DNA from: Candidatus Abzuiibacterium crystallinum
GTDB lineage: Bacteria; Omnitrophota; Omnitrophia; Omnitrophales; Abzuiibacteriaceae
NCBI GenBank assembly: GCA_002787155.1
Contig: PCVY01000066.1
Coordinates: 1 to 40,284, forward strand
Reading direction: 5' to 3'
Length of the DNA stretch: 40,284 bases
The notes below the pieces were generated by a model that had not been told where the DNA came from, made no database searches, and saw nothing but the letters and a program-made list of their open reading frames with translations. Made by a program: the position numbers and the translations under genes. Positions 1 to 40,284 of this stretch are shown here, one piece after another (the first letter of the stretch is position 1; each line of letters begins with the position of its first letter).

Positions 1-179
1 GCAGCAGCGAGATATTCCTTCATGTGATAGATGGCCGCTGGTAAACGAACTTCTGAGTGTTCATTAGGACTACTGGTAGGTAACAAAGATAACTGAGCAC
101 CATAACCAGTCGTACTGGTTGTAGTAAAAGTGACTATAGCAATGGCGGCAATAAAGCGGTGAAAGCGGTTGAAATCCAC
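1..179 (-). CDS. N-terminus of a secreted protein, cut by the left edge
   Basis: Reading leftwards from a GTG at 177-179 the frame stays open to the window edge, giving 59 complete codons. The start is supported by an AAGG Shine-Dalgarno-like stretch 6-7 nt upstream and by a good promoter further up (216-244). The predicted N-terminus has basic residues followed by a hydrophobic stretch (IAAIAIVTF) and a Thr/Ser-rich, Gly/Ala-containing region, which is what a Sec signal peptide looks like. The visible mature part ends in KEYLAA and does not identify a family. I see this as an exported protein of unknown function. The GTG start and short visible length limit certainty. Confidence 0.6.
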   Translation of the reverse strand, partial: MDFNRFHRFIAAIAIVTFTTTSTTGYGAQLSLLPTSSPNEHSEVRLPAAIYHMKEYLAA

Positions 180-215
180 GGATAGCCTTTCTTAAGAGAT
201 ACTAAGATTATTTAA

Positions 216-244
216 AAAGTAACCTATAAATAAGGAATTGTCAA
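216..244 (-). promoter_or_regulatory. Sigma70-like promoter for the left-edge secreted protein
   Basis: On the minus strand TTGACA (244-239) is followed after 17 nt by TACTTT (221-216). The -35 is perfect and the -10 matches 4 of 6 positions. It lies about 37 nt upstream of the GTG start of the leftward gene. The surrounding 180-444 stretch is AT-rich and otherwise holds only a short inverted repeat (AGCATT...AATGCT near 302-319) without a U-tract. Confidence 0.45.
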
Positions 245-444
245 TACAGGCAGCCTATATTACTTATCTATAGGACTTAATAGACCTATAATCACTTAAT
301 AAGCATTCGCTTAAAATGCTGAATAAATAACGACGGCAAAAATAAGCGGTTCTTACCTTTAATCTCTCGCTGTGATGAGTGTATCGCTTAATAAATTCGT
401 CTAATAAGCTGAATACAATAAAATGTTATGATATATTTCTTCTA

Positions 445-1005
445 ATGACTGAAAAAAGACCCGAACAACTCCGAGGTTATACTTACGATGAACTCCATCA
501 GTCCAAAAAAAGTATGGAGCTTGCACAGCGGGCTTTGGACGAGGCAAAAATTGCCTATCAACGATTAACATCTGAGGAAACCGACCCCTTCCGCAAAGAA
601 CAACTGGCCAGTTTTCATGACATGGCCATGAAAACCACCAACGTACCGGAATTGGAATTAGTGAAGCAAATGGCATTTCGCGCCGCAGAACGGACGCGCG
701 AAGGCAAGACCATTGCGCAACAGCGGAATAAAAAAAGAAAACTCATATGGACCGTTACCATTTTTGTTGCTTTGGTGATTGTAGGAACCGGCTTTAAACC
801 GGTTTATTTTTACCAAATGCCATCCGGCGAAGTCATTGAGTCGGAAAAATACGTTGGAAAAACTTTTGTTGCCTCTCAAGCAAAAGTAACGGTTCAATAT
901 AGCCATAGCGACCTTAGGTTTACAAGTTATCCGATTCTCAGGCTGGTTATGCTTGGTTTTGTGCTGGTTGTCATGACTTGCCTGATGCTTGCCAAAATGT
1001 TTTAA
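445..1005 (+). CDS. Hypothetical two-TM membrane protein
   Basis: I do not recognise a family. From the ATG at 445 (MTEKRPEQ...) the protein has 186 residues. An N-terminal charged, helical segment of about 95 residues (many E, K, R, Q and A) is followed by a KKRK cluster, a hydrophobic helix (about residues 102-120, WTVTIFVALVIVGTGF), a roughly 40-residue loop and a C-terminal hydrophobic helix (about 162-183). This suggests a hairpin membrane protein with both ends probably cytoplasmic. An in-frame GTG at 379 would add 22 unconvincing residues, and neither start has a clear ribosome-binding site. A palindromic repeat begins 4 nt after the stop. It may be co-transcribed with the ceramidase-like gene 54 nt downstream. 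Confidence 0.6.
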   Translation: MTEKRPEQLRGYTYDELHQSKKSMELAQRALDEAKIAYQRLTSEETDPFRKEQLASFHDMAMKTTNVPELELVKQMAFRAAERTREGKTIAQQRNKKRKLIWTVTIFVALVIVGTGFKPVYFYQMPSGEVIESEKYVGKTFVASQAKVTVQYSHSDLRFTSYPILRLVMLGFVLVVMTCLMLAKMF

Positions 1006-1008
1006 TCC

Positions 1009-1035
1009 TGGGGTCAGGTCCCGGACCTGACCCCA
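1009..1035. repeat. REP-like palindrome, copy 1 (intergenic)
   Basis: A perfect inverted repeat: the 13-nt arm TGGGGTCAGGTCC (1009-1021), one unpaired base, then its exact reverse complement (1023-1035). It sits in the 54-nt gap between two plus-strand genes. The GGGGTCAG core recurs at 1136-1166 and 3482-3511. Such elements resemble the REP-type palindromes mobilised by RAYT (IS200-like) transposases, although none is present here. It lacks a U-run and so is a weak terminator candidate. Confidence 0.75.
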
Positions 1036-1059
1036 AGAGCAATTTTTAGAGGATAACGA

Positions 1060-3525
1060 ATGCGGCAAAAAACCAGATGGTTTATTTTAGTATGTGCCGT
1101 TTGTTCCGTGATGACATTCGGACCCGTACAAGTCCTGGGGTCAGACCCAGGAGGGTTTGACCCCCAAATTAGAGCCGGCTTTGCCAAAATAGACGTCACA
1201 CCGCCTATCGGTACGCCCCTTTCCGGCTACGGCAGAAGACACGGGGACCCCTCGAAAGGCATCAAAGACTTGCTTTATGCGAGAACCATCAGCCTCACCC
1301 AAAAGGGTGAAACATTTTATTTCGTCTCTTTTGATAATGTTCTTGTCGATGAGCATCTGAGGAACGTTGTTCTTCAAAAAGTGCGCCGTGAAATTGAAGT
1401 TCCGGACGACCATCTCGTTTTGGCAGCCACCCATACGCATTCCGGGAGCGGCGCCATCGGCGGCCGTTTTTGGCAGCGCTTTATCGGCGGCCGCTTCGAC
1501 CGAAAAGTTTTTGAAAAAACAACCGACTTGATTGCCGCCTCTGTGATCCAATCTTTTAAGAACCAAAGGACTGTTGCCGTTGAATACGGCGAGATTGACG
1601 CCGGTGATTTAACCGAAAATAGATTGGACGAAAACTTGCCGGCCTCCGCCTTACTTCGGGTGATCCGCTTCAAACACGGGAGTAACGTGCTGGGCCAATT
1701 GGTTTTCTTCGCAGCCCATCCGACGCTTTACTCGGCTGATAACCGCCATTTTTCGGCGGATTTTCCCGGTGTTCTAACTCGATTACTCGAAGAAAAATAT
1801 GCCAAAAGTACTTCCCTGTTTATCAATGGCGCTGCGGGCGATATTCGTCCGAGCGGCATTTATTCCGATTATCCGGAGAAACGAGTTGAGCGATATGGCC
1901 AAGTTCTGTTTGAAAAGGTGGAATCTATCCGTTTTAAACCACTCGCTTTGGAAGGGCCTTGGCAAGCCGAAATCATCCGCGTTAAATTGCCCGATACCAA
2001 AGTTGCCCGGTTTGTCCCGGCTATCTTAAGTAACCGTTTTTTACCGCGTCACGCTTATTTTCAAGTTGTGCGGCTAGGCAACATTGCCTTTATGGCATTG
2101 CCGGGTGAAATTGCCTCAGAAATCGGCCGCGAAATTGAAGCGCGTGCCGCCGGTAAGGGATTCCGGCTGTTTGTCATTGGTTTTGCCAACGATTACATCG
2201 GTTACGTCATCCCCGAGCGGTATTACCTTGACCGCTCGGAATATGAATCGCGCACCAGCCTGTATGGTCATCGTTTTGATTTTTTTGTACACCAAACCGT
2301 CGATCAATTATTGAATGCATTAGACAATCGATCTTCCCAGCACGAATCGGGTAAATTAATCATACAACAGGAACTGCCGGTTATTTTTGTACGCGGGAGT
2401 GATTACGAGATGGGTTACCAACAAGGCGAACTCATGCAAACTGAAATCCAGCAAGCCAAAAAGGAAATTTATCATTATTTGGCACACCGTGTCATCTATA
2501 TCCCCTTTTTCTCCGGCCTTATCTCGAAATGGATTCTCTCCCGCACCTGGAAAAAAATGGCGCCTTATGTTTCATACGGTGAATGGCAGGAATTGAAGGG
2601 TCTGGCAGACGGCACCGGGCTGAAAATGAAAGATGTCAAGCGGCTGCATGCCATTCCCGATTTAATTGAGCATCTATGTGCAAACGGCGTTTATTTTGAC
2701 CGAGCCACTCAAAGCCGGAGGTTGATTCATCTGCGAAATCTGGATTGGATCCGCGACATGGGTATTCAAGATTATGCTGCCCTGATTGTCTATCAGCCTG
2801 AGCGCGGCATTCCGTATGTGAATATCGGTTATTATGGCTTCGCAGGCGTCATTTCGGGTTTCAATGCGGAGGGCATTTCAGTCGGCCAAGTGGGGGCCGA
2901 TTCGATTGATGAAACTTTACGCGGTACTCCCATGCCTTTTTTGCTGAAACGTATTTTGCGTGAAGCAAATTCTTTAGAACGTGCCTCGGAAATCATTATT
3001 CATGCGCCGCGTACCAGTGCATTTAATTATGTATTCGGCGATGCCAAACACAAACAGGCGTTGGCCATTGAAACCACAGCGCATCATTACAAAATTTTTA
3101 CTGATAACGATCCGATGGAAATTGATTCCGGCTATGGATTGGCTGCCCAAAACATATTGGTACGGGCTGATACGGCATTTGACCCTGTTATTCGTAATTT
3201 GCAAACTGCTTCCAAAGGCAAGCCGGATCAACCGGGCTTAGAACCGCCTGCCGGCAGCGCATACGAAACACGTTATAAAAAGCAGGCTGAGCTGGCGCAA
3301 GCTGCCTATGGTGAACTGACGCCCGGGAAAGTGATTGAAATTGCGAAAGATATTGCACCGGATTCCAATGTACAAAGTGTGGTGTACGCTTTTCCTGATT
3401 TTTGGGTAGCAAACGCGACGGATGAATTACCGGCTGCCCGAACCGAATATAAACATTTTAATTATGATCAACTTGTTCTCCTGGGGTCAGACCCAAGCGG
3501 GTCTGACCCCACGCACACGTACTAA
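1060..3525 (+). CDS. Secreted neutral-ceramidase-like / C45 Ntn-hydrolase fusion
   Basis: This 821-residue exported protein joins two hydrolase domains. Residues 1-26 look like a Sec signal peptide. Residues about 36-430 resemble the N-terminal catalytic domain of neutral/alkaline ceramidases: AGFAKIDVTPPIGTPLSGYG opening, HTHSGSG (125-131) as a metal-ligand motif, AAHPTLY and NGAAGDIRP. These enzymes are Zn-dependent amidases acting on N-acyl sphingosine, but many bacterial relatives have unknown substrates. Residues about 440-800 resemble the C45 / acyl-CoA:6-aminopenicillanate acyltransferase family, with the expected RGSDYEMGYQQGE opening, a candidate nucleophile Cys540 (HLCANG) and RNLDW. 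Such Ntn hydrolases mature by self-cleavage before the Cys. Both ends of the reading frame run through REP-like palindromes encoding LGSDPxGxDP. The stop overlaps that of the convergent gene at 3522. Substrate is unknown. Confidence 0.8.
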   Translation: MRQKTRWFILVCAVCSVMTFGPVQVLGSDPGGFDPQIRAGFAKIDVTPPIGTPLSGYGRRHGDPSKGIKDLLYARTISLTQKGETFYFVSFDNVLVDEHLRNVVLQKVRREIEVPDDHLVLAATHTHSGSGAIGGRFWQRFIGGRFDRKVFEKTTDLIAASVIQSFKNQRTVAVEYGEIDAGDLTENRLDENLPASALLRVIRFKHGSNVLGQLVFFAAHPTLYSADNRHFSADFPGVLTRLLEEKYAKSTSLFINGAAGDIRPSGIYSDYPEKRVERYGQVLFEKVESIRFKPLALEGPWQAEIIRVKLPDTKVARFVPAILSNRFLPRHAYFQVVRLGNIAFMALPGEIASEIGREIEARAAGKGFRLFVIGFANDYIGYVIPERYYLDRSEYESRTSLYGHRFDFFVHQTVDQLLNALDNRSSQHESGKLIIQQELPVIFVRGSDYEMGYQQGELMQTEIQQAKKEIYHYLAHRVIYIPFFSGLISKWILSRTWKKMAPYVSYGEWQELKGLADGTGLKMKDVKRLHAIPDLIEHLCANGVYFDRATQSRRLIHLRNLDWIRDMGIQDYAALIVYQPERGIPYVNIGYYGFAGVISGFNAEGISVGQVGADSIDETLRGTPMPFLLKRILREANSLERASEIIIHAPRTSAFNYVFGDAKHKQALAIETTAHHYKIFTDNDPMEIDSGYGLAAQNILVRADTAFDPVIRNLQTASKGKPDQPGLEPPAGSAYETRYKKQAELAQAAYGELTPGKVIEIAKDIAPDSNVQSVVYAFPDFWVANATDELPAARTEYKHFNYDQLVLLGSDPSGSDPTHTY
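1136..1166. repeat. REP-like palindrome, copy 2, inside coding sequence
   Basis: TGGGGTCAGACCC (1136-1148) pairs imperfectly with GGGTTTGACCCCCA (1153-1166). It lies in frame just after the predicted signal peptide of the ceramidase-like protein and encodes LGSDPGGFDP. Its core is shared with the copies at 1009 and 3482. Confidence 0.7.
3482..3511. repeat. REP-like palindrome, copy 3, inside the 3' end of coding sequence
   Basis: Perfect 13-nt arms (TGGGGTCAGACCC at 3482-3494 and its complement at 3499-3511) with the loop AAGC. It encodes LGSDPSGSDP, nearly the last residues of the ceramidase-like protein, and sits 11 nt before the convergent overlapping stop codons at 3522-3525. It could double as a structure at the transcript end, but it has no T-run. 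Confidence 0.75.
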
Positions 3526-4565
3526 AACCGTGAATTAAAAAACCGCAGCGAGACCCACTCCAAGTAAGGAAAAATCAACAGACCACCGTAATGACCCAGC
3601 GGAATGACTTTTAATTTAGGCCGCCCCATTTCCTTCCAAAGTTTGTAAGTGCGTCTCATCCCCACCACCCGGTCAAATAAAGCTAAAAAAACCATGACAC
3701 GGTCTTTATCAATGTAAGGCGCAAAGCGTGTGGGATCTGTTTTCATAACGGCCTGAAGGTCCGCATACATTTGATCACGCTTCCAACCAAAACGCTCTGC
3801 TTCGCGCACAACTTTCGTGACGCCGGGATCAGGACATTTTAAAATGACGTCCGGAATCGGGCCGGCCGGCATGGCTAAAATATGATATTTGAGCCGCGGC
3901 TCAATGGCAGCCAAAACCGTGTGTAAGATGGCACCGTAACTAATGCCAAAGCCCGCCATTTTTTGAGAATCTACCTCCGGCTGTACTTCCAGCCAATCAA
4001 TGGCTTCGCGAATCCGGATGATGGAGGCGCGCATGTAATTCTCAAATTGGGACATGTCTTGCTTGCCATCAAACTGAAGTTTCTTCCGGTGCACAATGGC
4101 AGCTACAAATCCGTGACGGGCAAAAAAGCGGGCAAATACATCCACCACCATGTTGCCGCCCAAAATGGGAGACACCACAATCGTAGGCTTGGCTTTATCC
4201 CTTTTTTTGGGAAGATATAAATCAATTCGGTTGGTGTAATGCAGGCTTCTGTCTTTAGCTTCTTTCTCGTTTGTCTTTTTGATTTCATTCACTTCCGATT
4301 CCCATTGGGTTCGGGATTTGGTCCACAACTCATCCGGCAAATAAAGCGGAAACTCTACCTGCCGGAAATCGTAGCCGCGTTCGTTCGTTTCTTTGAGGAT
4401 AACCGCTTTTTGCTGCCCATGCGGATAATCGTAATAAGCCAAAAGATCCGGCGGGACTTCTTTTTTCTCATGATCCACAAAGGGAACAGGATGCCACATG
4501 GTGCAGCCCGTTTGGGTGCACAAGAATGCCATCATCAAGAATCCGATTGATACTTTATGCTTCAA
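3522..4565 (-). CDS. Alpha/beta hydrolase, probable lipoprotein
   Basis: I place the start at the TTG at 4565 (347 residues), because the next residues (KHKVSIGFLMMAFLCTQTGC) form a lipoprotein-type signal with TGC as lipobox end. The longer open frame to 4685 only overlaps the upstream gene. The body is an alpha/beta hydrolase: an oxyanion-loop-like region (VSPILGGN), the nucleophile elbow GFGISYGA (GxSxG), a later Asp (FDRVVG) and a C-terminal His (PLGHYG) are compatible with a Ser-Asp-His triad. It resembles dienelactone-hydrolase or acetyl-xylan-esterase-like proteins, and the substrate cannot be read from the sequence. The start overlaps the PHP-domain lipoprotein gene by 11 nt, so the two are probably translated together. 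The stop overlaps the convergent ceramidase-like gene. Confidence 0.75.
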   Translation of the reverse strand: MKHKVSIGFLMMAFLCTQTGCTMWHPVPFVDHEKKEVPPDLLAYYDYPHGQQKAVILKETNERGYDFRQVEFPLYLPDELWTKSRTQWESEVNEIKKTNEKEAKDRSLHYTNRIDLYLPKKRDKAKPTIVVSPILGGNMVVDVFARFFARHGFVAAIVHRKKLQFDGKQDMSQFENYMRASIIRIREAIDWLEVQPEVDSQKMAGFGISYGAILHTVLAAIEPRLKYHILAMPAGPIPDVILKCPDPGVTKVVREAERFGWKRDQMYADLQAVMKTDPTRFAPYIDKDRVMVFLALFDRVVGMRRTYKLWKEMGRPKLKVIPLGHYGGLLIFPYLEWVSLRFFNSRF

Positions 4566-5652
4566 GGCGGATCGGATTCGACACAATCCAAAGTTTGCCG
4601 TCACGAAAAACCTCCACGCGGTAAATACCTGCACCGGGTTGATCAACTTGCAGATCTTTTTCTTCGCTTTCAACAAGCGCCTCACCGTTTCGGTAAAGTC
4701 TGATGACTGCTTTTTTTGGCACTTTAATCCTCAAGCCAAACGGCTTGCCCGCAAAAGTCGTTTGACTTCCCATGGGGAAAAGCACCTCACCTACCTTTGC
4801 TGCAAAATGAAAATCTTCTGCACGGCCCATGGATTCAAAAACCAAGTAACTTTCCCCATGTCTTAAAGACCGTAAAATATCAGCTTTGCTGAATTGCTTG
4901 GCCATCACATACATCGTCACCGCACGAAAGCTTAGTGAGTAGCGCATAAGCGGAAAACCCAACACCCGATAACGCACATGCGCATCCGCTGCCCCGTAAG
5001 CCGGCACCAACCGTTTTTCAAGTATTTGATCCCATTTGACCAGTGCGTCACGCGGTTCCAAAACGGCATAGCGGGCAAAAAGAGAGGGGGGCAAAAGAAG
5101 CGACTGGAAAAAGAAAACCGCTTTGTTCGCGGCATAAACATCACAGGCTTGGTTGTAAACTTCCATCCCGTCAAAATCATTCACGTTCCAATCCTGCCAA
5201 GCGGTTCGGTTACACACCGGATGCGCGAGCACCGCAAAACCGTCCTGTTGGTGAATCAGTTGAATCGCTTTCTTTGGTTCGACAGGCGTACTGATAGTTT
5301 CGCGGGTTCCGAGCGCAATTAAATGTCCGTCTGTTGTGGAAATCTCATTCCCGACCATGAGAAGCGGTTTTCGCGCATGAATCTCGGGATCTTTTTTGGC
5401 AGCCATGTTGTTGTGATCGGTGATCACAACAAAATCGAGTTTACGTCCTCGCGCTGCCTTAATGACTTGTTTGATCGTGCCTTTTGAATCATGTGAATAC
5501 TTGGTGTGAACATGAAAAACACCTCGGTAAACACCCGGGGCATCGGCTGAACCAACGAGATTAGGTATTTTGGGCGCGCGCGGCATGGTGCTGCAAGCTT
5601 GAAGCATCACACCTAATAAAAGGAGTAAGACTAACTTGTTTTTTGAGATCAT
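4555..5652 (-). CDS. PHP-domain lipoprotein (metal-dependent phosphoesterase fold)
   Basis: 365 residues. The first 20 (MISKNKLVLLLLLGVMLQAC) are a lipoprotein signal with lipobox LQAC, so the protein should be anchored in the envelope. Residues about 45-200 are a PHP domain: HVHTKYSHDS (motif I), ITDHNN (motif II), GNEIST..HLIALG and a later AHPVCN, which together supply the metal-binding His/Asp/Glu set. The C-terminal 100 residues look like a beta-rich accessory domain (PFGLRIKVPKKAVIRLYRNG). Related secreted PHP proteins are poorly characterised. The fold predicts phosphoester hydrolysis, but the substrate is unknown. It is the first gene of a two-gene unit with the overlapping alpha/beta-hydrolase lipoprotein. 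Confidence 0.85.
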   Translation of the reverse strand: MISKNKLVLLLLLGVMLQACSTMPRAPKIPNLVGSADAPGVYRGVFHVHTKYSHDSKGTIKQVIKAARGRKLDFVVITDHNNMAAKKDPEIHARKPLLMVGNEISTTDGHLIALGTRETISTPVEPKKAIQLIHQQDGFAVLAHPVCNRTAWQDWNVNDFDGMEVYNQACDVYAANKAVFFFQSLLLPPSLFARYAVLEPRDALVKWDQILEKRLVPAYGAADAHVRYRVLGFPLMRYSLSFRAVTMYVMAKQFSKADILRSLRHGESYLVFESMGRAEDFHFAAKVGEVLFPMGSQTTFAGKPFGLRIKVPKKAVIRLYRNGEALVESEEKDLQVDQPGAGIYRVEVFRDGKLWIVSNPIRLEA

Positions 5653-5849
5653 TTTTCTTTATCTGTTGGATGCCTTATTTAAAGCATAACCCATCTTATC
5701 TTTACCTGCCAGTCGTGACTTTCATCAAAATAATCGAGTATGCTTTATTATGGAGACTATCGACGCTTTTGATATCTCTATGGAGCATGAGAAAACAAAC
5801 CGAGTGAGGATCTCTTGACTTTTAACTGGTCAAAGCCGAAAAGAAACAT

Positions 5850-6944
5850 ATGATGCGATATCTTTTATTGGGCCTGGTAGGGCTTCTCGCTTGGCCCATT
5901 CGGGGCCAGTTAGGCGGTTGGACAGGCGGATTTGCCGCCGGCGCCGCACTTGCTTCTTTTACATGTCTACCCTTCACCACCTTCACTTACTCATGGAAAG
6001 CACGCGGCCTGGCTGTCCTCTTTACCGCACTCGCTTTTATGTGGGGCGGTGAAATTAGTTATGGATATGCCTTTGACACGATCACGCAATCACTCAACAC
6101 GGAGATACTCCTTCAGCTCTGCTTAATCGGTGCCGCTTGGGGCGGTATCGGCGGCATGGCATTTGGACTCGGTATTGGATCGGATGGGCGCCGGTTACAT
6201 ACAATTCTCTTGTTCTTCTTTATCGTCAGTGCGTGGGTTTTGTGGCTAATCTTTGATATCGGCGTTGCCATTTGGGTTTTGTTTTTGGCTACGATTGTGC
6301 TTTTTTTGTTTTACAACACCCTCATTTTAAGAAACCAGCTTGCAACGGCTTTCTGTGTCACCGGCCTATTGGGCGGCGGTATTGCCTTTTTGGTCGCGGC
6401 GCTTGTTTTAAACAGTGCGGAACTGGCAAGTCATTTTTGGCTCCGGGAGGCTTTGAGACTGCGCGATCAAATCATAGGACTCGTCATGGGTTTTACATTT
6501 GCCAGTGCGAGCGGCCTTCTGAAAGAAGATCCTTTTCAGATGAGCCGTGACTCACTCGATTCTTGGGGCCCAACTGTTTTCGTTTTTACCATTGCTTTGT
6601 CTTTTCTTTCTGCTTTACAAAACGTGCTTCTCAAATGGCTGAAAGTTTTTTATATCAATGAAACGGAGCGCTGGATCATCGTGGCGGTTGGTTTCTTCAT
6701 TGCCGCGCGCTTTGTCATCCGGTTGACTCAGAAAATTAGCTGGGACACGTCCGTCGCGGGCTCTTGTTTGGCATGGCTTTCAGCCATGACCATCTTGGCT
6801 ATTTCAAAAGAGGCATTGCCCGGCTGGCTTGAAAGGTGGGAATTGGGTTTTACGGTCATGACCGGAACGCTGATAGCCCTTGCTTTATTCGCAGCCCTGA
6901 CTTCACGCCCCCAGAAGACCCTTGTCCGTCCTCCGTTGCGCTAG
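5850..6944 (+). CDS. Polytopic membrane protein of unknown function
   Basis: I do not recognise a family. The 364 residues contain roughly ten hydrophobic helices with Gly/Ala-rich packing (for example GGWTGGFAAGAALAS and AAWGGIGGMAFGLGIG) and short charged loops, ending in a basic cytoplasmic-looking tail (RPQKTLVRPPLR). There is no obvious transporter signature or soluble domain. Two adjacent ATG codons (5850 and 5853) could start it and the ribosome-binding site is weak (GAAAAGAAA). The divergent gap 5653-5849 holds a TTGAC...GTCAA inverted repeat at about 5814-5836 but no convincing promoter pair. Confidence 0.65.
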   Translation: MMRYLLLGLVGLLAWPIRGQLGGWTGGFAAGAALASFTCLPFTTFTYSWKARGLAVLFTALAFMWGGEISYGYAFDTITQSLNTEILLQLCLIGAAWGGIGGMAFGLGIGSDGRRLHTILLFFFIVSAWVLWLIFDIGVAIWVLFLATIVLFLFYNTLILRNQLATAFCVTGLLGGGIAFLVAALVLNSAELASHFWLREALRLRDQIIGLVMGFTFASASGLLKEDPFQMSRDSLDSWGPTVFVFTIALSFLSALQNVLLKWLKVFYINETERWIIVAVGFFIAARFVIRLTQKISWDTSVAGSCLAWLSAMTILAISKEALPGWLERWELGFTVMTGTLIALALFAALTSRPQKTLVRPPLR

Positions 6945-7035
6945 AAGTTCATCTCAATTACAAAGCTGGATTCCCTGAAAAATTAAAAGCTATTTTTAAT
7001 AAATTTTGGTAAAATTAAATACTTATTTGGTTGAT

Positions 7036-7109
7036 CGGGGCGTAGCTCAGTTTGGTAGAGCGCACGGTTCGGGACCGTGAGGCCGGAGGTTCAAGTCCTC
7101 TCGCCCCGA
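7036..7109 (+). tRNA. tRNA-Pro (anticodon CGG)
   Basis: A complete cloverleaf folds by eye: acceptor CGGGGCG (7036-7042) with CGCCCCG (7102-7108), D-stem GCTC/GAGC, anticodon stem CACGG/CCGTG with loop TTCGGGA (anticodon CGG, reads CCG), a 5-nt variable loop, and T-arm GGAGG-TTCAAGT-CCTCT (one G-U pair). The discriminator is A (7109) and CCA is not encoded. An AT-rich stretch with TAAAAT near 7010-7015 may hold its promoter. Confidence 0.95.
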
Positions 7110-7125
7110 TATTTTGGTATATGTC

Positions 7126-8493
7126 TTAGATAGCTAAATAAGAGAGCAAAGCTTCTTTTTTCTCGCGGAAAGGACCCCGCCAAAGGCGAAGTAAGCGTTC
7201 GGCTTCCGTTTCGCCCGGTTCTAAAATAAGAGCTTTCAAAGGTGTGAGGTAGATACGCTCATCTTCTTCGCATTCGTTGAATTGGCGGTCGGCCGCCAAA
7301 CCTTCTTCGGCAATGCTGACCAGTTGACGGGCCAAATCTAACACCAACTTCCCCCTGACTTTGGCTTTCAGGGCACGAATTTCTATGTCACGATGTAATT
7401 TAAAATGATCTGTCTGTGTCCAATGCCGAATTAAATCACATGCTTTCTTTTTAGATGGTTCATGATACAAAATTCCTTTCCAAAAAGCCGGAATGGCAGG
7501 AATCAGGTTCGCGCGCTGAGCATCTGCCCCGCGTACTTCCAAATATTGTTTAAAACGGGCTTCCGGAAAGAAAGAGCTCAGGTGAAGTTCAAAATCCTGC
7601 TGAGTGGCATGTTCACCCCGATAACCTTTTTCAATAAACCTTTTAAAAGTGAGCCGGTTCACTTTGATCCATTGATGATTGCGTACAATAAACATCATCG
7701 GTAGTTCTAAAATATACGACAAATACTCTTCAAAGGTTGCATGTGTGCAAAGTCCGCTGGGTTGCAAACCTGAACGCGAGGGGTCGGTGAAACGCCAAAT
7801 ATGCATGCGTTCCGTTAAAAAACCGCTCGCCTTCCCTTTTGAAAATGGCGAATTCGCAAACATGGCAGACACGATCGAGGTGAGCCTCATGACGAGGCAC
7901 ATTTTCTCAAATGCATCTTCCTCACTGGCGTAATCAAAAGCGGCCTGATTCGCGGCAGTGCGCTTCATCATGTCATGAGCCAATCGGCCTTTTTCGATTA
8001 AATAAGCACTCATGATTTTGTAACGGGTTTTAGGCACCCATTCGATGTCTTTGGTTAAACTAAAAGGCTGGATGCTATAAGTGAGGAATTTAACGCCATC
8101 GATGAAGTGGCGGATGGTTTTCAGTTCAAAAAAGAACTGATCTAACTGCCGCTTCACTTCATGCACATTTTTGACGGGAGAAGCGCTCAACTCAATTTGA
8201 CCGCCGGGCTCCAGACTAATGAGGGTACCTTGCTTTTCAAGAGCAACGGTTCGGCCTGCTTCTATGATCTTCCGGTATCCGAATTGATAAGCCAACGCGT
8301 TCAGAATCGCTTCTATGCCCCGAGGTCCGCTGAAGTTAACGGCTTCACCCGTTTCGCTGTCAACGGCTAGAATTTCACACTCAATGCCAACGAGGCGTTT
8401 GTCGGCGGGCTTGGCAAATTGATGAAAATAACGCTTCAAATCATCGATCGAATGAACGGCATCTTGATGTTTTGATTCTAAATAGGTGCTCAT
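7126..8493 (-). CDS. gshA: Glutamate-cysteine ligase (GCS2/plant-type family)
   Basis: Catalyses the ATP-dependent joining of glutamate and cysteine, the first step of glutathione synthesis in the cytoplasm. The 455-residue protein has the GCS2 layout: VGIECEILAVD near residue 36 (the conserved Glu-containing glutamate/Mg site), the LEPGGQIELSASP strand near residue 115, and a C-terminal helical region. Length fits plant/alphaproteobacterial-type enzymes (about 450), not the E. coli type. The start ATG at 8493 follows an AAGAGA purine stretch. It is divergent from gshB across a 124-nt gap, so both glutathione enzymes sit together. EgtA-type enzymes share this fold, but the adjacent glutathione synthetase favours GshA. 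The gene stops 16 nt past tRNA-Pro with no visible terminator. Confidence 0.87.
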   Translation of the reverse strand: MSTYLESKHQDAVHSIDDLKRYFHQFAKPADKRLVGIECEILAVDSETGEAVNFSGPRGIEAILNALAYQFGYRKIIEAGRTVALEKQGTLISLEPGGQIELSASPVKNVHEVKRQLDQFFFELKTIRHFIDGVKFLTYSIQPFSLTKDIEWVPKTRYKIMSAYLIEKGRLAHDMMKRTAANQAAFDYASEEDAFEKMCLVMRLTSIVSAMFANSPFSKGKASGFLTERMHIWRFTDPSRSGLQPSGLCTHATFEEYLSYILELPMMFIVRNHQWIKVNRLTFKRFIEKGYRGEHATQQDFELHLSSFFPEARFKQYLEVRGADAQRANLIPAIPAFWKGILYHEPSKKKACDLIRHWTQTDHFKLHRDIEIRALKAKVRGKLVLDLARQLVSIAEEGLAADRQFNECEEDERIYLTPLKALILEPGETEAERLLRLWRGPFREKKEALLSYLAI

Positions 8494-8532
8494 TTGTCTC
8501 TTATTTTCTGGTAAGATAGGGCGTAATTAAAA

Positions 8533-8555
8533 GGACGGTTCTGAAGGAACCGTCC
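8533..8555. repeat. Palindrome GGACGGTTC-TGAAG-GAACCGTCC
   Basis: Perfect 9-nt arms (8533-8541 and 8547-8555) around a 5-nt loop lie in the divergent gap between gshA and gshB. It has the look of a dispersed REP-type element rather than a terminator, because both flanking genes point away. A separate A/T palindrome (GTTTTTTAAAAAAC, about 8597-8610) lies just before the gshB ATG. Confidence 0.65.
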
Positions 8556-8617
8556 CTGTCAATTTCCTTTAGTTTTAGGAATTATCATACTGCTAAGTTT
8601 TTTAAAAAACAATCACA

Positions 8618-9571
8618 ATGTCAAAAAAGAAATTAAAAATAGTTTTTATCATGGACCCCGCCTCAGCCATTGACCGCAGGCATGATACGTCTCTGGCCAT
8701 CATGATGGAATGTCTGCATCGCGGCCATGAGGTCATTTACGTGGTAGCAAAAGATCTGCGTTTAACGCATGACACACTGAAAGCGGAGGCAGCCTGGTTA
8801 AGGGCCGCAGACCGGACGCAAGGTTTTCAAACCTCAAAAACTGACACTTTTATCCTCCATGAAGCAGACGTCATCTTTATCCGTAAAGATCCGCCAATTA
8901 ATACGGAATATCTATACATGGCACATCAACTCACATCTTTAACAGGCCGTGTGCCCATGGTCAACTCGCCCGAAAGTCTTTTAAGGTTTAATGAAAAACT
9001 TTTTACCTTTCAATTTCCAAAATGGCAAACGCCTAGCCTTGTCACTTCACAGACCAATGCGATCTTGGAATTCCAGAAACAGATCGGAGATGATTTAATT
9101 CTAAAACCATTGAATTTGAGAGGCGGCGAAAGAATCAAACGCCTTCCGCAAGATTCTCAGGAAGCAGAAACCATTATTGAAGAAGTGACTCAACAAGGGA
9201 AAGAGACTGTTCTTGCGCAGCGATTCTTAAAAGGAGTTGAAACCAAGGGTGATAAACGTCTCATCGTCTGGAATGGGAAGCTTGTGGGGAGTTTTCGGAG
9301 AATGCCGCCCAAGGGAAACTACATTGCCAACATGAGTGCCGGCGGGCAAGCCGTCGCGGCTGATCCAACGGCTGAAGAAGAAGCCATGGTAAAAGAAATG
9401 ATCCCCGTTTTCAAACCAGCCGGTATTCGGCTAGCAGGCCTTGATTTGATTGACGGTTTTCTAACCGAAATTAATATCACAAGCCCTGCCGGTTTTTGGG
9501 AATATGAGCATTTACATGGCATTAACTTAGCCATCCTTGTTTTAGATGACGTAGAAGCCGGCAGAATTTAA
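8618..9571 (+). CDS. gshB: Glutathione synthetase
   Basis: Adds glycine to gamma-glutamylcysteine using ATP, completing glutathione. The 317 residues match prokaryotic GshB in length and order: the N-terminal substrate-binding region (KIVFIMDPASAI, then RKDPPINTEYLY), the central VNSPESLLRFNEKLF stretch, and an ATP-grasp domain (DLILKPLNLRGGERI, GDKRLIVWNGKLVGSF, LDLIDGFLTEINITSPAGF with the Mg-binding E-x-N). The ATG at 8618 has no recognisable Shine-Dalgarno. It faces ftsI convergently, with stops overlapping by 4 nt (9568-9571), and is divergent from gshA. Confidence 0.92.
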   Translation: MSKKKLKIVFIMDPASAIDRRHDTSLAIMMECLHRGHEVIYVVAKDLRLTHDTLKAEAAWLRAADRTQGFQTSKTDTFILHEADVIFIRKDPPINTEYLYMAHQLTSLTGRVPMVNSPESLLRFNEKLFTFQFPKWQTPSLVTSQTNAILEFQKQIGDDLILKPLNLRGGERIKRLPQDSQEAETIIEEVTQQGKETVLAQRFLKGVETKGDKRLIVWNGKLVGSFRRMPPKGNYIANMSAGGQAVAADPTAEEEAMVKEMIPVFKPAGIRLAGLDLIDGFLTEINITSPAGFWEYEHLHGINLAILVLDDVEAGRI

Positions 9572-11349
9572 CGTTTGGGCGCGGCCGGAATTAAATTGAT
9601 CGTTGAGGTCTGAGCGGCCGAACCCTTTAGACCGTCAACATCCTGCATGGCGCGGTTACTCGCTTTTTTCTTTTCCTTGTCGTAGCCGAGATAAAGCAAA
9701 CTCGCTTCAATCACTTTTTGAAAGACCGGGGCAGCCACCGTGCCGCCGTAATAAGCGCCTTTTGGTTCATCAATCGAAACAATCATTGTTAGCATGGGGT
9801 TATCAGCCGGCGCATAACCCATAAATGATCCGACATGTTTGGTGTGTGAGTAAGTGCCGTTTTCTATCTTTTGCGCCGTTCCTGTTTTGCCGGCGACGGC
9901 AACCCCTTCAATTTGTGCGTTTTTGCCGGTACCTTCACTCACCACCTTTTCTAAAATACGGCTCATGGCATGTGCCACTTCCGGACTCAAAATAATGGCG
10001 CGCGTGGCAGGTTCGGTTTTCTTCAGGATCACACCTTTTTGGTCCTGAATCGCGCTAATCACATAAGGCCGCACAAGCCGTCCGCCATTGGCCACGACAG
10101 AAAGTGCGGTGACCATTTGAATGGCTGTGCCGGCTACTTCTTGTCCATAAGGAATCGAGGTCATGGAATATTTTGACCATTTAGATATCGGATGAAGAAT
10201 ACCGCTTACCTCGCCCGGAATATCGATGCCTGTTGGTTCACCAAAACCGAAGAGATGACTGTATTTATACATCAATTCCTCACCCAAACGCTGGGCAATT
10301 TTGACTGTTCCGATGTTGCTTGATTTTTGGATCACTTCCGCGAAACTTAAGAGACCGTAAGAATGAACATCGTGAATCACACGTCCGCGCCTCACTTCCC
10401 ACTCGCCGTTCTCGCAGTTAAAACGATCTGCTAGCGCCGCTTTCTTTTCTTCAAGCGCTGCCGAGGCCGTGATAATCTTAAAAATAGAGCCGGGTTCATT
10501 GATATCCGTGATGGTGCGGTTACGCCGAGAAGCCGGATCGCCCGATTTATCGTGGTTCAAATCAAAACTAGGCCGGTTTGCCATCGCCAGGATCTCACCC
10601 GTCTGAGGGTTCATGACAATGGCCATCGCACCTTTGGCTTTGTATTTGATATAGGCCTCGTCCAAAGCGCGTTCCGTCAAATATTGAATGTAATGATCGA
10701 TCGTTAGAATCACATCCGCACCGTCCACGGCCGGGATTAATTCTTCCCCCAACGCCACCACCTCACGACCCAGCGCATCACGTTTGGTTCGTCTCATGCC
10801 CGGGCGGCCTTTTAAATATTTTTCATAGGCAAGCTCAACACCTTCCAAGCCTTCGTTATCGATATTACAAAAACCAATCACGTTTGCGAGTAAATCACCG
10901 TGCGGATAAAATCGTTTACTTTCATAAATAATACCCAAAGCCGAGTTTTTCAATTCACTCACCGCTTTGGCTTCTTCAGCCGTGGTTTGACGCTTCAGCC
11001 AAATAAAACCCTTGTCGCGGCTGATCCTGTCCAAAACAAAAGAGCGGTCTAGCTGCAGAATTTGAGCCAATAAGGTTGTCATTTGATTTTTATTTTCAAT
11101 GAGGCGCGGCACGGCATATATCGAAGGAATTTTCAAATTCATGGCCAATGGCTTATGGTGACGGTCAAGAATATTGCCGCGTTTCGGCTGAATTTCAATT
11201 TTGAGGTCGTGTTGGCGTTTGGCAAGATCAACCAAATGCGATTCTTCTAACACACTTAAGCGAAGGAGTTGAAAAGCAACGAGGGGAAAAACGGCAAAGA
11301 CGGCAAATTGAACGGCCCAGAATCTTCTTTTAGAAATACGCGTTAGCAT
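9568..11349 (-). CDS. ftsI: Septal peptidoglycan transpeptidase (PBP3/FtsI type)
   Basis: A class B penicillin-binding protein that cross-links septal peptidoglycan. The 593 residues contain a short cytoplasmic tail, one TM helix (about 11-32), the dimerisation/pedestal region (KRGNILDRHHKPLA) and a transpeptidase domain with the three active-site motifs: SIFK (Ser288-Lys291), SSN (343-345) and KTG (488-490). No PASTA domains follow, which fits a Gram-negative envelope. It sits 40 nt after ftsL at the end of the mraZ-STAS-rsmH-ftsL run, the standard dcw order. The mur genes that usually follow are absent, because the cluster ends here against the convergent gshB. Confidence 0.92.
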   Translation of the reverse strand: MLTRISKRRFWAVQFAVFAVFPLVAFQLLRLSVLEESHLVDLAKRQHDLKIEIQPKRGNILDRHHKPLAMNLKIPSIYAVPRLIENKNQMTTLLAQILQLDRSFVLDRISRDKGFIWLKRQTTAEEAKAVSELKNSALGIIYESKRFYPHGDLLANVIGFCNIDNEGLEGVELAYEKYLKGRPGMRRTKRDALGREVVALGEELIPAVDGADVILTIDHYIQYLTERALDEAYIKYKAKGAMAIVMNPQTGEILAMANRPSFDLNHDKSGDPASRRNRTITDINEPGSIFKIITASAALEEKKAALADRFNCENGEWEVRRGRVIHDVHSYGLLSFAEVIQKSSNIGTVKIAQRLGEELMYKYSHLFGFGEPTGIDIPGEVSGILHPISKWSKYSMTSIPYGQEVAGTAIQMVTALSVVANGGRLVRPYVISAIQDQKGVILKKTEPATRAIILSPEVAHAMSRILEKVVSEGTGKNAQIEGVAVAGKTGTAQKIENGTYSHTKHVGSFMGYAPADNPMLTMIVSIDEPKGAYYGGTVAAPVFQKVIEASLLYLGYDKEKKKASNRAMQDVDGLKGSAAQTSTINLIPAAPKR

Positions 11350-11389
11350 GATGGCGGATACAAGACCAGAAAATCAAAAACCCTTTGAT

Positions 11390-11767
11390 TTACGACTGCG
11401 CTGTTTTTGCCTGGGCTTCTTTAATGAAATTCACAAAAGAAAAAATACCTCTCTTCACCACGGCAGGCGCTTCGATCGGATGGTCAACCGACTTTGTCAT
11501 CGGAATCGGAATCACTTTGACGGTTTTGGGTAAAACGAGCTTTAAATTGGCTTCTTCTTTACGTTTTTCAAGATAACTCAGTGAATGCAGCTGTGAAACC
11601 GCATATTGATGTGCTTTTAATTCATCCCCCAACTCAACCAGCTGTTTTTCTTTCGACTGAATATTGTAGGACACCTGAAAAATCATAATCTGCGTATGGA
11701 CATAGAGCAGCAAGGCAATGGTTAAGAGAGCTAAACCTGAATACGCTCTTTTAGAATGTGTGATCAT
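11390..11767 (-). CDS. ftsL: FtsL-like division protein
   Basis: The start is the ATG at 11767, 5 nt after the rsmH stop and preceded by AGAGGT. The longer frame to 11893 lies inside rsmH. The 125 residues have a one-pass topology: basic N-terminus (ITHSKRAYSG), one TM helix (about 11-30), then a heptad-like coiled coil (QSKEKQLVELGDELKAHQ...), ending in a Lys/Pro-rich tail. FtsL forms the FtsQLB scaffold that activates FtsWI, and its sequence is poorly conserved. The call therefore rests on size, topology and its place between rsmH and ftsI. Confidence 0.75.
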   Translation of the reverse strand: MITHSKRAYSGLALLTIALLLYVHTQIMIFQVSYNIQSKEKQLVELGDELKAHQYAVSQLHSLSYLEKRKEEANLKLVLPKTVKVIPIPMTKSVDHPIEAPAVVKRGIFSFVNFIKEAQAKTAQS

Positions 11768-11772
11768 TTTAG

Positions 11773-12681
11773 TTACCTCTTCTCCGCGACTCTCATTTTG
11801 GCGCTGCGGCTTTTCGAGTTGCGCGCGACTTCTGCTTCGGACGGCCGCACCGGCTTTTTGGTGCACCGGCGAATCAAGCCTTCTTTTTCCCACCGAACAA
11901 ACGACTGTTTGACAATTCGATCTTCCAGAGAATGAAACGAAATCACTGCCAATCGACCGAGTGGTTTAAGCACTCGCACGGCTTGTTCTAAGCCTGCCGG
12001 CAGTGCAGCCAGTTCTTGGTTGACTGCAATCCGCAAAGCCTGAAAAATCCGTGTTGCCGGATGAATGCGTCCATAACGAACAACAGCCGGAACATGAGAA
12101 GCGATTAATTCCGCCAATTGACTTGTCGTGGTGATCGCCTGAGGCACTCTGGCCTCAACAATCCATCGGGCATATTGCCGTGCCCGCCGCTCTTCGCCCC
12201 ATTTGTGAAAGATGTCTGCCAATTCGGTTTCTGAAAGTTGATTCACCAAATCAGCCGCCCGTACTTCTAAACGTTTATCCATCCGCATGTCGAGCGGACC
12301 GGATAAACGGAAACTGAAACCGCGTGTTTCATCTTCTAACTGAAAAGAAGAGACACCAATATCTAACAAAACGGCATCCACAGCCGAAAGCTTGAGATCA
12401 TGCAATGTCGTTTCTAAGTGCTTAAAATTGGTATGCCGAAGGATCAGTTGCGCTTGGAATGATTTTAATTTTTCTTGGGAACGCCGGATGGCATCTTCAT
12501 CCTGATCGAGACCGATTAACTTTCCGGAAGGTCCAATCCTTTCTAAAATCCCTAACGCGTGACCGGCGCCGCCGATGGTCCCGTCTACGACCACGGCACC
12601 CGGTTTCAGTGCTAATGCTTCAAGAACTTCTTGATGAAGAACGGGTTCATGCCACAACCTGGAAACTCCGAATCGCTTCAT
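11773..12681 (-). CDS. rsmH: 16S rRNA (cytosine1402-N4)-methyltransferase
   Basis: RsmH (MraW) methylates C1402 in the decoding centre of 16S rRNA. Visible family features are HEPVLHQEVLEAL at the N-terminus, the SAM site VVDGTIGGAGHA followed by LIGLDQDEDAI, LLDIGVSSFQL, the FSFRLSGPLDMRMD block, ATRIFQALRIAVNQEL and a C-terminal VISFHSLEDRIVKQ. I chose the ATG at 12681 (302 residues). A TTG at 12657, with a GGAG 8 nt upstream and only an 11-nt overlap with the STAS gene, is a serious alternative and matches usual RsmH N-termini better. It is the third gene of the dcw run and is followed after 5 nt by ftsL. Confidence 0.93.
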   Translation of the reverse strand: MKRFGVSRLWHEPVLHQEVLEALALKPGAVVVDGTIGGAGHALGILERIGPSGKLIGLDQDEDAIRRSQEKLKSFQAQLILRHTNFKHLETTLHDLKLSAVDAVLLDIGVSSFQLEDETRGFSFRLSGPLDMRMDKRLEVRAADLVNQLSETELADIFHKWGEERRARQYARWIVEARVPQAITTTSQLAELIASHVPAVVRYGRIHPATRIFQALRIAVNQELAALPAGLEQAVRVLKPLGRLAVISFHSLEDRIVKQSFVRWEKEGLIRRCTKKPVRPSEAEVARNSKSRSAKMRVAEKR

Positions 12682-12991
12682 GCTTCGATTCAAAAGATTC
12701 TATCATTTTGTGAACGCCTACCGATTCAAACGCTTTTGAAACTTCCGGTTGAATGTTAATCACCCGAATATCACCGCGAAGCGATCTCACCTTTTGCAGC
12801 CTTTCAATCAAAATACACAAACCGGAGAAATCAACGTGCTTGGCCTTCGCCAAATCCAGTACAATGCGTCTGCGTTTTTGACCGATGAGCCTAGACAAGG
12901 TGTGCTTCAATCGAATCATGGTGTGAGCGTTTAAGTCACCATGACAAATGATCACGCTGATGTTTTTAGGTTGGTTCGATGTGAAGCTCAT
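12647..12991 (-). CDS. STAS-domain protein (anti-sigma factor antagonist-like)
   Basis: A 114-residue single STAS domain with the usual pattern: beta strand ISVIICHGDLNAHT, helix, strand RRIVLDLAKAKHVD, then the DFSGL turn (Asp54, Ser56), helix LCILIERLQK and strand DIRVINI. Ser56 corresponds to the serine that partner-switching kinases phosphorylate in SpoIIAA/RsbV proteins, so the site is kept. It is inserted between mraZ and rsmH, starts with a 4-nt ATGA overlap on mraZ and overlaps the rsmH start, so it is co-translated with division genes. No kinase or phosphatase partner lies in this window. It might instead serve a lipid-asymmetry (MlaB-like) or stress role. Confidence 0.8.
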   Translation of the reverse strand: MSFTSNQPKNISVIICHGDLNAHTMIRLKHTLSRLIGQKRRRIVLDLAKAKHVDFSGLCILIERLQKVRSLRGDIRVINIQPEVSKAFESVGVHKMIESFESKHEAIRSFQVVA

Positions 12992-13446
12992 TCATCCCTC
13001 CTTTTTTGTGGCGGTTCGATTAGCTGTTCGGCTAATGATTCAAATGACCCTAAATTATCGTTAAAAAATGTGTCCCACTTTTCCTTCGACCAAATTTCAA
13101 TACGATCAGAAACACCGATCACAACCACATCGGTTTTAATCTCCGCATATGATTTCAAATAAGTTGGAATCAGAATGCGGCCCTGCTTGTCACAAATCAC
13201 CTCAGATGCACCTGAAAAATAAAGACGGTTAAATTTACGTGATTCCTGTCTTGTAAAAGGAATGTGTTTGAACTTACGTTCCTGCTCGCGCCACTCTTCT
13301 TCCGGGAACATAAACAAACATCGGTCCAAACCGCGGGTGATGAAGAACTTTTCGGCATAGTTTTCCTTAAAGATTTCGCGGAACTTGGCCGGAATGATCA
13401 AGCGGTCTTTGTTATCGATTGCGTGTTGGTATTCCCCGTAAAACAT
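12988..13446 (-). CDS. mraZ: Transcriptional regulator MraZ
   Basis: MraZ is the DNA-binding repressor or activator at the head of dcw clusters and acts as a ring-shaped oligomer. The start is the ATG at 13446 (MFYGEYQHAID, 152 residues), preceded by GGAGG at good spacing. The open frame to 13470 has no ribosome-binding site. Two AbrB-like swapped-hairpin motifs are visible: AIDNKDRLIIPAKFR (first) and ICDKQGRILIPTYLK (second). The first has Asp where DxKGR is usual. A consensus promoter (13483-13511) and three exactly spaced MraZ-type boxes (13447-13472) precede it, so autoregulation is very likely. It overlaps the STAS gene by 4 nt. Confidence 0.95.
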   Translation of the reverse strand: MFYGEYQHAIDNKDRLIIPAKFREIFKENYAEKFFITRGLDRCLFMFPEEEWREQERKFKHIPFTRQESRKFNRLYFSGASEVICDKQGRILIPTYLKSYAEIKTDVVVIGVSDRIEIWSKEKWDTFFNDNLGSFESLAEQLIEPPQKRRDE

Positions 13447-13472
13447 CCACTTTCCTCCACTTATTACCACTT
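13447..13472 (-). promoter_or_regulatory. MraZ operator: three AAGTGG boxes at 10-nt spacing
   Basis: On the minus strand AAGTGG occurs at 13472-13467, 13462-13457 and 13452-13447, each start exactly 10 nt from the next, ending against the mraZ ATG and enclosing its GGAGG ribosome-binding site. Direct repeats of a GTGG/AAAGTG-type box about one helical turn apart are the known recognition pattern for MraZ proteins. The placement downstream of the -10 predicts repression by blocking transcription. Confidence 0.85.
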
Positions 13473-13482
13473 TCTAACACGA

Positions 13483-13511
13483 AGTATAGTAATTCTCCCA
13501 TTTTCTGTCAA
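13483..13511 (-). promoter_or_regulatory. Strong sigma70-type promoter of the mraZ operon
   Basis: TTGACA (13511-13506), a 17-nt spacer, then TATACT (13488-13483): a perfect -35, optimal spacing and a 5/6 -10. Transcription would begin near 13476, putting all three MraZ boxes in the first 30 nt of the transcript region. Confidence 0.85.
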
Positions 13512-13712
13512 CAAAAAATGTTTTTTATCTGGGGGGCCGGGCGAAACAGCTTTAAGGCAGATAGACAGATTAGACGGGCGTATAGGGTATAAAGGGGTGA
13601 AAGGGGACAACGCTCTTTTAAGAGACTATTCAGCTAATCAGGAATGTAAGATGGAGCCGTATAAAGCCCGGCGGTTTTGGGACAGATCCTATTGAAATAT
13701 GGCAGAGGAAAA
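13512..13712 (-). other. Gene-free 201-nt stretch upstream of the mraZ promoter
   Basis: No coding frame is credible here. The plus strand is strongly G/A-rich in the middle (13585-13610). Perfect complementary 7-mers GCCGGGC (13536-13542) and GCCCGGC (13666-13672) bracket about 120 nt, enclosing a small CTCTT/AAGAG hairpin (13613-13624). That could be the closing helix of a structured RNA or a coincidence. It does not contain the conserved RNase P, tmRNA or SRP RNA sequences I looked for. No T-tract terminator for the upstream zinc-ribbon gene was found. Confidence 0.3.
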
Positions 13713-14435
13713 TTAAGAGGTATAGAGAATGCGGGAACATTGTTCACAGAGAACGATGTTTTCACCGATCTGAATTTCGTTAATTTGTTGAGCGCGCAAT
13801 TGCACATGACAGGCGGGACAAGCATCGTGGTCGCCTAACTTGACAAGCGCTAAGCCTTCCTTTTTTTCGACAATACGGTTATAGAGGCTGGCAATTTCTT
13901 TGTCGACTTCCTTAATTAATTGATCGCGTTCTTGCTTTAATTGCCCGATTTTTGACTTGGCTTCCGACACTCTTTGCTCAATCACTTTTTTCTTCTCGCC
14001 TGCTGCTTTTTCGATTTCTGCCATGCGTGCCTTTTCGGCATCTACTTGTTTGCGGCAAACATCAACGCGGTCAAAGAGTTCCAGAATACTTTCTTCCAAT
14101 AAAGAATTGTCGGCTTTTAATGAACGAATTTCTGATTGAAGCGAGGCATATTCTTGGTTGGTTTTGACTTGGGATAATTGCGCTTCGTATTTCTTAATGT
14201 TGGCCTCTTTTTCTTTGAGGTCCCCCTCTTTGTTCTTTTGGTCTAGCTGAGCTGCTTTGAGCGCTTCTTCGGCCTGACGGAGCGCGACGGTTTCGGCGTC
14301 TACCCCTTCCTGAATTTCCTTAATCTCGGCAGGCGCTTCCTCAATGATAAGGCGGAGAGAATAGATTTCGGAATCTACTTTCTGCACATGCTCTAAACGT
14401 TCTAAGTCTTTTTTCATGGGGACTGTGCTGCTCAT
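13713..14435 (-). CDS. Coiled-coil protein with C4 zinc ribbon (DUF/zf-RING_7 type)
   Basis: 240 residues: about 180 residues of long charged helices with heptad character (VDAETVALRQAEEALKAAQ, then EKARMAEIEKAAGEKKKV), then a C-terminal zinc ribbon with Cys206-x2-Cys209 and Cys230-x2-Cys233 (CPAC...CEQC). This matches the widespread bacterial C4-type zinc-ribbon proteins (PF02591). Their function is not settled, though a nucleic-acid or assembly role has been suggested. ATGs at 14435 and 14417 are both possible, and neither has a clear ribosome-binding site. It lies between the 193-residue unknown and mraZ, separated from mraZ by a 266-nt interval with its own promoter. Confidence 0.85.
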   Translation of the reverse strand: MSSTVPMKKDLERLEHVQKVDSEIYSLRLIIEEAPAEIKEIQEGVDAETVALRQAEEALKAAQLDQKNKEGDLKEKEANIKKYEAQLSQVKTNQEYASLQSEIRSLKADNSLLEESILELFDRVDVCRKQVDAEKARMAEIEKAAGEKKKVIEQRVSEAKSKIGQLKQERDQLIKEVDKEIASLYNRIVEKKEGLALVKLGDHDACPACHVQLRAQQINEIQIGENIVLCEQCSRILYTS

Positions 14436-14509
14436 AAATCACAAGTGAAATTGGGGTTTATTATAGGCGTTGGGTGCTAGGAGGACAAGGGGTTTTTAAG
14501 CGGCTGGAA

Positions 14510-15091
14510 TTAGGATGTAAAACTTTGCTCGGTGAACTTTTTAAGCTCTGCACTCAGCTGTTCGAATGCTGAAATTTCATCGTGACTTAAATGTTTTTCG
14601 ACTGCTGTCATTTGGCTTGTTGTCTCAGCACTCATCCCGCTCACCGGTAGATCCGGTTGCTGCATCGGAACTTCTTTAACTAAGACAGTTTCTTTACCGT
14701 TTGTTTCACTTAAGGTCCAACGGTGCGTTTGAACCGGCATCGTTAAAAAGCGAAGCTTGGAGAGAAAATTGCGGTCAAAATCGCGGGCAATGACGTGAAC
14801 ATGCAAGCGTGCGATAAACTCATCATCGCAAGAAGTATCGTGATCTAACACATCGGCAATCACATTTAAGACGCCCGGCAAATGATCTGCCGTGAGACGC
14901 TCGTGCGTCAGATACATGAGGTAACAACGATCCGATTCCCGCCATAAAGTAATCGAAAGCTGCGCGGGCGGTGTTTTTAAACGGGCAATAAAGCGATGGG
15001 CCGGAAAGATAAAAGAGGCGATTTGCTTTGCATATAAATCGTCTGCCGATGCTTCTTTCCAACTCGAGGTAAATGAAAAAGCAGAATTCAT
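14510..15091 (-). CDS. Hypothetical protein, third gene of the ParA group
   Basis: I do not recognise a family in these 193 residues. The sequence is soluble with no signal peptide. Residues 25-120 alternate hydrophobic and polar residues as in a beta-rich fold (ARLKTPPAQLSITLW, RCYLMYLTHERL, ARLHVHVIARDF). The tail (150-193) is Gln/Ser/Thr-rich and ends in an amphipathic helix (EISAFEQLSAELKKF). It overlaps the upstream MinD-like gene by 4 nt (ATGA) and so is probably made with it. It may be a partner of the ParA-CBM protein two genes up. Confidence 0.65.
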   Translation of the reverse strand: MNSAFSFTSSWKEASADDLYAKQIASFIFPAHRFIARLKTPPAQLSITLWRESDRCYLMYLTHERLTADHLPGVLNVIADVLDHDTSCDDEFIARLHVHVIARDFDRNFLSKLRFLTMPVQTHRWTLSETNGKETVLVKEVPMQQPDLPVSGMSAETTSQMTAVEKHLSHDEISAFEQLSAELKKFTEQSFTS

Positions 15092-15909
15092 ACCGTTTGC
15101 AGCATCAATTCTTCAGAAAGTAAATGAACTAGTTTGGCCTTCATGGGTTCGCGAATAAACTTGCCGCGTATGTCAGTCTCAAGCAGGAGCTCGTGATTCA
15201 TGCAAACTTGTTCTTTGTCAATCCACCCCAGAAAATCGACTTCACACCCTAAGAACTGCGACGAAATGCCGGCAAAACGTTCATAAACAATGGCAGCCAT
15301 TTCATCATTGAGAGCCCCTTCTACCATGAGTGAGAACTTGAGATTGGGATTTCGATGAACACAAAGACTTAAGTGCTGATAAGCGCTCATGAGACTATCC
15401 GCGGACGGCCCCCAAGCGCTCAGAATGACATGATCCAGCATCTCTAAGAGTTCCGGATGCCGTTCCAGAATGACTTTGGGCTCTAAGAAAAAACAGCAGC
15501 GCTTCTCCCCTTGAAATAACACGGGTGTTTCATGATGGTTTAATGGTTCCGGATGTAAAACATCCTGTAACTGAAAAGGCGGTAAAATCAGTTGTCTCAC
15601 ATTGTCAGGTACCGGGAGATCGCTCGTTCGGTTGGTTGAAAATGAAAGCAAATTTACCTGTTCAAAAACATGATGAAGCCCGCGTACAAAACCGGCATGG
15701 TTGAGAAGTCTTAATTGGCTGGTGTGCGGCAGAATCGTGAGACACTCCATGTGCCCCAGCATATCCGTCGAAATGGGTTCTTTTGTTTCAATATTCGCCT
15801 GAGGCACAGGAACCGATGTCAGCGCAGATTGAGACAACCCCGCTGCTGAAGCCATAAAGAAACTCGAAATGTCTTTTAACCCGCGCACAAGTCTTTTGCC
15901 GTCTTTCAT
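15088..15909 (-). CDS. MinD/FlhG-like protein without a P-loop (putative pseudo-ATPase)
   Basis: 273 residues. Residues about 159-235 follow the C-terminal half of MinD/FlhG ATPases: DHVILSAWGPSADSLMSAYQHLSL corresponds to the D-x-V-hhh-PE-x-x-hhDAY segment, NLKFSLMVEGALNDEMAA to the VVN segment, and FLGCEVDFLGWIDKE to the hLG-hhxxD segment. The N-terminus contains no GGxGKT Walker A, and the region where it should lie (1-40) is Ser/Ala-rich. So it may be a degenerate, non-hydrolysing relative of the adjacent ParA. This is pattern matching by eye. The start is well supported (AAGGAG 5 nt upstream of the ATG), 9 nt after the parA stop, and the 3' end overlaps the next gene by 4 nt. Confidence 0.55.
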   Translation of the reverse strand: MKDGKRLVRGLKDISSFFMASAAGLSQSALTSVPVPQANIETKEPISTDMLGHMECLTILPHTSQLRLLNHAGFVRGLHHVFEQVNLLSFSTNRTSDLPVPDNVRQLILPPFQLQDVLHPEPLNHHETPVLFQGEKRCCFFLEPKVILERHPELLEMLDHVILSAWGPSADSLMSAYQHLSLCVHRNPNLKFSLMVEGALNDEMAAIVYERFAGISSQFLGCEVDFLGWIDKEQVCMNHELLLETDIRGKFIREPMKAKLVHLLSEELMLQTV

Positions 15910-15918
15910 ACAAACTCC

Positions 15919-17172
15919 TTACTGAATTTCAATGACTGAATTAGAACCGCCGTAAGATGTGGGAACTTCTGATATGTTAGAAGGGTCTCTCACCCACTCC
16001 CCATCTACTAAAAACTTATAGCGATAAGTGCCCGGATCAACCGGAACGATTTTCTGCCAAAGATTTGATTCACTATCCACTTTGACCAAAGGTTCCGCAA
16101 TCCAGCGGTTGAAATCACCCGCAACCATTACTTCATTGGCTTGATCACTTCGAAACGAAAATAAAACACCGCCCAAAACAGGGTGCGGTGCCAAAGATAC
16201 AGGCGGTTCAATGGTGATGGCCGGGCTGACGGCAGGCATTTGGGGTTCGGAAGCAACGGCAATATTGGTTGATTCCTCCTCCGCCTGCGGCGAAGCATCT
16301 TCATGCTCAAATGAAAGCCCTAAAACCGAAAGCGCCTCATCTGCCGCAGATGTTGCTGCTGCCGGGATTGGCTCAACCTCCGAAATATCAATGATGCGCT
16401 CATGACGCACCATGCCGCGCTCAATCATTTCGATAGCGAGACTCATGTAATCTTGGAAGCCGGTTGAGTTGCGATCAAACTTCACAATGCTTTTCCCTGC
16501 TGCGGCTGCTTCTCTTAACCGCACGTTTTCGCGGATGTAGCTGGAAAATAATTGATCGTTGAAATGCCGCCGGACTTCTTCTTCGATTTCGCGGGTAAGT
16601 TTTGTGCGCTTCTCATAACGCGTGAGGAGAGCATGAATCTTAAATGTTTTATTGAATTCGCGTTTAATGCGATCGAGTGTTTCAAATATCTTGGCAAGAC
16701 CATGAAGCGAAAAAAACGACGGCTCAATGGGAATCATCACTTCATCGGATGCCCGAAGTGCGTTGTAAGTCAAAAGTCCTAAATTGGGCGGACAGTCTAT
16801 CACCACATAATCATAGGGCTGAGGCAATTGGTCTAATTGTTCGATCAGACGACGTTCTCTTCCGTCTGCCCCGGCCAATTCTTGCTCCGCAGCACTTAAA
16901 ACCACGTGCGATGGGATCAGGTGAAGATCTTGTTCAACGGACACCACAATATCGGAAATAGAGGTTTGATGGCCATTGCGGTGGAAAAGATCGTAAGCTG
17001 TTTTCGCGAGACCCTCGGCTTGAATGCCGAGACCGCAAGTCGAGTGTCCTTGGGGATCTAAATCGATTAATAAGACCTTTTTATGAAGGAAAGCTAAGGA
17101 GGCAGTCAGGTTGATTGCTGTTGTTGTCTTACCGCAACCACCCTTTTGATTGGCTACTGCAATAACGCGCAC
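15919..17172 (-). CDS. ParA/MinD-family ATPase fused to a glycogen-binding (AMPK1_CBM/CBM48) domain
   Basis: The start is the GTG at 17172 (417 residues, MRVIAVANQKGG), 6 nt after a perfect AGGAGG. The frame extends to 17214 without such support. Residues 1-255 form a ParA ATPase: deviant Walker A KGGCGKTT (10-17), LLIDLDPQGHST, DYVVIDCPPNLGLLT, and the C-terminal ALLTRYEKRTKLTREI region typical of Soj/ParA. A linker (about 256-329) rich in Ala, Glu, Ser and Pro follows. Residues 330-417 are a carbohydrate-binding module like AMPK-beta: VMVAGDFNRW, NLWQKIVPVDPGTYRYKFLVDG, EWVRDPSN, with the aromatic residues kept. ParA proteins position cargo on the nucleoid, and this one would plausibly position a polysaccharide body. 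No parB or parS is nearby. Confidence 0.85.
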   Translation of the reverse strand: MRVIAVANQKGGCGKTTTAINLTASLAFLHKKVLLIDLDPQGHSTCGLGIQAEGLAKTAYDLFHRNGHQTSISDIVVSVEQDLHLIPSHVVLSAAEQELAGADGRERRLIEQLDQLPQPYDYVVIDCPPNLGLLTYNALRASDEVMIPIEPSFFSLHGLAKIFETLDRIKREFNKTFKIHALLTRYEKRTKLTREIEEEVRRHFNDQLFSSYIRENVRLREAAAAGKSIVKFDRNSTGFQDYMSLAIEMIERGMVRHERIIDISEVEPIPAAATSAADEALSVLGLSFEHEDASPQAEEESTNIAVASEPQMPAVSPAITIEPPVSLAPHPVLGGVLFSFRSDQANEVMVAGDFNRWIAEPLVKVDSESNLWQKIVPVDPGTYRYKFLVDGEWVRDPSNISEVPTSYGGSNSVIEIQ

Positions 17173-17376
17173 GATCAACCTCCTCGGACAAAAATGGAAG
17201 ATAATTCCAGACAATAAGTCACAGAGGTAATACGTCTAACGTACTGCTGCTAGTCATCATTTCAACCGTTGAGCACACTCATCTCACTTAGGTATACGAA
17301 CGGCTATCCTTATGTATCGGTGTATCGACAAATAACTTAAGGAAGAAAATAAACTGTAGATAAGGTGACGGGAAAA
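17173..17376. other. Intergenic region upstream of parA-CBM, with a tandem octamer
   Basis: This 204-nt gap has no credible gene. A direct tandem TGTATCGG-TGTATCGA (17313-17328) lies about 140 nt upstream of the parA start and could be an operator. No good -35/-10 pair or terminator was found by eye for the flanking DUF21 gene (stop at 17377). Confidence 0.3.
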
Positions 17377-18321
17377 CTAGAAGCGGATGAGGTTTTCGAG
17401 CTCAACCATGCCAATGACTTCACGCGAGGCGTTGGTGACCAGCGCGCAAGAACTGTGTTTTGACTGTAACAGGAAAATCGTCGCTTCGACTGATTGCTCC
17501 TGAGGAATAAAAAGCGGCGCTCTCAAGAAAGAAGCGAGTCTTTTGTTCAAGTCATTTTCAAATAAAACATCAAAGATATGAATAATGCCAACTACCAAGG
17601 TAGGCATTTCCTCATAGACCAGTACCATCGGTTTTTTATGCTGGCGAGCTGTCTCTTTCACATCTTTCACTTTGCCGGATAATTCTACTTTGGGCGCCCG
17701 TTTAATTGGCGTCATCACTTCCCCGACGGTAACAGAGCCTAAATCTAAAATGGTATGAATCATTTTCTGTTCATGCTCCTGCAGCACCCCTTCGCTGGCG
17801 CTTTCATTAACCATATATTTAAACTCGTCTTTGGTCACGAAAAGACTTCGTTTTACCGGCGGAGGCATCAGAGATATAAAGAAATCTGAAACCGCTACCA
17901 CAATTTTTAAAACCGGCGAAAATACTTTTTCGAAAAACCGAAAAATGGGAGCAATGACATACACAAAGGTATCAGCCTTTTGCCGAAACCAATCTTTCGG
18001 AACAGTCTCGGCGAAAATGATTACAAAGGGTGCTAACATAATGGTGATCACCCACTCCTCATGGATATGGAACGAGCGCTCCATCATATAGGCAAAGATT
18101 GCCGTCAAAGAAACGTGCGCAAAATTTGTTCCGATCAAGATGGTGGTTAGAATCCATTTGGGTTCACGCTGAAAATCTTGCACGATCGTCGCAGCACTTT
18201 TGCCCGTTGAAGCCAAATGTTTTGCTTTTAACTTATTACAAGAAAGAAAAGCCATTTCTGAGCCGGCAAAAAAAGCCATTAAAAGAAAGGTGAAGCCCAT
18301 GAGCAGAATCAGGCTGGTCAT
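17377..18321 (-). CDS. DUF21/CBS membrane protein (CNNM/CorB family), short form
   Basis: 314 residues. The N-terminal DUF21 membrane domain (four hydrophobic helices, about 1-135, with the family's GSEMAFLSCNKLKAKHLA opening and IIFAETVPKDW) is followed by an acidic-helix segment (ASEGVLQEHEQKMIHTILDL) and a weak CBS pair (VTVGEVMTPIKRAPKVE to the end). It lacks the CorC_HlyC C-terminal domain that its neighbour has. CNNM/CorB proteins are linked to Mg2+ transport. Its ATG overlaps the upstream paralogue's stop by 4 nt with GGAGG at proper spacing, so the two are likely co-expressed and may form a heteromer. Confidence 0.85.
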   Translation of the reverse strand: MTSLILLMGFTFLLMAFFAGSEMAFLSCNKLKAKHLASTGKSAATIVQDFQREPKWILTTILIGTNFAHVSLTAIFAYMMERSFHIHEEWVITIMLAPFVIIFAETVPKDWFRQKADTFVYVIAPIFRFFEKVFSPVLKIVVAVSDFFISLMPPPVKRSLFVTKDEFKYMVNESASEGVLQEHEQKMIHTILDLGSVTVGEVMTPIKRAPKVELSGKVKDVKETARQHKKPMVLVYEEMPTLVVGIIHIFDVLFENDLNKRLASFLRAPLFIPQEQSVEATIFLLQSKHSSCALVTNASREVIGMVELENLIRF

Positions 18322-19550
18322 ATTTTCCTCCGGATCGAAACACGCACAATGCGCCGTTTGGTGACTTCCAAAACTTGAAAATGACAGTCTTTGTAATCAA
18401 AAGACTCATTGATTGCCGGAATCTTGCCTAACCGCTCTAGAATCCAACCGCTGAGCGTTTCGCTTGATTCCGAACGCAACGTACAACTTAATTTCTGATT
18501 TAAATCATGCAAACTAATTTTGGCTTGCACAACTAATTCGTGCGAACCTTTTTCTGTGACCAATTCTTCCACTTTGGCATATTCATCGTAGAACTCGCCA
18601 AAAATTTCTTCTACCACATCTTCAAGCGTGACCAGTCCGGCAATCCCGCCGTGTTCGTCAACGCAGACGGCAAACCTTTCGCTCTTTAAACGGAATTCTT
18701 CTAAGAGCTCGTCGATGGGTTTGGTTTCGGGAATGTAATAAGGTGTCCGAATCAAATCCTGAATTTTCTTGGGGAGATTCAGCATGTACTCTTGCGTTGA
18801 AAGAACGCCGAGGAAGTTATCAAGCGTATCTTGATAAATAGGAATAAAGCTGAAATGGGACCGTTGAATTAAATCCACAAGCTTATCTGGGTGATCATTG
18901 ATATCAAAAGCAATAAACTCCGTTTTGGGTGTCATAATTTCATCTACGCTGCGGTTACCCAAGTCAAGCAGGCGGGCAATCATTTGTTCTTCTTTGGCCT
19001 TTAACACGCCTTCTTCTTTGCCAATTTGCGCCAATGTTCTCAGCTCTTGTTCTGAGAGCCGGTCTGCGCCTTTCAACTTTTCTTTCACAAGAAACGAAAG
19101 CACGTAATCGGTGATTTGACGGACAATCCACCTGAGCGGAAAAATCAATTTGGCAAACCAGTTCAGCGGTACCGCTGAAAACTCTGCTATCAAAGTATTG
19201 TTACGAATGGCGAATACTTTGGGTAGAATTTCACCTACAAAAAGTAGGATAAGGGTAAAAATAACAATGATAATACTGACGCCTGCGATGCCCAAAAGCG
19301 CAATCGCAAAATAAGTGGCAATGGCAATGGCCATTGTATTGACCATCATGTTACCAATTAAGATGGTAATCAAAGTGCGACGAGGATGATCCAATAAATA
19401 ATCGACCGTTGTTCCAATGAAAGGATGTTTGTTTTTAATACGGCGCCGCTCGATTTTGCTGAGAGAAAAAATGGCGGTTTCCGCTCCCGAGAAGAACCCA
19501 GAAAAGAAGAGAAGAACCAATAAAAGAATAAGCGAGGATAACAAACTCAT
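18318..19550 (-). CDS. DUF21-CBS-CorC_HlyC membrane protein (CNNM/CorB family)
   Basis: 410 residues with the full family layout: DUF21 TM domain (1-150, with FFSGAETAIFSLSKIERRRI and VGEILPKVFAIRNN), an acidic helix (EEGVLKAKEEQMIARLLDLG), two CBS domains (about 195-320, VDEIMTPKTEFIAFD and FAVCVDEHGGIAGLVTLEDV) and a CorC_HlyC domain at the C-terminus (about 335-410). The conserved VEEIFGEFYDE block is present. Older annotations call such proteins haemolysins; a Mg2+ export or homeostasis role is better supported. It starts with a 4-nt overlap on nadD, an unusual continuation of the obg-proBA-nadD operon. Confidence 0.9.
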   Translation of the reverse strand: MSLLSSLILLLVLLFFSGFFSGAETAIFSLSKIERRRIKNKHPFIGTTVDYLLDHPRRTLITILIGNMMVNTMAIAIATYFAIALLGIAGVSIIIVIFTLILLFVGEILPKVFAIRNNTLIAEFSAVPLNWFAKLIFPLRWIVRQITDYVLSFLVKEKLKGADRLSEQELRTLAQIGKEEGVLKAKEEQMIARLLDLGNRSVDEIMTPKTEFIAFDINDHPDKLVDLIQRSHFSFIPIYQDTLDNFLGVLSTQEYMLNLPKKIQDLIRTPYYIPETKPIDELLEEFRLKSERFAVCVDEHGGIAGLVTLEDVVEEIFGEFYDEYAKVEELVTEKGSHELVVQAKISLHDLNQKLSCTLRSESSETLSGWILERLGKIPAINESFDYKDCHFQVLEVTKRRIVRVSIRRKI

Positions 19551-20167
19551 AAGGATGATCGATACAAATTTTGCTTTTCAATAATATCGGCCACCGCACC
19601 GGGCACCCAAGCCCGAATCGACTTTCCTGCATGGGCTTGTTCTCTGATATCAGAAGAAGCGATGTTGAGTCCATCGAAATCAAACATTTGAACGGACGAA
19701 GGTGTTTTAAACGTTTTCTGGTAACCTGGTCTGTTGGCCATGATCAAAGTACAAAGTGACAATATCGTTTTGAAGTCTTTCCATTCATTTAAGTGATCCA
19801 TCCAGTCACTCCCGATAAAAAAATACAAGCTGGTCGGTTGGAAATAACGCTGCCTCAGTTCGCGTAAAGTATCGACCGTATAGGAAATTCCCTGGCGTTT
19901 TAATTCAATATCGGAAGCTTCTAACTGAGGTTCATTGCGGATAGCGGCTTTTACCATATCAAGCCTCAAAAAACCCGGCGTCGTTTGTTTATGTTTACCG
20001 GCCGGCGGCGGCGTCGAGGACGGGATTAAAATTAAGCGCTCAAGTGAAAAGCGTTCAAGCGCAGCTTTGGCGAGCGCCAGATGTCCGTTGTGAATGGGAT
20101 CAAATACACCACCTAAAATCCCGATTCGCTGATGACTATTGTCGAATCTGTCCGTTGCCTTTAACAA
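19547..20167 (-). CDS. nadD: Nicotinate-nucleotide adenylyltransferase
   Basis: Transfers AMP from ATP to nicotinate mononucleotide, making deamido-NAD. The 206 residues carry the nucleotidyltransferase signature GGVFDPIHNGHLALA (19-33), the substrate loop FFIGSDWMDHLNEW, and the C-terminal SSDIREQ..AGKSIRAWVPGAV block. No ATG is available before the GGVFDP motif, so the TTG at 20167 (32-nt overlap with proA) is the best start. With nadC elsewhere in the window, two late steps of NAD synthesis are represented. Its position after proA is the standard one. The usual next gene, rsfS, is missing and DUF21 genes follow. Confidence 0.92.
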   Translation of the reverse strand: MLKATDRFDNSHQRIGILGGVFDPIHNGHLALAKAALERFSLERLILIPSSTPPPAGKHKQTTPGFLRLDMVKAAIRNEPQLEASDIELKRQGISYTVDTLRELRQRYFQPTSLYFFIGSDWMDHLNEWKDFKTILSLCTLIMANRPGYQKTFKTPSSVQMFDFDGLNIASSDIREQAHAGKSIRAWVPGAVADIIEKQNLYRSSL

Positions 20168-21395
20168 GATATTTATAAGAGGTTAGCCCGTCCAAACCCA
20201 TCGGCCCGCGGGCATGAATTTTATCGGTCGAAATGCCGATCTCAGCACCAAAACCGTACTCATTGCCGTCTGAAAAACGTGTCGAAACGTTAATCATCAC
20301 TGAAGAAGAATCAACTTGGTCGGCAAACTGTTTGGCCGTTTTCTTGTTTTCCGTCACAATGGCATCCGTGTGGGATGAGCCATAATGATTGATATGCCGA
20401 ATCGCCTCGGCAGCATCTTTTACCACGCGAATAGAGAGGATATCATCCAGGTATTCCGTATACCAATCTGCCTCTTTTGCCTGTTTCGCATAGGGAATGA
20501 ATCGCCTGGTCAAACGATCGCCCCTGATTTCGCAATGATGAGCGCGCAGCATTTCACCAAAAAGGGGCAAGAAGCGCGGAGCGGCTTTTTGATGAACCAA
20601 TAAGGTTTCCATGGCGTTACAAACGCTGACACGCTGACATTTGGCGTTCAACGCAATCTTGAACGCCTTTTTTAGGTCCGCTTCGCGGTCAATGTAAACA
20701 TGGCAAACGCCTTTGTAGTGTTTGATCACCGGAATCCGCGACAATTCTGCGACCCGCCGGATCAAAGCTTCGCCGCCGCGCGGAATAACCAAATTAATAT
20801 CACGATCCATTTGAAGGAGGTTATCAATTGCCGAGCGATCGGTCGTCTGAATGAACGTCACGGCCTCCTGCGGCAAATGGTGCTTTTTCAAAATCTGACG
20901 GTAAATAGCCGCAATGGCGCGATTCGAATGAAATGCCTCTTTACCGCCGCGTAAAATAACCGTATTTCCGCTTTTAAAACACAGGGAGGCACACTCCGAA
21001 GTCACATTGGGCCTGGATTCATAAATGATCAGTATCACGCCAAGCGGCACGGTTACTTTTGAAATTTCAATTCCGTTCGGGCGCTTCCATTTGGCAAGAA
21101 TCCGGCCGATCGGATCGGGTAATTGGGCAACTTCAGCCGCCGCATCGGCCATTTTCACGACTCTTTCCTTATCCAAACGCAGTCGATCCTTCATAGCGCT
21201 GCCAAGACCTGCTTGGTCCGCATAACGCAGATCTTTCATGTTCGCATTCACGATCTTTTTCCAATTTTTTTTGAGCGAACCAGCCGCTTCGCGCAAGATT
21301 TTGCTTTTTACTTTGGCATCCAATTGAGCCAATGAAAAAGAACTCTGGTGCGCTGCCTCAGCCAACTGCTTCATTTGGGTTCGTAATAATGTCAT
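20136..21395 (-). CDS. proA: Glutamate-5-semialdehyde dehydrogenase (gamma-glutamyl phosphate reductase)
   Basis: Reduces gamma-glutamyl phosphate to glutamate semialdehyde with NADPH, the second step in proline synthesis. The 419 residues have the family's usual length and blocks: VTVPLGVILIIYESRPNVT, LCFKSGNTVILRGGKEA, the nucleotide-binding VIPRGG, the active-site Cys in CQRVSVCNAMETLLVH, and FSDGNEYGFGAEIGISTDKIHARGP near the end. It starts 3 nt after the proB stop and overlaps nadD by 32 nt. Confidence 0.96.
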   Translation of the reverse strand: MTLLRTQMKQLAEAAHQSSFSLAQLDAKVKSKILREAAGSLKKNWKKIVNANMKDLRYADQAGLGSAMKDRLRLDKERVVKMADAAAEVAQLPDPIGRILAKWKRPNGIEISKVTVPLGVILIIYESRPNVTSECASLCFKSGNTVILRGGKEAFHSNRAIAAIYRQILKKHHLPQEAVTFIQTTDRSAIDNLLQMDRDINLVIPRGGEALIRRVAELSRIPVIKHYKGVCHVYIDREADLKKAFKIALNAKCQRVSVCNAMETLLVHQKAAPRFLPLFGEMLRAHHCEIRGDRLTRRFIPYAKQAKEADWYTEYLDDILSIRVVKDAAEAIRHINHYGSSHTDAIVTENKKTAKQFADQVDSSSVMINVSTRFSDGNEYGFGAEIGISTDKIHARGPMGLDGLTSYKYLVKGNGQIRQ

Positions 21396-21398
21396 CAG

Positions 21399-22523
21399 TT
21401 ACTCCATCATCACTAAATTATCACGGTGGATGACTTCAGGGTTGTGCATATAACCAAGCACTTCTTTAATATTGGCGCTTTTCTTACCCTTAATTTGTCT
21501 TAATTCATCATTCGAATAATTGACAATACCCCGCGCAAAAGTTTGGCCGGCCGCCGTTAAAAGTTTCACCGAATCGCCTGCTCTAAAATGGCCGTCCACC
21601 GAGACAATGCCGGAAGGAAGCAAACTTCGCCCGCCTTCTACCAAGGCCTGATGAGCACCGTCATCAACGGTCAGACTGCCGTGGGCTTGCGTGAGATCAC
21701 GAAGCCAATTCTTTTTAAACCCGTGTTTAACGGGCTGAGCCGCAAAAAGGGTGCCGACGGGTTTGTCCTCCAAGAGGCGTTTGACTCCGTCTAAATCCCG
21801 GCCGTTCATCACCACCGTTGAAATGCCGTTACGCATGGCACGCTTCGACACTTCTAACTTCATTTGCATACCGCCGGCAGTCACCACCTTCTTTTGCCGC
21901 GAGAAAATATGCGTAAAAAGTTCATCGATCTGTTCGCTTCGATCGATACGTGAAACGATTTCCCGTGAGTCATGATTCAGATAAACACCGTCTACATCTG
22001 ACAGTAAAATTAACAATTCCGCCTCGACCAGTTCAGCGACCGCAATCGAAAGGGTATCGTTATCGCCAAAACGAATTTCTTCCGTACTGACGGTATCATT
22101 TTCATTCACAATCGGAATAACTTTCAATTTTAGTAATTCCTGTAACGTATTACGGATGTTCAAACAGCGTACGCGGTCTTGAAAACCTGTCCGCGTCAGT
22201 AAAATTTGCCCTGTGTGATGACCATATTGAGCAAACATATCTTCATAGGCTTTCATGAGTTTGCCCTGTCCGATGGCCGCACAGGCTTGTAAGGTCTTCA
22301 ACTCTTTGGGGCGGTGTTTAAGCCCCAGGGTTTTCATGCCGCAACCGATGGAACCGGAGCTCACCAGCACGACTTGACGTCCAGATTCAATGACATGCTC
22401 GACTTGTTTGGCAATATTTTTAAGTGCTTGCAAAGAAAATTGGCCGTTGGCGTCGGTGAGGACAGACGTCCCGATTTTCATGACAATGCGTTTGATATGC
22501 CGAAACGAATATCCGGATGTCAT
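21399..22523 (-). CDS. proB: Glutamate 5-kinase with PUA domain
   Basis: Phosphorylates glutamate to gamma-glutamyl phosphate, committing it to proline. Residues 1-260 are the amino-acid kinase domain (RIVMKIGTSVLTD, VLVSSGSIGCGMKTL, the IVNENDTVSTEEIRFGDNDTLS loop, LLSDVDGVY, and GGMQMKLEVSKRA). The last 90 residues form a PUA domain (ARGIVNYSNDELRQIKGKKS), as in the E. coli enzyme. It overlaps obg by 4 nt and is followed closely by proA. Proline feedback inhibition is usual in the family. Confidence 0.96.
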   Translation of the reverse strand: MTSGYSFRHIKRIVMKIGTSVLTDANGQFSLQALKNIAKQVEHVIESGRQVVLVSSGSIGCGMKTLGLKHRPKELKTLQACAAIGQGKLMKAYEDMFAQYGHHTGQILLTRTGFQDRVRCLNIRNTLQELLKLKVIPIVNENDTVSTEEIRFGDNDTLSIAVAELVEAELLILLSDVDGVYLNHDSREIVSRIDRSEQIDELFTHIFSRQKKVVTAGGMQMKLEVSKRAMRNGISTVVMNGRDLDGVKRLLEDKPVGTLFAAQPVKHGFKKNWLRDLTQAHGSLTVDDGAHQALVEGGRSLLPSGIVSVDGHFRAGDSVKLLTAAGQTFARGIVNYSNDELRQIKGKKSANIKEVLGYMHNPEVIHRDNLVMME

Positions 22524-23485
22524 GCCAGTCTTTCGGTTAATTGCTGTGTGACGTGTGCCATTAAAGTTTCGAGCCCCGTCTTTTTGAGAGCTGAGATTTC
22601 GAACTGAGGTTCTTCCGCTTTAAGGCTTTGCTCGCTGTATCGCTTTTGCGCTTCCGCTAAATCCATTTTATTGATTAAAACCAACCGCGGAATGTTCAGG
22701 TAACTCTGATCGTATTGACCCAGCTCTTTTAACAAAATATGATAACCTTCTTGCAAGTCTTTCGCAAAAGAATTTATGGGATCCAACACCATGAAGATCA
22801 GCTTGACGCGCTTGACATGCCGAAGGAAAGCATTTCCAAGCCCCTTACCTTCTTCCGAACGCCCGTAAAGCGCCGGTAAATCACAGACCCGGAGCTCTCT
22901 TATTTCGCCTTCGTAAGTCCCCAGACAAGGCTGTTTGGTCGCAAACGGATATTCGGCAGGTTCAACATGTGCGCCGGTCAATGCCTTTAAAAGAGTGGTT
23001 TTTCCGCTGTTTGGAAGACCGATTAAAACAATATCTGAAATGATACTTAAAACAAATCGCAGATCAAGTGATTTTCCCTCTTCGCCGCGCGTCGCCTGCC
23101 GGCCGCCGTGGTTACCGTATCCGCCGCGGCCGCCTTTCACGGCAATCACTTCATCTCCTTCTTCTTTTAAATCCCGAAGAAGCAAGCCGTGCGTCTCATC
23201 AAAAACGGTAGTGCCGCAGGGAACTTTTAAAATGAGGTCATTTCCTTTTTGGCCATAACGATTGTTGCTGCCGCCCAAAGTGCCCGATTCAGCTTCAAAT
23301 AATCGTTTCGATTTTAAAGGAACAAGCGAACCGGTACGAATATCGCTCCGAATAATGATATCTCCGCCCGAACCCCCGTCACCGCCATCCGGGACAGTTT
23401 TGTGGTCTTTGCGACGAAAATAACTTTCGCATCCGCGTCCGCCATTACCTGCTTTGACCGAGATAATAATTTCATCCATTAACAT
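22520..23485 (-). CDS. obgE: Obg-family ribosome-assembly GTPase with an altered G3 motif
   Basis: Obg GTPases act in late 50S assembly and stress signalling. From the ATG at 23485 (321 residues) the glycine-rich Obg fold comes first (MDEIIISVKAGNGGRGCESYFRRK...GGDGGSGGD), then the G domain: G1 GLPNSGKT (156-163), switch I region YPFATKQPCLG, G4 NKMD (272-275) and G5 SALK. The G3 motif, normally DxPG, reads DLPAL (202-206), so the switch II glycine is missing. There is no C-terminal OCT domain, as in many bacteria. ATGs at 23485 and 23479 and a GTG at 23494 compete. No Shine-Dalgarno is present, and a promoter -10 ends right before the GTG. It heads obg-proB-proA-nadD. Confidence 0.93.
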   Translation of the reverse strand: MLMDEIIISVKAGNGGRGCESYFRRKDHKTVPDGGDGGSGGDIIIRSDIRTGSLVPLKSKRLFEAESGTLGGSNNRYGQKGNDLILKVPCGTTVFDETHGLLLRDLKEEGDEVIAVKGGRGGYGNHGGRQATRGEEGKSLDLRFVLSIISDIVLIGLPNSGKTTLLKALTGAHVEPAEYPFATKQPCLGTYEGEIRELRVCDLPALYGRSEEGKGLGNAFLRHVKRVKLIFMVLDPINSFAKDLQEGYHILLKELGQYDQSYLNIPRLVLINKMDLAEAQKRYSEQSLKAEEPQFEISALKKTGLETLMAHVTQQLTERLA

Positions 23486-23494
23486 AGGGATCAC

Positions 23495-23522
23495 ATTTTA
23501 TGTAAGATAGAAATTGCGTCAA
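23495..23522 (-). promoter_or_regulatory. Promoter abutting the obg start
   Basis: TTGACG (23522-23517), a 16-nt spacer and TAAAAT (23500-23495). The -10 ends 9 nt before the ATG at 23485, so transcription should start within a few nt of it. It begins immediately after the rpmA terminator T-run (23526-23532). Confidence 0.55.
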
Positions 23523-23525
23523 AAT

Positions 23526-23566
23526 AAAAAAAGCTAAGCGGCCCTTGACGTGCCACTTAGCTTTTC
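23526..23566 (-). terminator. Rho-independent terminator after rplU-rpmA
   Basis: On the minus strand an 11-bp stem (AGCTAAGTGGC with GCCGCTTAGCT, one G-U pair; plus-strand arms 23552-23562 and 23532-23542), a 9-nt loop and a run of seven T (23532-23526). It lies 19 nt downstream of the rpmA stop and separates the ribosomal genes from obg. Confidence 0.9.
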
Positions 23567-23584
23567 AATTTGTCGTTTAAAGAA

Positions 23585-23827
23585 TTATTGAGGAATAACG
23601 TCAATGGTTCGGTTTGGCCTAAAATGAACAACGCCGGGTTTTAATGCAAACAATGAATCATCCGATGCGCGGGCAACATATTTGCCGGCTTTAAACCGCG
23701 TGCCGCGTTGGCGGACAATGATAGAGCCTTCTTTGACAGCTTGGCCGCCGAACACCTTGACACCCAAATGCTGCGCATTTGAATCGCGTCCGTTTGTTGT
23801 GCTGCCTTGTTGTTTGGTATGCGCCAT
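23585..23827 (-). CDS. rpmA: 50S ribosomal protein L27
   Basis: 80 residues, normal length. The start [19 protein letters not shown] is the flexible N-terminal arm that reaches the peptidyl-transferase centre (usually MAHKKGGGSTRNGRDS). LGVKVFGGQ and [10 protein letters not shown] follow. A good AAAGGA ribosome-binding site precedes the ATG, 31 nt after rplU. It has no Firmicutes-type cleaved N-terminal extension. Confidence 0.97.
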
Positions 23828-23858
23828 TGCAAAATCCTTTCAAAAATGTGTTAAATAA

Positions 23859-24173
23859 TCAACCGATTGATTTTACTTTTAAAACAGTTAAAGTCTGCCT
23901 TGATCCCACCTTCCGGCGAGAATCTTTTCGACGGCGATAAGTAAAATGAATCACTTTTTCCTGCTTTTCATCTCCCAAAGATTCACAGGTGACCTTCACC
24001 CCTGTCAAATGAGGCTTCCCAAATTCGGCTTTCTCGCCGTTCTTCAGGCAGAGCACTTTATCTAAAGTAACTTCGGCTCCTTTGTCGCAATCCAATTTCT
24101 GAACTTTGATCACATCATTTTCTTTGACGATCAACTGACGGTTGCCTGTTTCAATAATTGCAAAACGTTCCAT
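23859..24173 (-). CDS. rplU: 50S ribosomal protein L21
   Basis: 104 residues, the normal length. It shows the L21 pattern: FAIIETGNRQLIVKENDVIKVQKL, then EKVIHFTYRRRKDSRRKVGSRQ with the RNA-binding basic cluster, and a final TVLKVKSI. The GGAG in TTGGAGTTTACAA is a good ribosome-binding site for the ATG at 24173. A strong promoter (24257-24285) and a 77-nt leader with a terminal hairpin precede it. rplU-rpmA form their own transcript, ended by the terminator at 23526-23566. Confidence 0.96.
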   Translation of the reverse strand: MERFAIIETGNRQLIVKENDVIKVQKLDCDKGAEVTLDKVLCLKNGEKAEFGKPHLTGVKVTCESLGDEKQEKVIHFTYRRRKDSRRKVGSRQTLTVLKVKSIG

Positions 24174-24222
24174 TTGTAAACTCCAATGATGAAAAATTGC
24201 TCTATCTACTTGTATGAGAACC

Positions 24223-24247
24223 TTTTAGGATAATCCTCTCCCTAAAA
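24223..24247 (-). promoter_or_regulatory. Hairpin at the 5' end of the rplU leader
   Basis: The 7-bp stem TTTTAGG (24247-24241) with CCTAAAA (24229-24223) around an 11-nt loop GAGAGGATTAT lies within the first nucleotides of the predicted rplU transcript. It may stabilise the mRNA or be an L21-type autoregulatory leader, although no known leader structure is recognisable by eye. Confidence 0.35.
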
Positions 24248-24256
24248 AAGAGGCAT

Positions 24257-24285
24257 ATTGTATGGCTAATCTTGTGCAGTGTCAA
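24257..24285 (-). promoter_or_regulatory. Strong promoter of rplU-rpmA
   Basis: TTGACA (24285-24280), a 17-nt spacer, TACAAT (24262-24257). Predicted start near 24250, giving a leader of about 77 nt. Confidence 0.85.
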
Positions 24286-24344
24286 CGTGTATTTAGATAG
24301 TTAACGTTAACCCTTTCAGGATAATAAGTTAGGAGAACATTGGT

Positions 24345-25154
24345 TCAAGACAATTGCACATGCCGCCGCCTTTTCTCCTGAAGCTCAAGCAGAAAAGGGT
24401 CAATGATACGCTTTTTCTCAGTCGTCACACACAAGTACACACCGTCTTCTTCATTAAAGGCATAGTGAAAAGAACACGGCGAATAAAGATCTTCTTTGCG
24501 CACCACCCCGTTCTTCGCAAAATGTTTTCCATATACTTGATCTCGAAACCACTTACCTTCTCTATCGACAACCGCTGAGTTGTGAAAAAAACGCATTGAG
24601 GGGTAACGATTTTGCGATTTCAATTCAATGGTCTGAGCGGCAACTTCCAATTGAGGCATCAATCTATCCGGCATCCGCGTGATTTGCGTTGACGGCCGAA
24701 AAGCCGTGATGGGCCTGACAATGAGTCTGACAAAATCACCATAACTGGAAAGCAATTGATAGCGAATCAAAACTGTTTTTTGCCCCTCGATGATCATGAC
24801 GATTTTGAGAAACGCTAGATTTTCAACCCGGAAAATCCATGAGGGAAAAGGTTTTCGATAAAAATTTTCGATGCGGACATACCCATCAGGGAAAATACGT
24901 TCTTCATAGAGATGGGTGGATAATGGATAAGACCTGTCACCAATTAAAAGAGTTTCTTCCAAGCCCGATAGCAAAACCAAATGTTCGGTCCTGTGAGGCG
25001 CTTTGACAACCAACAAACCATGGTGCGGCTTGGTATTAGCCCCCAAGATAGACGCTGCCGCATAAGTGCCGTCTGTATTTGCCTCTTTCCATTCTTTATT
25101 GAGTGAAAGCGGCAACTGTTGGATGGTTTCTGAATTATAAACGCGGCTTCTCAT
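24345..25154 (-). CDS. Stand-alone glycogen-debranching-enzyme N-terminal domain protein
   Basis: 269 residues from the ATG at 25154 (a TTG at 25181 would add nine basic residues). The whole protein resembles the N-terminal domain of bacterial/archaeal amylo-alpha-1,6-glucosidases (GDE_N): EWKEANTDGTYAAASILGANTKPHHGLLVV (21-50, split motifs EW, TDGTYAA, NTKPHHGLL), LLSGLEETLLIG, and FYRKPFPSWIFRVEN. The C-terminal catalytic glucosidase domain is absent, and the frame ends in a clear stop with the rplU promoter about 60 nt further on. It may bind glucan without cleaving it or be a regulator. Its neighbours are unrelated housekeeping genes. The ParA-CBM gene 7 kb away is the only other glucan-linked gene here. 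Confidence 0.75.
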   Translation of the reverse strand: MRSRVYNSETIQQLPLSLNKEWKEANTDGTYAAASILGANTKPHHGLLVVKAPHRTEHLVLLSGLEETLLIGDRSYPLSTHLYEERIFPDGYVRIENFYRKPFPSWIFRVENLAFLKIVMIIEGQKTVLIRYQLLSSYGDFVRLIVRPITAFRPSTQITRMPDRLMPQLEVAAQTIELKSQNRYPSMRFFHNSAVVDREGKWFRDQVYGKHFAKNGVVRKEDLYSPCSFHYAFNEEDGVYLCVTTEKKRIIDPFLLELQEKRRRHVQLS

Positions 25155-25227
25155 TTTTTGTCTCTTCAACCTTATGTTCAATCATAACACCGGATGAACT
25201 TTTTACAAAATAGTTGAGTCAATGAAA

Positions 25228-25290
25228 CCCTCTACCAGCCCCGCTTGATCATGGCTGGTAGAGGGTGAGGGGCCGGGGAAAAACTCCCCG
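25228..25290. repeat. Two adjacent hairpins in an intergenic gap
   Basis: Hairpin 1: perfect 13-nt arms CCCTCTACCAGCC (25228-25240) and complement (25253-25265), 12-nt loop. Hairpin 2: CGGGGA (25274-25279) and TCCCCG (25285-25290) with an AAAAC loop. They lie just after the minus-strand KDPG-aldolase-like gene and may act as its terminator or be dispersed repeats. Neither has a true U-tract (TTTCATT at best). Confidence 0.6.
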
Positions 25291-25324
25291 ATACTTCAAA
25301 TAGTTAGGAGAAACAACGGCAGGT

Positions 25325-25975
25325 TTAACGATTGACTTTCAGAGATTCTAATTTCTGCTGAAATTTTTTGGCTTTTTCCGTAATTTCTTGCCACTGATGG
25401 GCCCGGATAAGTGATTTTTCAGCGAGCGCATTGCCTAGCGTCGCAACCATCGCACCGCCTTGCAAATAATCAACCAGATTCTCGCAAGTCACACCGCCAA
25501 AAACCGAGAGCCGCTGCACCAAACAAGACCGTCTGAGACGTCTCAGAAAAGAAGCGCCGCCGAGTTGATCAATGGGGTAAAGGCACATGAGATCAGCCCC
25601 AAAATGAGCCGCCTGGACAGCCTCCGTGGGGGTTGAAACGCCTTGGCTAACAATCACATTGTTATTCTTGCAGACCATAATCACGTCTTTATCGGTATAT
25701 AAACTTGAAATAAATTTAGCGCCCGCATTAATCGCCCTTTGAGCAAACTCGCCGTCTGTCACATAACCGGCCCCAATCACGGAATCGTTTCTCTTGGCAA
25801 GAGTCTCAATGATGCGCGGAGCTTGCGGGATCGTAGAGGCTATCTCGATGATTTTAATGCCGCCCGCCATCACGGCTTTGGCAATTTCAATAACATCATC
25901 GGGATCGCTGGTCCGAATGGATGCGATTAATCTATGTTCTTCAAGAAATTTAAATGTGTCTTCCAACTTTTCCAA
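25325..25975 (-). CDS. KDPG/KHG-aldolase-fold protein lacking the Schiff-base lysine
   Basis: 216 residues with the Eda-like TIM-barrel order: MAGGIKIIEIA, VIGAGYVTDGEFAQRAINAGAKFI, VSQGVSTPTEAVQAAHFGADLM, then FGGVTCENLVDYLQGGA. The catalytic Glu of E. coli Eda (Glu45) is kept as Glu44. The Schiff-base Lys133 of E. coli (KFFP) aligns with Cys131 (CLYP). The substrate-binding LRT becomes STI, and TGG becomes FGG. So aldolase chemistry through an imine is unlikely, and the real role is unknown. The start is a TTG (AAAGG upstream). A near-consensus promoter lies at 26007-26034. I left the symbol empty because the key residue is missing. Confidence 0.85.
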   Translation of the reverse strand: MEKLEDTFKFLEEHRLIASIRTSDPDDVIEIAKAVMAGGIKIIEIASTIPQAPRIIETLAKRNDSVIGAGYVTDGEFAQRAINAGAKFISSLYTDKDVIMVCKNNNVIVSQGVSTPTEAVQAAHFGADLMCLYPIDQLGGASFLRRLRRSCLVQRLSVFGGVTCENLVDYLQGGAMVATLGNALAEKSLIRAHQWQEITEKAKKFQQKLESLKVNR

Positions 25976-26006
25976 AGCGCCTTTCTTCCAAAAACGCTAA
26001 GTGTTT

Positions 26007-26034
26007 ATTATATGTCACGCACGTCGGTTGTCAA
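26007..26034 (-). promoter_or_regulatory. Near-consensus promoter of the KDPG-aldolase-like gene
   Basis: TTGACA (26034-26029), a 16-nt spacer and TATAAT (26012-26007): both hexamers perfect. It lies 21 nt beyond the uvrB stop, so the downstream gene has its own transcript. Confidence 0.85.
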
Positions 26035-26054
26035 TTAGTATGCTTGCTTTTCAT

Positions 26055-28094
26055 TCATCGGTCGCCGGGCGGGTATGACTTAACGTTTTTTTTAAAAACC
26101 GACTCTTTTTGTAATCGATGCTCTTTCTCCAATTGTTTGATTTGATCTCTCAGGCACGCAGCTTTCTCAAAATCAAGTGCGCTGGATGCGCGCGCCATCC
26201 GGTCATATAAATAGGTAATCTGAGCTTTAACTTCATGTAAGTCTTTCCCTTCCCCAATGACTTCAAGCGTTAACGCTTCAGCTTGTTTCCAACGTTCTAT
26301 CCCGGTTCGAATTTCTTTTTGAATGCTTTCCGGCGTTACATGATTTTCTTCGTTATATTTGGCTTGTATTTTTCGGCGCCGGCTGGTTTCTTCGATGGCC
26401 CGTTTCATAGAATCAGTCACCTTGTCGGCAAACATGATCACCCGTCCTTTGACATGCCGTGCCGCACGCCCTGCAATTTGTATGAGCGAAACATCACTTC
26501 TCAAAAACCCCTCCTTATCGGCATCCAGAATAGCCACCAGCGCCACTTCGGGTAAATCCAGACCTTCCCTTAAAAGATTAATGCCTACCAAGCAGTCATA
26601 TTTATTGAGTCTCAAATCACGTAAAATCTCAACCCGCTCAAAAGCGTCAAATTCCGAATGAATATAATGAACGCGCACGCCAATTTCCTTAAGATAACGG
26701 CTGAGATCTTCAGCCATGCGCTTGGTGAGCGTGGTAATTAAAACACGTTCTTTCTTTTTGGTGCATGCTTTAATTTCTGCAATCAGAAAATCAATTTGAC
26801 CTTCGGTGGGACGCACCATAATTTCAGGATCCATCAAACCCGTCGGTCGAATGATTTGTTCGACCACTTGATCTTGCCGAGTCATTTCATAGGGACCGGG
26901 CGTTGCCGACACGTATACGATTTGCCCGATGACTTTCTCAAACTCTTGGAAGTTGAGCGGTCGGTTATCCAAGGCCGAAGGCAAACGAAAACCGTGTTCA
27001 ACCAGCACTTTCTTACGGGATAAATCGCCATTGTACATGCCTCTCAATTGAGGGATGGTTTGGTGAGATTCGTCAATCATCGTGAGGAAACCCTTCGGCA
27101 TGTAATCAATAAAGGTGTACGGTTTGGAACCGGGTGTACGGCCTGATAAATGGCGCGAATAATTTTCAATGCCGGCACAATAGCCGACTTCACGCAGCAT
27201 CTCCATATCGTAACGCGTTCTGGATTCCAAACGCTTTGCTTCCAAATCTTTCCCTTGCTGAATTAAGTATTTAATATGTTGCCCAAGTTCTGCTTCAATT
27301 GACTTGATCGCTCCTACCAGCCGGTCGCTGGTCGTGACAAAGTGTTTGGCTGGATAAATGGCCAATTTCGAGAGCGATTGAACCGCTTTATAATTGGCAC
27401 GGTCAAGCAAGGTAATGCTTCCGATGGTGTCGTCTGTGAACTGAATGCGGTAAGGATGTTCGCCGTAAGATGGAAAGAAATCAACCGTCTCACCTCGTAC
27501 CCGAAATGAGCCGCGCTTAAAATCCGTGTCTTTCCTTTCGTATTGAATGGCAATCAGTGACCGTAGAAAATCATCCCGCTCCAGTGCCTCGCCGACATGC
27601 GCCTGCACCAATAAACCCTGCCAATCTTCCGGCGAACCCAAACCATAGATACAAGAAACGCTCGATACAATAATGGTGTCTTCACGCGAAAGTGCGGCGC
27701 TGGTAGCGGCAAGACGCAGGCGGTCTAAATCATCATTAATGGAAGCATCTTTTTCAATATAAGTATCGGTGTGAGGCACGTAAGCCTCCGGCTGATAATA
27801 ATCATAATAAGAAACGAAATATTCCACCGCATTATTTGGAAAGAATTCTTTGAATTCACTGTAAAGCTGAGCCGCCAATGTTTTATTGTGAGAAATCACC
27901 AAGGTAGGCCGTCCGATCTTTTGAATGAGATGAGCCATGGTAAACGTTTTACCCGAACCCGTGACCCCCATCAAAACTTGTTCTTTTTTATTTTGAAGAA
28001 CACCCTTCACCAATTGATCAATCGCCTGCGGTTGATCGCCCATCGGTTTCATGGTTGAAATTAATTGAAAAGGCGACTGCATTGTTTGATTCAT
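26055..28094 (-). CDS. uvrB: Excinuclease ABC subunit B
   Basis: UvrB loads onto damaged DNA with UvrA and then recruits UvrC for nucleotide excision repair. The 679 residues are normal in length: Walker A GVTGSGKT (43-50), the damage-verifying beta-hairpin YYDYYQPEAYVP, the long central helicase domains, Walker B with IDESHQT, motif V/VI region GLDLPEVALVAILDADKEGFLRS and QIAGRAARH, and the C-terminal UVR motif (MARASSALDFEKAACLRDQI) that contacts UvrC. It overlaps nadC by 4 nt (ATGA). An ATG 12 nt in is an alternative start. uvrA and uvrC are not in the window. Confidence 0.97.
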   Translation of the reverse strand: MNQTMQSPFQLISTMKPMGDQPQAIDQLVKGVLQNKKEQVLMGVTGSGKTFTMAHLIQKIGRPTLVISHNKTLAAQLYSEFKEFFPNNAVEYFVSYYDYYQPEAYVPHTDTYIEKDASINDDLDRLRLAATSAALSREDTIIVSSVSCIYGLGSPEDWQGLLVQAHVGEALERDDFLRSLIAIQYERKDTDFKRGSFRVRGETVDFFPSYGEHPYRIQFTDDTIGSITLLDRANYKAVQSLSKLAIYPAKHFVTTSDRLVGAIKSIEAELGQHIKYLIQQGKDLEAKRLESRTRYDMEMLREVGYCAGIENYSRHLSGRTPGSKPYTFIDYMPKGFLTMIDESHQTIPQLRGMYNGDLSRKKVLVEHGFRLPSALDNRPLNFQEFEKVIGQIVYVSATPGPYEMTRQDQVVEQIIRPTGLMDPEIMVRPTEGQIDFLIAEIKACTKKKERVLITTLTKRMAEDLSRYLKEIGVRVHYIHSEFDAFERVEILRDLRLNKYDCLVGINLLREGLDLPEVALVAILDADKEGFLRSDVSLIQIAGRAARHVKGRVIMFADKVTDSMKRAIEETSRRRKIQAKYNEENHVTPESIQKEIRTGIERWKQAEALTLEVIGEGKDLHEVKAQITYLYDRMARASSALDFEKAACLRDQIKQLEKEHRLQKESVFKKNVKSYPPGDR

Positions 28095-28948
28095 TGGGAA
28101 AGCGGATGAACTTGAAGAGAAAAGTCAATCGAAGGCGCTGAATGTGTGATAGCGCCGATGGAAATGCGGTCAACACCGGTCCGGGCAATCTGAGATACAT
28201 TCTTTAAAGTAATGCCGCCGGAAGCTTCGAGTAAAGGCCGTTGTTTGGTTTGTTTTGTCATTTCTTTTATTTTGGCAACAACATGACGCAGCGTTTCGGG
28301 GGAAAAATTATCCAGCAGAATAACTTTGGGGCGCCCTGTTAAAATCACTTTCAAGTATTTCAATTTACTTTGATCTATCTCAATGACCCATTTATATTTC
28401 TTGAGTTGCCGTGTTTTCTGAGCAATCTTTTCGGGCTTTAAGCCCACCTGCCAATGATTGTCTTTAAACAACCCTTGGTCCCACAAACCCCATCGGTGAT
28501 TACAACCGCCCCCTAGCCGGACCGCTTCTTTTTCTAACACCCGCCAGAGGGGCATGGTCTTGCGCGTATCATAAATTTTGGCTTTGGTACCACGTACTTT
28601 TTGAACATATTGATAGGTTTGCGACGCAACGCCCGATAAGTGCCCTAAAAAATTCAAGACCACGCGTTCGGCTTTTAAAATGCTCCTGAAAGAGCCTTTC
28701 ACGCGGCAAATCGTGTGACCCGCTTGAAAACGTTGACCATCTTTTTTGAGCCAAACTACCTCTAACTTGGGATCAATCAAGTGAAAAACTTTTCTGGCAG
28801 CTTTAGTGCCAGCCAACACCCCGTCTGCTTTTGCCATGATTTTTCCTTCAGCTTTGAGAGACGGGGGGACAAATAAATTGGTTGTGATATCGCCGAAACC
28901 AATGTCTTCTTTGAGCGCCATGCGAATGAGATATTTGGCGAAAATCAT
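28091..28948 (-). CDS. nadC: Nicotinate-nucleotide pyrophosphorylase (quinolinate phosphoribosyltransferase)
   Basis: Converts quinolinate and PRPP to nicotinate mononucleotide, feeding NadD. The 285 residues show LKEDIGFGDITTNLF near the N-terminus, AERVVLNFLGHLSGVAS, the catalytic block YDTRKTMP..R..EKEAVRLGGG, HRWGLWDQGLFKDNH, KVILLDNFSPETLR, and ASGGITLKNV with the final GVDRISIGAITHSAP. The usual TRKTxPGLR reads TRKTMPLWR, a mild change. It starts with a 4-nt overlap on asmA and ends with a 4-nt overlap on uvrB. Confidence 0.95.
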   Translation of the reverse strand: MIFAKYLIRMALKEDIGFGDITTNLFVPPSLKAEGKIMAKADGVLAGTKAARKVFHLIDPKLEVVWLKKDGQRFQAGHTICRVKGSFRSILKAERVVLNFLGHLSGVASQTYQYVQKVRGTKAKIYDTRKTMPLWRVLEKEAVRLGGGCNHRWGLWDQGLFKDNHWQVGLKPEKIAQKTRQLKKYKWVIEIDQSKLKYLKVILTGRPKVILLDNFSPETLRHVVAKIKEMTKQTKQRPLLEASGGITLKNVSQIARTGVDRISIGAITHSAPSIDFSLQVHPLSQ

Positions 28949-30390
28949 GACGTTGGCGCGCTTGTTTTTTGAGATTCTTCGGGCGCGAGAAATTGATTCA
29001 AGGCTTGATTTAGTAAATCCATTCCAACCGTTTCAACGGTTTGTTTGACCAAATGACCCACATCAGGCTTGAGGTTGGCGTGCGGATAAACCCCTTGATA
29101 GGAGAACGGAATCACAATCTCACCTGCCGGATTGGCTATCCAAACCAGTTCTTTCACTTTCTTAATCAAAGCAGCGGCCATGGTTTTGTGCAGTGCTAGA
29201 GAACCTTGTAAATCGGCTTCCAAGTTAAAGCCAAATGTGCCGCTGAGACCTATCGAATATTCGGGATGTTGAATCGATAAAGATTGAATATGAACGCGCA
29301 TCCGCTCAATCTTAAGTGCCGTGTTTAATTCTTGGAAACTGGTGTCTGGACTGTTGAGCAAAGTCTGGTAAGCAGGACCTAAATCAACTTGAAATAAGAT
29401 ATTCAGTCCGGGAATTTGCGTAATTTTTTCTAAATTTTCCCTCAGGATATTTCTATTTTTAAGCGCACCGTTTATCACTTGAAGATGCCCTTCCCCTTGC
29501 AGTGACCGAACAATGTCGATGGCTGATTTGCCGCTTGTCGTTAGCGCAACATTCCCATAGACACTGCCGGCAAGATACTCCTGTTCGCGCTGGGCAGGCG
29601 TATAAAAAGAAGCGATGTCGAGATTCTTTAAGGCAACTTCAAGTCGATACACCGGAACACGCATAAAGTTAGCCATCGAGCCTTTCACTTCGATGTTCTG
29701 ATCAATAATACCGACAAAATCTACCAATTGTTCGGGGTAATTCAGTGTTCCTTTCACACTAATTTGTTTTTCGAGACCTAAATCAAGTTTGCAGCTTCCT
29801 TGGAAACCCGTCGGCGACTCAAAAGCGACATTATTTAAGATAAGGTCAATATCACGAATAGAGTAACCATTTTGCCCGTCGCCAAACAATACTTCACCGT
29901 TTGATATCACAATTTTAGATACATTAAATTCATCCACATAAGGAATTTTTATTTTTTTAGGTTTACTTGGCAGGTTTTGACTGGGCTCCATCTTTGGTGA
30001 CTGACTAATAATGCTGACCTGTGTCGGCGGCACCGGTAATCCTTTACTGCCGCGTATTTCAACTTGAGGTGATTCAATCAGGCATTGGGTAATTTTGATA
30101 TGACGTTTGAAAAGAGGTTTCAGTTCGGCAATCAGGAAGAAACGATCCAAGAAAACGGCAAATTGATCATCGACGGCATGTATCGATAAACCTTTTACCT
30201 GTAAAGCTAGGCCTTTATGCAAAGAAAGCGAAAGAGACTCGATTTTAACCGGATAACCGATTGCTTGCGACAATTTGGTTTCAACGTCAGGTTTATAACG
30301 ATTCAAGTCAAAGGTCAAAATGAAGACAGTAATTCCAATGAGAATGAGAGCAAGAATAACCAGTTTAAAATAGATGATTTTACGAAGCAT
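28945..30390 (-). CDS. AsmA-family inner-membrane/periplasmic protein
   Basis: 481 residues. One N-terminal TM helix (about 7-27, IIYFKLVILALILIGITVFI) is followed by the AsmA-like start of a beta-rich repeat domain (DLNRYKPDVETKLSQAIGYPVKIESLSLSL) and a long beta-strand region. The C-terminal third (SVYGNVALTTSGKSAIDIVRSLQGEG..) resembles AsmA_2. AsmA-like proteins bridge the envelope and are implicated in lipid transport to the outer membrane. It is the first gene of asmA-nadC-uvrB. The ATG at 30390 lies only 8 nt downstream of a promoter -10, and no Shine-Dalgarno is visible. Confidence 0.85.
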   Translation of the reverse strand: MLRKIIYFKLVILALILIGITVFILTFDLNRYKPDVETKLSQAIGYPVKIESLSLSLHKGLALQVKGLSIHAVDDQFAVFLDRFFLIAELKPLFKRHIKITQCLIESPQVEIRGSKGLPVPPTQVSIISQSPKMEPSQNLPSKPKKIKIPYVDEFNVSKIVISNGEVLFGDGQNGYSIRDIDLILNNVAFESPTGFQGSCKLDLGLEKQISVKGTLNYPEQLVDFVGIIDQNIEVKGSMANFMRVPVYRLEVALKNLDIASFYTPAQREQEYLAGSVYGNVALTTSGKSAIDIVRSLQGEGHLQVINGALKNRNILRENLEKITQIPGLNILFQVDLGPAYQTLLNSPDTSFQELNTALKIERMRVHIQSLSIQHPEYSIGLSGTFGFNLEADLQGSLALHKTMAAALIKKVKELVWIANPAGEIVIPFSYQGVYPHANLKPDVGHLVKQTVETVGMDLLNQALNQFLAPEESQKTSAPTS

Positions 30391-30398
30391 AGCTTCTT

Positions 30399-30428
30399 AT
30401 TATCTCGAAAAGTGGTTGGTGTCGTCAA
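30399..30428 (-). promoter_or_regulatory. Promoter of asmA-nadC-uvrB, abutting the start codon
   Basis: TTGACG (30428-30423), an 18-nt spacer and GATAAT (30404-30399). Only 8 nt separate the -10 from the asmA ATG, so transcripts should be leaderless or nearly so. Confidence 0.6.
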
Positions 30429-30448
30429 GTAAACAAAGTGTGAATTTC

Positions 30449-33400
30449 TTAAGCGGCTTGAACAAGGCGTTCGTAAATTAAACCTTGCCGGTTCATCCCT
30501 TGCCAGAAAACTGCTTTCATTTCTTGGAGAGCAGCTTGAGAAACAACAACGACTTCATAGAAAAACTGCCGCCAAAGGTCATGGTCGTGTTGTTCTGCGG
30601 TTACCAAGATGGTCTGCAAAACGCCTTTGGCACGTAAGAGGGCTGCTGCTTCGCGGAGTCCCGTTGCCACGAGCATTTGATCAGTTTGATCAAGTTGCTC
30701 GTTTAAGACTTCTATCAACCGCTGTTCGGCAAGGGTTGGCGCAATCACTGCCGTCGGAATACCGGTCTTAGCAAATAGACCGAGCGCACCTTCATCAAAA
30801 GCGAGTGAACGTGCAATCACCAACCCCGGAGCACTCTCCTGGTAACCCGCCTCGGGTATGAGCGCTGTTTTAAGCTCGGAGCGAAACAGGTTCACACTTT
30901 CCATTCGGAGCATCCGACTCGTTTCTTGACGAAAAGCCTCAATTTGCGATTCGGCTTCCGGCGCTAAAGATGTTCTTAATTCAGAGCGAAAGTTATTCAC
31001 ATGTAATTCTTGCGTCGAAATAGTGAAAAAAGACGGTGCCGCTGCCGTCAACTCAACTGTAAATCCCTCCTCGGTGTTTTCTTGATTACGCAAGATAAGA
31101 GTTCTCTGCGTCTCTTCATCTTTTAAAATAATACCTCTGCCAACTTTAATCGATATGGTCGCATCTTCGAAAGGAGCTTGTTCGTCATCTTCTTTCAAAA
31201 TGGCTTTCTGAATATGGTCAGGCTGGATCACAAAACTGACTGTGAGTTTGTTTTTGCGTTTTGAATCACGCCAAGCACGCAAATGCAGCTTGAGGGCACG
31301 CTCACCGCCATCCGGATGAAAAAGAAGGACGATCGAAGCGCCTTCGCTCTGCACCAATATATGATCGTTTACTCTGCCGCCTTCAGGTACATCAGCGTTT
31401 GCTTCTACTTTGAGTGAAGGATCCGGAATCGCATATTGACGGCGTGTGATTTCAACGCGCACGTCATTCATCAAATCATCCAATTTTTGCACAAGCACTT
31501 GAACACCGTTAAGATTTTTTTGCTGAGCAGAAGAAGCCTCCAATCGTTTTAGTAAAACACTTGACGGATGAATTAATTCTTGAACATCCCTTTCAAATAA
31601 CACAAGCCCTTTTTGGTCCAATCCACGCCACTGAATTTCAGCGGCTACTTCCATGGCATTCTGAAAAACAATACGTGCATCATTAACAGCTTGAGCATCT
31701 TGCAAATAAAGTTGAAACAGAAACGTGTTATACAAGAACAGATATCGCAGCGATCTTTGAACACGTTCTTGATACTTATCATCCGTGGCCGTGGTATCAA
31801 TGGTTTTAATCTTTTTGTACGCTTCGCGCGCACGCGATAAAGCGCTGCGCATGACGGGTGCTGGATGAATATGGCGGCGCAAACTATAAGCTTTGGCTGC
31901 TAACTGCGTTTCATTAAGAAGCCGGTTTGGAATACCGCGGCGAATCACTCGTTGGCGAGGATGATGCCGAAAAGCTTGATCCAACCATTCAGACCACTCT
32001 GAAATAAGTTCCAGATCTTCAGGCTGAAGGTTGTATTCGCGTGATACAACAGCGGTTAACACATGTTCAATATCCGAAAGCAAATCACCTGAAGCGCTTT
32101 CCCAATAACCCTTCTGTTGCCGATGGGCTGAAGCGCGTTTCAAAATCCGCTTTAAAATTAAGTGTAAACTGTCGGCTCGTCTCAGATAAAGAGCAGCCCT
32201 CAAAGCACGCGCATCGACCGCAGTCTGATCCCAGATTGCGCTGATCGAAACCGGTTGATACTGAGCAATCAATTCAAGCAAATCATGTGCGGCTTCAGCC
32301 AAGCGATTTGAACTTTCTAGGTCATCTATGGAAACTGATACTTTTTGGGAACGTTTGTAATTCTCCGGAGAAGGCAGTGAATATAAAACCAAATCATTCA
32401 TGGTTCGGACCATTCGGTAAGCCAAAACTGCTTTTTCCCGATCTTTCATTTCACCCGGTACAATAATTTGTTTCCACAATTGATAAGCTTGCTCCGAAGC
32501 CCAACGGGCGCGGTCCCAATCCCCTCTTTTGCTGGAACGGCGCCGAATAGCAGAGTTCGTTAAGGCCGTCAGTCGGGAAACGATCCGTTCCGCATGATCA
32601 GACACAGCGGGAATCTGCCGGTTAAAATACTGTAACAATAGAATTTCATCTGCCAGCACCATTTCCCTCTCGTATAATTGAACATCTCTTAAGTATGAAT
32701 CAACCTTCTTGTTGAGATAAGCAAACGAGCGTTCGACTGCCGTCCTGATCTGCGGAACGCTTGCAAATGCATTCTCACTTTGATCTTGTGCAGCCATGGT
32801 TAATAAAATTTGCGTGATTGCATATTCACTGGTCGGTGTTTTTGGAACCGTCAGCAAAGAGCTTAGTAAATCCGCTAACTTCTCAAACTGCTTACCATTG
32901 CCGTTCAAACGAACTAAGATAGCAATCTTTCCTGCAGCCCATTGCGCCCATTGAGATGAAAGGTGAACCTGAAACATGGGTAGATATTCCAAGAATGTCA
33001 AAGCACCTTCTCGCTGAAGCTCCGCATCCTCTTGTTCGGTAAAAATCATAGCCAGAACTCCCAATGTGTAAGCCGCGCGAGGATCTTCAATATATCTCTT
33101 AGCTGCTTTCCTAATGCCTTGGACCGCTTGTTTTTGTTGATCATCCATTTGCCGATTTGCCAAAAGACTGTTTTTAATCCGCTGAAATTCCTCAAAAGCG
33201 ACATCAAAAGATTTTTGAAATTCGGTTTTGTCATTCCGCGGCGAATGTAAAAGTGTATATTCATCTTCGGCAAAAAAATGAATGACAACGTTTAAAATAC
33301 TTTTTGCACGATTAAGATCGACCACAAACGAATCTGTGCGATAAGCAAACCTCTGTCCGCCGTCCTCCGCAGGAAAACGGAGGCGGGGAAGCGCTCGCAG

Positions 33401-36400
33401 CACCTGCGTTAACTCCGGAACCAAATGATCAATATCCGTCATGGTGAGCGGTTGCTGCGGTGCATTCACGCCAATATAATCGATTGATTTGGCGGTGCCA
33501 TCTTGTAGCTCGACCGGTGGAATTAAAAGCGTTTTCGGATTGCCGCCGATGAACTGTTGATCATAATAATGATGATCGCCCACGCGGCCTTGTTCATCTC
33601 TAAGAGAAACACGCGACTCTATATCGCCTGCTCCTCCGTGATGGCGGAGCCCGATATCAACCGACTCGGGAATTTCCGGCTCTTCTTCATTAGCAAGAAA
33701 TCTCATCAAAACATGACGCGCCACCGCTTGAAGTGAACGGTTAACGGGTTCGACCGGCTGATGCAGATAAATCACCAAGTTCACAAACTCACCTTTTTCT
33801 TCCCACTCTAAACTAGCATCAAACAAATGAGCCGGATCAAGCCAGTTGATTTTCTTCTGGCCGTTTTCCAGTTGCAATAATAAATCTTCGACAAATTCAA
33901 CCGACTTTAACCGTTGCAGTGCTTCTTTAAAAGCTCCTGAATAAGTTAGTGCTAAATCCGGCGAAATGAGATGACGCGGCATATCACGGGCAGGACGAAT
34001 ATCCGCGTGTGCTATTTGATAATTACCGAAATCTGATAAAACGCCATCGAGAAAACCATTGTTTAATTCGAACGCATCGATGTCACGAGAGCCGCTGACA
34101 GCGCCGGGATCTTTGACTTGTGTGACAATTTGTTTTGGTCGAGATGCAAAATCCAGACGAACCCCCCACGGAATATGCTGCGGCGCTACCAGACGGTTAA
34201 TCACTTGTTCGGCAATGGTTTCTAATTGTGCGTGATCTTGAATATCAAGCGGGCGTAAATTCTGGCGTTGTTTAAAAGCTTCTAATAAATCAGGAAACTG
34301 TTCTTGTAAGGCGGCTATCAAATCGCTCACCTGCCGTCCTTTTAGACTGCTCACATCAAATAATTGCTTTAACTTTAACATGTTCTGAATGGATATAACC
34401 TTCAGAAGATGTGCCATGTCATCGGAAATCAGCAAATTATCCGTCAGAAAATAACCTCGGATAAATGCTTCAAAAGTAGCCTCTCCGTTTAATTGCAAAA
34501 AACCATGGAAATCATTAATTTTCTCAACCGGTATTTGATGTACAAACAAGTTAACGATCGATATAAAAAGAAAAGTAAAATCCCTGATACTCCAAAATAA
34601 AAACTCATCTTCCGACATACTGTCAGCTCGCCTGCCCGGTACAACCGAGGTGATTTGGATATGCCCGTCGCGGTCAATGTCGAAATCAGACAATTTGGGA
34701 TAAGTGTACACCCGACCCGAGTTATGTAAAGTTGACACCTCGATACCAAGCTGCCTAACGTCTTCGCCCAGTTGACTCATGGCTCTTTGAAGACGGCTTA
34801 ATTGCCTCACCTTAAAACGTGGCCCAGCTTGATTTCCCGCCTGCACTTTTTGAATTGATTGACGAAGCTGTCCTTTAAATTGGCTGCCAAATGAACGATG
34901 TGGGAAAGATGTTTGTGCTAAAATTAAAAACCCTTTGTCATCCCCGATGATTCCAAAGCCAACAGGCAGAACTGTCAGCTGCCCTTTATTAAACAACTCT
35001 CGCATAAATGAAAATGTATGCATGGCTTCTGCAGGCAGCCACCAAGGCGCCTTTGCGATGGGTTGTGTCACAATTTGACCATTCTGCACGTCGATACGGT
35101 GTCTGGGCTTTTGATAGGGGTCTGTGGCAGATTGATCTAAATACGGAACGGGTTCGGTAGGTTCTACAAAGTTCGGCGCAAATTGAATCGTCACTCGTCC
35201 AAGTGAAACACCGCCCACGTGCATCGTTTTTGACAAAGAATAGTCCTCATCTTTTGTTTGATTAACATCGTGGTTAACAACAGCCGCCAAAAGGCCTTCC
35301 AGGTCTGCTTGAGACAAACCGGCTGTCATAAATCTTGAATCCACTTCAAGGTGGACAGGTTCATGGTTTTTCGTTTCACCGGTAACCATGGCCATATGAG
35401 ATAGAATGGATTGCGGCGGGTTCTGTGCAGTTTGCGACCTGAGTTCCGCTCGTGTTTGATGCACGCTATCATTCGATTCTTGATTGATTTGCTGCTGAAG
35501 ATCGCGCAAGTTTGCAACTAAGTTTTGCGTGTGTAACTCATGCTCATCTTTGGGGCCATATTCTAATTCGTAAGATTCTGTCACAAGCCCTTGGGCTAAC
35601 GCTGTTTCAAGTAAATTGGCTAATTCGGTAGGCGTCGCATAATACGCACGCTCGAGTTCACGATATTTGTTACGATCAATATAAAAACGTTTTATCTCGT
35701 CCAACAAGGTCTGCGCACTTTCTTCTCCGAGCATTTTTAAAACTTGAAGGCCCAAATCTTGATTAGATTTCACCACCATGGTAAATAGACGTGTTAATTG
35801 ATAGTTATGCCCGCGCACATCTCCGGTATAGCCGTTTTGATGCGTATAATTGATCACATCAGCTAAAAACCTGACCATTTGCCCGGGATCTGTAAAATAT
35901 CGCAATGCCAAGTCACGAAAAATGAAACCGCCGCTTTTGTGGCGGTCTACGCCGTGCACAACTGCTTTCACCAACATTGGATATCGGTCTTTGGATGAAT
36001 GACTTTCCGATGAGGGGTATGACTTTTCAATCACACGTTTAAAAAAATAAAACTTCGCTTCGTCCAAACCCTTGTATTCAAATTCCCCGGTTAAGAGATC
36101 AAGTTTATCAAGCCCTTCTAATTCGGCAATATACTGTCCTAATTTGTCATGACGTGTCCACAATTCATAAGTAAAAGTTTCAACTGAAGTTTCGTGAATG
36201 AAACCCTCCACCACTCGATCTATCAATTCAAGCGGTATTTGGCGCTGAATGGGTACGCGCTCCGGGATCGCTTGCTTTTTGTCAGCAGAAATCACATCCC
36301 GCACGCCAATTAGCATAGGCACCTCTTTCCCATCCTGTCTGCGCACAACCTTTTTGGTGCGTTGAAAATCACCAAAATCTAAACGGTCTGATTCTTCGAC

Positions 36401-38536
36401 TTTCCAAAAATTTTTACCAATGCCGTAATGATCAGCAATAATCACGGGAACCTTTCCTTCCGCTTCAATAAGCCATGTCAGCACTTCGACTAACGGCGGG
36501 GATAGATATCGACGCCGCTGATGCAGTTTCATCAGGATAGATTGAATAAAAGTGGAAGGTATCACCCGAATACCGCCGGATTGATCAAGGATAACAGCCG
36601 TTTCGCCTGAAACCAGTCGATAGGTATTCCCATCACGTATCAAGAGTGCCTCACCATGCTCTAAATTAAATTGAACCCTATCCGGATCACGCAGGTTCTC
36701 AACCCTTTCTCCTCCTTCAAAACGGTCAAGGTCAACAATGGCAGGAATACCGTAGCGCAGCGCAATGCTTTGCGCATGATTGCCAAACTGTCGGCTTGCC
36801 ACAACGCCATTAACCAAACGAATAATTTCTTCGTGGTCAGCCGCAATGACCGGCCGCATGAAAATAACGGGCTTGCCCTTGTCATGTAAACGCTTAGCGT
36901 CTTCGTCGGTAAATGCAACGATTCCTACTTCGTTTCTCAAGACGCCGACCGAACGGCCTATCGCCGCTAACGGAGCTTCGCGTGGAAAACTCTCTTCAGA
37001 GATCGGCTCTTCTTTAAGAGGTTCTAAATTAAGATCGCGCAGGCGCTCGATTGCCTCATGTTTAGGAAGAATACCGCTGTTAACCATATCCACATAAGCA
37101 TTGATCATGGCTTCGGGTGATTTGCTGGCATTACGCACTTGAAGCAAGTAAAGTTCTCCTCGTTCAATGGTGAACTCGATAGATGCAATATCTCTGAAAT
37201 AAGTTTCTGCATCTTGTGCTAACATTTGAAGTTTTAGACTAAGCTGGGAGTTAATACGCTCTAAGAATTCATCAAATCCTTCCGCATCAAGTAAATCATC
37301 TCCTTGCATTTCAAAACCCACCGCTCCATCCCAGCCGTTTTTGCCGGTTTGAGGATTGCGGCTGAAAATATTGGCCGAGAGCGAATTGGGAAGATTCCCA
37401 AAAACCATGCGCTCTATCATAATACTATTGAACCGCATCGGGCCTTCCAAACCATGACGGTTTGCCGGTGCAATTGCCTGAATAGCCCACTCAAGCTGAA
37501 CAAAGGGATCTTGCGGAAACGGTCTGCCGAGTAATTCCTCAAAACGTTTTTTATATGCGCCGACGAACCATTCGGCTTTTTCAAGGCGTGACATCTCGCG
37601 GAAGTGGCGTTTGGAAGAATGTTGCTGATGCGGATAGAGCCTCTCAAGCTCGCGTATATTGTCGAATCGTTGGCGTGAAATGTCACCACCGTCGCTGCTA
37701 AGGGCCAAGTCACGAATCAACTTGGCATAGAGTTCCCATGCGGCGGCGGGATCGTTTAGTTTCGTGCTAAGCCGGCCAATGTTTTTGTCGGTAATACCCA
37801 CATTTAAAATCGTGAGGTAACGCCCGGGAAACGCGCGTAAATTGGCGGCACGCACTGAAACCAGCAAGGGATTTTCCGCATCGCCGAATTGTTCCGGTGT
37901 CATTTGATCAAAGTTTTTTTCTGCCAATTCAGCATTTTCTTCCGCCGTTAAGATTCCCAAATAATTAACTGCATCAAGCAGTTCCGCGCTGAAGTGTTTT
38001 AATAACGCGGGTTGCGTTATTATTCGTTCGACGGCTTCGAACGGCAAAGACAACCATTTCGGAACGCGAAAAATAATAGGATCTCGTTGAAACTGTCGGC
38101 TAAAGTCAGCTAAGTGAGCAGCTTTTGCTCCTACCCGGTTGATGTCTTCAATTTTAATGTCATCTGAAAAAATATAAAGCGGTGTGCTGGAAAATGGCAG
38201 CAAAGGACTGATGGGTGCTTTACTTTTCTCATTTATTCTCAACTCTGAGCGGCGTTTGGAAGCATGAGGGTTAACGAATGTGGTGATGTCTCTCAGCAGC
38301 GCGCTCGAAACGGTGGAGACCCCTTCGACAGGAACCGGCAGCCCCATGGCTTGGCTAATTTCCTTTCTGGTACTCAATGTATTCATGCTGACACGTGCGG
38401 CAGTGAGCGAATGTGCTGATACAGCTTGGATGTTATTTTCAGAACCAATAAATGGATAAGTGGTTGTGTTTGAAGAAGAAACGGTCAACACCAGGGTAAA
38501 CGACACGATTCTCATGAATAAGGATGGTTTCTTCAT
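30449..38536 (-). CDS. Giant exported protein with a PPDK-like N-terminal module
   Basis: 2,695 residues. The N-terminus (MKKPSLFMRIVSFTLVLTVSS) looks like a signal peptide or membrane anchor. Residues about 115-480 follow the ATP-grasp part of pyruvate phosphate dikinase (LLVSVRAANLRAFPGRYLTILNVG, FSRNPQTGKNGWDG, MQGDD, IEFTIERGELYLLQVRN), and about 515-605 follow its swivelling domain, with the phosphohistidine position kept as His587 (FGNHAQSIALRYGIPAI). The PEP/pyruvate barrel is absent and several ATP-site residues look changed (GE-F to GA-V). Later regions (about 1030-2500) are helical or mixed and I do not recognise them. Four RSELR-type tags occur at 96-100, about 1028, 2517 and 2552. 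It starts with a 4-nt overlap on the TIKI-like gene. Function unknown. Confidence 0.8.
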   Translation of the reverse strand: MKKPSLFMRIVSFTLVLTVSSSNTTTYPFIGSENNIQAVSAHSLTAARVSMNTLSTRKEISQAMGLPVPVEGVSTVSSALLRDITTFVNPHASKRRSELRINEKSKAPISPLLPFSSTPLYIFSDDIKIEDINRVGAKAAHLADFSRQFQRDPIIFRVPKWLSLPFEAVERIITQPALLKHFSAELLDAVNYLGILTAEENAELAEKNFDQMTPEQFGDAENPLLVSVRAANLRAFPGRYLTILNVGITDKNIGRLSTKLNDPAAAWELYAKLIRDLALSSDGGDISRQRFDNIRELERLYPHQQHSSKRHFREMSRLEKAEWFVGAYKKRFEELLGRPFPQDPFVQLEWAIQAIAPANRHGLEGPMRFNSIMIERMVFGNLPNSLSANIFSRNPQTGKNGWDGAVGFEMQGDDLLDAEGFDEFLERINSQLSLKLQMLAQDAETYFRDIASIEFTIERGELYLLQVRNASKSPEAMINAYVDMVNSGILPKHEAIERLRDLNLEPLKEEPISEESFPREAPLAAIGRSVGVLRNEVGIVAFTDEDAKRLHDKGKPVIFMRPVIAADHEEIIRLVNGVVASRQFGNHAQSIALRYGIPAIVDLDRFEGGERVENLRDPDRVQFNLEHGEALLIRDGNTYRLVSGETAVILDQSGGIRVIPSTFIQSILMKLHQRRRYLSPPLVEVLTWLIEAEGKVPVIIADHYGIGKNFWKVEESDRLDFGDFQRTKKVVRRQDGKEVPMLIGVRDVISADKKQAIPERVPIQRQIPLELIDRVVEGFIHETSVETFTYELWTRHDKLGQYIAELEGLDKLDLLTGEFEYKGLDEAKFYFFKRVIEKSYPSSESHSSKDRYPMLVKAVVHGVDRHKSGGFIFRDLALRYFTDPGQMVRFLADVINYTHQNGYTGDVRGHNYQLTRLFTMVVKSNQDLGLQVLKMLGEESAQTLLDEIKRFYIDRNKYRELERAYYATPTELANLLETALAQGLVTESYELEYGPKDEHELHTQNLVANLRDLQQQINQESNDSVHQTRAELRSQTAQNPPQSILSHMAMVTGETKNHEPVHLEVDSRFMTAGLSQADLEGLLAAVVNHDVNQTKDEDYSLSKTMHVGGVSLGRVTIQFAPNFVEPTEPVPYLDQSATDPYQKPRHRIDVQNGQIVTQPIAKAPWWLPAEAMHTFSFMRELFNKGQLTVLPVGFGIIGDDKGFLILAQTSFPHRSFGSQFKGQLRQSIQKVQAGNQAGPRFKVRQLSRLQRAMSQLGEDVRQLGIEVSTLHNSGRVYTYPKLSDFDIDRDGHIQITSVVPGRRADSMSEDEFLFWSIRDFTFLFISIVNLFVHQIPVEKINDFHGFLQLNGEATFEAFIRGYFLTDNLLISDDMAHLLKVISIQNMLKLKQLFDVSSLKGRQVSDLIAALQEQFPDLLEAFKQRQNLRPLDIQDHAQLETIAEQVINRLVAPQHIPWGVRLDFASRPKQIVTQVKDPGAVSGSRDIDAFELNNGFLDGVLSDFGNYQIAHADIRPARDMPRHLISPDLALTYSGAFKEALQRLKSVEFVEDLLLQLENGQKKINWLDPAHLFDASLEWEEKGEFVNLVIYLHQPVEPVNRSLQAVARHVLMRFLANEEEPEIPESVDIGLRHHGGAGDIESRVSLRDEQGRVGDHHYYDQQFIGGNPKTLLIPPVELQDGTAKSIDYIGVNAPQQPLTMTDIDHLVPELTQVLRALPRLRFPAEDGGQRFAYRTDSFVVDLNRAKSILNVVIHFFAEDEYTLLHSPRNDKTEFQKSFDVAFEEFQRIKNSLLANRQMDDQQKQAVQGIRKAAKRYIEDPRAAYTLGVLAMIFTEQEDAELQREGALTFLEYLPMFQVHLSSQWAQWAAGKIAILVRLNGNGKQFEKLADLLSSLLTVPKTPTSEYAITQILLTMAAQDQSENAFASVPQIRTAVERSFAYLNKKVDSYLRDVQLYEREMVLADEILLLQYFNRQIPAVSDHAERIVSRLTALTNSAIRRRSSKRGDWDRARWASEQAYQLWKQIIVPGEMKDREKAVLAYRMVRTMNDLVLYSLPSPENYKRSQKVSVSIDDLESSNRLAEAAHDLLELIAQYQPVSISAIWDQTAVDARALRAALYLRRADSLHLILKRILKRASAHRQQKGYWESASGDLLSDIEHVLTAVVSREYNLQPEDLELISEWSEWLDQAFRHHPRQRVIRRGIPNRLLNETQLAAKAYSLRRHIHPAPVMRSALSRAREAYKKIKTIDTTATDDKYQERVQRSLRYLFLYNTFLFQLYLQDAQAVNDARIVFQNAMEVAAEIQWRGLDQKGLVLFERDVQELIHPSSVLLKRLEASSAQQKNLNGVQVLVQKLDDLMNDVRVEITRRQYAIPDPSLKVEANADVPEGGRVNDHILVQSEGASIVLLFHPDGGERALKLHLRAWRDSKRKNKLTVSFVIQPDHIQKAILKEDDEQAPFEDATISIKVGRGIILKDEETQRTLILRNQENTEEGFTVELTAAAPSFFTISTQELHVNNFRSELRTSLAPEAESQIEAFRQETSRMLRMESVNLFRSELKTALIPEAGYQESAPGLVIARSLAFDEGALGLFAKTGIPTAVIAPTLAEQRLIEVLNEQLDQTDQMLVATGLREAAALLRAKGVLQTILVTAEQHDHDLWRQFFYEVVVVSQAALQEMKAVFWQGMNRQGLIYERLVQAA
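30869..30991 (-). repeat. Tandem FRSELR-type repeat near the giant protein's C-terminus
   Basis: Two copies encode FRSELRTSLAPEAESQ (FRSELR at 30974-30991) and FRSELKTALIPEAGYQ (FRSELK at 30869-30886), 35 residues apart. Related single tags in the same gene are RSELR at 38237-38251 and RAELR at 35440-35454. Confidence 0.8.
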
Positions 38537-40125
38537 TGCGGCGGGATTTGCTCCTCGGAAGAATTTTGACCGCTGTCCTTAATATACCAACGGCCGTTCT
38601 CCCACTTCTCAGTCAGCATCTTCCGATAAAGTTCGGGTCCCTGATCTAAACCAACGTTAGGTGAAATAACAACCACGTTAAAACCAATACGAAGTAATTT
38701 GCGCACAAGTCGATCTTTATGGAAACCGCCCGCAATCAAAACAGACTCTGGTTCACGTTCTTTGCGAATTTCCTCTGTCAGGTTTTCAACCAGTGCTTGG
38801 TCGCGGATATTGGCAATCCGATAGAAAGATTGAAACTCGTCAATCGTTTCGTCTAAGCCCTTGAGATCTTTTGGTAAATTAATTGTCTTGTTGACCACCT
38901 TTGCTTGTTCTTTCAGAAAAGGTGCCCATGCGGCAGTCTTAAATCGGCCGCGCTGATCGATAAAAGTGCTGTAGAGTTCCGGAACCAGTTCAAGTTTCAC
39001 CAAGAGCTGAAGCACTTTGAGATCTTTGCCCATTTGATAAAGTTTTTTGCTATCCGGGGCACTGAGAGCTTTGTCGGCAATCGCATCCATCAATTTGTCT
39101 TTTTCATCGAAGAATGCCAGCGAATCAATTTTGTCTTGCTGGCGCAGATAAGGTACTGCGGTGAGTAGTGCTGTGTATTGACTGATATCAATGTTAAACT
39201 CTTTCGCTAGGTTAATTAACGATTCATAGAAATCCGCACGTTTCAGCGGATCATCCCCTACTTCTTTTTCCTGATTAATCACGGTTTTTAAACGATCGCT
39301 TGGGACTTGACGTTGGAATAATCGAACCACTTGTGTGCGCTCATAATCAACTCGCTCAAAATCAGCAGCGGCTTCCAAATCAATCAAGGAAGAAAGAATA
39401 TTGATGTTGGGATAATCATCCATCGCCACATGAAGTTGGTTAGCCGTCTCTAATAGTGCGGTAGCTTCTTGATGCAAATCATTCTTGAGCGTTAAGTCTT
39501 CCAATTTGGTTTCAAAATCAAAGAAGGCTTTGGGGTAGATGGTGCGTTTTAATTGCATGATCGCTTCACCAATTTGTGCTAATTGCTCCGTCGTTTTAGG
39601 AACCAGCGGCTGAACTTTGGTATAGGCAATCAAGTTTTCGTCGTAGAGCACCTGACTTTCAATGCCCCACAAAAGCAGCGGGTAATCTTCCGTAAAGTTG
39701 AGATACTCTTCTCCTGAGATCTTCCCTTCCTTCATTAATTGCTCGGCAATCTCAAGACGTTTTTCTTTTGGGCCCACACGATACTCCGTTAAACTCACGT
39801 CACCAATTCCGCCTTCCACCAGCACCAATCGCAGCCCGCGTTTCAAAATTAACATTTCAATGATTTTGGCAATATTTTTTTGAGCTTCAAAATTGACATG
39901 TGCGTCTTGAATATAAAAAATAGTGAAAGGCTTGGAACCGGCATGGAATTCCATGATTCGGCCGTTTTCCGCGGGGATCTCGACATTTCGAAGGTCTTCC
40001 GGCAAATCAACTTTGGGTACGGCCAAACATGCCGGCAAGTTTATAAAAACAAACAGTAAAGCGAATAAAAGGATAGTGTGGAGGTTACCTGATGCAGTTT
40101 TCTTCATGCGGAACGATGTTTTCAT
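38533..40125 (-). CDS. Exported TIKI/TraB-ChaN-like protein
   Basis: 530 residues, first gene of the operon with the giant protein (4-nt overlap at 38533-38536). Residues 17-35 are a signal sequence, ending LPACLAVPK (either a signal-peptidase I site or an imperfect lipobox). The ends match the TIKI/TraB/ChaN superfamily: IYIQDAHVNFEAQ-like stretch with His76, VLVEGG (102-106) near the N-terminus, and NIRDQALVENLTEEI followed by SVLIAGGFH (His469) and LLRIGFNVVVI near the C-terminus. Some members are metal-dependent peptidases. The middle 300 residues are helical and specific to this protein. An ATG at 40107 is an alternative start. Activity is untested, and the family call rests on motifs at the two ends. 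Confidence 0.6.
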   Translation of the reverse strand: MKTSFRMKKTASGNLHTILLFALLFVFINLPACLAVPKVDLPEDLRNVEIPAENGRIMEFHAGSKPFTIFYIQDAHVNFEAQKNIAKIIEMLILKRGLRLVLVEGGIGDVSLTEYRVGPKEKRLEIAEQLMKEGKISGEEYLNFTEDYPLLLWGIESQVLYDENLIAYTKVQPLVPKTTEQLAQIGEAIMQLKRTIYPKAFFDFETKLEDLTLKNDLHQEATALLETANQLHVAMDDYPNINILSSLIDLEAAADFERVDYERTQVVRLFQRQVPSDRLKTVINQEKEVGDDPLKRADFYESLINLAKEFNIDISQYTALLTAVPYLRQQDKIDSLAFFDEKDKLMDAIADKALSAPDSKKLYQMGKDLKVLQLLVKLELVPELYSTFIDQRGRFKTAAWAPFLKEQAKVVNKTINLPKDLKGLDETIDEFQSFYRIANIRDQALVENLTEEIRKEREPESVLIAGGFHKDRLVRKLLRIGFNVVVISPNVGLDQGPELYRKMLTEKWENGRWYIKDSGQNSSEEQIPPQ

Positions 40126-40233
40126 AAGTTAACTTCCCATAACGTCGCATGCTAATTCCCGCTTCAATGGAACATCGTCAAGTCAACACAGCAACTTAAA
40201 ACTGTTTCACGGACAGATTACCACAAAACCAGC

Positions 40234-40284
40234 TTATGCCGCACGTAATATTGTCATGGCAGCACGCTGCATGGCTTGAACGGC
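40234..40284 (-). CDS. C-terminal tail of an upstream gene, cut by the right edge
   Basis: From the right edge one minus-strand frame reads AVQAMQRAAMTILRAA and stops with TAA at 40236-40234. The 108-nt gap to the TIKI-like gene holds no clear promoter. The fragment is too short to identify, and its status as coding is only a guess from frame and context. Confidence 0.3.
   Translation of the reverse strand, partial: AVQAMQRAAMTILRAA

Follow-up and report, generated by a model that had tools for sequence, protein, structure and literature searches.

A ParA ATPase fused to an AMPK-beta-type carbohydrate-binding module, with conserved partner genes, suggests a machine for placing stored sugar polymers in bacteria

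The known cargos of ParA-family ATPases are DNA, carboxysomes, chemoreceptors, flagella and division sites. To our knowledge, it is an open question whether bacteria actively place or share out their storage polymers. The N-terminal peptides of ParB and PomX are by themselves enough to activate their ATPases, and such activating peptides, which bind through hydrophobic residues flanking a basic one at the center, occur on unrelated scaffolds (PMC12462528, PMC7993993). In the carbohydrate-binding module (CBM) of AMPK beta-1, glycogen binding is lost with W100G or K126Q and partly disrupted with W133L (PMC6274970). In the window, that is, the whole stretch of 40,284 nucleotides of Candidatus Abzuiibacterium crystallinum DNA analyzed here, a ParA is fused to a module of the AMPK-beta type (ParA-CBM) and is followed by two partner genes. 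No description of a CBM-bearing ParA was found in the open-access literature searched, which agrees with the earlier note on this DNA, whose author knew of no such described system. The locus points to a so far undescribed machine by which the cell would place its stored sugar polymers or use these as an internal landmark.

The three genes lie on the minus strand. The fusion protein P1 (15919..17172, 417 aa, GTG start) consists of a ParA ATPase domain (residues 1-252, 16417..17172), a linker (residues 253-333, 16174..16416) and an AMPK-beta-type CBM48 (residues 334-417, 15922..16173). A TTG located 14 codons upstream is a possible alternative start, though homologues begin M-R-x-I-A. After a gap of 9 nt follows P2 (15088..15909, 273 aa), which is overlapped by 4 nt by P3 (14510..15091, 193 aa). 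The earlier note had described an intact ParA with the Walker A KGGCGKTT, an acidic Pro/Ala linker, an AMPK-beta-type tail with its aromatic residues kept and, 9 nt on, a MinD/FlhG-like protein without Walker A, with a third gene overlapping it by 4 nt. The ORFs are as it described, the linker, read in the sequence, has about 80 residues and is acidic and Pro/Ala-rich, and the domain assignments were borne out by the profile searches, alignments and models reported below.

The ATPase domain matched AAA_31 at 1.7e-57, above the curated cut-off. Its Walker A (residues 10-17, 17122..17145, minus strand) has the form KGGxGK[ST] with the signature lysine, which together with the Walker A' and B aspartates places P1 among the ParA/MinD proteins with a deviant Walker A. 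K10, K15, D37, D39, and D126 (Walker A, A', and B) were invariant in 100-101 homologues, with 100/100 for K10 and K15. KGGCGKT and DPQxH were present in all 58 fused proteins of the first set, while among the 19 Soj rows from Omnitrophota, 13 had KGGVGKT with N at the last position. Since the other 6 of the 19 share the C/H signature, it is typical of the clade of the fused proteins and not exclusive to it. On the ATPase domain only, the fused proteins formed a single clade against Omnitrophota Soj/ParA (100/100). The clade was stable (100/99) after the addition of ParAs from at least eight other genomes, and it takes in three CBM-less proteins; L182, of the same clade, has a CBM, though the regular expression missed it. 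By analogy with its family, ParA-CBM may form ATP-dependent dimers and attach to the nucleoid.

ParA matches were found in 76 of 77 related genomes searched, many of them full-length fusions. A scan of named genome contigs gave 80 loci. In nearly all of them the match covered P1 from end to end, and they came from Omnitrophota, Auribacterota, Planctomycetota, Desulfobacterota, Myxococcota, Rokubacteria, Eisenbacteria, Acidobacteria, and Latescibacterota, and one further locus of the 80 was labelled Pseudomonadota. These labels are metagenome-bin titles, of which single ones may err, and it is improbable that the wide distribution as such is an error. The survey of gene order that the earlier note had proposed recovered a conserved operon with a partner gene in at least nine phyla. 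These results confirm that the ParA-CBM fusion is old and widespread, as it occurs not only in Omnitrophota but in eight or more further phyla. A frame error at the fusion, which the earlier note had considered, is excluded by this recurrence. The same holds for a chance fusion or an assembly artefact, for which no sign was found and to which we assign a negligible probability, as the same open fusion exists in dozens of independent genomes and forms one clade.

The CBM was assessed by profile search and by residue conservation. Residues 342-417 of P1 matched AMPK1_CBM (PF16561) at 3.4e-12 with 46.8 bits (curated cut-off 26.8) and CBM_48 (PF02922) at 1e-5 with 26.2 bits (curated cut-off 22.4), and solved AMPK-beta CBMs matched the tail at ~2e-8. 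Among the aligned homologues, W357 was kept in 100/101 and W393 in 99/100. Position 386 was K/R in 96/100, position 407 was Y/F in 87/97, and position 411 was N/D in 100/101. When the sequences were aligned by eye, W357, K386, and W393 corresponded to W100, K126, and W133 of AMPK. The module thus looks functional, with its carbohydrate-contact residues kept, and it may bind an alpha-glucan, most likely glycogen.

Genes of alpha-glucan metabolism were found around the fusion and in the genomes carrying it. An ORF for a stand-alone glycogen-debranching N-domain lies in the window, 7 kb away from ParA-CBM, and GlgA and a phosphorylase are both encoded in the genome to which the window belongs. 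In seven Omnitrophota loci, close relatives that count as one or few events, a GH57 gene is located two genes upstream of the fusion, and L040 has another GH57 gene 3.8 kb downstream. The upstream GH57 genes would also fit a module that gathers or localises glucan-metabolising enzymes instead of the polymer, comparable to BcsQ, a ParA relative serving cellulose synthesis. P1 does match the BcsQ family, as most ParAs would, and no single enzyme is conserved next to the fusion across phyla; we regard this explanation as quite improbable. By coordinates, many relatives carry stand-alone AMPK1_CBM genes beside glycogen synthase. Of 145 Omnitrophota, 134 have GlgA (PF08323) and 124 have AMPK1_CBM, whether or not it is fused. 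Of the 11 without GlgA, 9 also had no AMPK1_CBM, but they belong mostly to four families and represent few independent events; the association is confounded by phylogeny, which counts against glucan positioning.

Outside the window's group, 16 fusion genomes were compared, with completeness given for CP070806.1, a whole chromosome. Strong GlgA matches (E <1e-60) were found in 8 and GlgB over the cut-off in 7. Phosphorylase matches, most of them weak or partial, were found in 14, so that 2 had none, and one genome was without GlgA, GlgB, and phosphorylase alike. The complete Phycisphaerales chromosome CP070806.1, which carries the fusion, showed only weak GlgA and GlgB matches, another point against glucan positioning, and P2 was not detected in it. 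A universal link of the fusion to glycogen synthase is ruled out by the fusion genomes without clear GlgA or GlgB. Because of these genomes and the one chromosome without P2, glycogen positioning may fail for the family as a whole. The same genomes, including the complete chromosome, would suit a CBM48 whose ligand is another glycan or a protein (e.g., P2, P3, or a membrane complex) and a module with another cargo. So would the neighbor of ParA-CBM in other Omnitrophota, where a membrane-anchored protein with an exported jelly-roll-like domain stands in place of P2, which likewise speaks against positioning of a glucan. However, both tryptophans and the K/R are near-invariant in ten or so phyla, which would be difficult to account for if no sugar were bound, and alpha-glucan phosphorylase-like matches occur in 14/16 of these genomes; a ligand other than storage glucan is judged unlikely.

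P2 as a single query had no match in Pfam, NCBIfam, or the PDB. The profile of a 36-member family alignment matched FlhG at 4.6e-17 and FleN at ~6e-12. The AlphaFold model (pLDDT 83, pTM 0.77) gave significant PDB fold matches to FlhG (top), FleN, ParF, and MinD, the FlhG match having a Foldseek value of 1.1e-6 and a modest TM of ~0.45. The MinD/FlhG-like fold without P-loop covers residues 51-243 (15181..15759, minus strand), and the MinD-like folding that the earlier note had expected of the 273-residue protein agrees with this model. Walker A is absent from the window's P2, and a Walker A-like motif was kept in 1 of 37 homologues, L103 only. On profile and predicted fold, P2 is a FlhG/FleN-like pseudo-ATPase without a P-loop. 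P2 was rejected as a ParB, since Pfam showed none of the ParB families in it, the ParB_N/Srx domain included. In Phycisphaerae without P2 at the locus, searches elsewhere in the genome gave mostly FlhG-sized MinD matches. L073 has a P2 match directly downstream of ParA-CBM.

A new observation here is that P2 proteins share an N-terminal peptide. P2 starts with (K)LxRGLxDISxLFLS, a short peptide of basic and amphipathic character, which in the window reads RLVRGLKDISSFFMA (residues 6-20, 15850..15894, minus strand) and is a candidate ParA-binding and activating motif; a helix is predicted over residues 11-19 in the AlphaFold model. Across phyla, the gene after ParA-CBM opens with a peptide such as KLGRGLEDISHLFLS. 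A position matrix was built from 27 P2 peptides and run over six frames of 886 kb, with more than 16 bits taken as a strong match. There were 63 strong matches, and 61 of them were just downstream of ParA-CBM on the same strand, from just before to 376 nt past its stop; four of the 61 (L037, L046, L063, and L067) had no computed distance and were placed by P1 match coordinates. Thirty-four of the 61 loci were outside the training set, some being close relatives of training sequences. Among the 80 named loci, the peptide was found in 3/3 Rokubacteria, 3/3 Desulfobacterota, 3/4 Eisenbacteria, 8/29 Planctomycetota, and 5/25 Omnitrophota, which are lower bounds, since divergent copies were missed and the contig of some loci stops at this point. 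The N-terminus of the membrane protein located upstream in other Omnitrophota, similar by eye, was rejected as a P2-like peptide, as 1/16 was above the null 95th percentile.

The peptide was compared with the N-terminus of ParB. The ParB of the window's genome begins MDPKKRVLGKGLSALIPDN, and an LG[KR]GLxxL-type motif was found in the ParBs of 23/23 relatives. With a smoothed ParB matrix, the 95th percentile of unrelated N-termini was exceeded by 19 of 50 P2s, against 2.5 expected, and the 99th by 10 of 50, against 0.5 expected. In the reverse test, the P2 matrix picked out 1 of 23 ParBs; the likeness is thus one-directional, which weighs against the positioning of glucan by this mechanism. In the window's P2, the best ParB-matrix window is not the peptide. 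These scores indicate that the likeness is real for P2s bearing LGRGL and weak for the window's P2. The P2 peptide resembles the ParA-activating peptide of ParB, and because the reverse test fails, its kinship with that peptide is putative. On the ATPase side, Y81, E82, and E117 of M. xanthus ParA, the proposed receivers of the ParB arginine, correspond to Y60, D61, and E96 of P1 when the numbering is shifted by a constant 21. Y60 was kept in 85/101, D61 in 66/101 (N or E in 31 more), and E96 in 95/101. We infer that the P2 peptide may activate the ATPase of ParA-CBM.

The third gene of the window and those of the other phyla are homologous (profile comparison, 94%, E 9.4e-8). The model of P3 (pLDDT 87) had EndoMS/NucS as its top fold match at 8.8e-5, yet with a TM of only ~0.40, and the only PDB match of the P3 profile was a weak one to NucS (E 0.04). 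Its C-terminal helix is conserved. The catalytic D...ExK of NucS/EndoMS is not kept, as judged by eye: the lysine is missing in the P3 family alignments, and in the window's P3 the catalytic aspartate is missing too. P3 probably has a NucS/EndoMS-like PD-(D/E)XK fold and is probably inactive, and a nuclease role is unlikely because the E-x-K signature is not kept. By eye, a single protein of Planctomycetota seems to combine the peptide, a MinD-like part, and a P3-like part, and so to be a P2-P3 fusion. The peptide is attached straight to the P3-like domain in Rokubacteria, in Acidobacteria, and at one locus of Desulfobacterota. These direct joins indicate that the MinD-like body is dispensable and the peptide less so.

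The operon is surrounded by ordinary housekeeping genes, with two CNNM transporters, nadD, proA, proB, and obg upstream. Downstream of P3 lies a CT398/CdsZ-like zinc-ribbon coiled-coil gene (13713..14435, minus strand), then mraZ (12988-13470) and the dcw cluster (mraZ-mraW-ftsL-ftsI); neighbors without a family search were named by reading their sequences. The CdsZ-mraZ order also occurs downstream in L034, L035, and L090. The adjoining dcw cluster, and the CdsZ-mraZ order in these relatives, would suit a glycogen sensor, in which glucan on the CBM controls the ATPase and the carbon reserve gates chromosome segregation or division with no transport. AMPK is itself regulated by glycogen binding (PMC6274970). 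However, the dcw adjacency is local to the window's order, with different neighbors in other phyla, and a dedicated partner with an activator-like peptide better suits a full ATPase cycle. We consider a sensor unlikely.

The explanation we favor, with slightly less than even confidence, is a ParA-type positioning module in which the ATPase holds an alpha-glucan through its CBM and P2 is the activating partner. The positioning of glycogen or another glucan body that the earlier note had inferred is thereby partly supported. This explanation is favored because the ATPase residues are intact, the CBM scores over its cut-off, and its tryptophans and K/R are near-invariant. It is also favored because the peptide follows ParA-CBM in 61 loci and resembles the ParB and PomX activators, and because the equivalents of the ParB-arginine receivers are largely kept, a P2-P3 fusion is seen by eye in Planctomycetota, and the gene context includes alpha-glucan metabolism. 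As a tentative extension, about which doubt somewhat outweighs belief, this would be a widespread machine that partitions storage bodies made of polysaccharide, with ParA binding the glucan directly and the N-terminal peptide of a pseudo-ATPase adaptor triggering hydrolysis. In the proposed cycle, ParA-CBM would dimerise on ATP and bind the nucleoid, while its C-terminal CBM48 would grip the alpha-glucan, most likely glycogen. P2, with the putative activating peptide at the N-terminus of its FlhG-like pseudo-ATPase body, would work with P3 as a dead nuclease-like scaffold, and the two would trigger ATP hydrolysis and release. In this way, glucan particles could be held to the nucleoid, moved along it, or distributed over it, as McdA/McdB do with carboxysomes.

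If this is true, stored carbohydrate joins the known ParA cargos. Furthermore, an FlhG-like fold would have lost its ATPase and become the partner of another ParA, and an activating peptide would have moved between scaffolds. A ParA with a built-in glucan-binding domain, in many phyla and with a conserved partner, makes storage-polymer placement directly testable.

Compared with known systems, the locus is like McdA/McdB in combining a ParA-family ATPase with a dedicated non-DNA-binding partner, whose basic N-terminal segment has been proposed as the activator in McdB (PMC7993993). Unlike there, it is the ATPase that carries the ligand-binding domain, a CBM48, and P2 is a FlhG-like pseudo-ATPase with no Pfam match tying it to McdB. 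With ParABS (ParA/Soj, ParB/Spo0J) it shares the ATPase fold, in part of the P2s an LGRGL-type core in the partner's N-terminal peptide, and, largely, the ParA residues receiving the ParB arginine. On the other hand, the ParA-CBM clade is separate and has KGGCGKT/DPQxH where most Soj have KGGVGKT/DPQxN, P2 is without a ParB domain, and the window's genome has its own ParAB besides. The body of P2 is closest to the MinD-like FlhG/FleN by profile (4.6e-17) and best structural matches, but it has no Walker A, a different N-terminus, and a tie to ParA-CBM instead of flagella. P3 probably resembles the NucS/EndoMS endonuclease domain in predicted fold and by a weak sequence match, whereas by eye the E-x-K catalytic signature is not kept. 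Finally, the CBM of P1 shares its family and stacking tryptophans with that of the AMPK beta-subunit, but it is joined to a bacterial ParA and not to a kinase complex.

Three ParAs that lack the CBM48 domain (L175, L179 and L181) were nested in the clade formed by the ATPase domains of the fused ParA-CBM proteins, and L175 and L179 had a common SQSNYSxMI tail. Two genomes carried a second ParA-CBM copy (L180 in G145 and L182 in G159), in which the DPQxH signature typical of the clade was replaced by DPQSN or DPQGS.

A stand-alone ORF for the N-terminal domain of glycogen debranching enzyme was located at 24345-25181 of the window on the minus strand (GDE_N, 2.8e-43), and no catalytic C-terminal domain of this enzyme adjoined it. 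Stand-alone CBM48 genes immediately adjoined glycogen synthase on G013:C116, G026:C95, G020:C75 and other contigs. The window also encodes a fused neutral ceramidase N-domain and acyl-transferase (AAT) domain (1060-3525, plus strand) and a 2695-aa ORF (30449-38536, minus strand) with an export-like N-terminus and RSELR-type repeats, whose sole match was a partial one to PPDK_N.

Upstream of ParA-CBM, 16 Omnitrophota loci carried a gene for a single-pass membrane protein (L074:4396-4977 and similar genes). Its short cytoplasmic N-terminus, e.g., YEHLAxIYLD, was kept across these proteins, and its jelly-roll domain is likely exported. This protein is possibly an alternative partner for ParA-CBM; its N-terminal motif and that of P2, the FlhG/FleN-like pseudo-ATPase partner, were not statistically the same. 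After ParA-CBM, 14 Omnitrophota loci carried a gene for a small lysine-rich protein (L074:6094-6480 and homologues), which contains a barrel resembling EF-Tu domain 2 and the U32 C-terminal domain.
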